This document shows positions 1-64,000 of a stretch of 64,000 bases of DNA, piece by piece (the stretch's first letter is position 1; every line of letters begins with the position of its first letter). The notes under the pieces were generated by a model, which was not told where the DNA came from, did not search any database, and saw only the letters and a list, made by a program, of their open reading frames with translations. Both the position numbers and the translations under genes were made by a program. Location: assembly GCF_000005825.2 (NCBI RefSeq), contig NC_013791.2, forward strand, positions 310,001 to 374,000. Reading direction: 5' to 3'. Source of the stretch: Alkalihalophilus pseudofirmus OF4. GTDB lineage: Bacteria > Bacillota > Bacilli > Bacillales > Bacillaceae_D.

Positions 1-2053
1 ATTCGATACAATTGTACGAATCCAAGAACGTCCAAGACCAGCATTTACGAATGATGGTCAAGATTTTTCACAAAGTGTCTCTAGGGTCCAAGGTGCAATT
101 GATGGTAATTATTCAGTGCTATCCGATTTAAGAGCTTCCACAGGCGAGGAGACTGTTAATCAACTAGCTGGTCATCTTGAAGATGGCCAAAGAGAGATGA
201 TGAATACTTTTAGAACTCAGCGAATGAGTTATTCTTTTAATCAGCTAGAATCAGCTATGCTCCCAATTCGCGAAGAGTTGACCAATGGATCAAACGGAGG
301 GGGAAACGAGGGAGGCCAGAACCCGCCTGCTGAAGTTGATGTTGATATACCAACAGCTACCCTTGCCTCAGCAGAATCATTAACTGAACTAAAAGCTCAG
401 CTGTCACAATTAAAGGGAGCAATTGATTCAGCCGCTAGTGACTCTCCCTCAGACGGAGAAGAGGGCGAAGAAGACAGTGGAGGTCAACAAGACCACTTAG
501 AAGGTCTTCGTGCTTCTGTAGCTGCACTTGAGAGTGAAATTGAAAAAATAGAAGGCGAGCTAAATGCTCAATCTTCTACTCAAGCAGAGTGGGAACGAGT
601 GTTAGAAGAATTGATTGCTCAAATCGAAAGCGCACCACAGCAGCAGCCAAACCCTGGGAATCCAGGGAACAGAGCAATCATTGATAAGATCAATCAAAAA
701 GAAGCAGGCATCCTCAGCTCTTCTTACTTATCAACTACTCGCAAAGATCGATTAGCTCCGTATTTTGGGACGGCTATTCAGACCCAAAATACTGATAAAT
801 TATTAACGTATTACTCACATCTGTCTGCGTATCACCAGGCTGCTAATCAGTCTGCGGAACAAGAAGATGAGTTAATTTCTGATATTTTAGCAGGAAGTGA
901 AGGCCTCACAGCTGTTGAAGAAACTTTTGAATCTATTCAAGGAGGCTTCAATGATCTTCAATCGGGATTAGATCAATCGATTGATGATCTTGATCTTTTA
1001 GAAAGTGACTTTGAAGGATTTGTTGAGGCTGTTCATACTTTTATTGATGAATACGATGAAAGTGTTCAGCTTGAACAAGAGGCGATTGTAAGTGAGCTGC
1101 AAGAAATTGAGGAAAATGCGAATCTTGTTACGCTTGCGCTGCGCGAAGGTATCGAAACGCCTGAGGTTGAATCCCCTCCGGTAGATGATATGAACGGAGA
1201 AATGATCGTATCGAATCAGCAAAATGCCATGGGCAATATTGAACAAGTGTCAAACTTAGTCAGTTCATTGTCTGATCGCTCAAATTACGTCAATGAGTAT
1301 ACTGATGAGTTATATGAAAAAGTAGGTTCTGTTCAATCTAGAGCAGATGAATTAAATAATAACTGGGCTACCAATGTAGAAGCCTCACAGCTTGTACAGA
1401 ACGACCTTTACAGTATTCTTAGAAATGCTGTAGTGGATGGTCAGCCAAACCCTTACGTGTATGATTACCTGTCAAATCCAGTCCAAATCAGCGGTGAGGC
1501 TCCTGAAGAAAGAACAAATAATACGCCGCCAGTAGTAATGCTGGTCATTATCTTAGTATCCGGGTTGATTATTGGATTGTTCGTACACTATTTCTCTTAT
1601 GTGCCAGCCATGCTTAATGCATCAATGTTTGTACTATTAAATATTGCTGTCGGGTTAATCATTAGTATTTATGGGCTTAATATTTACCCAATGCATGATG
1701 TTCAAGCATTTAAGTGGACGATTGTAACGATCCTGCTATTAACTGCAACGGCTGGATTGGTTCAGTTAGGTCTAGTCTTCGGTTTAATAACAGGCGGTCT
1801 TGTCATCGTAGGACTAATGCTGTTCTTTGTCACACCGCTGCTTGATCTCGTTATGCCGAATTTCAGCATGAATCATCCGGTTTCTGAAGTATACATGTCG
1901 ATTCAATTTGGAAATCAATCGATGTTTCTTCCAGCTGTTATTGTTTTATCTATTGTAAGTATCATAGCAGCAGCTGCTGCATACTTCATTAGAGGACGCC
2001 GTCTTACTCAAAAAGAAGAGGAAGATTTAGATGAAAGCTATGAAGCTTCTTAA
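1..2053 (+). CDS. esaA: Type VII secretion protein EsaA/YueB, C-terminal part (5' end outside window)
   Basis: The reading frame is open from base 2, so the gene enters from the left edge; the GTG at 116 is internal. The visible 683 residues are a long, acidic, coiled-coil-rich extracellular region, with an Asn/Gly- and Pro-rich linker, followed by about five or six membrane segments (codons from about 1530 to 2010) and a short charged tail. This matches the C-terminal half of EsaA/YueB (YhgE/Pip-like), the large membrane subunit of the Firmicutes type VII secretion machine; B. subtilis YueB is also the phage SPP1 receptor. It overlaps essA by 23 bases, the yueB-yueC order of B. subtilis. The family call is firm; the missing N-terminus cannot be judged. 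Confidence 0.88.
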   Translation, partial: FDTIVRIQERPRPAFTNDGQDFSQSVSRVQGAIDGNYSVLSDLRASTGEETVNQLAGHLEDGQREMMNTFRTQRMSYSFNQLESAMLPIREELTNGSNGGGNEGGQNPPAEVDVDIPTATLASAESLTELKAQLSQLKGAIDSAASDSPSDGEEGEEDSGGQQDHLEGLRASVAALESEIEKIEGELNAQSSTQAEWERVLEELIAQIESAPQQQPNPGNPGNRAIIDKINQKEAGILSSSYLSTTRKDRLAPYFGTAIQTQNTDKLLTYYSHLSAYHQAANQSAEQEDELISDILAGSEGLTAVEETFESIQGGFNDLQSGLDQSIDDLDLLESDFEGFVEAVHTFIDEYDESVQLEQEAIVSELQEIEENANLVTLALREGIETPEVESPPVDDMNGEMIVSNQQNAMGNIEQVSNLVSSLSDRSNYVNEYTDELYEKVGSVQSRADELNNNWATNVEASQLVQNDLYSILRNAVVDGQPNPYVYDYLSNPVQISGEAPEERTNNTPPVVMLVIILVSGLIIGLFVHYFSYVPAMLNASMFVLLNIAVGLIISIYGLNIYPMHDVQAFKWTIVTILLLTATAGLVQLGLVFGLITGGLVIVGLMLFFVTPLLDLVMPNFSMNHPVSEVYMSIQFGNQSMFLPAVIVLSIVSIIAAAAAYFIRGRRLTQKEEEDLDESYEAS

Positions 2054-2519
2054 TATATCTGCCTTTGTTTGTTTACTATTTTTTCTCCTTCCGTCTTTAG
2101 TTCTGGCGGAGGGGGATCCAGTAGTAGAGCCTCAGGAATACAAAGAACGACAAATTAATGTGGATTTAAATTATTACAGAGAAGACGAACGTGTGAGACG
2201 GGAAGCACTGTCTGAAGAGCAAAGGGTGCTTACTTTTACGCAAAGAGAAATGAAATACTTTGATGAGGTATATGAGGAGCTCTTTCAAACAAGGACGATC
2301 GAAGTGAATACGATTACCGCTAAAGCAGAGCGGCTCGATTTGTTTAATGGAGAAACAGAACCTGCGAGACAGAGCCGGACAGAGCAGGAATCTGAAACAG
2401 GGATTGTTCAAATCAGTACCATTTTAATCGCGGTTGTCATCCTAATGATCGCCATATTAATGTTTGTTGTTATTCCAAGATTAATGAAAAAGCCAGACAA
2501 GTATGAGCAACTAACCTAA
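2031..2519 (+). CDS. essA: Type VII secretion protein EssA/YueC
   Basis: A 162-residue protein with an N-terminal hydrophobic signal/anchor (residues about 5-26), an acidic and basic extracytoplasmic middle rich in Glu/Arg, and one C-terminal membrane helix (about 127-149) ending in a short basic cytoplasmic tail. Size, topology and position directly after esaA/yueB match EssA (YueC), a small membrane component of the Yuk/Ess type VII system. The start overlaps the end of esaA, so the two are translationally linked; a second in-frame ATG lies three codons in. A strong terminator follows at once, so this looks like the last gene of the core secretion operon and separates it from the effector cassette. 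Confidence 0.85.
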   Translation: MKAMKLLNISAFVCLLFFLLPSLVLAEGDPVVEPQEYKERQINVDLNYYREDERVRREALSEEQRVLTFTQREMKYFDEVYEELFQTRTIEVNTITAKAERLDLFNGETEPARQSRTEQESETGIVQISTILIAVVILMIAILMFVVIPRLMKKPDKYEQLT

Positions 2520-2556
2520 AGAAGCATGACAGAGAGAGAAACATGCTTCTTTTTCT
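2519..2556 (+). terminator. Rho-independent terminator after essA
   Basis: A 10-bp perfect stem AAGAAGCATG / CATGCTTCTT with a 13-base loop, followed by a T-rich tract. It overlaps the essA stop codon and divides the secretion operon from the LXG cassette. Confidence 0.85.
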
Positions 2557-2585
2557 TAAAAAATAAAAAGAGGGAAGTGTCATTT

Positions 2586-2930
2586 ATGCCATTAACTGGA
2601 TTGTATTTGAGCTTACGTCAAAAGCAGGATGAACTCGCAAGGCTTAGATCATGCCGCACTGAGTTGATGAATTGCAGAGAAGATTTCTATAGCAATGAGC
2701 ATCTATGCAAGAGTCCTAGTTTATCTTCAGTCACATGGGCAGGGAGCCTGGCAGATCGGTTTGAAAACCTCCGTGAAGGCGGCCTTGTATCAAGTTACCG
2801 GGAATTGCCGGGCAGTCAGCTTGATACCTCTCTTCAAACTCTCTCATCCAAGATTTCACAGACAGAGCAAGAAATTATTTCACTTCAACAATCGATCGTT
2901 GCTGCAAAAGCTGCGATGGTCGCACGTTAA
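2586..2930 (+). CDS. YwqH-like DUF5082 protein, LXG-toxin partner
   Basis: A 114-residue, mostly alpha-helical protein: an N-terminal coiled coil (residues 5-40), a central W-A-G turn followed by a helix (about 55-65), and a C-terminal Gln/Ser-rich helix. The helix-WxG-helix layout and the place before a DUF5344 gene and an LXG gene match the YwqH (DUF5082) family, which accompanies LXG effectors. ATG 2586 is preferred because GGGAAG lies just upstream, whereas the longer frame from 2526 starts inside the essA terminator hairpin. The gene is the first of a tight unit (12 bases to the next). LXG partners are known to bind the LXG domain for secretion; that role here is inferred. Confidence 0.75.
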   Translation: MPLTGLYLSLRQKQDELARLRSCRTELMNCREDFYSNEHLCKSPSLSSVTWAGSLADRFENLREGGLVSSYRELPGSQLDTSLQTLSSKISQTEQEIISLQQSIVAAKAAMVAR

Positions 2931-2942
2931 GGAGGGGTATAG

Positions 2943-3218
2943 ATGAGCGAAATTAAAATTATATATGCGGATGTAGAACAAGAATTAGCAAAGCTGCAAA
3001 CCGCTGTTCAAGCACTAGACCCTTCAATGCCTTCTTCAGTAGGAGAAAATAATGTCCTAGATGTAGTAGACCGCCTTAACCAGCTGAACCAACAAATGAA
3101 TCAAATGGTTGAAGCATACCAAGCCCTGCTTCTAAAAAACGAAGAAGACACCCGCCAATCAATCGAAACGATGAAACAGGCCGATCAGAATGTGAGTTCG
3201 CAGATTAATAGTAAATAA
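2943..3218 (+). CDS. YwqI-like DUF5344 small helical protein, LXG-toxin partner
   Basis: A 91-residue acidic helical protein with two predicted helices (about 2-25 and 40-85) rich in Gln/Asn and Leu, with no signal peptide or membrane segment. It matches the YwqI/DUF5344 family, whose members sit between a YwqH-like gene and an LXG toxin gene and resemble WXG100-type helical hairpins. The start has GGAGGGG seven bases upstream. Only five bases separate its stop from the GTG that opens the longest frame of the LXG gene, so the three genes are surely co-transcribed. Most likely it pairs with the DUF5082 protein on the N-terminal LXG helix bundle as a targeting partner (inference from characterised LXG systems). 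Confidence 0.75.
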   Translation: MSEIKIIYADVEQELAKLQTAVQALDPSMPSSVGENNVLDVVDRLNQLNQQMNQMVEAYQALLLKNEEDTRQSIETMKQADQNVSSQINSK

Positions 3219-3232
3219 GAGAGGTGAAGGCG

Positions 3233-4750
3233 ATGAAAAAGCTCGATGTGAAAGATCTACAAGAGAGCATAGATAAGGTACTCTCTACTCTTGATTCCAA
3301 ACAAGAAGAATTTAAACTTATAGATGAGCGTATTCAGGGCTTGCTAGCGAAAGAACAGTCCTTTAAAGGTGAGGGTGGAAAAGCGATTCGATCTTTCTAT
3401 TCAGAAGCTCATTTGCCTTTACTTCAGTATTTACAAGGATTTAATGCAGAGTATAAAGGGACACTTGTAGGATTCAAAGGGGCATTAAATACATTTGAAC
3501 CAGCTAGTAATGGCTTTATTGATGAAGGCTTTATTAAGGAAGATATTCAAGATGGGTTAGAGCGGGCAAAGCGTACTACAGTTGATCTTACCAATCAGAC
3601 TAATAACGCCATGCAGAAAGTTGATGGGATTGTCTCCCTGCCTAGATTAAACGAAGAAGAGGTTATTCATCATGTACAACAAGCTAATAGAGAAGCTTTA
3701 GAAACGGTAGAAAACCTATATACATTTGATCAGCAGCAAAAAGAAAAGCTCGATCTAGTAGGGGAGAAGTTGGAAATTCTCACTGCTTTTATCGCGGACC
3801 TGAAAACAATGTTTAACAATAAATCCTTTGATATTAGTCAGTTCCCTCAAGGCATCCTTGCATTTAATCCAAATTACCGCAAAATCATAGATAATCATTA
3901 CATTCAAAACAACATGAAACAACACCTTCTTGCTTATTATGGCTTTCAAGCACATCAAGTTGCTGATTACCAAGGTTTAGAGGGTTGTATCAGTCCGCAT
4001 TTAGCCGTGCCTCATATGTATCTGGGACAGCTGAACACAGCAAATGATAGGACAACAACTGATAAGACAGATGAAGGTGCTGGTGTTGGTAATCTATATA
4101 CGTATTATCAAGTCTTAAAGAATATTGATTTTGAAGAAACGTACGGGAATACCAATGTATTAGCTCCGGGGGCAGGTAACTATAATCTTGATATAGCTCT
4201 AAATCAATCGGGCTTCAATCTATCTGCAGGGGCAAGTATTGTTGATACGAACTCACAAAATAAAAGCAAGGGTCAGGATGAAAGTGAAGTGTTTCAAAGA
4301 ATGTTTTATGCTAATGGAGAGGTTCAATTACCATCTCTATCAGGATTTAATGAAGCATTTTCAGATGGTGATTTAATCGGAGGGAAAACAGAGGCTGCCG
4401 TATCACATAGTAATTTGGCTCATGAAAACTCGCCTGTCAGTTTTGATATGAAACTCTTCTATGGAGATGCCCATGCTGGCATTGAAAATTATTCTGCTGG
4501 TGCAGGAGCTGGTGCAGGAGTAGCTAAGGCTGGTCTTCAAATAAACCCGCTTAATTTCTTTGGATATGAGGTTCTCTCTGAAGTATTCAACATTGATAAA
4601 TCTCCATATATCGGCGTAAATGTAGGTATAGGAAGCGCAGGGGCTTCGGCCAAATTTGGTACAGAGAGTGAAATTTTTGCAGCGTTAGGGTTAGGTGTTG
4701 GAATCAAATTTGGAGTTGATGATGTAGAACGGAGTAAGGAAGATGAGTAA
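3233..4750 (+). CDS. LXG-domain type VII secretion effector with Gly/Ala-rich C-terminal domain
   Basis: A 505-residue protein. Residues 1-about 200 are a long helical LXG domain (leading KKLDVKDL, heptad-rich helices, the FKGEGG turn near 44). Residues about 210-290 form a linker with many aromatic residues. The C-terminal half, from about 300, is rich in Gly, Ala, Ser and Asn, with SAGAGAGAGVAKAG and a final GLGVGIKFGVDD, and ends in an acidic tail. No nuclease, ADP-ribosyltransferase or lipase motif is visible. ATG 3233 has GAGGTG six bases upstream and is preferred to GTG 3224. The small membrane gene at 4743 overlaps its 3' end by eight bases, the usual toxin-immunity arrangement. Family known; toxic activity unknown, possibly membrane-directed. 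Confidence 0.8.
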   Translation: MKKLDVKDLQESIDKVLSTLDSKQEEFKLIDERIQGLLAKEQSFKGEGGKAIRSFYSEAHLPLLQYLQGFNAEYKGTLVGFKGALNTFEPASNGFIDEGFIKEDIQDGLERAKRTTVDLTNQTNNAMQKVDGIVSLPRLNEEEVIHHVQQANREALETVENLYTFDQQQKEKLDLVGEKLEILTAFIADLKTMFNNKSFDISQFPQGILAFNPNYRKIIDNHYIQNNMKQHLLAYYGFQAHQVADYQGLEGCISPHLAVPHMYLGQLNTANDRTTTDKTDEGAGVGNLYTYYQVLKNIDFEETYGNTNVLAPGAGNYNLDIALNQSGFNLSAGASIVDTNSQNKSKGQDESEVFQRMFYANGEVQLPSLSGFNEAFSDGDLIGGKTEAAVSHSNLAHENSPVSFDMKLFYGDAHAGIENYSAGAGAGAGVAKAGLQINPLNFFGYEVLSEVFNIDKSPYIGVNVGIGSAGASAKFGTESEIFAALGLGVGIKFGVDDVERSKEDE

Positions 4751-4991
4751 AGATAAACAGTCAATAGTAAAAAGTATACATGCAGCCTTTATTGTTGGAA
4801 AAATAATGACGATAGTGTTTGGCTTATTAATAGCTATTATTTTCATTTCAGATCCGAGTTCTAAAACTCCTGAAGAGTGGATTGTTATTGTATTTTCATT
4901 ACTGGTCGTTTCAATAGGACCTTTAACGATTCTTCACCTTGTACACCATAAGGTTTTTCTTAAGAAATATCCGGAGATTAAACAGAAATGA
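4743..4991 (+). CDS. Small two-helix membrane protein, candidate immunity protein
   Basis: An 82-residue basic protein with two strongly hydrophobic segments (about residues 14-36 and 46-66), short polar ends and a Lys-rich C-terminus, so a hairpin inner-membrane protein. No named family is recognised. Its ATG lies inside the last codons of the LXG effector (eight-base overlap), which gives translational coupling and is the classic place for an immunity gene. If the effector acts on the membrane, a membrane-embedded immunity protein would make sense; this is inference from position and topology only. The next gene starts nine bases after its stop. Confidence 0.65.
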   Translation: MSKDKQSIVKSIHAAFIVGKIMTIVFGLLIAIIFISDPSSKTPEEWIVIVFSLLVVSIGPLTILHLVHHKVFLKKYPEIKQK

Positions 4992-4999
4992 GGGATAGC

Positions 5000-5269
5000 A
5001 TGGCACAACAAGAATGGTTGCCTATAGGGTCAGTAGTAAAAGTAAGAAACTTCAATAAGCCTGTAATGATTTACGGCAGGAAACAGAGACAAGAAGCTTC
5101 CGGTAAAGTGTTTGATTATGTGGCAGTTCCTTATCCAGAAGGGAATATTTCTGAAGATTTTAATATGTTCTTTAACATTTCAATGATCGCTGAAGTTTAT
5201 TTTAAAGGGTTTGAGACAGAAGAGGAACTCAATCTAAGAAACTCTCTTTCAGAAGAAGAGAATCATTAA
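5000..5269 (+). CDS. DUF4176-family protein
   Basis: An 89-residue soluble protein with the pattern LPIGSVV-VRN----MIYGRKQ and a later DYVAVPYPEGN, typical of DUF4176, a small beta-rich family of unknown function found near type VII effectors. ATG 5000 is preferred over ATG 4988 because GAGGGA sits six bases upstream; the longer form would begin inside the preceding gene. It follows the candidate immunity gene and precedes a lipoprotein gene in the same transcription unit. It may be an accessory or chaperone factor for the effector; no catalytic residues are recognisable. Confidence 0.7.
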   Translation: MAQQEWLPIGSVVKVRNFNKPVMIYGRKQRQEASGKVFDYVAVPYPEGNISEDFNMFFNISMIAEVYFKGFETEEELNLRNSLSEEENH

Positions 5270-5290
5270 GTAAGTTGATAAGGGGAATTT

Positions 5291-5758
5291 ATGCGAAAAA
5301 TTATTATATCATTAATACTTGCTATGTTGGCTGGCTGCGGGAACTCAACCACTCAAGAAGCCTTAATTACCTATACGAATGAAGACCTCATTCCTTTAAT
5401 TGAGATAGAGGACGAGGCTACAAGCCGATTTAACAGCATTGGTCAAAGCTTCACAAATGATTACGATTTAGCTCAAAGGATTGAAGAAGAAGTCATTCCA
5501 CTATACGAAGAATTAGTAAAAGGGTTAAACAACGTGAATGTACAAAATGAGGAAATTGAAGAGGCTCATCAAATCTTTTTAGAAGGCTCAATGCTTCAAT
5601 TAGAAGGAATGACTAAAATAGTTGAAGCCATACAGTCAAATGACCAACAGATGGCAGAAGAAGCCCACCGTTTACTCGAACAAGGAGAGGTGCTGGTGAC
5701 TCAATTCAGCAATGAGCTTTCCGAACTATATGAGACCTATGATGTAGAGATTCAATAA
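5291..5758 (+). CDS. Putative lipoprotein of the LXG cassette
   Basis: A 155-residue protein with a short type II signal peptide and the lipobox LAGC (lipidated Cys16). The mature part is acidic and almost entirely helical, with heptad-like Leu/Ile/Glu repeats, so probably an extracytoplasmic helical bundle tethered to the membrane. No named domain is recognised. AGGGGAAT precedes the ATG. Surface lipoproteins are known immunity proteins for at least one LXG effector class (the lipase TslA of S. aureus), so this is a second immunity candidate beside the membrane protein at 4743; the analogy is inference. Confidence 0.65.
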   Translation: MRKIIISLILAMLAGCGNSTTQEALITYTNEDLIPLIEIEDEATSRFNSIGQSFTNDYDLAQRIEEEVIPLYEELVKGLNNVNVQNEEIEEAHQIFLEGSMLQLEGMTKIVEAIQSNDQQMAEEAHRLLEQGEVLVTQFSNELSELYETYDVEIQ

Positions 5759-5777
5759 AGGCAAAGGAGGAGATGGG

Positions 5778-5975
5778 GTGGCCAATCTCTGGGAGCGCCA
5801 TGGTTTTACGTTTATCATTGTCTTTTATTTAATTAGTATTACCATTCAAATTGTCACTTCCTTGCTTATCTATGAAGATACTTTTGAGAAGCTTGTGATG
5901 ATTGGTGTTCAGTTAATCCTAACAACGATTGCTGTTTTTATCGCATATAAAATAATCAATAAATTATTTAAATAG
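5778..5975 (+). CDS. Small two-helix membrane protein
   Basis: A 65-residue protein that is almost all membrane: helices at about 9-30 and 37-60, with Lys at the C-terminus. The GTG start is chosen because a strong AAGGAGG ends seven bases upstream; the nearby ATG at 5773 is out of frame. It is the fourth small gene after the LXG effector, 19 bases after the lipoprotein gene, with no terminator between. It resembles no named family; it may help anchor or protect against the cassette's effector (inference). Confidence 0.6.
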   Translation: MANLWERHGFTFIIVFYLISITIQIVTSLLIYEDTFEKLVMIGVQLILTTIAVFIAYKIINKLFK

Positions 5976-6016
5976 AATTATACATAAACAATAGATGCAT
6001 TAGGGAGGTTTACACA

Positions 6017-6292
6017 TTGGCTAAAGACCAAGGTTCTATTAAATTTTTTAGAGGCAAGGAATGGTATGCTTTTACACGTGCTTTTAAGCTTTATGTAAAC
6101 GGAGAAGAAATAGGGAAGATCAAACGCGGTAAAGAGATAATCGTCGAGGTATCTCCAGGAGTTCATACGGTGTATGCAAGTATGGACGGATTTCAAACGG
6201 AAGAGGCTGAAGTGACAGTCGACGCTGATCAGACGATTACTTTTCAAGTGACAGGAAGTACGCAATCGTTCGTTACGCTGAAAATGTTATAA
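6017..6292 (+). CDS. Small PEGA-like beta-sandwich protein
   Basis: A 91-residue protein with the pattern KLYVNGEEIGKIKRGKEI-VEVSPGVHTVYASMDGFQ, the short beta-sandwich seen in PEGA-type surface modules. There is no signal peptide or membrane helix, so it is probably cytosolic. The TTG start is supported by AGGGAGG eight bases upstream, with no competing ATG. It is the last gene of the LXG unit; a strong terminator begins at its stop codon. Confidence 0.6.
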   Translation: MAKDQGSIKFFRGKEWYAFTRAFKLYVNGEEIGKIKRGKEIIVEVSPGVHTVYASMDGFQTEEAEVTVDADQTITFQVTGSTQSFVTLKML

Positions 6293-6329
6293 GCACCCAT
6301 TACCTGGCATGAGGCATGGGTGCTTTTTG
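6291..6329 (+). terminator. Rho-independent terminator ending the LXG cassette
   Basis: A 10-bp stem AAGCACCCAT / ATGGGTGCTT followed by TTT. It overlaps the stop codon of the preceding gene. With the essA terminator at 2519 it delimits a single transcription unit of eight genes. Confidence 0.85.
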
Positions 6330-6391
6330 ATTAAAAAAGAATATAACGATAGAACTAAAAAATCGTTTAATCTTTCTAACAGAGGTGTTTA

Positions 6392-7054
6392 ATGAATATC
6401 ATTTCTTTACTATTTGGCAAGCCGTATCGCGCTAATAAGCTCTTTCTCTTTTTTTATTGGTTTGTCATTGCTTTTTATTTTGTCGGGTTTGTGATGATGA
6501 TCTCTTTGATTGTAATGACGGGTGAGTGGCTATTTATCATACCTCTAGTAATCTTCCCTTTATTGTTTCGTATAGTGTATAAATTAAATACGTTTATTTA
6601 TCAATCGATCTCTAATCAAAAAGATCATTCACCTTTAAAGAAGAAATGGATAATGATAGGGAGTGCTTTTGTCATCCTAATGATCACCTTTCCTATCCTC
6701 GTCTTTATGTTTTCAGACAACGTTGTAACGAATGTTTCCAATACAAATGTGAATGGTGAAATAGAGCTTTCGATTGGATCGGTAAAAGGTACTTATGAAA
6801 TTGAGGCGTTTCAAATTGAGGCGTTTCAATTAGAGGAATCAATAAACGATGTAGCTTTATTGCCTTACGAGGCCTTTGTAAGAGAGGGTTCCTTTTTATT
6901 ATTTCTAGAGCATAATGGCGAAATGATTTGGAGTGAAGAGGTTTCCGGGAACCATTCTGGCGAGATGGCGATAGAGCTGAGAGAAGGAACTTATCGAATT
7001 AAATTAGAGTCAGAAGAAGCGAAAGGCATTGTGATCAACTTGTCGCTTAATTAA
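6392..7054 (+). CDS. Unknown membrane protein with extracytoplasmic C-terminal domain
   Basis: A 220-residue protein with three hydrophobic segments (about residues 17-40, 43-62 and 90-112) and a C-terminal domain of about 105 residues probably outside the membrane. That domain is acidic and beta-rich, with a final REGTYRIKLESEEAKG pattern. RBS AGAGGTG precedes the ATG. Nothing in it names a family. A tandem 15-base duplication at 6798-6827 gives the repeated peptide IEAFQIEAFQ. It stands alone between two terminators; the link to the LXG cassette upstream is only positional. Confidence 0.65.
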   Translation: MNIISLLFGKPYRANKLFLFFYWFVIAFYFVGFVMMISLIVMTGEWLFIIPLVIFPLLFRIVYKLNTFIYQSISNQKDHSPLKKKWIMIGSAFVILMITFPILVFMFSDNVVTNVSNTNVNGEIELSIGSVKGTYEIEAFQIEAFQLEESINDVALLPYEAFVREGSFLLFLEHNGEMIWSEEVSGNHSGEMAIELREGTYRIKLESEEAKGIVINLSLN

Positions 7055-7071
7055 ATAATTCTCTCTAAACC

Positions 7072-7119
7072 AAAACAGCCTTTGCATAAGTAATATAACT
7101 GATGCAAAGGCTGTTTTTA
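7072..7119 (+). terminator. Rho-independent terminator
   Basis: A 16-bp perfect stem AAAACAGCCTTTGCAT / ATGCAAAGGCTGTTTT with a 14-base loop and T tract. It can act in both directions and also lies downstream of the minus-strand small gene ending at 7166. Confidence 0.9.
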
Positions 7120-7165
7120 AAATATGGGATAGAAAAGAGCAAACAAGATTAGATAAGATCGATTT

Positions 7166-7321
7166 CTATTGAAACATCGGAAAGACATATTGAACTAAGA
7201 ACCATAAGAACCCAAAGAAAATGATAATATAAGCTAAATATTTTATAAAGCTCGATGCTACTTTACTTGAATCATGCTTTTTCTCCACATGCTTCTCCTC
7301 GACATCTACATCTTTTCTCAT
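7166..7321 (-). CDS. Small single-pass membrane protein (51 aa)
   Basis: A short minus-strand frame of 51 residues: a charged N-terminal stretch with many Lys, Glu, Asp and His (1-19), then one hydrophobic helix (about 24-45) ending FPMFQ. AAAGGGAGG lies seven bases before the ATG, a very good ribosome binding site, and the frame ends just before a terminator that works on this strand. These signs support a real gene. The family is not recognised. Confidence 0.6.
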   Translation of the reverse strand: MRKDVDVEEKHVEKKHDSSKVASSFIKYLAYIIIFFGFLWFLVQYVFPMFQ

Positions 7322-7587
7322 GATAACGCCTCCCTTTAAAATGATTTCTTATCGTTTATATATCCGATTTGATACCACCTGAAACATAAGTAAAAAAGGA
7401 GGGTTGATCTACCCTTTTACCAATCAGTCCTAACTAGTGAAATGGATTCAATTAGGAAAAGGCGTGGAATCATTTCCATGTGAACAAGGACTTAATTTAG
7501 GCGTAGAGGTTTTGATTAAGCTAAATAGGGGGATGTAATAACCAACAAACAAATTGGAAAATAAGATTGAAAGGTTGTGAGGAAAAA

Positions 7588-7731
7588 ATGTTATGGACAG
7601 TACTGATTGTGTTGTTAGTATTGTGGCTACTAGGTTTTTCATTTGAAGTTGGAGGCGGACTTATTCATTTACTGTTAGTTGTAGCCCTTATCGTCTTCAT
7701 TCTACAAATGTTAACTGGAAGAAGAGCATAA
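7588..7731 (+). CDS. Small membrane protein, lmo0937 family (47 aa)
   Basis: A 47-residue protein that is two hydrophobic stretches around a GGGLIH turn: LW--LIVLLVLWLLGF, then HLLLVVALIVFILQML, then a basic TGRRA end. This is the layout of the lmo0937-type small membrane proteins common in Firmicutes and often linked with general stress genes. GTGAGGA precedes the ATG, and a terminator follows five bases after the stop. Function unknown. Confidence 0.75.
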   Translation: MLWTVLIVLLVLWLLGFSFEVGGGLIHLLLVVALIVFILQMLTGRRA

Positions 7732-7735
7732 CTGC

Positions 7736-7769
7736 AGCAAGCGTTCTTATTAGAGCGCTTGCTTTTTTT
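7736..7769 (+). terminator. Rho-independent terminator
   Basis: Stem AGCAAGCG / CGCTTGCT with a 12-base loop and a run of seven T. Confidence 0.85.
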
Positions 7770-7831
7770 CATGTGTTTTCCACTTTTGGTCATACTAAGG
7801 TAGATATTTGACCAAAGGAGTGAAGAAAGCC

Positions 7832-8737
7832 ATGAGAAAGCTGGTTGTTTTGTTATGTTTGCTGTTGAAGCTTACCATCTTGGTTCCGATGAAAGGGAGT
7901 GCAAGAGAAGTGACGTATCCTAATAATGATCTCCTCATTAGTTTAGAGGAGACGGCCCAGCGATTAAATGAAGAACATTTTATCATTGTTGATACACGCA
8001 GCGAAGGGTACACGGAAGGACATATTCCGGGAGCTTTACCGTTTGATGCTGCTCAATTAGCAGATAAAAGCCACCCTGTTGACGGATATTTAATTCGGGC
8101 AGAAGAATTTGAGCGATTAATGAATGAGCTTGAAATAAGCAACGATGATGAAATTATTGTGTATGATGATGGCGATGATACGGCAGCTACGAGGTTATTT
8201 TATGCGCTGGAATTATACGGACATAAAAAAGTACGGGTATTAAATGGCGGACTTAAAGCATGGAAGGCACAAGGCAAGGAGGTTTCTACAACTCCCAGCG
8301 AGGAGAGAAAAGGCAGCTTCAAGGCGAATATGCAGGCAAATCTTGAGGTGGAACAAGATTATGTGAAGGCATCAATTGACCACCCCAATAAGGTACTGTT
8401 CGATGTTCGTTCCAAAGCTGAATATATGGGGGAGGATGTCAGGGCGAAAAGAGGCGGTCATATCCCAAGTGCTGTGAACCTCGAATGGAAAAAGGTTTTA
8501 GAGGACGGGGAAGTGCCATATTTTAAAGAGGCGAGTGTCATTGACCAAATGCTTGAGGAAGCTGGAGTAACAAGAGAAAAACAGATTATCATTTACTGTC
8601 AAAAGGCAGAGCGAGCATCTCATATGTACTTTACCTTAAGGTTAATGGGGTTTGAACATCTTAGAATGTATGAAGGATCTTGGGAAGAATGGGGAAATGA
8701 CCCCGACACACCAATGGTAAATCCTAGTCAACAATAG
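7832..8737 (+). CDS. Exported double-rhodanese sulfurtransferase
   Basis: A 301-residue protein with an N-terminal signal-type hydrophobic stretch (residues 3-22) and two rhodanese domains. Domain 1 (about 30-150) has VDTRSEGYTEGHIPGA but an Asp-rich YDDGDD loop where the active Cys would be, so it is inactive, as usual for the first domain of two-domain enzymes. Domain 2 (about 170-290) has DVRS-AEY, GHIPSA and the active loop CQKAERA with Cys256. It fits thiosulfate or 3-mercaptopyruvate:cyanide sulfurtransferases, here probably outside the membrane. AAGGAG precedes the ATG; TTG 7808 and GTG 7820 overlap that site and are rejected. The gene stands alone with its own terminator. Confidence 0.8.
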   Translation: MRKLVVLLCLLLKLTILVPMKGSAREVTYPNNDLLISLEETAQRLNEEHFIIVDTRSEGYTEGHIPGALPFDAAQLADKSHPVDGYLIRAEEFERLMNELEISNDDEIIVYDDGDDTAATRLFYALELYGHKKVRVLNGGLKAWKAQGKEVSTTPSEERKGSFKANMQANLEVEQDYVKASIDHPNKVLFDVRSKAEYMGEDVRAKRGGHIPSAVNLEWKKVLEDGEVPYFKEASVIDQMLEEAGVTREKQIIIYCQKAERASHMYFTLRLMGFEHLRMYEGSWEEWGNDPDTPMVNPSQQ

Positions 8738-8802
8738 TTAAAATTAAAACACGAATGAAGAGCTAGCTAGCCCCTTTTAGAGAAATTTAAACACACTGAT
8801 TT

Positions 8803-8844
8803 AAAGACGACTGATTCTATTGAATTAGATAAGTCGTCTTTTTG
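8803..8844 (+). terminator. Rho-independent terminator after the rhodanese gene
   Basis: A 10-bp stem AAAGACGACT / AGTCGTCTTT with a loop of about 19 bases and T tract. Confidence 0.75.
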
Positions 8845-8874
8845 TGCAGGAATATTTAATCTTCTTCAAGCTCC

Positions 8875-9004
8875 GTTGATTGGAGCGGAAGGTACGAGAC
8901 TCCAGCGGGATGTGCGATGACCATGGGAGACCCCACAGGAGTGCAAACGACGAGGAGGCTCCCGGTCCGCCCGCGGAAAGCGAGTACCTGCAGCGGAAAT
9001 CAAC
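8875..9004. repeat. 130-bp structured intergenic repeat
   Basis: A GC-rich block in otherwise AT-rich intergenic DNA. It begins GTTGATT (8875-8881) and ends AATCAAC (8998-9004), a 7-bp terminal inverted repeat, with an inner pair GGTAC (8891) / GTACC (8984) and several GC-rich arms, so it can fold into a long branched hairpin. The ending GCGGAAATCAAC and the GGAGACCCC / GGAGGCTCCC pattern recall an interspersed intergenic repeat I associate with many Bacillaceae genomes; that recognition is from memory. It sits between the terminator at 8803 and the marR promoter. The short open frames through it are not credible genes. Confidence 0.65.
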
Positions 9005-9070
9005 CACTATTGCAAGGAGGAATTCTTTTGCTTGTACATGACTTGCTTTTAATTTATATTCTTGTCCTAT

Positions 9071-9099
9071 TTGACATAATACTTAAAGTAATTTATATT
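9071..9099 (+). promoter_or_regulatory. Sigma-A promoter of the marR-khtTU-relP operon
   Basis: TTGACA (9071-9076), a 17-base spacer, and TATATT (9094-9099). This matches the vegetative consensus closely and lies 54 bases before the marR start. Confidence 0.75.
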
Positions 9100-9140
9100 T
9101 AACTACATGAAGTAAATAGTTAATGGCATGAAATAAATAG
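9099..9140. promoter_or_regulatory. Putative MarR operator
   Basis: Perfect inverted repeat TTAACTA (9099-9105), 11 bases, TAGTTAA (9117-9123), overlapping the -10 and the likely start site. A direct repeat CATGAARTAAATAG at 9106-9119 and 9127-9140, 21 bases apart, overlaps it. Position and symmetry are typical of MarR autoregulation; binding by the adjacent MarR is inferred. Confidence 0.65.
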
Positions 9141-9152
9141 AAGGAGTTTAGA

Positions 9153-9599
9153 ATGGAAAAGGATGAGTTGAAGTTATATTACGCAAGGCTTGATCAAGCT
9201 TTTTATAAGGCAATGAAAACGTTAGGGCCAAAAGTATATGAAAAACTTGAACATAATCTCACGGGAGAACAATTTTTTGTCCTCAATACGCTAGAGCAGA
9301 AGGGTCGCATAACATCATCTCAGTTAGCAGAAGAGCTTCAAGTGAAGCCAAGTGCAATCACAGCCATGGTTGACCGTTTGCTAAAAAATGATTTTGTGAT
9401 AAGAGAACGAGATGAGAAAGACCGAAGAGCGGTATATGTGCGGATTTCAGATGAAGGCAGGAGAGCTTTGAAATCATCTGTAAAGAAACGGAATATAATT
9501 ATGGAGAAGTACATGTCAAAATTAACTGAAGAAGAAATGGAACAGCTGACAACAGTTCTTGAAAAGTTGACATCGATTATTATTGAATCAGAAAGCTAG
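9153..9599 (+). CDS. MarR-family transcriptional regulator
   Basis: A 148-residue winged-helix regulator. It has dimerisation helices at both ends, the DNA-reading part ITSSQLAEELQVKPSAITAMVDRL (residues about 52-76) and the wing DRRAVYVRISDEGR (about 91-104) with the DxRxxxxxLT-like signature of MarR. AGAAGGAG precedes the ATG. The promoter carries a palindrome across the -10, so it probably represses itself and the khtT-khtU-relP genes that follow without a terminator. There are no cysteines in the DNA-binding region, so a simple OhrR-type thiol switch is unlikely. The ligand is unknown. Confidence 0.85.
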   Translation: MEKDELKLYYARLDQAFYKAMKTLGPKVYEKLEHNLTGEQFFVLNTLEQKGRITSSQLAEELQVKPSAITAMVDRLLKNDFVIRERDEKDRRAVYVRISDEGRRALKSSVKKRNIIMEKYMSKLTEEEMEQLTTVLEKLTSIIIESES

Positions 9600-9640
9600 T
9601 CTGCACAAAACAATTAAACATAGATATAAAGGAGAACATA

Positions 9641-10144
9641 ATGAAGATTACAAGTGGAGATTTACCGGGAGTTGGAAAGAAGATATCCTTTATTACGAGT
9701 GAGGGGTCTATGGTCGTATTAGTCATTCATCACACCGGCAAAAGGGAAATGTATTTCTTTGACGATGCAGATGATGATGAAGTGAGCTTTTCTTTGACCT
9801 TATCAGCTGAGGAGACAAAGCAAATGGGGGCGCAGCTGCTTGGAGCTATTCTTAATCCTGCTGATACAGACAAGATTGACCGGATAAAGTTAATTCGCAA
9901 GCAAGTAGTAGTGGAATGGATTGATATCACTAAACATTCCCCCATCATTAGTAAAAGCATTGCACAAATAGAGAAAATGAAGCCAAAAGGAATCTCGATT
10001 GTCGGGGTATTTAAAAACGATGAAATGATGGTCGATCCGGAACCAACCCTCGTACTAGAAAAAGGAGATACGCTGATGGCTGTAGGAAAGCGTGATGCAA
10101 TTCAAAAGTTTGAGGAGCTTTGTGCATGTAAGGAGAATAATTAA
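9641..10144 (+). CDS. khtT: KhtT-like regulatory subunit of a K+/H+ antiporter (TrkA-C domain)
   Basis: A 167-residue cytosolic protein. It starts with the KhtT-type segment GDLPGVGKKISF and a beta-rich N-terminal domain (to about 75), then a TrkA-C (RCK_C) domain with IEKMKPKGISIVGVFKN (about 107-125) and VLEKGDTLMAVGKRDAIQKFEEL. In B. subtilis KhtT controls the antiporter KhtU and its RCK_C domain binds c-di-AMP; the alkaliphile AmhM is related. The gene stops two bases before khtU. The third B. subtilis gene, khtS, is absent, and a MarR gene takes its place. Confidence 0.85.
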   Translation: MKITSGDLPGVGKKISFITSEGSMVVLVIHHTGKREMYFFDDADDDEVSFSLTLSAEETKQMGAQLLGAILNPADTDKIDRIKLIRKQVVVEWIDITKHSPIISKSIAQIEKMKPKGISIVGVFKNDEMMVDPEPTLVLEKGDTLMAVGKRDAIQKFEELCACKENN

Positions 10145-10146
10145 CA

Positions 10147-11319
10147 ATGGTGATACCTGAATTATTTTCAGCCGGACTCATTCTTCTCCTTTTATTTATC
10201 ACAGGGTTTGTAGGAATGAAGATGAAAATTCCTGATGTTGTTATTTTTATTTTACTTGGGATTGCTGTCGGCGGCCTCTTAAGTGGATCACATCTTCTGC
10301 ATTTTGCAGGTGAAGTAGGAATTGTGCTTCTGTTCTTCATGCTTGGGATGGAATTTCCCCTTAAACAACTCATGTCGATCGCTAAAAAAGTATTAAGAGC
10401 GGGGATCTTAGATGTAGCGTTGAGTTTTGGGGTGACCATGGCTATTTGTATGATGATGGGTCTAGATGTGATTACATCGCTTATTATCGGCGGAGTAGCC
10501 TATGCAACCAGCTCGTCAATTACTGCTAAAATGCTTGAAAGTTCAAAAAGAATGGCAAATCCAGAATCAGAATTTATGTTAGGGTTACTCATATTTGAAG
10601 ATCTAGTTGCACCGATTTTGGTTGCTGTATTAGTAGGGTTAACTGCTGGAATGGCGTTGACTGCAGGATCTATGTCACTATTAGTTGTAAAGGTCGTTGC
10701 GCTTGTTGCCGGTGCTGTTATTTTAGGGGTCTTCTTGTTTAGAAAGCTTGGTTCTTTCTTTGACCGCCATATGAAGCATGATTTATTTATTTTATTTGTC
10801 ATCGGCCTTGCTTTAATGTATGGGGGACTTGCACTTTACTTGGACCTCTCAGAAGTACTGGGCGCATTCTTGGCAGGAATTATGCTTGCAGAAGTAAAAC
10901 GAACCCATGAACTAGAATTAATGGTTGTGCGTTTTCGTGATTTATTGCTGCCTTTATTTTTCCTCTACTTTGGTACAACAATTAGTTTCAGTGAAGGGAT
11001 TCCAATGATTCCTTTACTCATCCTTGTCTTGGTATGGTCGGTTATTGCAAAGGTTATAGTCGGGGTGCTTGGCGGCAGATGGTACGGACTTACAAAAAAA
11101 GTGTCCTTGCGAGCTGGATTATCCCTAACGCAAAGAGGAGAATTCTCTATTATCATCGCAAGTCTTGCTGCGGGCTCTATTAAAGCATTCAGCAGTGTGT
11201 TTATTTTAGCATCTGCCATGATTGGGATTTTATTGTTTCAGTTTGCACCATCTATTGCGAATAAATTTTACGGAAAAAAAGCTAAAACATCAGTAAAACA
11301 ACATGTTGGATCTGCTTGA
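10147..11319 (+). CDS. khtU: KhtU-like K+(NH4+)/H+ antiporter, CPA2 family
   Basis: A 390-residue, very hydrophobic protein with about 12 membrane helices, belonging to the Na+/H+ exchanger fold CPA2 family (KefB/KhtU/AmhT). Visible signs are the N-terminal FITGFVGMKMKIPDVVIFILLGIAVG, the unwound-helix region YATSSSITAKML, the FEDLVAPILVAVLVG segment and the GEFSIIIASLA segment. It lacks the C-terminal KTN domain of KefB/C; the regulator is the separate KhtT just upstream, two bases away. It would export potassium or ammonium in exchange for protons, important at high pH or during osmotic downshift. Confidence 0.88.
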   Translation: MVIPELFSAGLILLLLFITGFVGMKMKIPDVVIFILLGIAVGGLLSGSHLLHFAGEVGIVLLFFMLGMEFPLKQLMSIAKKVLRAGILDVALSFGVTMAICMMMGLDVITSLIIGGVAYATSSSITAKMLESSKRMANPESEFMLGLLIFEDLVAPILVAVLVGLTAGMALTAGSMSLLVVKVVALVAGAVILGVFLFRKLGSFFDRHMKHDLFILFVIGLALMYGGLALYLDLSEVLGAFLAGIMLAEVKRTHELELMVVRFRDLLLPLFFLYFGTTISFSEGIPMIPLLILVLVWSVIAKVIVGVLGGRWYGLTKKVSLRAGLSLTQRGEFSIIIASLAAGSIKAFSSVFILASAMIGILLFQFAPSIANKFYGKKAKTSVKQHVGSA

Positions 11320-11350
11320 CGATAGGATTTATTAAAGGAGTAGATGAAGG

Positions 11351-12088
11351 TTGTCACAACAAACGAGTGTGAGTGTAGAGCAAATAAAAGCTGTAAAGCA
11401 AGAGTTCACTAGGTTCATGATGATGTATAAATTTGCTCTAGATGAGATGAATACAAAAATTAATATCCTGCAAGAAGAGTTTCAGTATATTCATAGCTAT
11501 AATCCAATTGAACATACGAAATCAAGACTGAAATCTCCAGAGAGTATTGTTAAAAAGCTGAGACGAAAAGGACTCCCGTTATCACTTGTAAGTGTGAAAG
11601 ACCAAATCCAAGATATAGCGGGGATCCGGATTAGCTGCTCTTTTATCTCAGACATTTATATCATTAGTGAGATGCTTCAAAAACAAAAAGATATCACGGT
11701 GATTGAATGCAAGGATTACATTGAAAAGGCTAAACCGAACGGCTATCAAAGCCTTCATCTGATACTAGAGATACCGGTCTTCATGTCTGATCGTGAGGAG
11801 AGGGTGAAAGTAGAAGTTCAAATCCGAACAGTTGCGATGGACTTTTGGGCCAGCCTTGAACACAAAATCTACTATAAGTATGAAAAGGCTGTACCCGCAC
11901 ATTTACTTAAAGAATTGAAAGAAGCAGCAGATGCGGCAGCTGAATTAGATCAGAAAATGGAGAGGATACATCAGGAAGTAGAAAGCGCCAAGAGTAAAGA
12001 AGAGGCTGACCAACAAGTGATTTATATAGATAATAAAACACTCGAATTACCCCATAAGCTTATTCAAGCGATAGCTGATGCAAAATAA
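11351..12088 (+). CDS. relP: Small alarmone synthetase (GTP pyrophosphokinase), RelP/YwaC type
   Basis: A 245-residue single-domain (p)ppGpp synthetase without a hydrolase or TGS domain. Motifs: HTKSRLKSPESIV (55-67), DIAGIRI (88-94), NGYQSLH (130-136), EVQIRT (155-160) and FWASLEHKIYYK (165-176). The NPIEHTKSR start and CSFISDIY segment match B. subtilis YwaC/RelP better than YjbM/RelQ. The C-terminal 45 residues (acidic coiled coil, then VIYIDNKTLELP) are longer than YwaC. Translation starts at TTG with AAGGAG ten bases upstream; the ATG at 11344 is out of frame and soon stops. It follows khtU by 31 bases with no terminator, so it is probably in the same operon. Confidence 0.85.
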   Translation: MSQQTSVSVEQIKAVKQEFTRFMMMYKFALDEMNTKINILQEEFQYIHSYNPIEHTKSRLKSPESIVKKLRRKGLPLSLVSVKDQIQDIAGIRISCSFISDIYIISEMLQKQKDITVIECKDYIEKAKPNGYQSLHLILEIPVFMSDREERVKVEVQIRTVAMDFWASLEHKIYYKYEKAVPAHLLKELKEAADAAAELDQKMERIHQEVESAKSKEEADQQVIYIDNKTLELPHKLIQAIADAK

Positions 12089-12098
12089 AAGCAAGAAG

Positions 12099-12127
12099 AA
12101 AAAACGCCTATCAAGAGGCGTTTTTTC
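12099..12127. terminator. Rho-independent terminator after relP
   Basis: Compact stem AAAAAACGCCT / AGGCGTTTTTT with a six-base loop. Confidence 0.9.
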
Positions 12128-12230
12128 TATAGGGAGGACGACTACTGGCTATTTTTCAAAAGAGTCTTTAGACTAGATATAAAGAGGTAGCTTTAAAAAG
12201 ATAGCAATAAAATCGAAAGGTAGGATATAG

Positions 12231-12884
12231 ATGAGCGACGAAGGCCGGATATTAATTGTGGTCTCGGTTGACGCAGAGAAAGAAGCTGTGCAGCGAGGGA
12301 TTGGAGAGAATAATAAAAATATTGATATTCTAACAGCTGGAGTAGGAGTGGCCAAAGCAGCAGCGGCGACTGCTTTTAAGCTTGCTGGTGAACAGTATAA
12401 ATTAGTGATTAATGCAGGAATTGCAGGCGGGTTTACTGGACGTGCAGAAATTGGCACAGTCGTTTTAGCAGAACAAGTGATTTGTGCAGACCTAGGTGCT
12501 GAATCAGACAGCGGCTTTCTTACTGTCGATGAGTTAGGCTTTGGATCAGGTGTTATGGATGTAGATAGGCCTGCTTTATTATCTGTATACAAAGCATTAG
12601 AGCAAACAGAGCTGGTTGTAAATAAAGGAGAGGTTCTCACTCTTTCTACAGTTACTGGAACAAAAGAAAGTACACTTGAATTAATGGAGAGGTATCCGGA
12701 TGCTCTTGCTGAAGCAATGGAAGGCTTTGGTGTAGCGAGCGCTTGTGCTTTATGTGAGGTTCCTTTTATGGAAATGAGAACGATATCGAATGCAATCGGT
12801 CCTAGAGATCGTGAGGCTTGGAGAATAAAAGAGGCGCTGTTAAGCTTAGAAGAAGCGAGTAAAACCATTTCGGAGGTAGTATGA
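12231..12884 (+). CDS. mqnB: Futalosine hydrolase
   Basis: A 217-residue nucleoside-phosphorylase-fold hydrolase. It has LTAGVGVAKAAAA (34-46), the phosphate/ribose-site strand VINAGIAGGFTG (59-70), the catalytic-type AEAMEGFGVA (160-169) with Glu164, and SNAIGPRDR (186-194). These fit futalosine hydrolase, which splits futalosine to hypoxanthine and dehypoxanthine-futalosine in the alternative menaquinone pathway; close relatives are MTA/SAH nucleosidases. The assignment is strengthened by the immediately following mqnD, whose start overlaps its stop codon. Presence of mqnB points to the direct futalosine route. mqnA and mqnC are not in the window. Confidence 0.85.
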   Translation: MSDEGRILIVVSVDAEKEAVQRGIGENNKNIDILTAGVGVAKAAAATAFKLAGEQYKLVINAGIAGGFTGRAEIGTVVLAEQVICADLGAESDSGFLTVDELGFGSGVMDVDRPALLSVYKALEQTELVVNKGEVLTLSTVTGTKESTLELMERYPDALAEAMEGFGVASACALCEVPFMEMRTISNAIGPRDREAWRIKEALLSLEEASKTISEVV

Positions 12885-13717
12885 TGAAGATAGCATTTTC
12901 ACCGTGTCCTAATGATACATTTGTTTTCCATGCAGCTGTTCATGGAAAGATTCCTGAGGCACCTAAATTAGACGTAACGTATGCTGACATTGATAAAACG
13001 AATTATTGGGCAGCTGAGGGGATTGGACCAGAGATACAAAAAATCTCTTATGCTGCGCTTCCGTATGTTTTAGACGAGTATGCCCTTATCCCATGCGGCG
13101 GCGCACTTGGCAGAGGCTGCGGACCTTTATTGCTTACGGCAGGGGGAGATCAATCTCCACGTTCCTTAGCTGGGAAGCGGGTAGCGGTACCAAGTGAAAG
13201 GTCTACTGCTTATTTATTATTCAGGCTTTGGGCTGCCGAAGCGATCCCTGAAGGCTTAGATGAAATTGTCGTTATGCCGTTTCATGAGATTATGCCAGCT
13301 GTACGTGATGGCAAAATTGATGCCGGTCTTGTCATTCATGAGGCAAGATTTACGTATCAAGAGTTTGATTTAAAGATGTTAGTTGATTTAGGTGAGTGGT
13401 GGGAGCAAGATACAGGGCTTCCGATTCCTCTAGGCGCTATTGTCGCTCATCGATCTCTTAACAAGGAAGAGGTTACAAAGTGGGTGAGAGCTTCTGTCGA
13501 CTATGCATGGGAAAACCCAGAGGCCTCTATTGAATATATCATGGAGCATGCCCAAGAGTTATCTTATGAAGTGGCCAAGTCACATATTGATTTATATGTA
13601 AATTCATTTTCTCAAGACCTTGGAGAAGAGGGGTTTAAGGCTGTAGCCAGCTTACTTGGTAGAGCGGGAGCAGAGGGGCTTGTTCCCGAAGTTGACTTGA
13701 GTTTATTAAAAAATTAA
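12884..13717 (+). CDS. mqnD: 1,4-dihydroxy-6-naphthoate synthase
   Basis: A 277-residue periplasmic-binding-protein fold enzyme with the signature N-terminus MKIAFSPCPNDTFVFHA, GALGRGCGPLLL, the loop VAVPSERSTAYLLFRLW and the HEARFTYQEF segment, all typical of MqnD. It converts cyclic dehypoxanthine-futalosine to 1,4-dihydroxy-6-naphthoate for menaquinone. The start region is ATGATG overlapping the mqnB stop; the second ATG (12884) has better spacing (seven bases) from GGAGG than the first (12881). Translationally coupled to mqnB; a terminator follows. Confidence 0.9.
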   Translation: MKIAFSPCPNDTFVFHAAVHGKIPEAPKLDVTYADIDKTNYWAAEGIGPEIQKISYAALPYVLDEYALIPCGGALGRGCGPLLLTAGGDQSPRSLAGKRVAVPSERSTAYLLFRLWAAEAIPEGLDEIVVMPFHEIMPAVRDGKIDAGLVIHEARFTYQEFDLKMLVDLGEWWEQDTGLPIPLGAIVAHRSLNKEEVTKWVRASVDYAWENPEASIEYIMEHAQELSYEVAKSHIDLYVNSFSQDLGEEGFKAVASLLGRAGAEGLVPEVDLSLLKN

Positions 13718-13730
13718 AAGACGACTAATG

Positions 13731-13763
13731 AGAGAACAGGTCAAACGGCTTGTTCTTTTTTTG
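13731..13763 (+). terminator. Rho-independent terminator after mqnD
   Basis: Stem AGAACA / TGTTCT with an inner partly paired GC-rich loop, then a run of seven T. Confidence 0.75.
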
Positions 13764-13852
13764 TGTTGATTTCCTTATCTGCTTTTATTGGGGCGAACTT
13801 TCGGACTCAAACTGAATCTAGGTGTATATACATACTATTGAGGTGATCTAAG

Positions 13853-14797
13853 ATGGAGAAGGTGCTCTTATTTTGTGATCCGGGTATAGATGATTCTGTA
13901 GCCATTATGTTCGCGTTGCTTCATCCTGATATTGAAGTAGTAGGAATTGTGTCTAGTTACGGAAATGTTGATAAAGAACAAGCAACGAATAATGCCGCTT
14001 ATTTGCTTGATCTTGCAGGGAGACTTGATGTTCCTTTAATTGGTGCGGCGGCTTACCCTTTATCAGGGGAAATGGCTGTTTATTATCCTGAAATTCATGG
14101 GGAAGAAGGGTTAGGGCCGATCACACCTCCAGATACGATAAGCGGCACATTAGAAAATTTTTCGCGTGTTTTCTCCATTATCGATGAATACGAAGGAGAG
14201 CTCGTCATCGTTGATGTTGGAAGGCAAACCTCATTAGCTTCAGCCTTTATTCTCGGTGAGGATGTAATGGATAAAGTTAAAGCCTTTTATGTAATGGGCG
14301 GAGCTTTTCTTGTGCCTGGCAATGTAACCCCGCTTGCAGAAGCAAATTTTTTTGGTGATCCCATTGCTGCAAACGTTGTTGCCACAAGAGCGCATAGTCT
14401 AACCATTGTGCCATTAAATGTGACGAATTATGCCATTTTAACGGATGAAGTTATAGATCAGATTACGGACCAAGAATATAACACCTTCACTCCCCTTATA
14501 AGGCCCATTTACGATTATTACGCAGAAGCATATCAAGAGCTTGTGTTAGGAATAGAGGGGGCTCCTTTTCACGATGTTGTGACATTGGTTGCGCTGACCA
14601 ATCCAGAATTATTTGATTTTGTGGAAAGAGAAGTAACGGTTGTCGATGATCCAAGTGTAAGAGGCTTAAGTGTAGCGGATTTTAGACCGCTATCTGCTGA
14701 AGAAGAAGCGTCAATAGAGGGTGCTCAAATTGCAATGGATTTTAATTATGATGAGTATATCAATATCTTTATCCAAGTAATGAAAATGGAGTTTTAA
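13853..14797 (+). CDS. Inosine-uridine preferring nucleoside hydrolase family protein
   Basis: A 314-residue protein with the calcium-site N-terminal motif CDPGIDDSVAIMFAL (residues 8-22), the conserved YVMGGAF (about 147-153), the NFFGDPIAANVV segment (about 165-176) and a C-terminal APFHDVVTLVAL, the usual His-Asp near the end of the family. It would hydrolyse ribonucleosides to base and ribose, feeding the salvage genes downstream. GAGGTGAT precedes the ATG. It has its own terminator. The exact base preference cannot be told; the family also includes proteins of other function. Confidence 0.82.
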   Translation: MEKVLLFCDPGIDDSVAIMFALLHPDIEVVGIVSSYGNVDKEQATNNAAYLLDLAGRLDVPLIGAAAYPLSGEMAVYYPEIHGEEGLGPITPPDTISGTLENFSRVFSIIDEYEGELVIVDVGRQTSLASAFILGEDVMDKVKAFYVMGGAFLVPGNVTPLAEANFFGDPIAANVVATRAHSLTIVPLNVTNYAILTDEVIDQITDQEYNTFTPLIRPIYDYYAEAYQELVLGIEGAPFHDVVTLVALTNPELFDFVEREVTVVDDPSVRGLSVADFRPLSAEEEASIEGAQIAMDFNYDEYINIFIQVMKMEF

Positions 14798-14805
14798 TTA
14801 TTGTT

Positions 14806-14835
14806 GCATTAGGTCATTCCTAATGCTTTTTCTTT
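14806..14835 (+). terminator. Rho-independent terminator after the nucleoside hydrolase
   Basis: Stem GCATTAGG / CCTAATGC with a five-base loop and T-rich tail. Confidence 0.85.
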
Positions 14836-14842
14836 TGCCTAT

Positions 14843-14885
14843 TGTAAGATTGGCAAAACTTAATTATAATTGATTATCATTATCA
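14843..14885 (+). promoter_or_regulatory. Promoter with Fur box upstream of the ABC exporter
   Basis: TTGTAA (14843-14848), a 16-base spacer, and TATAAT (14865-14870), followed directly by TGATTATCATTATCA (14871-14885). The latter matches the Bacillus 7-1-7 Fur box TGATAATNATTATCA at all but one position. It covers the expected transcription start, so iron-replete repression is predicted. Zur or PerR boxes are related in shape, but the sequence fits Fur best. Confidence 0.75.
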
Positions 14886-14924
14886 ATTAAGAAATCATGT
14901 GTCATTTAGTTGGGGAGTGAAGTC

Positions 14925-16634
14925 TTGTTAAAACGATTTTTTTCATACTATAAACCGTACAAGTGGCTGTTTATTTTAGATTTTTCATGCGCTGTCCTTG
15001 TTGGTTTGCTAGAACTAGCTTTTCCGTTGGCAGTTAACTATGTCATTGATCAGCTCCTGCCTGGGGGTGAATGGACGATTATTTTATGGGCTTGCTTAGG
15101 CCTTTTAGTTATCTACTTAATCAATACAGGCTTGCACTTCATCGTTACATATTGGGGTCATATGCTTGGAATCAATATTGAAACGGATATGCGCAGCAAA
15201 TTATTTGAACATATGCAAAAGCTATCGTTCGGATATTACGATAACAACAAAACGGGTCATTCTATTTCAAGACTGACAAAAGACCTTGAGGAAATTGGGG
15301 AAGTTGCTCACCATGGACCGGAAGATGTATTTGTAGCCTTAATGACCCTTGCCGGGGCCTTTGTTATTATGCTTACGATTAACTGGAAGCTTGCTATTCT
15401 TTCTTTTCTAGTTATTCCTCTGTTGATGTGCTTAGCTATTCACTTCAATAAAAAAATGACTCATACGTTTAGAAAGATGTTCAGCGATGTAGCGGATATT
15501 AATGCAAGAGTGGAAGACAGTATTGGGGGCATCCGTGTCGTTCAAGCTTTTGCTAACGAAAAACATGAGCAGGAACAGTTTGCAAAAAATAATTCAAGCT
15601 ACCGACGTACGAAATTAACGTCCTACAAAATTATGGCTCAAAATATTACAGCCAATTATGTGTTAATGAGGATGGTCACATTATTTACACTCGTTTTCGG
15701 AACGTGGTTTGTATTAAATGGAAGTCTTACTTACGGTGAGTTTGTGGCCTTCATTTTATTATCAAATGTACTGCTTGGTCCTATCCAAAAAATTAATGCA
15801 GTTATCGAGAGTTACCCTAAGGGCATAGCTGGTTTCAAACGTTATACAGAAATTTTAGATACGAGACCAGACATAGAAGATTCTAAAGAAGCAGCGCCTA
15901 TTAAGGTTAAAGGAGATATTGCCTACAAAGACGTTTCATTTGGTTATGAGGGATTGGAAAACGTTCTAAATAAAATAAATTTCTCCATACGATCAGGAGA
16001 AACGGTCGCTTTTGTCGGTCCATCAGGCTCAGGTAAGACAACCTTGTGCAGCTTACTTCCTCGTTTTTATGAAATAGGCGCGGGCAGCATTGAGGTAGAT
16101 GGAAGAGATATTCGTACAATCTCCCTCGAGTCATTACGCTCACAGATTGGCATTGTCCAGCAGGATGTGTTCTTATTCTCAGGGACGATTAGAGAAAATA
16201 TCGTGTATGGGAAGCTGGATGCAACCGATGAAGAGGTACTAAGTGCTGCTCGGAAAGCTCAGTTAGATGAATTTATTAAGACGCAGCCTAACGGGTTAGA
16301 TACAGTGATCGGCGAGCGAGGGGTAAAGCTTTCTGGCGGTCAAAAGCAACGGCTTGCCATTGCTCGAATGTTCTTAAAAAACCCGCCGATTTTAATTTTA
16401 GATGAGGCAACGTCAGCCCTTGATACAGAAACAGAAAGAGCGATTCAAGAATCATTAGCCGAGCTTTCAAAAGGAAGAACGACATTAGTGATTGCTCATC
16501 GTCTAGCAACGATAAAAAATGCTGACCGCATTATGGTTGTGACCAAAGAAGGAATCGCAGAACAAGGAAGGCATCAAGACTTACTTAATAGTAACGGCAT
16601 ATACAGCCGTCTTCACTACGCTCAATTTGGATAA
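14925..16634 (+). CDS. ABC exporter half-transporter (permease-ATPase fusion), probably Fur-regulated
   Basis: A 569-residue type I exporter subunit. Residues 1-about 310 carry six membrane helices. The nucleotide-binding domain has Walker A GPSGSGKTT (about 365-373), signature LSGGQKQR (about 468), Walker B ILILDEAT (about 489) and switch His in IAHRL. The sequence resembles Sav1866/MsbA-like homodimeric exporters, so substrate cannot be told from the protein. TTG 14925 is preferred because GGGGAGTG lies seven bases upstream; the longer frame from TTG 14910 starts before that site. The strong Fur box suggests export of a siderophore, or a role in haem or iron stress (inference). It stands alone before a terminator. 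Confidence 0.85.
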   Translation: MLKRFFSYYKPYKWLFILDFSCAVLVGLLELAFPLAVNYVIDQLLPGGEWTIILWACLGLLVIYLINTGLHFIVTYWGHMLGINIETDMRSKLFEHMQKLSFGYYDNNKTGHSISRLTKDLEEIGEVAHHGPEDVFVALMTLAGAFVIMLTINWKLAILSFLVIPLLMCLAIHFNKKMTHTFRKMFSDVADINARVEDSIGGIRVVQAFANEKHEQEQFAKNNSSYRRTKLTSYKIMAQNITANYVLMRMVTLFTLVFGTWFVLNGSLTYGEFVAFILLSNVLLGPIQKINAVIESYPKGIAGFKRYTEILDTRPDIEDSKEAAPIKVKGDIAYKDVSFGYEGLENVLNKINFSIRSGETVAFVGPSGSGKTTLCSLLPRFYEIGAGSIEVDGRDIRTISLESLRSQIGIVQQDVFLFSGTIRENIVYGKLDATDEEVLSAARKAQLDEFIKTQPNGLDTVIGERGVKLSGGQKQRLAIARMFLKNPPILILDEATSALDTETERAIQESLAELSKGRTTLVIAHRLATIKNADRIMVVTKEGIAEQGRHQDLLNSNGIYSRLHYAQFG

Positions 16635-16638
16635 TATA

Positions 16639-16674
16639 CATCCCCTGTCAAATCAAATGGCAGGGGATTTTTTA
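16639..16674 (+). terminator. Rho-independent terminator after the ABC exporter
   Basis: Stem ATCCCCTG / CAGGGGAT (extended by TCA/TGg) with a T run. Confidence 0.85.
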
Positions 16675-16744
16675 GAAAGGATTTATCTACTTTATAGGGA
16701 ATGTATAAGTGTGGAAGAAGCGTTAACTGTTAGGAGGAAAAGAG

Positions 16745-17545
16745 ATGACGGCTCGAAAAGGCAGTGAGGAAAAAGCTGAAGTGATGAAGCAATTTGGTGC
16801 TAATGCTGAGAAATATGTAGCGAGTGAGTCCCATGCTAAGGGGGAAGACCTCCCGCAGCTAGTTCAGTGGATTCAGCCTAAGGCAGATTGGGTCGCACTT
16901 GATATTGCAACAGGGGGAGGGCATGTGGCGAAATCTCTTGCTCCGCACGTAAGAGAAGTGTTTGCAACGGATTTAACAAAAGCAATGCTGGCCAATACAG
17001 CAAATCATCTTAAAAAATCATTCTCAAATATTACCTACGTGGTAGCCGATGCAGAAGATCTGCCGTTTTTAGAGGGAACATTCGACCTTGTAACCTGCCG
17101 AATTGCTCCCCACCACTTTCCTAACCCTGATCAATACATTGCAGAAGCTGCCAGGGTCTTAAAGCCAGGCGGTTTATTCCTCATGATTGATAATGTAGCA
17201 CCTGAAGAGGAAGAGTTAGCAGAGTATCTTAATACCTTTGAAAAGTTACGAGATGTAAGTCATGTTGCTAGTTTGAGTGTATCAAAATGGGAAGAGTATT
17301 TAGCTGATGAGGGGATGGTTGAGGTCCAAAGTCAATTAAAGAAGAAGACGTATAAATTTCCTGCTTGGGTAGAGAGGACAGCAGAAGACTCTGATCAGAT
17401 TAAGCGAGTGCATCACTATATAACGAGTGCTTCGAAAGAAATAAAAGAATATTTCCAAGTTGACGCGGCGGCAGGCGAAGTAAAATCTGTAACGATTGAT
17501 GAATGGATGACGTTGCATCAAAAAGGTGGAATGGAAAATGAGTAA
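16745..17545 (+). CDS. Class I SAM-dependent methyltransferase (UbiE/Methyltransf_11 type)
   Basis: A 266-residue soluble protein with SAM motif I LDIATGGGHVAKSLA (about 51-65), an acidic end of strand 2 (ATDLTKAML), motif II VVADAEDLPF (about 100-109), and ARVLKPGGLFLMIDN (about 139-153). The N-terminal MKQFGANAEKYVASESHAKGEDL is shared with B. subtilis YcgJ-type enzymes. The substrate is unknown. GGAGG lies just before the ATG. The next gene, a pentapeptide-repeat protein, starts inside its last codons, so the two are probably co-translated. Confidence 0.82.
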   Translation: MTARKGSEEKAEVMKQFGANAEKYVASESHAKGEDLPQLVQWIQPKADWVALDIATGGGHVAKSLAPHVREVFATDLTKAMLANTANHLKKSFSNITYVVADAEDLPFLEGTFDLVTCRIAPHHFPNPDQYIAEAARVLKPGGLFLMIDNVAPEEEELAEYLNTFEKLRDVSHVASLSVSKWEEYLADEGMVEVQSQLKKKTYKFPAWVERTAEDSDQIKRVHHYITSASKEIKEYFQVDAAAGEVKSVTIDEWMTLHQKGGMENE

Positions 17546-18200
17546 GCAGGTAAAGAAGGCCCCGAAAATAAAAAAGCCTGATCTCCCGCCGCGTCTTGAA
17601 GAATTAAAATGGGACGCAAGCCTTTTAGGAGAAGAAGAAAGAATAGAGAATGGGCTAATAAAGGATCAAGTAATTGAAGGGATAAAAGAAGAGAGACTGT
17701 CTTTTAAGAAACTGCGTTTTGAAGGGGTGACCTTTGAGTCCTGTTCGTTTCGGCAGATTGAATTAGTAGATGTAGAATTTTATAAGTGCGACCTCTCAAA
17801 TATTGATCTTAGTGATAGCATTATTCACCATGTTGAATGGAAGGATTGTAAATTATTAGGGATGAATGTGTCAGGGAGTACAATACGGCATACAACATTC
17901 AAAGGGTGCCAAGCGGATTACTCTGCTTTTGGATTCGCCAATTGTAAATGGGTTGCCTTTGAACACACATTATTAAATCGAGCAGATTTCTATGAAGCGG
18001 TGTTTAAGCATACCTCTTTTGCTCATTGTAAGATGGACCAAGCAAATCTTTCAGGACCGAGCCTCCAAGGTGTAGATCTTAGTACTTGCTCGTTTGATAA
18101 CCTCACAGTTTCAATTGATCAATTAGAAGGCTGTATCATATCGCCCGAGCAAGCAATTGGTTTTGCGAAAATTTTAGGTCTTGTCATAAAGGAACATTAA
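17538..18200 (+). CDS. Pentapeptide-repeat protein
   Basis: A 220-residue protein with a Lys/Pro-rich N-terminus (to about 20) and a right-handed quadrilateral helix region of repeated five-residue units of A(D/N)LXX/F type, for example FEGVTFESCSFRQIELVDVEF and ADFYEAVFKHTSFAHCKMDQANLSG; several Cys occupy stacked positions. ATG 17538 overlaps the methyltransferase end by eight bases and has AAAGGTGG upstream; GTG 17526 would overlap that site. Some such proteins mimic DNA and protect gyrase, but no quinolone-resistance role can be claimed. Role unknown. Confidence 0.8.
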   Translation: MSKQVKKAPKIKKPDLPPRLEELKWDASLLGEEERIENGLIKDQVIEGIKEERLSFKKLRFEGVTFESCSFRQIELVDVEFYKCDLSNIDLSDSIIHHVEWKDCKLLGMNVSGSTIRHTTFKGCQADYSAFGFANCKWVAFEHTLLNRADFYEAVFKHTSFAHCKMDQANLSGPSLQGVDLSTCSFDNLTVSIDQLEGCIISPEQAIGFAKILGLVIKEH

Positions 18201-18216
18201 TTAAACGTTTATTTAA

Positions 18217-18708
18217 CTACAACAGCTTGTATAAGTAGTATTCATTTACAGGTTTACCGTTAATGATTAGAGAATGAACTTTCTCCCCCTCAAGAACGAA
18301 CCCCATTTTACGGTAGAGATCAAATGCCGGCTTATTATGCTTAATGACAGTTAATTCAAGCCGGCTTATTTGATGGTCGGCAGCCCAGGTGAAAAGGGAA
18401 TTAAACAATGCCGAGGCAATACCCATCCCGCGGAAGGATGCTGATACACCGAGGGTAATATAGGCACGGTGCCGTATTCTTTCTAAACCTCCTGCTTGGA
18501 CGGTGAGGTATCCCGCCAGTTGTTGCTCAACTTCTGCTACAAAGAGAGCGGATTGAGGCTTTGATAAGTGATGAATCATCGACTTAATTGGCTCAATACT
18601 ATTTCTTCTCTCCCCAGGGTTATAAAGCATCATCTCTGATGCATCTAATTCTTTAAATAATTTAAGCAATTCTGGTGCATCTTTTTCTGTTACATAACGT
18701 ATCTTCAT
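18217..18708 (-). CDS. GNAT-family N-acetyltransferase
   Basis: A 163-residue enzyme of the GNAT fold, with the acetyl-CoA pyrophosphate loop in LGVSASFRGMGIASALFNSL (Arg-x-x-Gly-x-Gly/Ala) and the C-terminal NKPAFDLYRKMGFVLEG strand, as in RimI-like acetyltransferases. The substrate is unknown. It is on the minus strand, converging with the pentapeptide gene. ATG 18708 (MKIRYVTE) has GGGAGGG nine bases upstream; the ATG two codons earlier is too close to that site. Confidence 0.82.
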   Translation of the reverse strand: MKIRYVTEKDAPELLKLFKELDASEMMLYNPGERRNSIEPIKSMIHHLSKPQSALFVAEVEQQLAGYLTVQAGGLERIRHRAYITLGVSASFRGMGIASALFNSLFTWAADHQISRLELTVIKHNKPAFDLYRKMGFVLEGEKVHSLIINGKPVNEYYLYKLL

Positions 18709-18861
18709 CTGCATGTCCCTCCCTTTGTATCTCTATCATACTTTTTATCTCTGGCAATAAAAACCTATTTTTACCTATTGAGCAGAACCCCTGTCACTGA
18801 CCTATAGATGAGTGCATATGGTAAAGGGAAGAGTGAACAGTTTACTGGGGAGTGAATCAAT

Positions 18862-19101
18862 GTGAATCCACATCAATTTCAAGATATGAGGAGACCTATG
18901 GGAGGACGACCAGGCTGGGGCGGCCGGCCTGGATGGGGAGGAAGAAGACCTTACTGGGGGCCTGGTTTTGGCGGCGGTGCATTTGTTGGCGGAGTTCTAG
19001 GCGGACTTCTTGGCAGTGCGCTGTATCAGCCATATGGATATGGGCCGTACCAATATCCAATCTACTATAACCCGTACTTGCCTTATGGGTATTACTACTA
19101 A
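18862..19101 (+). CDS. Small Gly/Pro/Tyr-rich protein
   Basis: A 79-residue low-complexity protein in three parts: Gly/Arg/Trp/Pro repeats GGRPGWGGRPGWGGRRPYWG (about 14-33), a hydrophobic glycine-zipper stretch GGAFVGGVLGGLLGSAL (about 37-54), and a C-terminal Tyr/Pro tail with YGYGPYQYPIYYNPYLPYGYYY-like composition. GTG start with GGGGAGTG eight bases upstream; the ATG two bases earlier is out of frame. Such compositions occur in spore-coat and surface proteins of Bacillaceae, but no family is certain. A terminator follows. Confidence 0.65.
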   Translation: MNPHQFQDMRRPMGGRPGWGGRPGWGGRRPYWGPGFGGGAFVGGVLGGLLGSALYQPYGYGPYQYPIYYNPYLPYGYYY

Positions 19102-19108
19102 GTATTGT

Positions 19109-19135
19109 AAAGAGCTGCCGTGCGGCTCTTTTTAT
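19109..19135 (+). terminator. Rho-independent terminator
   Basis: Stem AAAGAGC / GCTCTTT (with CGTGCG inside) and T run. Confidence 0.8.
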
Positions 19136-19361
19136 CGTTATCCAGTGGTTTGAAATCCGACTTTTATAGGTATAACAAAATGGATAAACCATATTGGTAA
19201 AACAAATGTAGGGACCTAATAGACCTAGAGATGATATGATGAATATAAGATAAGTCTATTAAATGAATTCCTTAATATAGCTGTCTGTTTTCTACTGAAA
19301 AAATCTTAATTCATTTATTAATAGAATTATAAATAAATAATGATTGAACGGAGGAAGCTGC

Positions 19362-20321
19362 ATGCAGGAACTAGTCGCTAAAATAGATGGAATGATTGAA
19401 AATATTGAACGTGTCGTAGTTGGAAAAAGAAAGGAAATTGAATTAAGTTTAGTCGCTTTATTTGCTGGTGGACATGTTTTGCTAGAAGATGTCCCTGGAG
19501 TTGGTAAAACCGTTATGGTTAAAGCCATTGCCAGATCGCTTGGAGCGGATTTTAAACGAATTCAATTTACACCGGACCTTTTGCCTTCTGATGTGACAGG
19601 GGTTTCTATTTATAATCAACAAACTCAACAATTTGAATTTAGAGCAGGTCCGATTATGGCAAATATTGTCCTGGCTGATGAAATTAATCGAACGTCTCCA
19701 AAAACCCAAGCTGCTCTCTTAGAGTCTCTAGAGGAGGGGAGTGTGACTGTTGATGGAGATACTCTTAGTCTTCCATCACCGTTCTTTGTCATGGCCACAC
19801 AAAATCCAGTAGAATACGCGGGCACCTATCCATTGCCAGAAGCACAATTAGACCGCTTTTTATTAAAGATCGAACTAGGTTATCCTACAGCTGAAGAAGA
19901 GCTTGAAGTATTACGGAGAGTAGAGTTTGGTCACCCTGTTGATGCAGTTGAAGCAGTAATGTCTATAGAAGACGTACTAGATATCCAAAAGAGAACGGCT
20001 GGTATTTTAGTAGATGAACAGGTGAAAGGCTATATTATCAGTTTAGTACAAGCTACACGAAAGCATGCGGCTGTGGAACTTGGCGTAAGTCCTCGTGGAG
20101 CGATCGCTTTAATGAAAGCCGCACAAGCTTATGCGTTACTGAAAGGCCGTGATTTTGTCCTTCCTGATGATGTCAAACATTTAGCGGAATGGACGATGTC
20201 ACACCGCATGATTTTAAGTCCTGAGGCTAAGATGTCAAATGTAGAGGTTAAATCAATTGTCAATGAGATCCTTGGGCAAGTAAGAGTACCTGTAACAGGT
20301 GACAAGGTGGCTACACTGTGA
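19362..20321 (+). CDS. yeaC: MoxR-family AAA+ ATPase (YeaC)
   Basis: A 319-residue AAA+ ATPase with Walker A EDVPGVGKT (about 41-49), Walker B VLADEINRTSPKTQAALLE (about 103-121), sensor MATQNPVEYAGTYPLPEAQLDRF and arginine finger area, all hallmark MoxR features. The order yeaC-yeaD-yebA (MoxR, DUF58, transglutaminase-like) is a conserved chaperone-like module in Bacillus. ATG 19362 has CGGAGGA upstream; the frame from TTG 19344 overlaps it. Its stop overlaps the GTG of yeaD (GTGA). MoxR modules assist folding or maturation of partner proteins; the client here is unknown. Confidence 0.88.
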   Translation: MQELVAKIDGMIENIERVVVGKRKEIELSLVALFAGGHVLLEDVPGVGKTVMVKAIARSLGADFKRIQFTPDLLPSDVTGVSIYNQQTQQFEFRAGPIMANIVLADEINRTSPKTQAALLESLEEGSVTVDGDTLSLPSPFFVMATQNPVEYAGTYPLPEAQLDRFLLKIELGYPTAEEELEVLRRVEFGHPVDAVEAVMSIEDVLDIQKRTAGILVDEQVKGYIISLVQATRKHAAVELGVSPRGAIALMKAAQAYALLKGRDFVLPDDVKHLAEWTMSHRMILSPEAKMSNVEVKSIVNEILGQVRVPVTGDKVATL

Positions 20322-21487
20322 TTGAGCGAATGTTTAGAGCGCTAGGGACCATTACAAAACTTATTATTCTTCTGCTTATCGTTGCCGGAACGTATGCCTA
20401 TGCGATGTTTCAAGGGGGATTTGTTAGTTGGTTTCTGTTTTACAGCGTTGTAACGTTGATTGGGTTAACGGTACTTGTCGGCCTGTTTAATTTAAAAGGG
20501 TTTAAAGTAGAGAGGAAATTGTCTTCTACTGTTCTTTATTCAGGAGACTCTATTGAAGTGGAGGTCATCTTAAAGAAAAGTCGTTTCCAGCCTTTTTTCT
20601 ATGTAAGGGTTCGAGATATTGTCCCAAACAATATCGGAAGCCAGACTTCATATAGCGCACTCTTTTTCTTTTCCTTTTCTAATGAGCTTCGGTTTACTTA
20701 CAAGATTAAAGGTGTAAAACGCGGTGAGCATACATTAACAAAAACGGAACTGTCGTTTGGTGACCTTTTTGGCCTCTTTGAAAAGAAGTTTAAAGTTGAA
20801 TCTGAATCCACCTTTATCGTTTACCCTGCTTTTAAGGTGTTAAATAGTTTGCCAAGGGCCGACCATTCTCAAATTGAAGAAGGAACTAGGCCTGATCAAT
20901 CTCTTGAAGAAGAGCGTTCTTTAGCAGGGGTACGCAGCTATACACCAGGAGACCGTTTGACAAGCATTAATTGGAAGCAGTCAGCCCGAGTTTCGCAATT
21001 AATGACTAAAGAGTTTGAAACGTTCCGTAATGACGGGGCAGTTGTGCTTTTTGAGCCTTATATGAAGCAGCCATCTAGTGAACGATTTGAGAAGACGGTT
21101 GAGCTCTCTGCCTCTCTTATTGCTACTATTGTTAAGGGCAGCCCTAATGCTTCATTTTCCATACGATCGGTAAATTGGCAGTCGTATGACATTAAACAAG
21201 CGAATCTTCCGCTTGCGCTCAAGCTGCTCGCTAAAGTTAAACCTGAGAAGTCGGGACCGCCTCCTATCCATAAAATGTACCGTGAGTGGAGAGGGAAAAA
21301 CGTCTATGTCGTGTCAGCTGAACTTAACGCAGAGCTAATCGCAGCATTAACTGTCATGAAGGAACAGAAGATCTCACCTCATGTTGTTTTATATACAGAA
21401 GACCTAAGGGATCAAGTGATGACACAGAAGCTTAAACAAAAAGGAATTAAGGTTCATGTTTTACCTATTGGTGGTGTGAAGCGATGA
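20318..21487 (+). CDS. yeaD: DUF58 protein (YeaD)
   Basis: A 389-residue protein with two N-terminal membrane helices (about 10-28 and 31-50), a beta-rich middle domain, and the DUF58 motif EEERSLAGVRSYTPGDRLTSINWKQSA (about 193-220). DUF58 proteins often contain a von Willebrand A-like fold and work with MoxR ATPases. GTG start overlapping the yeaC stop by four bases; its own stop overlaps the ATG of yebA. Membrane-associated; function inferred only at module level. Confidence 0.87.
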   Translation: MIERMFRALGTITKLIILLLIVAGTYAYAMFQGGFVSWFLFYSVVTLIGLTVLVGLFNLKGFKVERKLSSTVLYSGDSIEVEVILKKSRFQPFFYVRVRDIVPNNIGSQTSYSALFFFSFSNELRFTYKIKGVKRGEHTLTKTELSFGDLFGLFEKKFKVESESTFIVYPAFKVLNSLPRADHSQIEEGTRPDQSLEEERSLAGVRSYTPGDRLTSINWKQSARVSQLMTKEFETFRNDGAVVLFEPYMKQPSSERFEKTVELSASLIATIVKGSPNASFSIRSVNWQSYDIKQANLPLALKLLAKVKPEKSGPPPIHKMYREWRGKNVYVVSAELNAELIAALTVMKEQKISPHVVLYTEDLRDQVMTQKLKQKGIKVHVLPIGGVKR

Positions 21488-23682
21488 AGTTAATTATGCA
21501 AAAAAAGCAAATAGATACAAGTCGTGATCTCTTATTATATATGATGAGTTTTATTCTGCTGCTAGAGTGGTTATGGCCGCTGCCCCATATTACAAACACG
21601 GGCTTTATTCATATCTTTATTATGATTACGGCCATTTATTTTGTAGTGACCTTCTTACAGCTGCCGGTCTATGTTTCATTGCCTGTGAAAATGATCGTGA
21701 CCGCCTATGGGTTATTTCTCGTTTTTTTTGAAGGCCCGCTATTTACAACAGAGTGGATCAAACTTATTCTGGCTGATTTTTGGCTGAATGGCGGTTATAT
21801 GATCTCGGGGCAGTGGTATGCCTTAACAGATCTATTTCGCAGTTTTCTTTTCTTCTTATTGCTGTCGATTATGAGCTACCTGCTCTTTTATTGGACTATT
21901 TATGCAAGACGAGTGTTATTTTTCCTCATCTTTACAGTGGTTTATATTACCGTAATCGATACTTTCACGTTATATGATGCAACGTATGCAATTATTAGAG
22001 CATTTATCGTTGGCTTTCTGCTGCTAGGCCTTCTAGCTATTTATCGAATGATGGAAAAAGAAACATTTAACCATGTTCCATCCTTTCTTCCGCTTAAGAT
22101 CGGCCTCTTACTTGTTGCTCTTATTACAAGCGCAAGTATTTTAGGTTTCCTCTCACCAAAGCCCGAACCGCAGTGGGATGACCCGATCCCCTATGTTCGT
22201 GCGGCCGTAGGACTTGAAGATCCGTCTGCAGAAGGCGGGGATGGCACGCAGCGAATCGGATATGGAGATAATGACGAGCAGCTTGGCGGAGGGTTTGTTC
22301 AAGATGATTCGCCGTTATTTTATGCAGCCCTTGAAGAAGGACAGTACTGGAGAGGAGAGACGAAAGATTTTTATACGGGAAGAGGCTGGGAGACAACAAC
22401 TCCCGAACAGCCTGCAGAAGAACCCGTCCTAGAAGATCTCCAATCAGAGGGAGCGACGTTTTTTAAACGAGATACGGAAGTTTTCTTTAATGGCGAAACC
22501 GACAGAAGGTATCCTCACTTGTTCTATCCAGGTACACTGCTTACTTACTCTTCTGTAAGTGATGCTGAGCTTTTGAAGGATCAATATACAGAACGTGCAG
22601 CAACATTTCGGAATGGTTCACCAGTGGACCTTTCAAACTATTTAATTGAATACGCGCATCCAGAATATGATATTGAAGGCTTAAGAAATGCTGGTGGAAA
22701 TATCAGTGATGACCTTGAATATTACTATACCCAGCTTCCGGAGGATTTACCTGACCGCGTGCGTGAATTGGCTTTGGAACTAACAGAAGATCAAACCAAT
22801 CAATATGACCGCACCAAAGCTATTGAACAATACTTCCAAAGCCCGGAATTCACCTATGAAACAGAGGATGTTCCGGTTCCGGATGAAGGACAAGACTATG
22901 TCGATCAATTTTTATTTGAAACTCAAAGAGGCTACTGTGATAACTTTTCAACGTCAATGGTTGTCATGCTTCGTTCAATAGACATTCCTGCTAGATGGGT
23001 GAAGGGATTTACTCAAGGAGAAATGGTCGATACGTTAGATGACGGACTCCAACTCTATGAAGTGACGAATGGAAACGCGCATTCGTGGGTTGAAGTGTAT
23101 TTCCCAGAAGTGGGCTGGGTTCCTTTTGAACCAACTAGAGGATTTGATTCTGCCTATGAATTTAATGAACCTGAAGTAGAGGGGAATGAAGAGACGGATC
23201 AAGCAGAGGAAAATGAACGGGAAGAACAGGATATAGAAGATGTGTTTGCAGAGCTTGAGGATGCCGAGGAATCAGAGGCTGCTTCAAGTGCGAACGAAAC
23301 AGAAGGCCCCAATGTCTCTTCAAATGCACTGCTTGCGATTTTCTTTTTACTCATTTTGGCGATCGTGATCCTGATTTATCATAAAAAGCTGGCGCGCATA
23401 TTGGTTTTAGCGCAGTTTAAGCATAAGTCGAATCATCAAGGAGTCTTTGAGAAAGCTTATAGGAGACTCTTGTGGCTTCTTGGATACATTGGATATAAAC
23501 GCCAAGACGGGGAGACCCTAAGGGAGTATGCGAAGCGAATAGATGCTTCGTTTGGAGGCGATGATATGCTTAGGTTAACAGAGGAATACGAGCGTATCTA
23601 TTATGGCCGAAAAAAGAGTAGTGAAAGTTGGGAACATTACAAAAAACACTGGATTCGCTTACTTCAGCAAATCAATTCTTGA
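21484..23682 (+). CDS. yebA: Transglutaminase-like membrane protein (YebA)
   Basis: A 732-residue protein: about six membrane helices in residues 15-225, an extracytoplasmic region to about 440, then a transglutaminase-core domain with Cys in TQRGYCDNFSTSMVVMLRS, His in NGNAHSWVEVYFPE and Asp in the following strand near EPTRGFDS. An acidic Glu-rich linker, one more membrane helix (about 620-637) and a DUF4129-like cytosolic tail follow. The triad-like Cys and His suggest a peptidase or amide-bond enzyme acting outside the membrane. It ends the yeaC-yeaD-yebA unit; the guaA promoter begins at its stop codon. Confidence 0.87.
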   Translation: MKLIMQKKQIDTSRDLLLYMMSFILLLEWLWPLPHITNTGFIHIFIMITAIYFVVTFLQLPVYVSLPVKMIVTAYGLFLVFFEGPLFTTEWIKLILADFWLNGGYMISGQWYALTDLFRSFLFFLLLSIMSYLLFYWTIYARRVLFFLIFTVVYITVIDTFTLYDATYAIIRAFIVGFLLLGLLAIYRMMEKETFNHVPSFLPLKIGLLLVALITSASILGFLSPKPEPQWDDPIPYVRAAVGLEDPSAEGGDGTQRIGYGDNDEQLGGGFVQDDSPLFYAALEEGQYWRGETKDFYTGRGWETTTPEQPAEEPVLEDLQSEGATFFKRDTEVFFNGETDRRYPHLFYPGTLLTYSSVSDAELLKDQYTERAATFRNGSPVDLSNYLIEYAHPEYDIEGLRNAGGNISDDLEYYYTQLPEDLPDRVRELALELTEDQTNQYDRTKAIEQYFQSPEFTYETEDVPVPDEGQDYVDQFLFETQRGYCDNFSTSMVVMLRSIDIPARWVKGFTQGEMVDTLDDGLQLYEVTNGNAHSWVEVYFPEVGWVPFEPTRGFDSAYEFNEPEVEGNEETDQAEENEREEQDIEDVFAELEDAEESEAASSANETEGPNVSSNALLAIFFLLILAIVILIYHKKLARILVLAQFKHKSNHQGVFEKAYRRLLWLLGYIGYKRQDGETLREYAKRIDASFGGDDMLRLTEEYERIYYGRKKSSESWEHYKKHWIRLLQQINS

Positions 23683-23707
23683 CCAGTGTATAGCTCATTG
23701 ATAAAAT
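23679..23707 (+). promoter_or_regulatory. Sigma-A promoter of guaA
   Basis: TTGACC (23679-23684), 17-base spacer, TAAAAT (23702-23707). The -35 overlaps the yebA stop codon. No PurBox (CGAAC inverted pair) is visible here, unlike pbuG and purE. Confidence 0.65.
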
Positions 23708-23740
23708 GAATCCGTGCTAAAAATGTGAATAGAGATTGAA

Positions 23741-23811
23741 CCTTCGTATATCCTTAGGAATATGGCCTAAGAGTCTCTACCGGATTGCCGTAAATAATCT
23801 GACTATGAAGG
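23741..23811 (+). ncRNA. Guanine-type purine riboswitch aptamer, guaA leader
   Basis: P1 strands CCTTCGTA / TATGAAGG close a three-way junction with ATGGCCTAAGAGTCTCTACC, CCGTAAAT and TGACTATG. The base that decides the ligand is C in GACTATG (C74), so guanine/hypoxanthine is expected, not adenine. The 3' side of P1 is also the 5' side of the terminator at 23808. Confidence 0.92.
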
Positions 23812-23842
23812 CAGAATTAGTATAGCTAGAATTCTGCCTTTG
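23808..23842 (+). terminator. Riboswitch-controlled terminator before guaA
   Basis: Stem AAGGCAGAATT / AATTCTGCCTT, then a T-rich stretch interrupted by GTACG. It shares bases with the P1 strand of the aptamer. Confidence 0.7.
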
Positions 23843-23928
23843 TACGTTTCTTTTGGACGAGCAGGTGAATTCTGGCTTTTTGTATATTGGGGGTTTCTCA
23901 GAATCTTACTAGATAAAGGGTGGATAAC

Positions 23929-25470
23929 ATGAATGAATTAAATCAAGAAATGGTCGTTGTACTCGATTTTGGCGGTCAGTACAATCAATTGATTACACGT
24001 CGTATTCGTGATCTTGGCGTATACAGTGAGCTTCACTCTAACAAGCTGACAGCAGAAGAAATTAAAGAAATGAACCCAAAAGGGATTATTTTCTCTGGCG
24101 GACCTAACAGCGCGTATGTAGAAGGTGCTCCGCAAGTGGATCCTGCTATTTTTGATTTAGGCATTCCGATCTTCGGGATTTGCTACGGTATGCAATTAAT
24201 GACTCATCACTTTGGCGGTAAAGTAGAGGCTGCTAACCACCGTGAGTATGGTAAAGCATTAATTAACATTGAGAACCAATCGGATATTTTTAAAGGTCTT
24301 CCTATTGAGCAGTCTGTATGGATGAGTCATGGTGATCTAATTGTAGCACCTCCAGAAGGCTTCGTAGTCGATGCATTTAATCCTTCGTGTCCGGTAGCTG
24401 CGATGAGTAATGCTGAGCGTGGTTTCTATGGCGTGCAGTTCCACCCTGAAGTTCGTCATTCACAATTCGGTAATGAAATGCTTAAGAACTTTGTATTTGA
24501 AGTGTGTAAATGCCACGGCGAATGGTCAATGGAGAATTTCATTGAAATTGAAATGGAGAAAATTAGAGCGCAAGTCGGAAATAAAAAAGTATTATGTGCA
24601 TTAAGCGGCGGGGTTGATTCTTCAGTTGTAGCAGTACTCATCCACAAAGCAATTGGCGATCAACTAACGTGTATGTTTATTGACCATGGTCTTCTTCGTA
24701 AAGATGAAGCAGAAGGTGTTATGAAAACATTCAGTGAAGGCTTCAATATGAATGTGATTAAAATTGATGCGCAAGAGCGTTTCCTATCTAAGCTTAAAGG
24801 TGTATCTGACCCTGAACAAAAGCGCAAAATTATTGGAAATGAATTTATTTATGTATTTGAAGAAGAAACAAGCCAATTAACGGACATGGACTTCTTAGCG
24901 CAAGGAACACTTTACACTGATATTATTGAAAGTGGGACAGATACAGCACAAACGATTAAGTCTCACCATAATGTAGGCGGACTTCCTGAAGATATGAAGT
25001 TCACATTAATTGAGCCGTTAAATACGTTATTTAAAGATGAAGTACGTGAGCTTGGTTCTGAGCTTGGTATTCCAGATGAGATTGTTTGGCGTCAGCCGTT
25101 CCCAGGTCCGGGTCTTGGAATCCGTGTTCTAGGAGAAATTACAGAAGAGAAGCTTGAAATCGTTCGTGAATCAGATGCGATTTTACGTGAAGAAATTAAA
25201 AAAGCTGGGCTTGATCGTGAGATTTGGCAGTACTTCACGGCACTTCCTGATATGAGAAGTGTTGGTGTAATGGGTGATGCTCGCACGTATGATTACACAG
25301 TAGGCATCCGCGCCGTTACTTCTATTGATGGGATGACTTCTGATTGGGCTCGTATCCCGTGGGATGTACTAGAACTTATTTCAACTCGAATTGTAAATGA
25401 AGTAAAGAATGTTAACCGTGTAGTGTATGACGTTACTTCTAAGCCGCCGGCAACGATTGAGTGGGAATAA
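23929..25470 (+). CDS. guaA: GMP synthase (glutamine-hydrolysing)
   Basis: A 513-residue enzyme that aminates XMP to GMP. The N-terminal class I glutamine amidotransferase has nucleophile Cys in GICYGMQL (about 84) and the His-Glu of GVQFHPEV (about 171-173). The ATP-pyrophosphatase domain has SGGVDSS (about 225-231), and the C-terminal dimerisation domain ends in [12 protein letters not shown] 23929 has AAAGGGTGG upstream; the frame from GTG 23920 overlaps it. It lies behind a guanine riboswitch, so transcription falls when guanine is plentiful. Full length for the family. Confidence 0.96.
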
Positions 25471-25511
25471 ACGAACGATATTAACTGGAAATAAATTAAT
25501 GTTCGGGAATA
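25467..25511. promoter_or_regulatory. Paired PurR boxes upstream of pbuG
   Basis: Two inverted PurBox cores: CGAAC at 25472-25476 and GTTCG at 25501-25505 (in full TTAATGTTCGGGAAT), 24 bases between the cores. This spacing and orientation match the B. subtilis PurR double box, and the second lies just before the -35. The first box is less close to consensus. Confidence 0.6.
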
Positions 25512-25514
25512 GCA

Positions 25515-25543
25515 TTGACAAAATTCGACCTGATTGATAGACT
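25515..25543 (+). promoter_or_regulatory. Sigma-A promoter of pbuG
   Basis: TTGACA (25515-25520), 17 bases, TAGACT (25538-25543). Confidence 0.7.
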
Positions 25544-25567
25544 TCTTTATAGAAATAAAAGATGTCA

Positions 25568-25636
25568 TTTCGTATAACTGCAGGAATAGGGCCTGCGAGT
25601 CTCTACCAAGCTACCGTAAATAGCTTGACTACGAAA
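25568..25636 (+). ncRNA. Guanine-type purine riboswitch aptamer, pbuG leader
   Basis: P1 strands TTTCGTA / TACGAAA with junction and loops AGGGCCTGCGAGTCTCTACC, CCGTAAAT and TTGACTACG. The C of GACTACG predicts guanine or hypoxanthine binding. Confidence 0.92.
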
Positions 25637-25686
25637 AATCAGGTACTCTTCATTTGAATTGAGGGGTCATGAATTTTTTAGTGGTT

Positions 25687-25721
25687 AAGCTTTGGGTAGA
25701 TGATACTCAAAGCTTTTTTAT
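25687..25721 (+). terminator. Riboswitch-controlled terminator before pbuG
   Basis: Stem AAGCTTTG / CAAAGCTT followed by a T run, 42 bases before the pbuG start. Confidence 0.8.
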
Positions 25722-25762
25722 TTATGCGATATGACGATCACATTTGATATGGGGGAAGAGAA

Positions 25763-27064
25763 ATGGATCGTTTTTTTAAGTTCAAAGAAAGTGGAACAAC
25801 TTACAGACGAGAGTCAGTGGCCGGGGTTACGACATTCCTCGCTATGGCTTACATCTTATTTGTAAATCCGCTTATTTTAGCTGATACAGGAATGGATATG
25901 GGAGCTGTCTTTACTGCTACTGCGCTGGCTGCGGCTCTTGGTACATTAATAATGGGTGTGGTGGCCAACTACCCGATTGCCCTGGCTCCGGGGATGGGGC
26001 TTAATGCTTTCTTCGCTTATTCCGTAGTTCTTGGAATGGGGATTGACTGGCAAGTTGCGTTATTCGGTGTTTTCATGTCTGGTATCATTTTTATCTTTAT
26101 TACGGTTCTTCGTATTCGTGAGTTAATCATTAACGCGATCCCAGCAGAACTAAAATATGCAGCAGCTGCTGGTATCGGATTATTTATTGCTTTTATTGGA
26201 TTGAAAAATGCTGGAATTGTTGTTCCTTATGAAGCAACAGCGGTAACGCTTGGTGATATGATGGCAGGCCCTACATTGCTTGCTGTATTCGGTCTTGTGA
26301 TTACTGTGATCTTCATGGTTCGAGGGTTTAAAGGCGGCATTTTTTATGGAATGATTATTACATCGTTAGCTGGGATTGCAACTGGAATTATTGGAATGCC
26401 AGAACAAATTGTTGGGTCAGTTCCTAGCTTAGCGCCAACATTCGGCCAAGCATTTGCAATTGACTGGTCATCGGTTTTCACAATTCAACTTCTTGTTGTT
26501 ATTTTAACATTCTTATTTGTAGATTTCTTTGATACAGCAGGTACATTATATGCTGTAGCGAACCAAGCTGGTTTTGTAAAAGATAATAAACTGCCTCGTG
26601 CAAGTAAGGCGTTATTAGCAGATTCAAGTGCAACATCTATCGGAGCGATCCTTGGTACGTCAACAACTACAGCTTATATCGAATCATCTTCAGGTGTTGC
26701 AGCAGGAGGACGTACAGGATTTACATCAGTTGTCACTGCAGGCTTATTCTTAATCGCATTGTTCTTCTCGCCGTTACTAGCGGTGGTCACTGCTGAAGTA
26801 ACAGCGCCTGCATTAATCATCGTCGGTGTGCTGATGGCTTCCTCATTAGGATTAATTGATTGGAAAAAGTTTGAGATTGCTGTGCCGGCCTTTTTGACGG
26901 TTGTAACTATGCCTTTAACTTACAGTATTGCAACGGGGATTGCGTTAGGATTTATCATGTACCCAATTACGATGCTGTTTAAAGGGCGCGGCAAAGAAGT
27001 GCACCCGATCATGTACGGACTATTCTTTGTCTTCATTGCTTACTTCATGTTCCTAACAGAATAG
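25763..27064 (+). CDS. pbuG: Hypoxanthine/guanine permease
   Basis: A 433-residue purine permease of the NCS2 AzgA-like branch, with about 12-14 membrane helices. The N-terminal MDRFFKFKESGTTYRRESVAGVTTFLAMAYI, the ALAPGMGLNAFFAY helix and the FVDFFDTAGTLYAVANQAG and STTTAYIESSSGVAAGGRTG segments are characteristic. It imports hypoxanthine and guanine for salvage. It is preceded by PurR boxes and its own guanine riboswitch and followed by a long terminator. Confidence 0.94.
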   Translation: MDRFFKFKESGTTYRRESVAGVTTFLAMAYILFVNPLILADTGMDMGAVFTATALAAALGTLIMGVVANYPIALAPGMGLNAFFAYSVVLGMGIDWQVALFGVFMSGIIFIFITVLRIRELIINAIPAELKYAAAAGIGLFIAFIGLKNAGIVVPYEATAVTLGDMMAGPTLLAVFGLVITVIFMVRGFKGGIFYGMIITSLAGIATGIIGMPEQIVGSVPSLAPTFGQAFAIDWSSVFTIQLLVVILTFLFVDFFDTAGTLYAVANQAGFVKDNKLPRASKALLADSSATSIGAILGTSTTTAYIESSSGVAAGGRTGFTSVVTAGLFLIALFFSPLLAVVTAEVTAPALIIVGVLMASSLGLIDWKKFEIAVPAFLTVVTMPLTYSIATGIALGFIMYPITMLFKGRGKEVHPIMYGLFFVFIAYFMFLTE

Positions 27065-27070
27065 AAAATG

Positions 27071-27107
27071 AAAAGAAGGCCAAGTCGATTGACTTGGCCT
27101 TCTTTTG
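27071..27107 (+). terminator. Rho-independent terminator after pbuG
   Basis: A 16-bp perfect stem AAAAGAAGGCCAAGTC / GACTTGGCCTTCTTTT with GATT loop. Confidence 0.92.
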
Positions 27108-27437
27108 TAAATTTAGCTCTTCCTATAAGTTAGTACTGATTATTAAAAGGCATATCGTACAAACCTTTCAGGGATATTGATGTAGTTTGGTCCGTGTTGA
27201 TTCGTTTACTCATCCTTATATATACGCATCATTCTTTTATCTCTTAACTACTCTGGTTTATTCGTCACTCGTTGAAGCAAGCAACGTTAAAATATAAATG
27301 GCGCAATCATCAATAATATTAATCTATAAAGCTTGTAGTTTTTTCTTTGTTGCGTGAGGAAGAGAGTTGTTCTTTATTAAGGAGGTCAGGTCATAAATTG
27401 ATTTTACGACAAATCTCAATTATTTTTGATATTTCTA
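27108..27437. other. Gene-free upstream region of the rRNA operon
   Basis: About 330 AT-rich bases between the pbuG terminator and the first rrn promoter. No credible gene, tRNA or repeat is seen. A/T tracts close to the promoter (27400-27437) could act as an UP element. One strong AAGGAGGT at 27379 precedes a 21-codon TTG frame that ends within the promoter; this is not counted as a gene. Confidence 0.5.
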
Positions 27438-27466
27438 TTGACGCTTGTCGAAAAGGCTGGTAAAGT
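27438..27466 (+). promoter_or_regulatory. rRNA promoter P1
   Basis: TTGACG (27438-27443), 17 bases, TAAAGT (27461-27466), preceded by an A/T-rich stretch. Confidence 0.7.
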
Positions 27467-27522
27467 AGTCTCTGTTGCCAACGAAAGACAAACGGCAACG
27501 AAAAATGTTTTTAAAAAAGTTG

Positions 27523-27551
27523 TTGACTTTCAAATCTTGATTTGATAAGAT
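27523..27551 (+). promoter_or_regulatory. rRNA promoter P2
   Basis: TTGACT (27523-27528), 17 bases, TAAGAT (27546-27551), 85 bases after P1; tandem promoters are typical of Bacillus rrn operons. Confidence 0.7.
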
Positions 27552-27588
27552 AATAAAGTCGCTAACAACGACGGAAAAAAGTTCTTTG

Positions 27589-27603
27589 AAAACTGAACAA
27601 AAG
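27589..27603 (+). other. Pre-16S processing stem, 5' strand
   Basis: AAAACTGAACAAAAG is perfectly complementary over 15 bases to CTTTTGTTCAGTTTT at 29275-29289, enclosing the 16S gene. This is the expected double-stranded substrate of RNase III-type processing. The preceding GTTCTTTGAAA is the usual rrn leader element. Confidence 0.75.
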
Positions 27604-27666
27604 CCAAGCGAAATAGAGATACATGATATCTCGTCAATGAATTATTTTTGAGCTTAATCAAACACT

Positions 27667-32519
<4,853 letters not shown>

Positions 32520-32583
32520 CCAAATTATTCTTGACGTATGTTTACACATTATCTAGTTTTGAGAGAACCATCTCAATTCTATA

Positions 32584-32700
32584 GCTTGGTGGCGATAGCA
32601 AAGAGGTCACACCCGTTCCCATGCCGAACACGGTCGTTAAGCTCTTTTGCGCCGATGGTAGTTGGGGGCTTCCCCCTGTGAGAGTAGGACGTTGCCAGGC
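32584..32700 (+). rRNA. rrf: 5S ribosomal RNA
   Basis: About 117 bases with the conserved AGAGGTCACACCCGTTCCCA, CCGAACACGG, GCGCCGATGGTAGT and GTGAGAGTAGGACG. Closing helix GCTTGG / CCAGGC fixes the ends. It lies 65 bases after 23S. Confidence 0.95.
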
Positions 32701-32703
32701 GAT

Positions 32704-32734
32704 AAAGCACAATCCAATCGGGTTGTGCTTTTTA
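32704..32734 (+). terminator. rRNA operon terminator
   Basis: Stem AAAGCACAA / TTGTGCTTT (extended inside by CC/GG) with T run, directly after 5S. No tRNA genes follow. Confidence 0.88.
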
Positions 32735-32767
32735 CTTTCCTATTCATATAAGTTTGACCATGGAACC

Positions 32768-32954
32768 GGCGCAATAATGAATAAAGTAGAAACAATGGTT
32801 CCCCACAATGACGCATTTCCCACCTGAACAGACGCAATCAGCTGACATTGGCGCAATTGACGTCTCAAGTGACGCGATCATTAAAAGGATAGGCGCAATT
32901 AAGGAGTCTGCCAACGTAATAGCCGCTCGTACTGACGCAATTAGTGACCGGAGC
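32768..32954. repeat. Degenerate 21-bp tandem repeat array
   Basis: About nine units whose leading 8 bases read GRCGCAAT or close variants, starting at 32768, 32789 (degenerate), 32810, 32831, 32850, 32871, 32892, 32913 (AACGTAAT) and 32934. Seven of the eight steps are exactly 21 bases; one is 19. The remaining 13 bases of each unit vary, mostly TNANNNANNNNNN-like. Both strands stay open through most of the array because 21 is a multiple of three, giving repeats such as TDAISDR. No gene is convincing. Function unknown. Confidence 0.7.
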
Positions 32955-32997
32955 AGCTGCGCGCCTATATCAATCAAACAAGCGCTTGGACCCGGCC

Positions 32998-33029
32998 CTT
33001 CCTATCTTCCTATCTTCCTATCTTCCTCT
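32998..33029. repeat. 8-bp direct repeat (CTTCCTAT)
   Basis: Three perfect copies of CTTCCTAT and a fourth with one change (CTTCCTCT), head to tail. Located between the 21-bp array and the 3' end of a minus-strand gene; a simple-sequence tract that could vary in length by slippage. Confidence 0.8.
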
Positions 33030-33036
33030 ATATACT

Positions 33037-33363
33037 CTATGACCTCTCACCGATAATTAATTCAGAGTTATGCCTGTCCCAATACATTGGAGTTCGTTCT
33101 GGGTAATCAAAAAGATATTTAAAGTACCATGTATACAGTAAGTTATGCTGCTTTTCTAGTGTGCTGACTTCATGTGTATATTGACGTAATTCGCTCGTTA
33201 CGGAATCTCCTGCTTCATGCTTCTCTATAATTTCTCCTTTAAGCATTTCTACTCTTTCTGTCTTTATTTCAATCATTTGATAGCCTAAATAGGTCATAAC
33301 ACTAAAACAAACGACTAAAAAGAGAGTGAAGAAGATAAAGATTGGTTTAAGTTCATTAAGCAT
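33037..33363 (-). CDS. Unknown single-pass membrane protein
   Basis: A 108-residue protein with one N-terminal membrane helix (about 8-28) and a Glu/Lys-rich coiled-coil region (about 32-75), then a C-terminal part with several Tyr and Trp (LLYTWYFKYLFDYPER). It is probably anchored with the C-terminal part outside or as a cytosolic coil; orientation is uncertain. AAAGGAGG is eight bases before ATG 33363; the ATG two codons upstream is too close. No family recognised. It stands alone, pointing towards the repeat array. Confidence 0.65.
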   Translation of the reverse strand: MLNELKPIFIFFTLFLVVCFSVMTYLGYQMIEIKTERVEMLKGEIIEKHEAGDSVTSELRQYTHEVSTLEKQHNLLYTWYFKYLFDYPERTPMYWDRHNSELIIGERS

Positions 33364-33624
33364 TATCATTTCCTCCTTTCAAACAGTTACTTTTAAAACC
33401 CGTCGTTCATTGCCCGTCCGAATAATATGCAGAAGAACGAAACTGCAGGTCTTGCCATATACTATGTAACTCAGAGTTGAGGTGTCCCAAAAATAAGATG
33501 GATTGTAAGAGAACATGACTCATTTAGTTTTTTGAGTAGATAAACTGACAGAGCAATAGTGTAGCCAAGCTGTAATACGTTAAGATCTTAATAAGGAAAA
33601 TAATAGAAGGAAGGGTTGATATAT

Positions 33625-33840
33625 GTGCTTACACATTATTTAGAAGATCATTTTGGGATTTATAAGGAAGATGAGATTATTTCACCTAAGACAAATAAGA
33701 AAGTTCCTGTGCATCGAATCATTCATATGCTAGAGAAAAAAGGGAAGCTTCAGCAGGTCTCACATACGATAAAAGCTATTCAGTCTTTAGGGAGAAAAGG
33801 GGTAATCACCTATCTGTCTAAATTAATTGATCAAGAATAA
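33625..33840 (+). CDS. Hypothetical small protein (71 aa)
   Basis: A 71-residue basic protein, mostly helical, beginning LTHYLEDHFGIYKEDEIISPKTNKKVPVHRIIHMLEKKGK. It has no signal or membrane segment. GTG 33625 is preferred: GAAGGAAGG ends ten bases upstream, whereas TTG 33616 would touch that site, and the ATG at 33623 is out of frame. A terminator follows about 40 bases after the stop. The family is not recognised. Confidence 0.55.
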   Translation: MLTHYLEDHFGIYKEDEIISPKTNKKVPVHRIIHMLEKKGKLQQVSHTIKAIQSLGRKGVITYLSKLIDQE

Positions 33841-33883
33841 GGACGGAGGCAAAAGATCTCCTATATAATAGAAAGAAAAAGAA

Positions 33884-33908
33884 AGCCTCTAGATATAGAG
33901 GTTTTTTG
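33884..33908 (+). terminator. Rho-independent terminator
   Basis: Stem CCTCTA / TAGAGG (extended by AA/TT) with a four-base loop and six T. It lies only 21 bases before the threonine aldolase start. Confidence 0.8.
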
Positions 33909-33928
33909 TTTGATGGGAGAGTGTGGGT

Positions 33929-34945
33929 ATGATTGACTTAAGAAGTGATACAGTGACTAAACCAACTGCTGCGATGCGAGAGGCGATGTACCGGGCAGAA
34001 GTGGGCGATGATGTGTACAAGGAAGATCCTACGGTAAGAAGGCTAGAAGAGCTTGCTAGCCAAATGTTAGGCAAAGAGGATGCTTTGTTTGTGACGAGTG
34101 GTACTCAAGGGAATCAAATTGCTGTATTAACCCACTGTCGAAGCGGAAATGAAGTTTTGCTCGAGCAAGATTCTCATATTTTTTATTATGAGGGAGGGGC
34201 AATTTCTGCTTTTGCTGGTGTACAAACAAGAACAATCCCCGGTAACAAAGGGGAAATGGACCCTCGTCAAATTGAGCTTGCCATTCGAGGAAATGATATT
34301 CACGAACCAGAAACAGGATTGATTTGTGTAGAGAACACTCATAATCGCGCTGGGGGTGCTATTGTCTCCGCAGAAAATATGAAAGCTATTTTTGAGGTGG
34401 CAACAGCTCATGCTGTGCCTGTTCACTTAGACGGGGCAAGACTATTTAATGCGGCTGTAGCAAGTAATTGCTCCTTGAAAGAGTTCACCCAATATACGGA
34501 TACGGTTCAAGTTTGTTTATCTAAAGGCCTAGGGGCGCCGATTGGTTCGATCATTGCTGGACCGAAAGAATTTATAACGAGCGCAAGAAAGTGGAGAAAG
34601 AGGCTCGGGGGCGGATTAAGGCAGGTTGGAACGATAGCTGCTCCAGGACTTATTGCGTTAAGTGAAATGGTTGACCGTTTAAGTGAAGATCATCACCATG
34701 CAAAGATTCTAGCAGAGGGAATCGGGTCAGTGAATGGCTTGGAGGTTGTGAATACCGTAGATACTAATATTGTTTTAGTAGATGTGTCTGGTAAAAAGCT
34801 GACTTCAAATGAGTTTATCGAGAAACTGTCTGATGCAGGTGTAAAAGCTGTATCGTTTGGTCCTTCTGTAGTACGGTTTACGACACATTATGACGTGTCC
34901 AAACAGGAAATAGAAGAGGCATTAACATTCATCAACTCTATATAA
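33929..34945 (+). CDS. ltaE: Low-specificity L-threonine aldolase
   Basis: A 338-residue PLP enzyme of fold type I, with the family start MIDLRSDTVTKPTAAMREAM, the EDALFVTSGTQGNQIA segment, ENTHNRAGG, the PLP-site HLDGARLFNAAVA, and the Schiff-base Lys199 in CLSKGLGAPIGS. It splits L-threonine or L-allo-threonine to glycine and acetaldehyde, thus a glycine source close to the purine genes (glycine is consumed by PurD). ATG 33929 has GGGAGAG upstream; GTG 33923 is too close to it. No terminator follows before the MOSC gene 27 bases away. Confidence 0.92.
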   Translation: MIDLRSDTVTKPTAAMREAMYRAEVGDDVYKEDPTVRRLEELASQMLGKEDALFVTSGTQGNQIAVLTHCRSGNEVLLEQDSHIFYYEGGAISAFAGVQTRTIPGNKGEMDPRQIELAIRGNDIHEPETGLICVENTHNRAGGAIVSAENMKAIFEVATAHAVPVHLDGARLFNAAVASNCSLKEFTQYTDTVQVCLSKGLGAPIGSIIAGPKEFITSARKWRKRLGGGLRQVGTIAAPGLIALSEMVDRLSEDHHHAKILAEGIGSVNGLEVVNTVDTNIVLVDVSGKKLTSNEFIEKLSDAGVKAVSFGPSVVRFTTHYDVSKQEIEEALTFINSI

Positions 34946-34972
34946 GCATATATTTGAGAGGGGGGGAGTCAG

Positions 34973-35617
34973 ATGTCAACAACCATTCATGCGATACATA
35001 TTGGCCAGCCTAGGGAAGTGGCACATGGGAAGCAGCTAATAAAGACAAGTATTTTTAAGGAACCCACTGACCAAAGAGTTGAAATCCATGCGTTAGGAAT
35101 CAAGGGTGATACGCAATCAGACTTGGTTAACCACGGGGGCGTAGATAAAGCAATATGTGCATATTCCTACGATCGCTACCCTTTTTGGGAAGAAAGGCTA
35201 GGTCAGCCGGCCGGACATTCGGCATTTGGTGAGAATATCACTTTATATGGATGGTTAGAAGAAGAGGTACAAATAGGCGATGTATTTGAGCTTGGAACGG
35301 CTGTTGTGCAAATTAGCCAGCCGAGACATCCATGCTATAAACTCGGTATTAAGCACCAGCAGCCCAAAATGCCGTTATGGGTGAAGGAAACGGGGTACAG
35401 CGGGTTTTATTTTAGAGTGTTAAAAGAAGGGCATGCTTCAGTGGAGGATGATCTTAAACGCATTGAATCGTATTCTCATAATCCAACCGTGATGGAAGTG
35501 AATAGGTGCAGAAATAATTCTGCTGCAACCAAAGAAGACCTGACAAAAATGCTGGAAGTTAAGGAGTTAGCTTCTGAATGGGTTGAGGTATTTACAAAAA
35601 AACGAAATGAGATCTAG
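34973..35617 (+). CDS. MOSC-domain protein, YiiM/YflK type
   Basis: A 214-residue protein with the MOSC core KGDTQSDLVNHGGVDKAICAYSYDRYPFWE (about 44-73), SAFGENITLYG and ISQPRHPCYKLG, the last carrying the conserved Cys that binds a metal-sulfur or molybdenum cofactor in the family. The C-terminal 60 residues resemble the extended 3-alpha part of YiiM-like proteins. Relatives reduce N-hydroxylated purines and pyrimidines; a detoxifying role is possible but is inference. GAGGGGGGGAG precedes the ATG. Confidence 0.85.
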   Translation: MSTTIHAIHIGQPREVAHGKQLIKTSIFKEPTDQRVEIHALGIKGDTQSDLVNHGGVDKAICAYSYDRYPFWEERLGQPAGHSAFGENITLYGWLEEEVQIGDVFELGTAVVQISQPRHPCYKLGIKHQQPKMPLWVKETGYSGFYFRVLKEGHASVEDDLKRIESYSHNPTVMEVNRCRNNSAATKEDLTKMLEVKELASEWVEVFTKKRNEI

Positions 35618-35649
35618 AGAATTCTTTCCTATGAAAGAGTTCTTTTTTA
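35618..35649 (+). terminator. Rho-independent terminator after the MOSC gene
   Basis: Stem AGAATTCTTTC / GAAAGAGTTCT (one G-U pair) with four-base loop and T run. Confidence 0.8.
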
Positions 35650-35725
35650 TTTTACATAAGAGTAAATGAATGGAAATGATTGTTCAGGGCAAAATAAACC
35701 CACAACAATAGGGTAGGTGGTTATC

Positions 35726-36823
35726 ATGCCTTCAATTATGTCAATTAGTACGTATTCTCCGCCCAACGCATTAAATCAAGATACGACTACAGAGTTTGCA
35801 AGGGAGCTGTTTGGTGAGAGCTTTCAAGATATCGAGAGGCTGCTGACTGTATTTTCAAACGGGCAGATTGATGAAAGACAGTTTGCTGTGCCGATGGATT
35901 GGTTCAAGGAAGATCATTCTCTTAAGGAGAAGAATGATCTCTATATTGAACTGGCGACTAAATACGGGGCAGAAGGGATTAAGAAATGTTTAAGTAATCG
36001 GCTGTTTCTAAAAGAAGATGTGGATGTAGAAGACATTGAAGCAATTATTCTTGTGTCTAGTTCTGGTATGGCCACACCAAGTATTGATGCAAGGATTATG
36101 AATGTACTTCCTTTTTCTGCTCATACGAAGAGAATCCCTATTTGGGGATTAGGTTGTGCCGGCGGAGCGGCTGGAATCAGCCGTGCGTATGAATACTGCA
36201 GAGCTTATCCAGAATCCAATGTACTTGTTGTCTGTATAGAACTGTGCAGTTTAACGTTTCAACGTAATGACCGCTCTAAAAGCAACCTTGTCGGAACATC
36301 GTTATTTGCAGATGGCATTGCCTGTGCCTTAGTTTCGGGTGATCATTCTTCTATGATAAATAAATGTGCAAAATCTGTTCGACCGGTTATACGGGAAACC
36401 ATGAGTACGCTTATGCCTGACTCTGAAGAAGTGATGGGCTGGGATGTGAGAGATACGGGGCTGCATGTGATCTTCTCACGCGATATTCCATCTATTATTA
36501 AAAAATGGCTTAAGCCTAATGTGGATCAATTTCTAACGCAAAATAAATTAGAATACGGACAAGTTGATGCGTTTGTGGCTCACCCTGGCGGCAAAAAAGT
36601 ATTAGAAGCGTATGAAGAAACCCTTTCTATTCCGGAGTCCATGACGGCTGTTTCAAGAGAAGTATTAAAGAAGCATGGGAATATGTCATCTCCTACGGTC
36701 TTATATGTGCTTGAGGAATTTATGAAAAAAGAAATGGCACCAGGATCTTACGGGCTGATGGCGGCCCTTGGTCCTGGCTTTTGTTCAGAGTTAGTTTTAC
36801 TTCAATGGGAGGGTGTTCATTAG
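35726..36823 (+). CDS. bpsA: Type III polyketide synthase (alkylpyrone synthase, BpsA)
   Basis: A 365-residue chalcone/stilbene-synthase-fold enzyme. The catalytic triad is visible: Cys144 in GLGCAGGAAG, His286 in VAHPGG, and Asn319 in KHGNMSSPT; the C-terminal GLMAALGPGFCSEL is also typical. In B. subtilis BpsA makes long-chain triketide and tetraketide alkylpyrones from fatty acyl-CoA and malonyl-CoA. ATG 35726 has AGGTGG upstream; GTG 35717 would overlap it. The stop codon shares one base with the GTG of bpsB, so the two enzymes are translated together. Confidence 0.92.
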   Translation: MPSIMSISTYSPPNALNQDTTTEFARELFGESFQDIERLLTVFSNGQIDERQFAVPMDWFKEDHSLKEKNDLYIELATKYGAEGIKKCLSNRLFLKEDVDVEDIEAIILVSSSGMATPSIDARIMNVLPFSAHTKRIPIWGLGCAGGAAGISRAYEYCRAYPESNVLVVCIELCSLTFQRNDRSKSNLVGTSLFADGIACALVSGDHSSMINKCAKSVRPVIRETMSTLMPDSEEVMGWDVRDTGLHVIFSRDIPSIIKKWLKPNVDQFLTQNKLEYGQVDAFVAHPGGKKVLEAYEETLSIPESMTAVSREVLKKHGNMSSPTVLYVLEEFMKKEMAPGSYGLMAALGPGFCSELVLLQWEGVH

Positions 36824-37383
36824 TGGAATTGGTATATATTTTTATCGGATTTGTCATCATTCAGCGCTTGGTTGAAGTCGTCATTGCGAATCAAAATGCA
36901 AAATGGATGAAAAACCAAGGCGGTTATGAGGCTGGCGGGGAACATTATAAATATATTGTTGCCTTGCATGCGTTCTTTTTTGTCGCACTGCTTATAGAAG
37001 TGTCTTCTGTGCAAGCGGGAGGAGTAAAGTGGTCACTCATCCCTCTCGTTGTATTTTTGATTGCGCAAATAGGGCGTGTATGGGCATTGTCCACTCTTGG
37101 ACGCTTTTGGAATACACGTATCATGATCTTACCAGGCGTAAAAGTAGTTGCAAAAGGACCGTATCGTTTTATGCGTCACCCTAATTATGTCATTGTTACG
37201 CTGGAGCTCTTTGCTCTGCCGCTGATCTTTCAAGCATACTGGACCGCAATCGTCTTCTCACTTTTAAATGCAGTCATCTTAAGAGTGAGAATTAAAGAAG
37301 AGGAACGAGCGTTAAAAGAAGCGACTGATTATGAGGAAGTGTTTAAAGAAAAAGGACGATTCATCCCAAGTTATGACGAGTAA
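36823..37383 (+). CDS. bpsB: Isoprenylcysteine carboxyl methyltransferase-family protein (BpsB/YpbQ)
   Basis: A 186-residue membrane protein with about four or five helices and the ICMT/PEMT signature: GPYRFMRHPNYVIVTLELFALPL (about 108-130) and a C-terminal RIKEEERAL--YEEVFKEKGRFIP. It resembles B. subtilis YpbQ/BpsB, which methylates the alkylpyrones made by BpsA to methyl ethers. GTG 36823 is chosen because GGGAGGG lies nine bases upstream inside the end of bpsA. A terminator follows at its stop codon. Confidence 0.88.
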   Translation: MELVYIFIGFVIIQRLVEVVIANQNAKWMKNQGGYEAGGEHYKYIVALHAFFFVALLIEVSSVQAGGVKWSLIPLVVFLIAQIGRVWALSTLGRFWNTRIMILPGVKVVAKGPYRFMRHPNYVIVTLELFALPLIFQAYWTAIVFSLLNAVILRVRIKEEERALKEATDYEEVFKEKGRFIPSYDE

Positions 37384-37409
37384 AGGCCGGCTGAGCTGGC
37401 CTTTTTTTT
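37382..37409 (+). terminator. Rho-independent terminator after bpsB
   Basis: Stem AAAGGCC / GGCCTTT, extended inside by GC/GC, with T run. Confidence 0.88.
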
Positions 37410-37526
37410 ATTCGAGGAAAAGAGATAAAAGAAACGATGATTCAACCAAATCACCTATATCATTCAGTAGAATTGTCGTGGTACGATTACACCTAATATG
37501 AACTAAAGGGTGAGGAGGGGTAGGAA

Positions 37527-38066
37527 ATGGCTGCATTTCTGATGGAACATGCGCTTATTATGGTCTTGACCATCTTAATTATTAATGTGGTGTATGTTAC
37601 GTTATTTACAGTTAGAATGATATTCACTTTAAAAGGACAGAGGTATTTAGCAGCAGGTGTCAGCGTAATCGAAATTCTGGTCTACGTGATTGGACTTAGC
37701 TTAGTGCTTGATAATCTTGATCAGCCTCAAAATTTGATTGCCTATGCTTTAGGCTATGGGATAGGTGTTATAATTGGTATGAAGGTAGAAGAGAAGCTGG
37801 CACTCGGATATATCACTGTAAATGTAATCACAAAAGAATATGAACCAGACATCCCCAATGCTCTAAGAGATAAAGGGTATGGTGTGACAAATTGGGTCGC
37901 TTACGGACGAGAAGGAGAGCGTTTGATGATGGAGATACTAACCTCGAGACGGTCAGAGCAAAATCTCTATCAAACGGTGAAAGAGCTCGACCCGAAGGCT
38001 TTTATTATTTCACACGAACCAAAAGCATTTTTTGGAGGATTCTGGGTTAAAGGAATACGGAGGTAG
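37527..38066 (+). CDS. yebE: UPF0316/DUF2179 membrane protein (YebE)
   Basis: A 179-residue protein with three membrane helices (about 8-30, 41-60 and 68-85) and a C-terminal DUF2179-type soluble domain (about 95-179) containing [28 protein letters not shown] and a final [14 protein letters not shown]. It matches B. subtilis YebE (about 184 aa). The position before yebG and the purine operon is conserved. Function is not known. RBS GGTGAGGAGGGG precedes the ATG; yebG starts five bases after its stop. Confidence 0.88.
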
Positions 38067-38071
38067 CAATC

Positions 38072-38281
38072 GTGGCTAAAAAGAAAAAAATGAAGTTTGA
38101 AGTCGGCGAAAATGAATCAATCGGAAACTGCTTAGAACGTATGCAAAAAGAAGGCTATCAACCCGTTCGCCGGATGGAAGAACCTGTATTTGAAGAGAAG
38201 AAGAAGGGGCGGCAGGTTGAATATATTCCTGTTAGACAGAAGATCGTATTTGAAGGGAAATTGGTAGAAGGCGAACAATAA
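38072..38281 (+). CDS. yebG: NETI-motif protein (YebG)
   Basis: A 69-residue basic protein: Lys-rich start, then the ENESIGNCLERMQKEGYQPVRRMEEPVF segment and VEYIPVRQKIVFEGKLV. In relatives the ENE(T/S)I stretch gives the name NETI; here it reads NESI. Same position as yebG in B. subtilis, between yebE and purE. The GTG start has GGAGGT seven bases upstream. The last codons carry the first PurR box of the purine operon (CGAAC at 38272). Function unknown. Confidence 0.85.
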   Translation: MAKKKKMKFEVGENESIGNCLERMQKEGYQPVRRMEEPVFEEKKKGRQVEYIPVRQKIVFEGKLVEGEQ

Positions 38282-38310
38282 TAGTCTGACTTTTTATCAT
38301 CGTTCGACTT
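38267..38310. promoter_or_regulatory. Paired PurR boxes of the purine operon
   Basis: CGAAC at 38272-38276, inside the 3' end of yebG, and inverted GTTCG at 38302-38306, with 25 bases between the cores. The spacing is nearly the same as at pbuG and fits the PurR double-box architecture of B. subtilis. The second box ends five bases before the -35. Confidence 0.65.
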
Positions 38311-38314
38311 TTTG

Positions 38315-38343
38315 TTGACAGATCGTGTATCTGCTTGTAAGAT
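38315..38343 (+). promoter_or_regulatory. Sigma-A promoter of the purine operon
   Basis: TTGACA (38315-38320), 17 bases, TAAGAT (38338-38343). Confidence 0.8.
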
Positions 38344-38373
38344 GAAGATGAATAAACGAGAAAACAGAATATC

Positions 38374-38443
38374 ACCTCATATAATCACGGGAATAAGGCC
38401 CGAAAGTCTCTACCCAATGACCGTAAATCGTTGGACTATGAGG
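38374..38443 (+). ncRNA. Guanine-type purine riboswitch aptamer, purE leader
   Basis: P1 strands ACCTCATA / TATGAGGG around the conserved AAGGCCCGAAAGTCTCTACC, CCGTAAAT and TGGACTATG. The C of GACTATG predicts guanine or hypoxanthine binding. Confidence 0.93.
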
Positions 38444-38486
38444 GAAAGTGTCACTTCATTGGATAGGTTTATTGAAGTGTCATGAA

Positions 38487-38547
38487 AGCGTGGAATTAGC
38501 TTCCTTTCTCTCAGTAGACAAAGATAGCTAATTCTGCGCTTTTTTTA
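38487..38547 (+). terminator. Riboswitch-controlled terminator before purE
   Basis: Long stem AGCG-TG-GAATTAGCT / AGCTAATTC-TG-CGCT (one internal mismatch), loop of about 24 bases, then seven T. A separate hairpin CACTTCA / TGAAGTG at 38451-38479 lies between aptamer and terminator and may be the antiterminator element. Confidence 0.8.
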
Positions 38548-38586
38548 TGAGTAAAGTGCGATAGAAAACGCAACAAAGGGGAGAAC

Positions 38587-39075
38587 ATGATGAAGCCAGT
38601 TGTGGGAGTTATTATGGGGAGCACATCGGATTGGGAAACGATGAAACATGCATGTGAGATCTTAGATGAGCTTAAGGTTCCATACCAGAAAAAAGTTGTT
38701 TCTGCCCATCGTACACCTGACTTAATGTTTGAATATGCTGAGTCGGCAATCGAGCGAGGGCTAGAAGTCATTATTGCAGGGGCAGGAGGAGCAGCGCATC
38801 TGCCTGGCATGGTAGCCGCTAAAACGGTACTGCCGGTGATAGGAGTGCCTGTTGAATCAAAATCTCTTAAAGGGATGGATTCTCTCCTCTCAATTGTACA
38901 AATGCCTGGCGGAGTTCCTGTTGCCACTGTAGCCATCGGGGCTGCCGGTGCGAAAAATGCCGGTCTTCTTGCAGCACAAATTTTAGGTTCAACTGATAGA
39001 GAGGTTCAATCTAGATTAATAGATAAACGTGAAGCAACAAAACAAGCAGTCTTAGAAAGCAGTGAGACGCTATGA
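38587..39075 (+). CDS. purE: 5-(carboxyamino)imidazole ribonucleotide mutase
   Basis: A 162-residue class I PurE with the signature GSTSDWETM (about 11-19), [27 protein letters not shown] and [15 protein letters not shown]. It moves the carboxyl of N5-CAIR to C4, acting after PurK. First gene of the operon behind the guanine riboswitch. Starts at ATGATG; AAAGGGGAG is upstream and either ATG (38587 or 38590) is possible. Its stop overlaps the purK start by four bases. Confidence 0.95.
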
Positions 39076-40199
39076 GCAAAGTGATTCGACCAGGTTCAAC
39101 GATTGGAATTATTGGCGGCGGCCAGCTCGGCAGAATGCTTTGTATAGCAGCGAAACAAATGGGTTACAAAACAGCGGTGCTCGAGCCTGCATCATCCTCA
39201 CCATGTGAAGGGTTAGCCGATGTACTTATTCAAGCAAGGTATGACGATAAAGAAGCTGCGAGAGAACTTGCGGCCGTCTCAGATGTAATCACCTATGAAT
39301 TTGAAAATATTGATGCCGAAACAGCAGCTCTTTTGACAGAAGAAGCATATTTCCCGCAAGGATTTAAACTGCTTCAAACAACACAGCATCGAATTCGTGA
39401 AAAAGATTCAGTATCGTCACTTGGTGTAGAGGTTGCCCCGTATCAGTCAATAAAGAATCTAAATGACTGCCAAGCTGCAGCTAAAGATATTGGATTTCCA
39501 GCCGTGCTGAAGACGTGTCGTGGCGGATATGACGGAAAAGGGCAGGCGGTTGTGCATGATGAAGCTGAATTACTCAAGGAAGCCAAGCGACTGTTAGAAT
39601 CAGGAGAGCTGGTTCTTGAAGGGTTTATCCCTTTTAAATGTGAGATTTCCATTATTGTCACGCGCTCGACTCTAGGGGAAGTGAAGACATTCCCGGTAAG
39701 TGAAAACATTCATGTCAACAGTATTCTTCACCAATCAATCGTGCCAGCGAGAGTGGAAACGGAGTGGCTGAAGAAAGCCCGAGAGATTGCAGAGACGATT
39801 GCAGACGGACTCAGTTTAACGGGCATACTAGCTATTGAGATGTTTGTGACTAATGAGGGTGAAGTGATTGTAAATGAGCTGGCACCTAGACCTCATAACT
39901 CAGGTCATTACACGATAGAAGGCTGCTTTACTTCTCAGTTTGAGCAGCATATTAGAGCGATTTGCGGACTGCCGCTCGGATCAACGCATCTTTTAGGGGC
40001 GACCGTGATGGAGAACATCTTAGGTCAGCATCTAGAGGAAGTGATAAGCGAACTTGATTATTTAAGTGAGGCGAAACTTCATCTATACGGCAAGAAAGAA
40101 GCAAAAGAAAACCGGAAAATGGGCCATATCACGGCGATGGGTGACACGGTGGAAGATGCACTTGAAAAGCTCAAGCGAAGAGTGAAGCGAATGTGCTAG
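39072..40199 (+). CDS. purK: 5-(carboxyamino)imidazole ribonucleotide synthase
   Basis: A 375-residue ATP-grasp enzyme: N-terminal [21 protein letters not shown], the central ATP-grasp part with [16 protein letters not shown] and [16 protein letters not shown], and [18 protein letters not shown] near 275-292. It makes N5-CAIR from AIR, bicarbonate and ATP. The ATG overlaps the purE stop (ATGA). Confidence 0.95.
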
Positions 40200-40241
40200 A
40201 ATGAGTAAGGTATTTTACTTATAAAGTTGGAGGATGGTTAG

Positions 40242-41543
40242 ATGATCGAACGTTATACACGTCCTGAAATGGGTGCCATTTGGACAGAAGAAAATCGTTA
40301 CAAAGCATGGTTAGAAGTAGAGATCGTAGCATGTGAAGCATGGGCAGAGCTTGGCGAAATTCCTAAAGAAGATGTGGCTAAAATTCGTGAGAACGCAAGC
40401 TTCGATGTAGCGCGTATCCACGAAATCGAAGCAGAAACAAGACATGATGTAGTGGCCTTCACTCGTGCCGTTTCAGAAACATTGGGAGAAGAGCGCAAGT
40501 GGGTGCATTACGGACTAACGTCTACAGATGTGGTTGATACCGCTTTATCTTATCTGCTTAAACAAGCAAATGAGATCTTACTGGCTGACTTAGAGCGTTT
40601 CTTAGCCATCATTAAAGATAAAGCGATTGAACATAAGTACACTGTAATGATGGGACGTACGCACGGTGTTCACGCTGAGCCGACGACATTTGGCTTGAAG
40701 CTTGGCCTTTGGTATGAGGAAATGAAACGCAACATCGAGCGCTTTAAGCATGCAGCAGAAGGAGTTCGTTTCGGTAAACTTTCAGGTGCTGTTGGAACCT
40801 ATGCTAATATCGACCCTCGTGTAGAGGAGCTTGTTTGTGAGAATCTTGGACTTAATGCAGCTCCAATTTCTACGCAGACATTGCAGCGTGATCGTCATGC
40901 AGAATACATGGCATCGATTGCTCTTATCGCTACATCAATTGAGAAGTTCGCTGTAGAGATCCGCGGTCTGCAAAAGAGTGAAACGCGTGAAGTGGAAGAG
41001 TTCTTTGCTAAAGGACAAAAAGGATCATCGGCTATGCCGCATAAGCGTAACCCAATCGGCTCTGAGAATATGACAGGACTTGCACGTGTGATCCGCGGTC
41101 ATATGCTGACAGCTTACGAGAATGTTCCATTATGGCATGAGCGTGATATTTCTCACTCTTCAGCTGAGCGTATCATTCTTCCAGATGCAACAATTGCGCT
41201 TAACTACATGTTAAATCGTTTCGGAAATATCGTGAAAAACTTAACGGTATTCCCTGAAAATATGAAACGCAATATGACTCGTACGTACGGCTTAATTTAC
41301 TCACAGCGTGTATTATTATCTCTGATTGATAAAGGAATGGCTCGTGAGGAAGCATACGATCTTGTTCAGCCGAAGACGATGGAAGCTTGGGAGAAGGGGA
41401 TTCAATTCCGTGAACTAGTGGAAGCTGAAGAAGCAATTACTGCCGTCCTCTCTAAAGAAGAGATTGATGATTGCTTCGACTACAACTATCACTTGCAGCA
41501 TGTGGATACAATCTTCAAGCGTCTAGGACTAGAAGCGAATTAA
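40242..41543 (+). CDS. purB: Adenylosuccinate lyase
   Basis: A 433-residue fumarase/aspartase-superfamily enzyme with the signature [16 protein letters not shown] (about 266-281), the catalytic-His [17 protein letters not shown] and [14 protein letters not shown]. It acts twice in purine synthesis, on SAICAR and on adenylosuccinate. TTGGAGGATGG precedes the ATG. Between purB and purC lies a GC-rich hairpin at 41551-41573 without a T run. Confidence 0.96.
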
Positions 41544-41550
41544 ATAAAAT

Positions 41551-41573
41551 AGAGGAGTGAACAGCGCTCCTCT
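41551..41573 (+). other. Intercistronic hairpin purB-purC
   Basis: Stem AGAGGAG / CTCCTCT with extra GC/GC inside, not followed by T, so not a classical terminator. It could be an mRNA processing or stability element between the first three and the later purine genes. Confidence 0.4.
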
Positions 41574-41616
41574 TCCACAAATAATATTGCCAATATTCTG
41601 AATGTGAGGGTGGAGT

Positions 41617-42339
41617 ATGGAAAAACGTGAACTGTTATACGAGGGTAAAGCGAAGAAAATATATCGTACAGATAACGAGAGTATTTTGTGGGTTTCTTAT
41701 AAAGATGACGCGACTGCCTTTAATGGAGAAAAGAAAGCTCAGCTTGAGGGTAAAGCAAGGCTGAATAATGAAATCACATCTCTCATCTTTAAGAATTTAG
41801 AGGCAGAGGGGCTTGAAACTCATTTTGTTGAAAGACTTTCAGAAACGGATCAGTTAGTGAGAAAAGTAGATATTGTTCCACTTGAAGTGGTTGTGAGAAA
41901 TCAGGTAGCTGGAAGTATGGCAAAGCGCTTAGGGCTAGAAGAAGGATTGAAACTCGCGCGTCCTGTTGTGGAATTCTATTATAAAGACGACGCATTAGGC
42001 GACCCTCTTATTACAGAAGATCATATTGCGATACTCAGAGCTGCAACTCCTGAAGAGGTAGACCAGTTAAAATCAATGGCGCGTAAAGTAAACGAGCACC
42101 TGCAAAAGCTTTTTGCCACAATTGATATTAAATTAATTGATTTCAAACTTGAATTTGGCCGGACCGAGAGCGGTGAACTTCTTTTAGCAGATGAAATTTC
42201 ACCGGATACATGCCGTCTTTGGGATATGGAAACAAACGAGCGTTTTGATAAAGATTTATTCAGACGTAATCTAGGAAACTTACAAGCTGGTTATCAAGAA
42301 ATTTTAACTCGACTAGGAGGCCCAACATGTACAAAGTAA
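41617..42339 (+). CDS. purC: SAICAR synthase (phosphoribosylaminoimidazole-succinocarboxamide synthase)
   Basis: A 240-residue enzyme with the family start [13 protein letters not shown], the [15 protein letters not shown] segment, [17 protein letters not shown] (about 90-106) and the Asp-rich [15 protein letters not shown] (about 189-203). It joins CAIR and aspartate using ATP. GAGGGTGGAGT precedes the ATG. Its 3' end overlaps purS by 13 bases. Confidence 0.96.
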
Positions 42340-42578
42340 AAGTGTATGTAACGTTAAGAGAAAGTGTACTAGACCCTCAAGGAGTAGCAGTGAAAAGTGC
42401 TCTGCACACAATGGATTACAAAGAAGTAGAAGATGTACGTATTGGTAAATACTTAGAGCTTGCTGTAAATGAGACCGAAAATATTGAAGCTAGAATCGAA
42501 GAGATGTGTGAGAAACTGCTTGCTAATACAGTGATCGAAGACTACCGCTATGAAATCGAGGAGGTTGTCCCGTCATGA
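42327..42578 (+). CDS. purS: FGAM synthase subunit PurS
   Basis: An 83-residue protein with the PurS pattern [26 protein letters not shown] and EIEEVVPS end. It is the small bridging subunit of the three-part FGAM synthase (PurS-PurQ-PurL) typical of Bacillus. AGGAGG lies inside the end of purC. It overlaps purC by 13 bases and purQ by four (ATGA). Confidence 0.95.
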
Positions 42579-43258
42579 AATTTGCAGTAATCGTTTTTCC
42601 TGGCTCAAACTGTGATGCTGATATGTATCATGCCATCTCTGATGCTCTAGGAGCTGAAGCAGAGTACGTATGGCATCATGCAACCTCTCTTCAGGGATTT
42701 GACGGCATCTTGCTTCCGGGAGGGTTCTCACACGGCGACTACTTACGCTCAGGTGCGATTGCACGCTTTGCTCCTATTATGAAAGCTGTCATTGAGGCTG
42801 CTAAAGAAGGAAAGCCAGTGTTAGGTGTATGCAACGGATTTCAAATTTTACTAGAAGCAGGTCTTCTTCCTGGAGCGATGAAGCGTAACGAGGGATTAAA
42901 GTTCATTTGCAGACCAGCTGTCTTAACGGTTGAAAATGAAAAAACGATGTTTACAGCAGGCTATGAAAAGGGTCAGGAAATTACGATCCCAGTCGCGCAT
43001 GGCGAAGGAAACTATGAATGTGATGATGCAACATTTAACGAACTTGAAAAGAACGGACAGATTATTTTCCGTTACAAAGACAATATCAACGGTTCACGTC
43101 ATCAGATTGCTGGAATTATGAACGAAGCAGGAAATGTTTTAGGGATGATGCCGCACCCTGAGCGTGCAGTGGAAGCATTGCTTGGAAGTGACGATGGATT
43201 AGCATTATTTCAATCAATTGTACGAAATTGGAGGGAAACTCATGTCGCTACTACTTGA
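42575..43258 (+). CDS. purQ: FGAM synthase glutaminase subunit PurQ
   Basis: A 227-residue class I glutamine amidotransferase with [13 protein letters not shown] at the start, [16 protein letters not shown], nucleophile Cys in [17 protein letters not shown] (about 86) and His-Glu in [10 protein letters not shown] (about 194-203). It supplies ammonia to PurL. It overlaps purS by four bases and purL by 17. Confidence 0.95.
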
Positions 43259-45467
43259 GCCTACAGCAGAAAGTGTAAAAGAAGAGAAACTCTACTTGGA
43301 AATGGGTCTGACAGATGCGGAATTTGAGCTGGCAGAATCCATTTTAGGACGCACACCAAATTATACGGAGACAGGCTTATTTTCCGTCATGTGGTCTGAA
43401 CACTGTAGCTACAAAAATTCAAAAGTGCTGCTTCGCAAATTCCCGACTGAGGGAGAGAAGGTTCTTCAAGGTCCTGGAGAAGGAGCGGGGATTATTGATA
43501 TTGGTGACTCACAAGCTGTCGTATTTAAAATCGAGAGCCATAATCATCCTTCAGCGATTGAGCCTTATCAAGGAGCAGCTACAGGTGTAGGCGGTATTCT
43601 CCGTGATGTATTTTCAATGGGAGCTCGTCCAATTTCGTTATTAAATTCACTGCGTTTTGGTGAGTTGACATCACCAAAAGTTCGTTACTTATTTGAAGAA
43701 GTTGTAGCTGGGATTGCTGGCTATGGTAACTGTATCGGTGTACCGACTGTTGGCGGCGAAGTTCAATTTGATCCTTGTTATGAAGGAAATCCGCTAGTAA
43801 ACGCCATGTGTGTCGGTTTAATTGACCATAAGGATATTCAAAAGGGTCAGGCAAAAGGTGTCGGCAATACGGTGATGTATGTTGGAGCAAGCACGGGGCG
43901 TGATGGAATTCACGGGGCAACATTTGCCTCTGAAGAGCTTAGTGAGGATTCGGATGAAAAGCGTCCAGCCGTTCAAGTTGGCGACCCATTTATGGAGAAG
44001 TTATTGCTTGAAGCATGCCTTGAGCTGATCCAATCAGACGCCCTTGTAGGGATTCAAGATATGGGTGCAGCTGGATTAACGTCATCTTCAGCAGAGATGG
44101 CAAGTAAAGCGGGCTCAGGTATTGAGATGAACCTAGACCTCATCCCTCAGCGTGAAAAAGGGATGACGCCATATGAGATGATGCTCTCAGAATCGCAGGA
44201 GCGTATGCTGATCGTTGTCAAAAAAGGCCGCGAACAAGAGATTAAAGAAATCGTCGATCGTTGGGGCTTACTATCAGCTGAAGTTGGAGTTGTAACTGAT
44301 GATAAACGTCTTCGCCTTCTTCACAACGGAGACATTGTAGCAGATGTTCCTGTTGATGCGCTGGCAGAAGAAGCACCGGTTTATCACAAGCCATCGAAGG
44401 TACCTGCTTACTACGAGGAGTTCCAAAAACAAGAGGCATGGACACCGGAAATTGACGATCCAAAAGAAACATTGATCCAATTGCTTGCGCAGCCAACGAT
44501 CGCAAGTAAAGAGTGGGTGTATGACCAATACGATCACATGGTTCAGACAAATACGGTTGTCACTCCGGGTTCTGATGCGGCAGTTGTTCGTATCCGTGGA
44601 ACACGCAAGGCACTTGCCATGACAACTGATTGTAATTCACGTTACTTATATTTAGACCCAGAAGTAGGCGGTCAAATCGCGATTGCTGAAGCTGCTCGTA
44701 ATATCGTTTGTTCTGGTGCGACACCGCTTGGCTTAACAGACGGTTTAAATTACGGAAGTCCTGATAAACCAGAGATCTTCTGGCAGTTAGAGAAATCAAC
44801 TGACGGCATGAGCGAGGCTTGTCGTATTCTTGAAACACCTGTTATCGGCGGAAATGTCTCGCTTTACAATGAAACGAACGGCGTTGCTGTTTACCCAACA
44901 CCGGTAATCGGCATGGTGGGACTTATTGAAGATGTAGATCATATCACGACTCAAACATTTAAAGAAGCAGGAGACTTCATCTATCTCATTGGTGATACAA
45001 AGGCTGAATTTGGAGGCAGTGAGCTTCAAAAAATGCTGAACGGCTCGATCTCAGGCAAGGCGCCTACACTTGATCTTGAAGTGGAGAAAGCTCATCAACA
45101 CATGTTATTAACAGCAATCAAATCAGGGCTTGTTGCCTCTGCTCATGATGTAGCAGAAGGCGGCGTGGGAGTAGCACTTGCAGAGAGCTTAATTGGAACA
45201 GAACTTGGGGCAGATGCAGCATTAAATGGGGAGATTATCTCACAGCTGTTTGCTGAATCTCAATCTAGATTTATCGTTTCAGTGAAGCCGGAGCACCAAG
45301 CTCAATTTGAGCAAGTAGTAAAAGCGACCTTAATTGGTCAAGTCACAAATGATCCATCGCTTGTTGTAAAATCAGCTGATGAGAAGACGGTACTGAATGT
45401 ATCAGTAGATGAAATGACTAAGGCTTGGAAGGGAGCCATTCCATGTTTGCTGAAATCAAAGGCTTAA
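43242..45467 (+). CDS. purL: FGAM synthase subunit PurL
   Basis: A 741-residue AIR-synthase-superfamily enzyme (short bacterial PurL, without fused PurS and PurQ). Visible: [12 protein letters not shown] (about 47-58), [39 protein letters not shown], and second-half counterparts [21 protein letters not shown] and [14 protein letters not shown]. It forms FGAM from FGAR, ATP and ammonia from PurQ. ATG 43242 has TTGGAGGG seven bases upstream within purQ. The 3' end overlaps purF by 25 bases. Confidence 0.96.
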
Positions 45468-46855
45468 ATGAAGAATGTGGTGTATTCGCTGTCTGGGGTC
45501 ATAAGGATGCTGCTCAAATTACGTATTATGGGCTGCACAGCTTACAGCATAGAGGACAAGAAGGAGCTGGCATCGTCGTCACAGACGGTGAACAGCTCTC
45601 CGTTCATAAAGGAATGGGACTTGTAAATGAAGTATTCAGACCAGAGGACCTAACATTGCTGCACGGAAAAGGAGCGATTGGCCACGTTCGTTACGCTACA
45701 GCAGGCGGAGGCGGCTTTGCCAATGTGCAGCCGCTCCTATTCCGCTCTCAGCGCGGGAGTTTAGCGCTTGCTCATAACGGTAATCTAGTGAATGCCAACA
45801 ATCTGAAGCATCAGCTAGAAGGGCAAGGCAGTATCTTTCAATCGACTTCTGATACAGAAGTGTTAGCTCACTTAATTAAACGCAGCGGGTACTACACACT
45901 AGAGGATCAACTGAAAAATGCTCTAAGTATGTTAAAAGGAGCCTATGCGTTTGCGGTCATGAATGAGACTCAACTAATGGTCGCTCTTGACCCGAATGGC
46001 TTGCGTCCGCTCTCTATTGGACGCCTTGGAGATGCTTATGTGGTAGCAAGTGAGACTTGTGCATTTGATATTATTGGAGCTGAGTACGAGCGGGATGTGC
46101 AGCCGGGTGAGCTTGTTATTATTGATGATAATGGCTTACGTTCTGAGCGTTTTGTCAGCTCGCAGCCAAGAGCTATCTGCAGTATGGAATATGTTTATTT
46201 TGCTCGTCCTGACAGTAATGTCGATGGGGTGAATGTTCATACCGCAAGAAAGAATCTCGGAAAGCAGCTGGCATATGAAGCACCTATTGAAGCGGATGTT
46301 GTGACAGGAGTACCGGATTCTAGTATTTCAGCAGCGATTGGCTATGCAGAGCAGACCGGCATCCCGTATGAGCTTGGATTAATTAAAAACCGTTATGTCG
46401 GAAGGACGTTTATCCAGCCTTCACAAGAGCTTCGTGAGCAAGGAGTGAAAATGAAGCTGTCAGCCGTGCGCGGTGTAGTAGAAGGGAAGCGCGTGGTAAT
46501 GATTGATGATTCGATTGTACGCGGAACAACGAGCAGACGAATAGTACGGATGCTTCGTGAAGCGGGGGCAAAAGAAGTTCATGTACGTATCAGTTCACCG
46601 CCTATAAAGAACCCGTGCTTTTACGGAATCGATACATCCACTACAGAAGAGCTGATTGCATCGAATCATTCCATTGAAGAAATGAGAGACATGATGGGTG
46701 CAGATACATTAGCTTTCTTATCAACAGAAGGACTTATGGAAGGCATTGGCCGTGACAGTCTAGAACCTAATTGTGGGCAGTGTTTAGCATGCTTTACAGG
46801 ACAGTACCCAACAGAGATCTATGCGGATACACTTCATCCACATGCAAAAGTATAA
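45443..46855 (+). CDS. purF: Amidophosphoribosyltransferase (glutamine PRPP amidotransferase)
   Basis: A 470-residue first enzyme of the pathway. A short propeptide ([11 protein letters not shown]) precedes the N-terminal nucleophile Cys12, as in B. subtilis. Then RGQEGAGIV, the PRPP-binding [14 protein letters not shown], and Cys residues ([18 protein letters not shown]) expected for the 4Fe-4S cluster of the Bacillus enzyme. The cluster makes this enzyme oxygen-sensitive in the family. The start lies inside purL with GGAAGGGAG upstream; longer frames add residues that break the propeptide rule. Confidence 0.96.
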
Positions 46856-46891
46856 CAATCGATTTATTGGAATAAAGGGGAGGAACCAAGG

Positions 46892-47926
46892 ATGTCAGAA
46901 GCATATAAGCAAGCCGGAGTAGACATTGAAGCAGGATATGAAGCCGTTCGTCGTATGGGCCAGCATGTTAATCGTACAAATCGCCCAGGAGTCATGGGGG
47001 GATTAGGCGGTTTTGGAGGCATGTTCGACCTTTCAAGCTTAAAAATGAAAGAGCCCGTATTAGTATCAGGAACAGACGGGGTAGGAACGAAGCTGATGCT
47101 TGCCTTTATGATGGATAAGCACGATACGATCGGTGTCGATGCGGTTGCGATGTGTGTGAATGATATCGTAGTTCAAGGGGCTGAGCCATTGTATTTCCTT
47201 GATTATTTAGCTGTAGGAAAGGCTGATCCCGTTCGGATTGAGGCGATTGTAAAAGGGGTGGCTGATGGCTGTGAGCAAGCAGGCTGTGCCTTGATTGGCG
47301 GAGAAACAGCTGAAATGCCGGGCATGTATAGTGCAGAAGAATATGATGTAGCGGGCTTTTCAGTCGGTGCGGTTGAGAAGAGCGATTTGCTTACAGGGGA
47401 AGAAATTACTCCAGGCGATATTGTGATTGGGCTTTCATCAAACGGTCTCCACAGCAATGGCTTTTCTTTAGTCCGAAAAGTATTTCTAGAGGACAACAAG
47501 CTTTCGTTACATGACACTCTTCCTGGACTTGATGGCACGTTAGGAGAAGAATTGCTTACACCAACGAGAATTTACGTGAAACCTTTATTAGAAGTGCTTC
47601 GTACTTACTCTGTTCACGGTCTGGCCCATGTAACCGGAGGCGGTTTTTACGAAAATATTCCGCGTATGCTTCCTGATGGCTGCGGTGTTGAAATTGATTT
47701 TGGTTCTTGGCCGATCCACCCTGTTTTCTCACTGCTTGAAGAGTACGGCAGTCTATCAAAAAAGGATATGTTTAGTGCGTTTAATATGGGGATTGGCATG
47801 ATTGCGGTCGTTCCTGAAAAAGACCATACCAATGTGATTCGTACCCTTGAAGCACAAGGTGAAAAAGCATTCATTATCGGAAGAGTGACAAGCGGTGCTG
47901 GAGTTACGATCGGAGGCCTTGATTGA
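46892..47926 (+). CDS. purM: AIR synthase (phosphoribosylformylglycinamidine cyclo-ligase)
   Basis: A 344-residue enzyme with the start [56 protein letters not shown] and the [21 protein letters not shown] segment. It closes FGAM to AIR. GGGGAGG precedes the ATG. The stop TGA shares its last base with the ATG of purN. Confidence 0.96.
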
Positions 47927-48519
47927 TGAGGCGGATAGCTGTTTTTGCTTCTGGAAACGGGACAAATGCACAAGCGATTATTGATCAAGCAAAAAGCGGC
48001 GTGCTCGAATGTGAAGTGGTGCTTGTTGTGAGTGATAAGCCGAATGCCTTTGCATTAACACGAGCAAAAAATGCAGGGATCGACACGTTCAGTTTTAAGC
48101 CATCTGATTTCAAAAATAAAGAAAGCTACGAGTCCGAGTTGGTCCAGAAGTTAAAAGAGAAAAACGTACAGCTTATTGCGTTAGCCGGTTATATGCGCTT
48201 GATAGGACCAACGCTGCTTCAGGCATTTGAGGGGAGAATCGTGAATATCCATCCATCTTTATTACCGCAATTCCCTGGTCTTGATGCGATCGGCCAAGCG
48301 ATGAATGCTGGTGTAAGGGAGACTGGTGTGACGATTCATCTTGTCGATTCAGGAATGGATACCGGTCCGATTATTGCTCAAGAAAAGGTGCTGGTTGATC
48401 AAGATGATACAATAGAAACATTAACAACAAAGATACAAGCAGTAGAACATAGGCTTTATCCTGCGACACTAAGGGAGTGGGCAGAGTCTGTAGAGCTGGA
48501 AGGAGTTATGAGCAAATGA
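47926..48519 (+). CDS. purN: Phosphoribosylglycinamide formyltransferase
   Basis: A 197-residue folate-dependent enzyme with [13 protein letters not shown] (about 7-19), [15 protein letters not shown], the catalytic [19 protein letters not shown] (Asn-x-His motif) and MDTGPIIAQ with the catalytic Asp. It formylates GAR using 10-formyl-THF. ATG 47926 overlaps the purM stop, with GGAGG nine bases upstream. Confidence 0.95.
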
Positions 48520-50045
48520 AGAGAAGAGCATTAGTCAGTGTATCAAACAAAGAAGGCATTATCCCTTTTGTAGAAGGTTTAGTGAAAGAGGGATTTGAAG
48601 TTGTTTCTACAGGTGGAACGAAAAAAGCAATTCAAGAGGCAGGCATTCCTGTAACAGGGATTCAAGATGTGACAGGATTTCCTGAAATCTTAGAAGGCCG
48701 CGTTAAAACCCTTCACCCAAATATCCATGGTGGATTGCTTGCGATGCGTGATAAAGAGGATCATAAAGCGCAGCTTGAAGAACATAATATTACACCGATT
48801 GATGTGGTTGTTGTGAACCTTTATCCTTTTCAACAAACGATCGCAAAACCAGGTTCAACATTTGAAGACGCGATTGAAAATATTGATATCGGCGGCCCGA
48901 GCATGCTTCGTGCGGCAGCTAAAAACCATAAGCATGTGACGGTTGTTGTAGACCCGCAAGATTATGACACAGTTCTAGCTGAACTAAAAAGTGGTGTGAC
49001 TGCTGAAACACGCCGCCGCCTAGCTGCAAAAGTATTTCGTCATACAGCTTCTTATGATGCTGTCATCGCAGAATATTTGACGGAAGCAGCGGGAGAAGGA
49101 AGTCCGGAAACTTTAACAGTTACATATGAGAAAAAACAAAGCCTGCGCTATGGTGAAAACCCTCATCAAAAAGCAACATTTTATAAAAAGCCGCTTGCAA
49201 AAAAAGGATCAATTGCCACAGCCGTTCAATTACACGGAAAAGAGCTCTCTTACAATAATATTAATGATGCCAACGCGGCTCTTGCGATTGTGAAAGAATT
49301 TACAGAGCCTGCTTGTGTAGCTGTTAAACATATGAACCCATGTGGTGTAGGTACTGGTGAGACAATTGAACAAGCATATGATAAGGCTTATGAAGCAGAT
49401 CCAGTTTCAATCTTTGGCGGGATAATTGCACTTAATAAAGAGGTAGACAAACAAACAGCGCTTAAAATGAAAGAAATCTTCTTAGAGATTATTATTGCGC
49501 CTGCATTTACTGAAGAAGCACTTGAAGTATTAAAAGAAAAGAAAAACCTTCGCCTTTTAACAGTGGATACAACAAAAGCCGAAGGGAAAGAAGCAAGCTT
49601 AACATCGATTCACGGTGGGCTACTTGTTCAAGATGAGGATACTTTCAGTTTTGATGAAGCGGATATCTCTGTACCGACAAAACGTGAACCTACTGAAGAA
49701 GAGTGGAGTGCATTGAAACTTGCTTGGAAAGTCGTGAAGCATGTGAAATCAAACGCAATTGTTCTAGCAAATGATCAAATGACTGTAGGTGTTGGAGCTG
49801 GTCAAATGAATCGTGTGGGAGCAGCTGCGATTGCACTTGAGCAAGCAAGTGAGCGTATGGAAGGCGCGGTTATGGGTTCAGATGCTTTCTTCCCAATGGG
49901 TGATACAGTAGAAGCAGCAGCAAAAGCTGGCGTACGTGCGATCATTCAGCCTGGCGGATCAATCCGTGATCAGGAATCAATTGATATGGCTGATCGTTAT
50001 GATATTGCGATGGTATTTACAGGAGTACGTCATTTCAAACATTAA
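48516..50045 (+). CDS. purH: Bifunctional AICAR transformylase/IMP cyclohydrolase
   Basis: A 509-residue enzyme. N-terminal IMP cyclohydrolase (MGS-like) has [17 protein letters not shown] and [31 protein letters not shown]. The C-terminal transformylase has [30 protein letters not shown] and a final [16 protein letters not shown]. It does the last two steps to IMP. The ATG overlaps the purN stop by four bases, with GGAAGGAG ten bases upstream; longer frames lie within purN. Confidence 0.96.
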
Positions 50046-51420
<1,375 letters not shown>

Positions 51421-51441
51421 GTTGTCACCTCCAGTGATGAT

Positions 51442-51481
51442 AAACCGTATAAGTTCTAGACTTATACGGTTTTTGTTTTTT
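51442..51481. terminator. Rho-independent terminator, end of the purine operon
   Basis: Perfect 13-bp stem AAACCGTATAAGT / ACTTATACGGTTT, five-base loop, followed by TTGTTTTTTT on the plus strand. It lies beyond the small minus-strand gene. On the minus strand it has only a weak T tract. Confidence 0.82.
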
Positions 51482-51520
51482 TAGACGAAGCGCCAGTGCA
51501 GTCACCTTAGCTTTTCGTTC

Positions 51521-51790
51521 CTATGACGGGTTCATTACTCTGCCGTCTTGGTGGTGTTCGTCGTCGTGGCTTTGGTGGTGGTTGTGGTCCAATAGTTCGC
51601 TTTTGGCTAAATAGACAAGCGGGCAGAAGCGGGTAATTCCTTCTGCGATCTTCATGCCGCCTAACATGGCAGCTAGGAGTGAGCGATTGCGATTTGGTTT
51701 TCGTACCATTTTTGCGATTGAGTAAGCAAGGACAGTAAAGCCTGCTGTAATTCGGATTAATGCATCAATTCGTCCAATATTTGGTTTCAT
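51521..51790 (-). CDS. DUF2892 (YgaP-like) membrane protein with His-rich tail
   Basis: An 89-residue protein: the DUF2892 pattern KPNIGRIDALIRITAGFTVLAYS and a second part with AAMLGGMKIAEGITRFCPLVYLA, ie two membrane helices ending in a Cys-Pro, then a His/Asp-rich tail (HNHHQSHDDEHHQDG) that could bind metal. DUF2892 is the inner-membrane part of YgaP-type sulfurtransferases, but no rhodanese domain is attached. RBS on the minus strand is weak (AAAGGCAG). A Rex/Fnr-like palindrome lies 20 bases upstream of the ATG. Confidence 0.8.
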   Translation of the reverse strand: MKPNIGRIDALIRITAGFTVLAYSIAKMVRKPNRNRSLLAAMLGGMKIAEGITRFCPLVYLAKSELLDHNHHQSHDDEHHQDGRVMNPS

Positions 51791-51809
51791 TTTACATCAA
51801 CTGCCTTTC

Positions 51810-51827
51810 TTGTGAACGTGTTCACGA
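51810..51827. promoter_or_regulatory. Rex/Fnr-like palindrome between DUF2892 gene and yerA
   Basis: TTGTGAACGTGTTCACGA: half-sites TTGTGAA and TTCACGA fit the Rex operator (TTGTGAAnnnnTTCACAA) at 13 of 14 half-site positions, and also TGTGA-N6-TCAC of CRP/Fnr sites. It may control the minus-strand DUF2892 gene or yerA, or both. Confidence 0.5.
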
Positions 51828-51950
51828 ATTTGTTAAAAAAACATGTAAAAAGATTTGACAACTTTAGTGAGTTAATGAGTGATTGTATGGTACGATAGGA
51901 GCAACAGAATAATTTACAAAAAACAGGAACTTGGAAACGGGTGATTTCAC

Positions 51951-53690
51951 ATGACGGAGCGAATTTATCGCTGGACAAAAAAACGTTTACGCCAACAACT
52001 CGAAGTTGTTAGAGGAGAGCAGGCGCCTTCGCTCGTCCTAAAAAATGCAACCTACTTAAACCATGCGAGAAAGAAATGGTTACAAGCAAATATATGGATT
52101 GCACAGGATCGTATTGTCTATGTTGGAGACGATCTGCCTAACACATTAGATGGAACAGAAATTGTGGACTGTTCAGATCAATATATAGTCCCTGGATATA
52201 TCGAGCATCATGCTCATCCATTTCAACTTTATAATCCCCACAGCTTTGCAAAATATGCAGCTTCACGTGGAACGACAACCTTGATTAATGACAACATGAT
52301 GTTCTTTTTAAATCTCGAAAAAAAGAAAGCGCTTTCTTTGATAGAGGCACTTGATGAGCTTCCAACCTCTATGTATTGGTGGTGCCGCTATGATGCTCAG
52401 ACCGAATTAAAAAGTGAGGAAGCGTTCTCGAATTCCAAAATGAAAGCATGGCTTGAGCATCATTTAGTCATCCAAGGCGGGGAGTTGACTTCTTGGCCGA
52501 AGGTATTGACCGGAGATGATGCCACTCTTCATTGGATGCAGGAGACCACAAGACTTAGAAAACCGATTGAAGGGCATTTGCCTGGAGCTTCAGAGAAGAC
52601 ATTATCTCAAATGGCCTTGCTTGGTGTGACCTGTGATCATGAAGCGATGACAGGAGAAGAGGTCGTAAGAAGATTGAATTTAGGATATACAACGTCTCTA
52701 AGACACTCATCTATCCGCCCGGATCTGCCGAAGCTGCTTAAAGAAATGCAAGAGCTTGGGGTAGATGTGTTTGATCGTTGCATTATGACTACAGATGGTT
52801 CTACACCAACGTTTTATGAAGACGGAGTCATGGATCATTTGATTAAAATAGCCCTTGATGCAGGGATTGAACCAATTGATGCCTATGCGATGGCAACATA
52901 TAATGTGGCGAAATATTATAACTTGGATCATAAGTTAGGGATGATTGCTCCTGGTCGAGTGGCTCATCTGAACTTTTTAAATGATATAAATGATCCTAAG
53001 CCAACCTCAGTCATTGCAAAAGGTCAATGGGTTGTAAGAGATGGCCGTCAATGCGAAGGATATGAGTCTTTTCCATGGGAGGATTATGGAATTGAGCCTC
53101 TGAAAATTGATTGGGAATTAGAAGAAGATGATCTTCACTTTTCGATGCCAATGGGAATTGAAATGGTGAATGCTGTTATTTTAAAGCCTTATCAAATTCC
53201 AATTGAATGCACAGACCGCACCTTAAGCCAAGATCACGACGAAAGCTTCTTTGTGATGTTAGATAAGAATGGAAAGTGGCTGATCACTTCTATGCTAAAA
53301 GGATTTGCCAATCGTATCTCAGGCTTTGCGAGCTCGTTTTCAAACACTGGCGACATCGTCTTAATTGGTAAAAACATTTCGGATATGGTTAGAGCCTTTA
53401 ATGCACTAAAAGAACAAGGCGGAGGGATGGCGCTTGTAGAAGACGGAGAAGTTATCGGTTCAATCCCATTGAATTTATTCGGTATGCTGTCTAATAAAAA
53501 TATGAATGAGGTCATTAAAGAAGAAAAAGAGTTTGTAGGCATGCTTCGTGAGCGTGGATATAAACATGAAGACCCTATATACAGCCTGCTGTTCTTCTCA
53601 TCCACCCATCTCCCGTATATACGTGTCACACAAAGCGGGATTTATGATGTTCATAAGAAAACGGTACTCTTTCCTTCGATTATGCGTTAA
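51951..53690 (+). CDS. yerA: Adenine deaminase-like amidohydrolase (YerA)
   Basis: A 579-residue amidohydrolase-superfamily protein related to AdeC: QYIVPGYIEHHAHPFQLYNP carries the metal-binding His-x-His (about 79-82), GHLPGAS and TCDHEAMTGEEVV follow, and DGSTPTFYEDGVMD and IDAYAMATYNVAKYYNLDHKLGMIAPGRVAHL end the TIM barrel. Several details differ from adenine deaminase, and B. subtilis YerA has no proven activity, so the substrate is open. The ATG is 5' of any in-frame alternative. The order yerA-yerB-yerC after the purine operon matches B. subtilis. Confidence 0.85.
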   Translation: MTERIYRWTKKRLRQQLEVVRGEQAPSLVLKNATYLNHARKKWLQANIWIAQDRIVYVGDDLPNTLDGTEIVDCSDQYIVPGYIEHHAHPFQLYNPHSFAKYAASRGTTTLINDNMMFFLNLEKKKALSLIEALDELPTSMYWWCRYDAQTELKSEEAFSNSKMKAWLEHHLVIQGGELTSWPKVLTGDDATLHWMQETTRLRKPIEGHLPGASEKTLSQMALLGVTCDHEAMTGEEVVRRLNLGYTTSLRHSSIRPDLPKLLKEMQELGVDVFDRCIMTTDGSTPTFYEDGVMDHLIKIALDAGIEPIDAYAMATYNVAKYYNLDHKLGMIAPGRVAHLNFLNDINDPKPTSVIAKGQWVVRDGRQCEGYESFPWEDYGIEPLKIDWELEEDDLHFSMPMGIEMVNAVILKPYQIPIECTDRTLSQDHDESFFVMLDKNGKWLITSMLKGFANRISGFASSFSNTGDIVLIGKNISDMVRAFNALKEQGGGMALVEDGEVIGSIPLNLFGMLSNKNMNEVIKEEKEFVGMLRERGYKHEDPIYSLLFFSSTHLPYIRVTQSGIYDVHKKTVLFPSIMR

Positions 53691-53742
53691 ACTATAAAAG
53701 AGTTTATGGTTTATATTATTTAGTAAAGGGCGTAGACATTCA

Positions 53743-54789
53743 ATGAAATGGTGGATGATTATAGCGGTTGCAGCTACAATGTTTACAGTCGCAGGATGCA
53801 GCAATGATTCGACAGATGAGAGTGAACCAACAAATACAGAACAAGATGCAGAAACAATGGAGGAAGAGTCAGAAGAGAATGCCGCAGAATTACCTTTTAC
53901 TCATCCACTAACTGGAATGAAAAGCGAATATGAAGCAAAGAACCGGCCGGTCGCAGTCATGATTAATAATCACCCAGCAGCGAGACCTCAAACTGGCCTC
54001 GTGGATGCGGATGTCATGTATGAGGTGTTAGCTGAGGGGGAAATGACACGTTTTGTGGCCATTTTCCACAGCACGCTGCCAGAAGAAGTCGGGCCGGTCA
54101 GAAGTGCAAGAGAATATCATATTGAACTCGTTAATGGATATGACGCAGCTTTTGTGACACACGGTTGGAGTCCAGGAGCCGAGCAGCAGCTTCGGGCTGG
54201 CAGAACCGATTATTTAAGCGGGCTTCAATATGATGGGAGCTTGTTTCAGCGTTCAAGTGACCGCCGTGCACCACATAATTCCTATATCACATTTGAAAAC
54301 ATAAAAAAGGGTATTGAGCAGGAAGGGTATGAGTGGGAAGCTGAAGTCACTCCGCTTACTTTTTATACAAATGATGATATACAGGTAGTAGGAAATGCGG
54401 CTTCTGAAGTTGTGATTAATTATTTAAATCGTAATGAGGTCACATACTCTTATGATGAGACAACAGGAATGTATCACCGCTTTAACGGGGAGATGCAGAC
54501 TGTTGATTACAAAACGGACGAGCCTCTAGAAGCAGCAAATCTGTTTATCGTGGAAACAGGTCACCGGGTAGTCGATGATGCAGGCCGCAGGGAAATTAAT
54601 TTGACCGAAGGCGGACGAGGTCTTCTTATACAAAGCGGCATTGCGAATGAAGTGATGTGGAAAAACATTGACGGTAAGATACTTCCTGTTGACGAGAATG
54701 AAAATGAAATGCCACTTAAGCCAGGCTTAACTTGGATTAATATTGTTCCCTCCTCACCAGGTATGGATGAGAGTGTAACCTATAATTAG
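53743..54789 (+). CDS. yerB: DUF3048 lipoprotein (YerB)
   Basis: A 348-residue lipoprotein with a signal peptide and lipobox VAGC (Cys19), an acidic Ser/Glu linker (20-50), then the DUF3048 N-terminal domain with HPLTGM--EYEAKNRPVAVMINNHPAARPQTGLVDADVMYEVLAEGEMTRF and a C-terminal domain with RTDYLSGLQYDGSLFQRSSDRRAPHNSY. It is surface-exposed; the function of the family is not known. It sits 52 bases after yerA and seven before the start region of yerC, the order known from B. subtilis. Confidence 0.9.
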   Translation: MKWWMIIAVAATMFTVAGCSNDSTDESEPTNTEQDAETMEEESEENAAELPFTHPLTGMKSEYEAKNRPVAVMINNHPAARPQTGLVDADVMYEVLAEGEMTRFVAIFHSTLPEEVGPVRSAREYHIELVNGYDAAFVTHGWSPGAEQQLRAGRTDYLSGLQYDGSLFQRSSDRRAPHNSYITFENIKKGIEQEGYEWEAEVTPLTFYTNDDIQVVGNAASEVVINYLNRNEVTYSYDETTGMYHRFNGEMQTVDYKTDEPLEAANLFIVETGHRVVDDAGRREINLTEGGRGLLIQSGIANEVMWKNIDGKILPVDENENEMPLKPGLTWINIVPSSPGMDESVTYN

Positions 54790-54807
54790 TGAAAGGTGTG
54801 TGGATCT

Positions 54808-55119
54808 ATGCAGATTGATAAATTGAGAGGCAGAGAATTAGATCAATTGTTCAATGCGATCTTGTCGCTTAAAGACCTTGATGAATGTTATGAGTTTTTT
54901 GATGATCTATGTACTATAAATGAAATTCAGTCCCTTGCACAGCGTCTTGAAGTAGCACGTATGCTTAGAAATGGGTATACATATCATAAAATTGAGACGG
55001 AAACAGGTGCAAGTACGGCAACGATTTCGAGGGTGAAACGCTGTTTAAACTATGGGAATGACGGCTATAAAATGACTCTTGAGCGAATTAAAGAAGAAGA
55101 ACCGGTTGAAGAAAAATAA
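54808..55119 (+). CDS. yerC: TrpR/YerC-family DNA-binding protein (YerC)
   Basis: A 103-residue helical protein of the TrpR-like YerC/YecD family: LFNAILSLKDLDECYEFFDDLCTINEIQSLAQRLEVARML (about 11-50), then the helix-turn-helix YTYHKIETETGASTATISRVKRCLNYG (about 53-79). Close in size to B. subtilis YerC. ATG 54808 has AAAGGTG nine bases upstream; the longer frame from 54796 overlaps it. Targets are unknown. A terminator follows. Confidence 0.9.
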   Translation: MQIDKLRGRELDQLFNAILSLKDLDECYEFFDDLCTINEIQSLAQRLEVARMLRNGYTYHKIETETGASTATISRVKRCLNYGNDGYKMTLERIKEEEPVEEK

Positions 55120-55125
55120 GCAGTT

Positions 55126-55163
55126 AAGGCATGAGGTTTATCTACAAACCTTATGCCTTTTTA
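55126..55163 (+). terminator. Rho-independent terminator after yerC
   Basis: Stem AAGGCATgAGGTTT / AAACCTtATGCCTT with six-base loop and T run; it closes the yerA-yerB-yerC block. Confidence 0.88.
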
Positions 55164-55263
55164 CATTCTCAAGATGTTTACTTTTCCTTAATTACGTGTA
55201 TTACCTTATTAACAGATTGATTATGTAAAGACTAAATAGGAATCCAATTTGGAGGTATATACG

Positions 55264-55911
55264 ATGTTAACGAATGAGCAGCTACAAACATTAGAAAATA
55301 AACTGCTTCAGATGAAAAAGGAAATAGAAGACCGAGTATCAGATGACACGAGCGAGGCAGACTTAGAAAACCAGGGGGAGGATACGGGAGAATTATCGAA
55401 CTACGACAACCATCCTGGTGATCTTGCAACCGAGCTTCATGATCGTGAATTAGAAGCAGCTCTTGATCAGCATTCCAAAGATGAACTAGAGGAAATTAAT
55501 CAAGCCCTTGCTGCCATTGAAGATGGGACGTACGGAATTTGTGAAGTGTGCGGAGAGCCGATTCCTTTTGAGCGGCTAGAAGCTCTCCCGACAGCTAGAC
55601 GCCGGATCGAGCATGCGGATGTGAATATAGAGGATGAAACGAGAAGGCCGGTAGAGGAAGAAGTGATGAATCCAACGATCGCGGCTCGTGAAGAGGAAGA
55701 GAATGAAATGATTTATGATCGTGAGGACACGTGGAGAGATATTAGCGAGCATGGGACGAGTGAATCGCCATCTGATCTAACGGATCCTGAAGAAGGTTAT
55801 AATCCAGAGCCGGCAGAAGAGGAGCCGATGACGGAGCTGGATCAACAAAAAGTAGCTGATATTAAAGGAAATGACTCTGGCCGCACGTCAGATCGAAAAG
55901 AGCATAAGTAA
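55264..55911 (+). CDS. YteA-family protein with DksA/TraR-type zinc finger (half-site)
   Basis: A 215-residue, very acidic protein. N-terminal coiled coil (1-35), then NYDNHPGDLATELHDRELEAALDQHSKDELEEINQALAAIEDGTYGICEVCGEPIPFERLEALPTARR, the DksA/TraR and YteA pattern. Only the first CxxC pair (ICEVCGE) is seen; the second pair is replaced by Ala-Arg-Arg. The rest is acidic and Pro-rich, partly unordered, with the segment typical of the sporulation-linked YteA family. ATG 55264 has GGAGGT eight bases upstream; the frame from 55249 includes that site. Confidence 0.8.
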   Translation: MLTNEQLQTLENKLLQMKKEIEDRVSDDTSEADLENQGEDTGELSNYDNHPGDLATELHDRELEAALDQHSKDELEEINQALAAIEDGTYGICEVCGEPIPFERLEALPTARRRIEHADVNIEDETRRPVEEEVMNPTIAAREEEENEMIYDREDTWRDISEHGTSESPSDLTDPEEGYNPEPAEEEPMTELDQQKVADIKGNDSGRTSDRKEHK

Positions 55912-55926
55912 GCAGGATACGAGTAG

Positions 55927-55956
55927 AGACACATGAAGCCATCATGTGTCTTTTTA
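55927..55956 (+). terminator. Rho-independent terminator
   Basis: Stem AGACACATGA / TCATGTGTCT with five-base loop and T run. Confidence 0.88.
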
Positions 55957-55996
55957 TGCTGTTGAAGGGAAAATAAAGAAGGACTTATCTCACCTA

Positions 55997-56047
55997 TTGA
56001 AATACCCGTTAGGTATATTAATATGATCATATACCTAACGGGGTATT
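55997..56047 (+). promoter_or_regulatory. Promoter with CsoR/CstR-like inverted repeats before the VKOR gene
   Basis: TTGAAA (55997-56002), 16 bases, TAATAT (56019-56024). A 14-bp perfect inverted repeat CCCGTTAGGTATAT (56005-56018) / ATATACCTAACGGG (56029-56042) surrounds the -10. Each arm is itself a near-palindrome, ATACCCGTTAGGTAT and ATACCTAACGGGGTAT, resembling the ATACCCC..GGGGTAT sites of CsoR/CstR repressors. Regulator identity is inferred. Confidence 0.55.
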
Positions 56048-56068
56048 ATGATAAATGGAGGGATAGTT

Positions 56069-56725
56069 ATGAAAGAGATAGTTCAGGAGAGCACTGTTAC
56101 GTTAGAAAGAGAAGGAAAACAAGAAAGAATTAATGATACAACCTATACGTATGGAACGATGGTACCTAAGCTGTTTGCTGCTTTTATTGCTGTAGCAGCG
56201 ATTGGGTGGGCTGTAAGTACGTTCTTAAGTGGTGTCCACTTCTGGGTACTGCCATTGCCTGCTGAATTCGATGTAACTGGTACACCGTGGGCAGTTATGA
56301 CTAGCGAATGGGCATATGTAGGTAGTATTCCATTGGCTTTATTGGGAGCATTTTATTATCTAACGGTATTATTACTCGCAGGTTTGTGGTTTTACTCAAG
56401 TCATCCTTTAGTTCTTAAAATTTTAACGCCAATGACAGTGATTGGTGTGATGTCTTCTGCATTTTTTGTTTATCTGCAATTATTTGTTATTGAAGCAATT
56501 TGTCCATTTTGCTTAGTGTCGGCTGTAGCTACAACGATCCTTTTAACCCTTGAGATTATTATGGTACGCATGAGTCAACTGCCTTCACTGTCTCAATTAT
56601 TACGTAATGCTCGTACTGCATTTGATGTAAAAGGGTTAGGGTGGATGGTATTAATGTTTATGGTAGCTTCACTTGCTGTACTTAGTTTTTGGTTTGTCAC
56701 AATCATTCCTGCACCTGGGGTATAG
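56069..56725 (+). CDS. Vitamin K epoxide reductase (VKOR) family-like membrane protein
   Basis: A 218-residue membrane protein with about five helices. It has the VKOR hallmarks EWAYVGSIPLALLGAFYYL (the Ser-x-x-x-GIPLA-like helix) and the active-site CPFC (Cys145 and Cys148) in VIEAICPFCLVSAVATTI. However, these are the only two cysteines: the loop Cys pair that shuttles electrons in normal VKOR is absent (MTSEWAY where Cys is expected). No thioredoxin domain is fused. ATG 56069 has TGGAGGG six bases upstream; ATG 56048 lies before that site. The promoter carries CsoR/CstR-like sites. Could be a quinone-linked thiol oxidase needing a partner; inference. Confidence 0.72.
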   Translation: MKEIVQESTVTLEREGKQERINDTTYTYGTMVPKLFAAFIAVAAIGWAVSTFLSGVHFWVLPLPAEFDVTGTPWAVMTSEWAYVGSIPLALLGAFYYLTVLLLAGLWFYSSHPLVLKILTPMTVIGVMSSAFFVYLQLFVIEAICPFCLVSAVATTILLTLEIIMVRMSQLPSLSQLLRNARTAFDVKGLGWMVLMFMVASLAVLSFWFVTIIPAPGV

Positions 56726-56762
56726 GAAAGAGCGACATTAGAAATGAGCTCATGTGACTCTA

Positions 56763-56798
56763 AAGGTGTGATTTCTATATGAAATCACATCTTTTTTT
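56763..56798 (+). terminator. Rho-independent terminator after the VKOR gene
   Basis: Stem AGGTGTGATTTC / GAAATCACATCT (one G-U), five-base loop, seven T. Confidence 0.87.
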
Positions 56799-56996
56799 AT
56801 GATTATTAATAATAAAATACTGCCTTGCAATCTTTACATGCCTCGATAAAAGAGGTTCGTAATAGACACTCTTGCGGATACCATATAGGTGTGCTTGTAT
56901 TCTAAAAAAGTCTTCATGGCTATTTTCCTCCCAAACTCCGTGCATCTCCCGTCATTTCATACTACAATAGTAAAAATGTCTGAAGGAGTGACGAGA

Positions 56997-58730
56997 TTGG
57001 AGAAGGAGCAATTACAACGAAGAATAGCAGCAGCATCTAAACGTGAAAAGGCAGAATTGGTATTAAAGAACGCCACAGTTGTGGATGTATTTAATGTCAA
57101 CACATATAAAGCAGATGTTGCGATAAGTGACGGAATGATTGTTGGTTGCGGGGATTATGAAGGCGAGATTGAGATTGATATGAGTGGAAAGTTTATTTCT
57201 CCATCCTTCATTGATGGTCATGTTCATATTGAATCCGCGATGGTACCTCCAGAAGAATTCGCTAAGGTCGTTCTTCCTCGCGGGGTAACGACGGTTATCG
57301 CTGACCCGCATGAAATCGCCAACGTAGGCGGACTTGAAGCTGTTTTATATATGATTGAAGCGTCCAAACACCTTCCGCTTGAGGTAAAGATCATGGCACC
57401 TTCTTCTGTTCCTGCCACTCCATTTGAACATAACGGAGCTTCTTTATCAGCAGAAGAAGTAGGGAGTCTTATGAAGGAAAAAGATGCGTATGGATTAGCT
57501 GAGGTGATGGATTATCCTGCGGTGTTAAATGGAGACGAAGAGATGGTCACGAAGCTGCTTGCTGCACATCAAGAAAACAGAATTATTGATGGTCATGCAG
57601 CTGGACTTGATGAAACAGCACTGAACACCTATTTAACGGCAGGGATTAGAAATGACCATGAAGCAGTGCGTGCGAGTGAAGCGACAATGAGAACAGCTCG
57701 CGGGATGTATGTGTTGATGCGGGAAGGAACAGCGGCCAAAGATATGGAAGCATTAATTGGAACCGTCACACCTTATAATGCTAGAAGGTACGTGTTTGCT
57801 ACAGATGACAAGCATTTAGATGAATTAATAGAAGAAGGAAGTATTGATGCAAGCGTCCGTAAAGCAATCAAGTTAGGGATGGATCCTGTACAAGCGGTTC
57901 AACTTGCGAGTTTAAATGCGGCTGAATGCTTTGGGTTGAAAGATAAGGGCGCGATTGCACCAGGCTATCAAGCTGATTTTCTTGTGTTAAATGATTTAGA
58001 GAAGGTGGAAGTTGAAGCTGTATACGTTGCGGGTGAGAAGGTCGTTGAAGGCAACAAATTTGTCACTGAGCTGAGAGGCGAAGTTGAGCCGCCTTCTTAT
58101 TTATTAGACAGCGTCCGTATGAAAGAGTGGGATGTGGCCTCATTTAAGCTTCCGCTTGCATCAAATAAAGCGAAAGTTATTGGTGTGAAGTTAGGCTCGA
58201 TTGTGACAGAAGCATTGGTTGAAGAGGTGAAGGTATCAGGTGGAGAATTCATACCATCTGTTGAACAGAATCAATTAAAACTTGTCGTTGCGGAACGTCA
58301 TCACGAGCTTGGCCATGTTGGGGTGGGGATTGTAAAGGGGATTCCTTTGAAAAAAGGAGCCATTGCTACCACTGTGTCCCATGATTCTCACAATATTATT
58401 GCTTTGGGTACAGATGATGAGAGTATTGCTGCTGCGATTAAGGAGTTAGAGCGTATAAAGGGAGGGATGGTGGTAGCAGATCATCAAGACATTCTCGCAA
58501 GTTTACCCCTTCAAATTGGCGGCTTAATGTCATCTGAGCCTTATAAGATGGTGAACCGCCAGATTAAAGAAATTGATGAAGCATTGAAGAAGTTAGGTTA
58601 TGAACAGGATAAGAACCCGTTTTTGACATTATCTTTTCTAGCGCTCCCAGTTATTCCTGCACTTAAGCTAACAGATACCGGATTATTTGATGTCTCGCAA
58701 TTTGCTCATGTCAAAATAGAAGCTGAATAA
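56997..58730 (+). CDS. adeC: Adenine deaminase
   Basis: A 577-residue amidohydrolase with KNATVVDVFNVNTYKADVAISDGMIVG, metal-binding DGHVHIESAMV (about 70-80), GVTTVIADPHEIANVGG, GHAAGLDE, RNDHEAVRASEA, FATDDKHLDELIEEG and the C-terminal adenine-deaminase domain with KTYKMVNRQIKEID-like end. It converts adenine to hypoxanthine for salvage. TTG 56997 has AAGGAG eight bases upstream; longer frames (from 56889) lack both an RBS and similarity to the family start. Position after yerC matches B. subtilis. A long terminator follows. Confidence 0.92.
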   Translation: MEKEQLQRRIAAASKREKAELVLKNATVVDVFNVNTYKADVAISDGMIVGCGDYEGEIEIDMSGKFISPSFIDGHVHIESAMVPPEEFAKVVLPRGVTTVIADPHEIANVGGLEAVLYMIEASKHLPLEVKIMAPSSVPATPFEHNGASLSAEEVGSLMKEKDAYGLAEVMDYPAVLNGDEEMVTKLLAAHQENRIIDGHAAGLDETALNTYLTAGIRNDHEAVRASEATMRTARGMYVLMREGTAAKDMEALIGTVTPYNARRYVFATDDKHLDELIEEGSIDASVRKAIKLGMDPVQAVQLASLNAAECFGLKDKGAIAPGYQADFLVLNDLEKVEVEAVYVAGEKVVEGNKFVTELRGEVEPPSYLLDSVRMKEWDVASFKLPLASNKAKVIGVKLGSIVTEALVEEVKVSGGEFIPSVEQNQLKLVVAERHHELGHVGVGIVKGIPLKKGAIATTVSHDSHNIIALGTDDESIAAAIKELERIKGGMVVADHQDILASLPLQIGGLMSSEPYKMVNRQIKEIDEALKKLGYEQDKNPFLTLSFLALPVIPALKLTDTGLFDVSQFAHVKIEAE

Positions 58731-58770
58731 GAAACACAGGCTGCGGACGAATCGCAGCCTGTGTTTCTAT
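58731..58770. terminator. Rho-independent terminator after adeC
   Basis: A 15-bp stem GAAACACAGGCTGCG / CGCAGCCTGTGTTTC with seven-base loop. Weak T tract on the plus strand; it could also serve the small minus-strand gene ending at 58801. Confidence 0.85.
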
Positions 58771-58800
58771 TGTACGTTTTCTGTTGTTCATTTTCTACTT

Positions 58801-58956
58801 CTACTGTTCGGGAGATTTTAGCTGACGATCAGCTTCCATAGAAGGAGCAGTATGACTCTCCTTCTGCAATGAGAGAATGTAGTTGTACACTTTAATCATC
58901 TGCTCATCGTTTAAGTGATATAACATCATATGAATCTCTTCTTTTGTAAGGGACAT
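58801..58956 (-). CDS. Hypothetical small protein (51 aa)
   Basis: A 51-residue minus-strand frame, MSLTKEEIHMMLYHLNDEQ...: an amphipathic helical pair (about 4-33) with a polar C-terminus. AAAGGGTGAGG just before the ATG supports expression, and it ends near the strong hairpin at 58731 that can terminate on this strand. No signal or membrane segment. The family is not recognised; a small regulatory or adaptor protein is possible. Confidence 0.55.
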   Translation of the reverse strand: MSLTKEEIHMMLYHLNDEQMIKVYNYILSLQKESHTAPSMEADRQLKSPEQ

Positions 58957-59030
58957 ATCCTCACCCTTTCTGATTGTATATCACCCTTCCCCCTTATTCT
59001 CCTTTACCCGAAGAGGTTGAAAATAATCAC

Positions 59031-60887
59031 TTACATCCTAGTAATTTCAACTGCACCCTTTTGCAGGTATTGATATAAATTCAAAGCCATGTGCACATCA
59101 AGAAATTGGCGGCTGTCTTGAAAATCTACTTCTAAAATCGTTTCTACACGTTTAAGTCGATAGGCTAAGGTGTTCAAATGAATATGCATCGCTTCGGCTG
59201 TCTTTTTTACATTTTGATTGTGATCAAGGTAGAGTATAAGAGTTTCTAGCAATTCAGTTTTTTTAGATCGTTCATATTGAAGAAGCGGGCCTAGTGTCTC
59301 TTCTACAAAATCAGTTAACTCTTCTTTTGTGTTTTGCAAGAGAAGCCTCTGAACGCCTAAGTCATGATATCTTAACTCATCTATCTGCAAATCGTAGCTG
59401 CGCAAAAATTGGATGCATTTCGATGCCTCGTGGAATGACTTTTTCAGTTGAGTTAAATGGGTGTAGCTTCTGCCGATCCCGCATTGAATGTCAGTCTTCC
59501 ATTCTTTCAGCTGTATTTGTTGTTTTATGTACGACAATAGTTCGTTTAATTGATATTCCCTCGTCTCTCTGGCAGATGGATGTTCAAAAGAGATTGCGAC
59601 AATGATTTGCTCATTTTTAGCAACGGCTACCCCGCTGTGCAGATGCTCATCAATATATTTTTGAATGAGGACAACCATCTGTCTTTGCAAGTGATTGTCG
59701 TATTGATTGGTCACATCAAACTCTCTAAAACGAAGCATAAATGAAGTGAAATGCCCTTTCTCAGAAAGGTTAAGATGCTTCGCTCTCTCAAAGAAAGCGC
59801 GGTCCACATTTCCGGAGAGTAATTCTTCGATAAATTCCCCTTTTAGCGTTTGTTCTGTATCAAAGGCAGCTTGATTCTTAAGGATCTCTAAAGATATAAC
59901 AGCGCATGCGTGACCTAGAGCTGCCAAAATCATCTCGCTGATCTCACCATCGGCAAGCAGCGCAAGTACTCCTAAATTCCCTTCTGCCGATCCAATAGGA
60001 AGTAACACTACAGAGACGTCGCCTAATTGTTTACAAGTGAGCTTGATAGGGCTAATAGGATTCGTTTCATTTGCAGCTTCTTCTAATGAGTTTAGGAGCG
60101 TTTGTGTTTCGGCAGGTGTAAATGGCGAATCTATAGTACTTGCCATCACATGGCCAAGCTCACTTATTAAAATGGCATGATAACCAATGTTTTGATAGAT
60201 ATAATGCATGATTGAGCTGAGCCCTTCACCATGTAACACAAGGTCGGTTAAATTGGAGTGGATATCAATAGACCGTTTTAATAGAGCGTTTTGTTCTACC
60301 ATCTTCTCATTTAAGTGCTGCATCTCATTCAGGTGTTCTTCTTTTGCTTTGTAGAGATTTGCTTTTTCTAATGCAACGGCTGCTTGGTGGGCGATTGCTT
60401 CGACAAGGTTAATGTCTTCCTGTGTAAATTCTTTATTAGAGTAAAAACAGTCAAGGGTAATTACACCGATAGACTTACCATCGCGGATAATGGGAGCACA
60501 TATGGCAGCAGACGGGTAGTGAGGGATCGCTTTTTCAAGTTCTACGAAGCTAGTTTTATTCATTGAGGAGGTTGTTTTCTTTATTAATTCCTGTGTTGGA
60601 AAGACTAAGCAGTTCTTAGCCAAAAAAGCGAGGCCTGTCATAGATTCTCCAGGTGCAAGACGGACGTTGTCAATATTATGCAAGCGAAACCCTTGTGATG
60701 ATTTGGGCAGTAGAACATTCTCTTTTTCATCATATAAAAAGAGAACGCCGCCGTCAGCCGCATCAATCGCATTAATGGTTTCTCTCATTATCGAATCTAT
60801 TGTGTGATCGATATCAACAGATGAATTCAGGACGTTTGATACATCCATTAAAAGCTTAAGCTGTTTTCGATTTAATGTGTCTTCCAT
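59031..60887 (-). CDS. GAF-domain PucR/CdaR-type transcriptional regulator
   Basis: A 618-residue regulator. An N-terminal GAF-type sensor (about 20-185, with DAADGGVLFLYDEKENVLLP and SIGVITLDCFYSNKEFTQEDINLVEAIAHQAAVALE), a second region (about 215-330) resembling another ligand domain, a CdaR/PucR-type GGDEF-like middle (about 360-530), and the C-terminal PucR helix-turn-helix HNQNVKKTAEAMHIHLNTLAYRLKRVETIL (about 565-594). GAGGTG precedes the ATG. It is divergent from the AbgT transporter 305 bases away and probably activates it. Ligand unknown. Confidence 0.82.
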   Translation of the reverse strand: MEDTLNRKQLKLLMDVSNVLNSSVDIDHTIDSIMRETINAIDAADGGVLFLYDEKENVLLPKSSQGFRLHNIDNVRLAPGESMTGLAFLAKNCLVFPTQELIKKTTSSMNKTSFVELEKAIPHYPSAAICAPIIRDGKSIGVITLDCFYSNKEFTQEDINLVEAIAHQAAVALEKANLYKAKEEHLNEMQHLNEKMVEQNALLKRSIDIHSNLTDLVLHGEGLSSIMHYIYQNIGYHAILISELGHVMASTIDSPFTPAETQTLLNSLEEAANETNPISPIKLTCKQLGDVSVVLLPIGSAEGNLGVLALLADGEISEMILAALGHACAVISLEILKNQAAFDTEQTLKGEFIEELLSGNVDRAFFERAKHLNLSEKGHFTSFMLRFREFDVTNQYDNHLQRQMVVLIQKYIDEHLHSGVAVAKNEQIIVAISFEHPSARETREYQLNELLSYIKQQIQLKEWKTDIQCGIGRSYTHLTQLKKSFHEASKCIQFLRSYDLQIDELRYHDLGVQRLLLQNTKEELTDFVEETLGPLLQYERSKKTELLETLILYLDHNQNVKKTAEAMHIHLNTLAYRLKRVETILEVDFQDSRQFLDVHMALNLYQYLQKGAVEITRM

Positions 60888-61192
60888 TGCTCGTTCACCT
60901 CTAGTTGTCTAATCTTCAGTCTTTTATTAATTTACAGAATCATTATACTATTCATTGTACTATGTATTTGAAGGTAAAGGTATGTGTCAGTTAATAAAAA
61001 ATGAGTTCGTATATTATGGATTTAAACAAAAAAATCAAATGGATCGCTTCTCTTTCTTGCAGTGGTGCGGTGAATCGAATAGATAAATTGTGATATTCAT
61101 AAATTAAGAGCTTTGATTTTGTTACATTAACAGACTAAATCTATGTATAATCGTAACTATCAAAATTATCTGATAATAAAAAGGGGGAGAAA
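60888..61192. other. Divergent promoter region of the regulator and the AbgT transporter
   Basis: An AT-rich stretch of 305 bases. Possible -10 boxes are TATAAT on the minus strand (60947-60942) for the regulator and TATAAT (61146-61151) for the transporter, both with poor -35 boxes, as expected for activator-dependent promoters. No small gene, RNA or clear inverted repeat is seen. Confidence 0.4.
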
Positions 61193-62731
61193 ATGATGCA
61201 GCCGAATACCCAACAAGACATCACAACAGAAAAGAGATCTGGATTGTTTACGATGTTCCTCAATATGATTGAAAAAGTAGGGAACAAGCTTCCGGATCCC
61301 GTTACGCTTTTCATTATTTTTGCTGTGCTAGTCATTATCGCTTCGCACTTTGCTGCCATGGCAGGAGTGAGCGTGATTAACCCGGCAACGGATGAAACGG
61401 TTGAAGCGATCAGTCTTCTCACACGTGATGGAATTCAAATGATTATGACACAGATGGTCACAAACTTTGCTCAATTCCCGCCTCTTGGCCTGGTGCTCGT
61501 AACAATGATTGGCGTTGGCGTAGCTGAGGGAGTAGGACTTATATCTGCTTTATTAAAGAAAGTCGTACTAGGTTCACCGAAAGTTCTTATTACTGTATCA
61601 ATTGTATTTGCTGGTATCCTAGCTAATATGGCTGGAGACGCAGGCTTTATCGTCCTGCCGCCGATCGCAGCGCTTGTCTTTATGAGTGTAGGACGCCATC
61701 CAATTGCAGGGATGGTTGCGGCATATGCTGCGGTTGCAGGGGGCTTTAGTGCTAACCTTATTGTAAATATGCTTGATGCTCTTCTTGCTGGATTTACGCA
61801 AGAGGCCGGACAGATTATTGATTCTGAATTCATTGCCAATCCAGCAATGAACTATTATTTCTTAGCAGGTTCGGCATTTATTATTGTTCCTCTCGCTGTT
61901 TGGATCACAGATAAGATCGTTGAACCGCGTTTAGGTACATACACAGGACCTCAGATGAAGCTAGAGAAGCTCACAGCACTTGAGAATAAAGGATTAAAGT
62001 GGGCAGGAGTGACAACACTAGCGTACCTTGCTGTCATTGCTTTAATGATTGTTCCTGAGAGCGGCGTTCTTCGTGCAGATGATGGAGGAATTGTTATTTC
62101 GCCGTTCATGAGCTCGCTAGTACCAATTATTATGGGACTATTTCTATTCCCTGCGTTGACATATGGCTTTATCACAAAAACTGTGCGTTCTGACAAAGAT
62201 GTTGCTGATACGATGGCGAAGTCCATGGGGACGATGGGGATGTACATTATCCTGGCATTCTTCGCGGCTCAATTTATCTCGTATTTTAACTGGAGTAATT
62301 TAGGGATTATCTTAGCGATTTCAGGAGCCGATCTCTTGAAGAGCTTGAATTTTACAGGTCTGCCATTGTTAATCGGCTTTATCATCATTAGCGCTGGATT
62401 GAATTTATTTATTGGAAGCTCTTCGGCAAAATGGGCGATTTTAGGACCGGTATTTGTTCCGATGTTTATGCTGCTTGGCTATGATCCGGCATTCACGCAG
62501 CTTGCTTATCGAATTGGCGATTCGATTACAAACCCGATTACACCAATGTTTGCATATTTTGCAATCTTGCTCGCATTAGCCCGCCGTTATGATAAGAATC
62601 TCGGCCTTGGATCGTTAATTGCAGTAATGCTCCCATACAGCATTTTCTTTGGGATCGCATGGATTGTTTTCTTTATCATTTGGTATTTCATCGGTCTGCC
62701 GCTTGGCCCAGGAAGTAATATTTTCTTATAA
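61193..62731 (+). CDS. AbgT-family transporter
   Basis: A 512-residue protein with about 11 membrane helices plus re-entrant hairpins. The start NMIEKVGNKLPDPVTLFIIFAVLVI and the GDSITNPITPMFAYFAILLALARRYDK and GLPLLIGFIIISAGLNLFIGSSSAKWAILGPVFVPMFMLLGYDP segments are characteristic of AbgT, the importer of p-aminobenzoyl-glutamate; some family members export sulfonamides. GGGGGAG precedes the ATG. The next gene, an M20 hydrolase, begins 18 bases later, as in abg-type transporter-hydrolase pairs. Confidence 0.9.
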   Translation: MMQPNTQQDITTEKRSGLFTMFLNMIEKVGNKLPDPVTLFIIFAVLVIIASHFAAMAGVSVINPATDETVEAISLLTRDGIQMIMTQMVTNFAQFPPLGLVLVTMIGVGVAEGVGLISALLKKVVLGSPKVLITVSIVFAGILANMAGDAGFIVLPPIAALVFMSVGRHPIAGMVAAYAAVAGGFSANLIVNMLDALLAGFTQEAGQIIDSEFIANPAMNYYFLAGSAFIIVPLAVWITDKIVEPRLGTYTGPQMKLEKLTALENKGLKWAGVTTLAYLAVIALMIVPESGVLRADDGGIVISPFMSSLVPIIMGLFLFPALTYGFITKTVRSDKDVADTMAKSMGTMGMYIILAFFAAQFISYFNWSNLGIILAISGADLLKSLNFTGLPLLIGFIIISAGLNLFIGSSSAKWAILGPVFVPMFMLLGYDPAFTQLAYRIGDSITNPITPMFAYFAILLALARRYDKNLGLGSLIAVMLPYSIFFGIAWIVFFIIWYFIGLPLGPGSNIFL

Positions 62732-62749
62732 GATAGGAGTGTACGTGTT

Positions 62750-64000
62750 ATGCAAACGGTTTTTACAGATGAGCGCTTACTTGAAGGGGTCAATCAATGT
62801 GCAGAATATCCACATATTGACCCTGCCACACTTGCTAACCGAATCTTAGAGCTTGCTGCATTTGGCAAGACGGCTGACGGCGGTGTCACTCGTTTCGTTT
62901 ACACCGAAGAAGAGAGGCAGGCTAAGGAGTTATTTATCAGCTGGATAAAGGAAGCAGGGCTTGAAGTTAGGGAAGATGGCTTTGGGAATCTATTTGCAAA
63001 ATATACAGGAGAGGACCCTGATCTGCCGGCAGTGATGACTGGTTCACATTTAGACAGCGTTCCTAACGGTGGTTATTTTGACGGGCCGCTTGGCTGCATC
63101 AGCTCTTTTATGGCTATTGAGGCTCTAATGAAAGAAGGAAAGCGCCCTAAACGTTCGATTGAATTCGTGATTTTTGTCAATGAAGAAGGATCGAGGTTTA
63201 ATAACGGAATCTTTGGCAGCCAGGCGTTGATGGGCGAAATCACAAAAGAAGAGCTTAACACTTACCGTGATAAAGAAGGCGTGAGTATTGCTGAAGCAAT
63301 GAAGGAACAAGGATATGATCCTGAGACTGCATTATCTGGTAAATGTGAGAAGAGTGACATTCATGCGTTTTTAGAGCTGCATATTGAACAAGGAAAGCAG
63401 CTTGAATTAAACAATGAAAAGATTGGAATCGTGAGTGGTATTGCAGGACCGACTTGGCAATCATTTACGTTCCTTGGAGAAACAGATCACGCCGGAAACA
63501 CCCCAATGCACTTAAGAAAAGATACGTTATGTGCGGCAGCTGAATTTATGCTAGAAGTAGAGAAACTTCCAAGACAAATAAACGAAACGGCTGTTGCGAC
63601 TGTAGGAAAGATTGATGTCTCACCAAATGGAGCAAACGTCATTTCTGGAAAAACTAACGTCATCGTGGATGTAAGAGATATTGATAAGGGAAGTTTAGCT
63701 GAGCTGAATAAGAGAATTGTTTCGAGTGCGACTGAGATTGCAGAGCGTAGAGGCATTCAAGCAGAGCATGAAGAATTAACGAAAATTGACCCAGTTGTTG
63801 TTCCTGATTCCATTCAAGAATCAATAAAGGCATCTTGTGAGCGTCATCAGCTGCCTTATCGTTCACTTGTCAGCGGAGCAGGACATGATGCGATGATTAT
63901 GGGCAAATACGTACCATCAGCTATGGTGTTTGTACCAAGTGTAAACGGTAAAAGCCATTCTCCTGAAGAGTTTACGCATTTAGCTGATTGTGTAGACGGG
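62750..64000 (+). CDS. Zn-dependent M20-family amidohydrolase (allantoate/N-carbamoyl-amino-acid hydrolase type), 3' end outside window
   Basis: An open frame from ATG 62750 (ATAGGAGTG upstream) to the right edge, 417 codons. Metal and catalytic residues are all visible: His100 and Asp111 in GSHLDSVPNGGYFDGPLG, Glu145 and Glu146 in FVNEEGSRF, His211 in ELHIEQG, and His403 in NGKSHSPEEF. It matches the AllC/HyuC/AmaB subgroup of M20 hydrolases; that last His lies near the C-terminus, so only about 10-30 residues are missing. With AbgT beside it, hydrolysis of an imported N-acyl or ureido amino acid is likely; the substrate is not decided by sequence. Confidence 0.85.
   Translation, partial: MQTVFTDERLLEGVNQCAEYPHIDPATLANRILELAAFGKTADGGVTRFVYTEEERQAKELFISWIKEAGLEVREDGFGNLFAKYTGEDPDLPAVMTGSHLDSVPNGGYFDGPLGCISSFMAIEALMKEGKRPKRSIEFVIFVNEEGSRFNNGIFGSQALMGEITKEELNTYRDKEGVSIAEAMKEQGYDPETALSGKCEKSDIHAFLELHIEQGKQLELNNEKIGIVSGIAGPTWQSFTFLGETDHAGNTPMHLRKDTLCAAAEFMLEVEKLPRQINETAVATVGKIDVSPNGANVISGKTNVIVDVRDIDKGSLAELNKRIVSSATEIAERRGIQAEHEELTKIDPVVVPDSIQESIKASCERHQLPYRSLVSGAGHDAMIMGKYVPSAMVFVPSVNGKSHSPEEFTHLADCVDG

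Follow-up and report, generated by a model that had tools for sequence, protein, structure and literature searches.

Antiporter and small alarmone synthetase genes predicted to form one operon under a YusO/MdtR-type MarR repressor in Alkalihalophilus pseudofirmus OF4

At a four-gene locus of Alkalihalophilus pseudofirmus OF4, a MarR repressor of the YusO/MdtR type, which usually controls a drug pump, probably controls the genes of a small alarmone synthetase and a cation/proton antiporter. The locus lies in a 64,000-nucleotide stretch of the genome (the window; NC_013791.2, positions 310,001 to 374,000), and all coordinates given here are window positions. Four genes on the forward strand make up the locus: marR (9153 to 9599), a YusO/MdtR-like regulator of 148 amino acids, and khtT (9641 to 10144), an RCK_C regulatory subunit of 167 amino acids, both assigned from the open reading frame, Pfam, and PDB matches; khtU (10147 to 11319), a 390-residue CPA2-type antiporter by family match, with K+/NH4+:H+ exchange as its putative activity; and a relP/sasA-type small alarmone synthetase gene (11351 to 12088; 245 amino acids), whose TTG start has AAAGGAG 10 nt ahead of it. 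We confirmed the gene order and the gaps of 41, 2, and 31 nt reported in a first-pass annotation of this DNA. Its proposal of a single MarR-fronted operon terminated only after relP is likewise consistent with the tight gaps, a strong promoter-like site before marR, and a relP gene with no recognizable promoter of its own.

The promoter-like site, TTGACA-17-TATATT (9071 to 9099, forward strand, 11/12 matches), is kept in A. marmarensis and in the conspecific genome G100. Because the promoter scan overall found no excess of such sites (11 versus 9.0 expected), this call rests on score, place, and conservation. Weak forward-strand sites (9/12) at 9615 to 9642, 9921 to 9948, and 10141 to 10168 precede khtT and khtU. 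Between 10168 and 12006 the scan detected no promoter-like site on this strand, and hence none ahead of relP. Inside the operon, the sole forward-strand terminator-like site was a 5-pair stem in khtU (10699 to 10715). A hairpin with a T-run after relP (12097 to 12128), identified by the scan and by direct reading, is a probable terminator; it was output for the reverse strand, and the forward strand also reads as a GC stem followed by TTTTTT. We infer that one transcript spans marR-khtT-khtU-relP. The only match in an Rfam search of positions 7000 to 14000 fell below threshold and was attributed to chance; no riboswitch was found in this interval.

The MarR domain (PF01047) scored 64.2 bits, over the Pfam cut-off, and the closest solved structure was that of YusO (1s3j; E value of 1.9e-20), the best of 90 matched PDB sequences. 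By sequence, the regulator thus fits the YusO/MdtR type, which does not imply strict orthology. Its relatives outside the genus (28 with fetched loci, drawn from 40 matching genomes) lie almost always beside a drug pump: 25 precede a DHA2 MFS efflux gene, 2 precede an RND pump, and for the last, on a short contig, nothing was found after marR. In OF4, khtT-khtU-relP follows marR, versus a pump in 27/28 relatives. The closest MarR of the one named Bacillus genome searched (37%) precedes, by our reading, an MMPL-type gene, and its best operator match is just 10/14. In B. subtilis, mdtR (formerly yusO) encodes a repressor of the multidrug-efflux operon mdtR-mdtP, to which it belongs (PMC10860749). 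Given the regulator type and the drug pumps beside its relatives, a lipophilic, drug-like compound is more likely to be the shared signal than c-di-AMP or than pH, ammonium, or K+ as such. With the efflux gene gone, the ligand of the OF4 MarR may have changed.

The predicted MarR operator, TATTTAACTACATGAAGTA (9096 to 9114, forward strand), overlaps the −10 box and matches TATTTAA-N5-TTAAATA at 12/14 positions, a degenerate match to a consensus that was derived here from the relatives and not taken from a published definition. This consensus was compiled by eye from sequences that included OF4, and each upstream region contributed its best match to it as a training site, so that independence from OF4 extends no further than the letters of the matrix. 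With genus members excluded from training, TATTTAACTACATGAAGTA ranked top of the 127,964 positions scored in the window. A score of 12 was reached by 1/46 ORF upstream regions in the window (Markov chance, 2.7%) and by 19/1,090 control upstream regions; among 15 of the latter that were listed, at least 6 belong to MarR genes, two of these being the same gene. The distance from TTGAC to the operator is 25 nt in OF4 and 25 or 26 nt in 24/28 of the extra-genus relatives; an operator over the −10 box is common to OF4 and these relatives. A possible second operator, TAGTTAATGGCATGAAATA (9117 to 9135, forward strand), lies 21 bp downstream of the first and is weak (matrix scores of 6.3 to 6.9, placing 8th and 10th in the window). 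A perfect 7-bp inverted repeat at 9099 to 9123 was dropped as an argument (chance, 18%).

The relP product matched RelA_SpoT (PF04607) over residues 58 to 179 of 245 with 123.9 bits, over the Pfam cut-off; no other Pfam family was detected in it at an E value of 0.001, as expected of a single-domain synthetase that lacks a hydrolase and C-terminal regulatory domains. Compared with solved relatives, it scored 238.6 bits against RelP/YwaC (6fgk) versus 161.5 against RelQ/YjbM, and the OF4 RelQ separates from it in the tree with support of 100/100. Among NCBIfam models, that of the YjbM equivalog came first, with 195 bits against a cut-off of 320. Alignment to YwaC showed conserved NGYxSLH and ExQIRT..MDFWASLEHK stretches, and OF4 RelP presumably makes (p)ppGpp.

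The antiporter genes encode a Na_H_Exchanger domain (PF00999, 162 bits) in KhtU and TrkA_C (PF02080, 51.4 bits) in KhtT, both over the Pfam cut-offs. KhtT joins its N-domain to RCK_C, has 7agv as best PDB match, and adjoins the CPA2 permease, the arrangement of KhtTU systems. According to PMC10117811, canonical KhtT binds c-di-AMP, activation of KhtTU by c-di-AMP increases ∼60-fold from pH 7.5 to 8.5, and KhtTU matters at alkaline pH. The signature of the c-di-AMP pocket drawn from the same paper, (I/L)(I/L)x2DxRx5N(I/L)(I/L), is lost in OF4 KhtT residues 107 to 121, the pocket region of RCK_C (9959 to 10003, forward strand; IAQIEKMKPKGISIV). Of the pocket residues taken from PMC8517857, the pair of a hydrophobic residue and Arg is K-M in OF4; it is present in 32/35 KhtTs outside the KhtU clade of OF4 and absent from 12/12 inside, comprising OF4 and 11 other intact KhtTs. 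The earlier extension of c-di-AMP binding to this KhtT therefore meets missing pocket residues, and OF4 KhtTU is probably not under c-di-AMP control. However, B. subtilis KhtT itself matches the signature incompletely, with D.R retained, and BusR, likewise without the Arg, binds c-di-AMP (PMC8517857), so a signature-less KhtT such as that of OF4 might still bind it. We discarded a tie between pocket loss and relP linkage itself, as the loss extends over a larger clade with unlinked members.

Conserved synteny, which the first-pass annotation had offered as one test of its proposal, largely failed. Of three other genomes in the genus, two carry marR-relP but no khtTU, as seen in G100 and A. marmarensis, where marR and relP are adjacent; the third, G002, yielded no RelP, khtU, or close marR. 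The order marR-khtT-khtU-relP was absent from all 80 named relP loci fetched, a set in which some loci are short and the OF4 genome is possibly not included. OF4 relP is 80 to 81% identical to relP of G100 and A. marmarensis, versus 95 to 98% DNA identity in the flanks, which, together with the absence of khtTU, delimits a segment (9600 to 12120) exchanged between haplotypes. Its left breakpoint falls at the marR stop codon (9600 to 9603) and its right breakpoint between 12059 and 12120. Base composition showed no clear anomaly at the segment, and a plasmid search gave only partial matches within the relP part, hence no operon copy among plasmids. In the alternative haplotype, relP is accompanied by P-II-like and DUF1538 genes; P-II is the classical nitrogen-regulatory family. 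A relP-like relic (23/30 to OF4 relP and 19/30 to that of the other haplotype) has, at 30 nt, too little sequence to orient the exchange. Judged from these genomes, the four-gene combination is unstable even within the species; marR-relP appears to be the steadier part in the genus, with khtTU gained or lost with segment exchange.

Across a set of 100 relatives, 13 genomes (OF4 included) have khtU as well as a RelP-type gene; the two are adjacent in 3, within 3.3 kb in 1, and without visible linkage in 9. Chance placement within 5 kb is about 0.2% per genome by arithmetic, so the linkage is not mere coincidence. All khtU genes beside or near relP (G006/G011, A. bogoriensis/G154, and OF4) belong to one KhtU clade, with linkage in 4/6 RelP-bearing genomes inside it and 0/7 outside, where G055 and G099 (48% identical, absent from the tree) were counted as outside. 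Linked copies do not all group together in the relP tree. Any two of the three linked lineages could share an origin (p-AU, 0.07 to 0.20); a single origin of all was rejected (p-AU, 0.018, for groups chosen after seeing the tree). khtU and relP appear to have become neighbors at least twice, always inside that clade.

In the working that we propose, a MarR dimer would occupy TATTTAACTACATGAAGTA over the −10 box and repress its own transcript until a lipophilic, drug-like compound freed it from the operator. The single mRNA would then yield more MarR as feedback; KhtT-KhtU, moving K+ or NH4+ out and H+ in and so acidifying the cytoplasm; and RelP, whose (p)ppGpp would slow growth. Such an operon makes physiological sense given the importance of KhtTU at alkaline pH and the induction of B. 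subtilis sasA/ywaC by cell-wall antibiotics and alkaline shock (PMC6853874 and PMC5075769). Alkaline-shock induction of sasA and the steep pH response of canonical, c-di-AMP-binding KhtT would also suit an operon that responds to cations or alkali, with KhtT gated by c-di-AMP and K+ efflux thereby coupled to (p)ppGpp, but the K-M pocket pair, its loss throughout the clade, and the drug-efflux type of the MarR make this improbable. CbpB/DarB acts on the long RSH protein and is not known to act on RelP. It is CbpB/DarB that the known link from c-di-AMP to (p)ppGpp uses (PMC8549634 and PMC11302148), a further point against such gating.

khtT and khtU are apparently identical to the genes named amhM and amhT in Bacillus pseudofirmus OF4. 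Work on OF4 published in J. Bacteriol. in 2003 reportedly connected AmhT, the khtU homologue, with ammonium homeostasis and mentioned an orf7-orf10 deletion. This connection and the P-II-like and DUF1538 genes of the alternative haplotype would fit primarily an ammonium/alkali homeostasis unit (AmhMT), with MarR sensing internal pH, ammonium, or redox, not drugs; we consider it unlikely, as the MarR relatives neighbor drug pumps and we saw no indication of an ammonium or pH sensor in the sequence. Alternatively, one recombination could have put khtTU between marR and relP, leaving a shared transcript and no shared function. Such a frozen accident, for which the exchange between conspecific genomes, the 9/13 unlinked genomes, and the scatter of linked copies in the relP tree all speak, is possible, if on the doubtful side; against it stand the recurrence of khtU near relP in three lineages, the confinement of linkage to one KhtU clade, and the rejection of a common origin for more than two of those lineages. 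The reading of a MarR operon responsive to drug-like compounds could be taken further, to an inducible tolerance module in which a drug-sensing MarR captured RelP and a c-di-AMP-independent antiporter, so that a toxic compound would release MarR, after which RelP would stop growth and KhtU would reset pH and cations. We advance this extension very tentatively; if it were true, the recurrent pairing of khtU with relP would mean that this KhtU clade had traded regulation by c-di-AMP for regulation by (p)ppGpp or alongside it.

Each part of the operon has a counterpart in B. subtilis. Like mdtR-mdtP (yusO-yusP), whose regulator represses the operon that it shares with a membrane transporter, the OF4 operon has a YusO-type MarR; unlike it, khtT-khtU-relP replaces the MFS drug pump. 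As in khtS-khtT-khtU, an RCK_C subunit is followed by a CPA2 antiporter, whereas no khtS-sized gene fits the 41-nt gap between marR and khtT, the pocket signature is lost, marR stands before, and relP after. The synthetase resembles sasA/ywaC (RelP, SAS2), with 6fgk as best match, but sits in a MarR operon; sasA/ywaC is tabulated under SigM/SigW control in B. subtilis, and no SigM/SigW-like promoter patterns were found on the forward strand from 8700 to 11400. Literature searches returned no report of amhM-amhT in one operon with relP (the original amhM-amhT papers may show gene order), no paper naming both AmhT and AmhM or KhtU together with ywaC, and, by title or abstract start, no MarR operon with a small alarmone synthetase. 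For OF4 ammonium, antiporters, or potassium, the accessible part of PMC6120979 holds nothing on the operon.

The components are known, and the combination of MarR, antiporter, and alarmone synthetase is unusual. Should the proposal be correct, an alkaliphile would have its (p)ppGpp synthesis wired to a xenobiotic-sensing repressor, versus the envelope-stress sigma factors of B. subtilis, and a KhtTU clade without the residues linked to c-di-AMP control would be a natural experiment on the purpose of that control. The strain-level presence and absence of khtTU allows closely related strains to be compared.

Rereading the window confirmed exactly the coordinates, order, and spacings of the four open reading frames in the first-pass annotation: marR (9153-9599), khtT (9641-10144), khtU (10147-11319), and relP (11351-12088), all on the forward strand. 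Pfam and PDB searches confirmed the families of all four products; relP starts with TTG. The promoter scan detected a strong promoter-like sequence 5' of marR (TTGACA-17-TATATT, 9071-9099), three weaker sites matching at 9 of 12 positions each (9615, 9921, and 10141), and no promoter-like site directly 5' of relP; the terminator scan placed a GC hairpin followed by a T-run 3' of relP. Promoters and terminators were no more numerous in the whole scan than in shuffled sequence; the grounds for the main promoter are its score, place, and conservation, and those for the hairpin its score and place. Just 5' of the marR promoter lies a dispersed intergenic repeat of ∼150 bp (8863-9030), found in ∼50 copies or fragments in G100, a genome labelled as the same species, whose match to the marR region starts only at about the -35 box. 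The OF4 genome comprises 4,249,248 bases in 3 contigs, of which the window's contig, C1, has 3,858,997 bases. The khtT-khtU homologues are presumably the AmhM-AmhT of OF4, which have reportedly been linked with the homeostasis of ammonium and K+; a deletion called orf7-orf10 is also reported for this strain, and the gene order is therefore probably already in print, as ORFs.

Among 90 PDB matches for MarR, B. subtilis YusO ranked first (1s3j, E 1.9e-20). According to PMC10860749, mdtR was previously called yusO, and the encoded repressor binds at the promoter of mdtR-mdtP, the multidrug-efflux operon to which mdtR itself belongs. Whereas in B. subtilis the repressor gene is thus paired with a multidrug-efflux gene, the YusO-like marR of OF4 is followed by khtT-khtU-relP. 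MarR matches (E ≤ 1e-24) were present in 42 of 397 genomes of the order, among which 30 loci were inspected (2 from the genus of OF4 and 28 outside it; NCBIfam names were checked for 6 of the latter). A DHA2-type MFS gene follows MarR in 25 of the 28 outside relatives and an RND multidrug pump in two (L220 and L221); no pump was found near MarR in L223, a short contig. Only one named Bacillus genome was searched; its closest MarR (37%) lies, on inspection, upstream of an MMPL-type gene, with 10 of 14 as the best match to the operator.

The MarR relatives have in common the motif TATTTAA-N5-TTAAATA, directly on the -10; this consensus was drawn up by visual inspection of sites among which was that of OF4. 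Matches reach at least 12 of 14 in all 28 relatives outside the genus and at least 13 in 24; the distance from TTGAC to the operator is 25 or 26 nt in 24 of the 28, and 25 nt in OF4 and A. marmarensis. The OF4 candidate, TATTTAACTACATGAAGTA, matches at 12 of 14 positions, and a matrix built from the 28 outside relatives ranked its place at the top of 127,964 scored window positions. As controls, 2.7% of Markov-shuffled upstream regions reach 12, as do 1 of 46 ORF upstream regions in the window, that of marR itself, and 19 of 1,090 at other loci (some of them duplicated); of these 19, 15 were listed, and MarR genes account for at least 6 of those. An operator over the -10 would block RNA polymerase, so MarR likely represses its own transcript. 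The second-best matrix score in the window (13.8) falls at 55986-56004 on the reverse strand, ∼45 bp 5' of an ORF (at 56048) with a translation that starts like a membrane protein; MarR might have a further target here, or the match may be due to chance.

The pocket residues of KhtT do not support the link to c-di-AMP that the first-pass annotation had suggested. The signature of c-di-AMP-binding RCK_C domains, as given in PMC10117811, is (I/L)(I/L)x2DxRx5N(I/L)(I/L); mapped through an alignment, the Asp-Val-Arg of B. subtilis KhtT is replaced in OF4 by Glu111-Lys112-Met113. We compared 47 distinct KhtTs from the fetched loci, a subset of the genomes with khtU. Twelve belong to one KhtU clade (15 of 53 tree rows, support 99/99), where the pocket Arg is absent from all 12 and the Val position is hydrophobic in 1; outside it, 32 of 35 keep both the Arg and the hydrophobic residue. 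BusR, whose pocket residues are listed in PMC8517857, binds c-di-AMP though it lacks the Arg, so KhtT might bind it despite the lost signature. Two genomes of the clade, G006 and G011, have no KhtT detectable at E 1e-12 and none directly upstream of khtU. At loci L036 (6560-9262) and L037 (6860-9882), relP follows khtU after gaps of 27 and 15 bp with no khtT upstream, and these khtU genes apparently encode an antiporter without a regulatory subunit. No KhtT was found in G015, outside the clade, either. In G035, within the clade (L137), the KhtT match lies in four separate pieces next to an intact KhtU and RelP is split by stops; either decay or sequencing error could account for this.

The synteny survey proposed with the first-pass annotation revealed an unstable order of marR-khtT-khtU-relP. 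khtU was detected (E ≤ 1e-60) in 26 of 100 relatives, 13 of which also have a RelP-type gene, counting the split one of G035. The two genes adjoin in only 3 of these 13 (OF4, G006, and G011) and are separated by 3.3 kb in A. bogoriensis, with both in the same orientation. Linkage was not seen in the other nine, most of them draft assemblies that place the genes on separate contigs; khtU of G070 is 0.6 kb from a contig end, and linkage there is possible. In the A. bogoriensis locus (L035, 6882-11464), khtT-khtU and relP flank genes for an OmpR-type response regulator, a histidine kinase, and an SPL-like radical-SAM protein, all on one strand. A genome from the order-wide search, G154 (L203), repeats this pattern, its khtT, khtU, and relP being spaced as in A. 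bogoriensis. Among 80 named relP loci, some short, khtTU lies within reach of relP only in A. bogoriensis and a close marR ortholog only in A. marmarensis. In the set of 100, the two genes are linked in 4 of the 6 genomes that fall within the KhtU clade and in none of the 7 that fall outside; the 7 include G055 and G099 (48% identical), which the tree does not contain, and G006 and G011 belong to one genus.

The relP tree, which leaves 15 of its 40 inner branches open, places OF4 together with A. marmarensis and G100 (96/98), A. bogoriensis with G154 and then G031 (98/89), and G006 with G011 (100/100). A single clade for all linked relPs, plus the two genus members without khtTU, was rejected (p-AU 0.018, for groups picked after the tree was seen), and a clade for any two of the three linked lineages was tolerated (p-AU 0.20, 0.097, and 0.068). 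By these tests, khtU and relP became linked on at least two separate occasions, and perhaps on three.

Within the genus, relP directly follows marR in G100 and A. marmarensis, and khtTU is absent. Compared with either genome, the OF4 flanks are 95 to 98% identical and relP only 80 to 81%, with identity breaking on the left at the marR stop codon and on the right within 12059-12120. Between relP and mqnB, both genomes carry two genes for P-II-like proteins and two for DUF1538 membrane proteins, directed against relP (L034 6088-8260 in A. marmarensis; L156 4082-6218 in G100, on which the domains were called). G100 and A. marmarensis are 97.3% identical over 7.5 kb, and by these alignments the OF4 haplotype is the odd one of the three. 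A. marmarensis has a 30-nt relP-like relic 5' of mqnB, and the G100 alignment row is alike; the relic matches OF4 relP at 23 of 30 positions and the relP of A. marmarensis and G100 at 19. Since it is closer to OF4 relP, the OF4-type junction could be the older.

Taken together, we propose that MarR would autorepress one four-gene transcript, that a drug-like ligand would free its hold, and that release would yield the cation/proton antiporter and RelP together. By analogy, this pairing makes physiological sense: PMC6853874 and PMC5075769 describe induction of B. subtilis sasA by cell-wall antibiotics and alkaline shock, with ppGpp raised, and PMC10117811 proposes that KhtTU is most important at alkaline pH. 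Control of sasA is listed as SigM/SigW in PMC3498285, whereas OF4 relP stands behind MarR in a putative operon. Beyond the view of the first-pass annotation, the surprise is that the KhtU clade repeatedly joined to relP is the one in which KhtT has lost its c-di-AMP signature. The parts are known and their wiring would be new, in a combination that is unstable in evolution.
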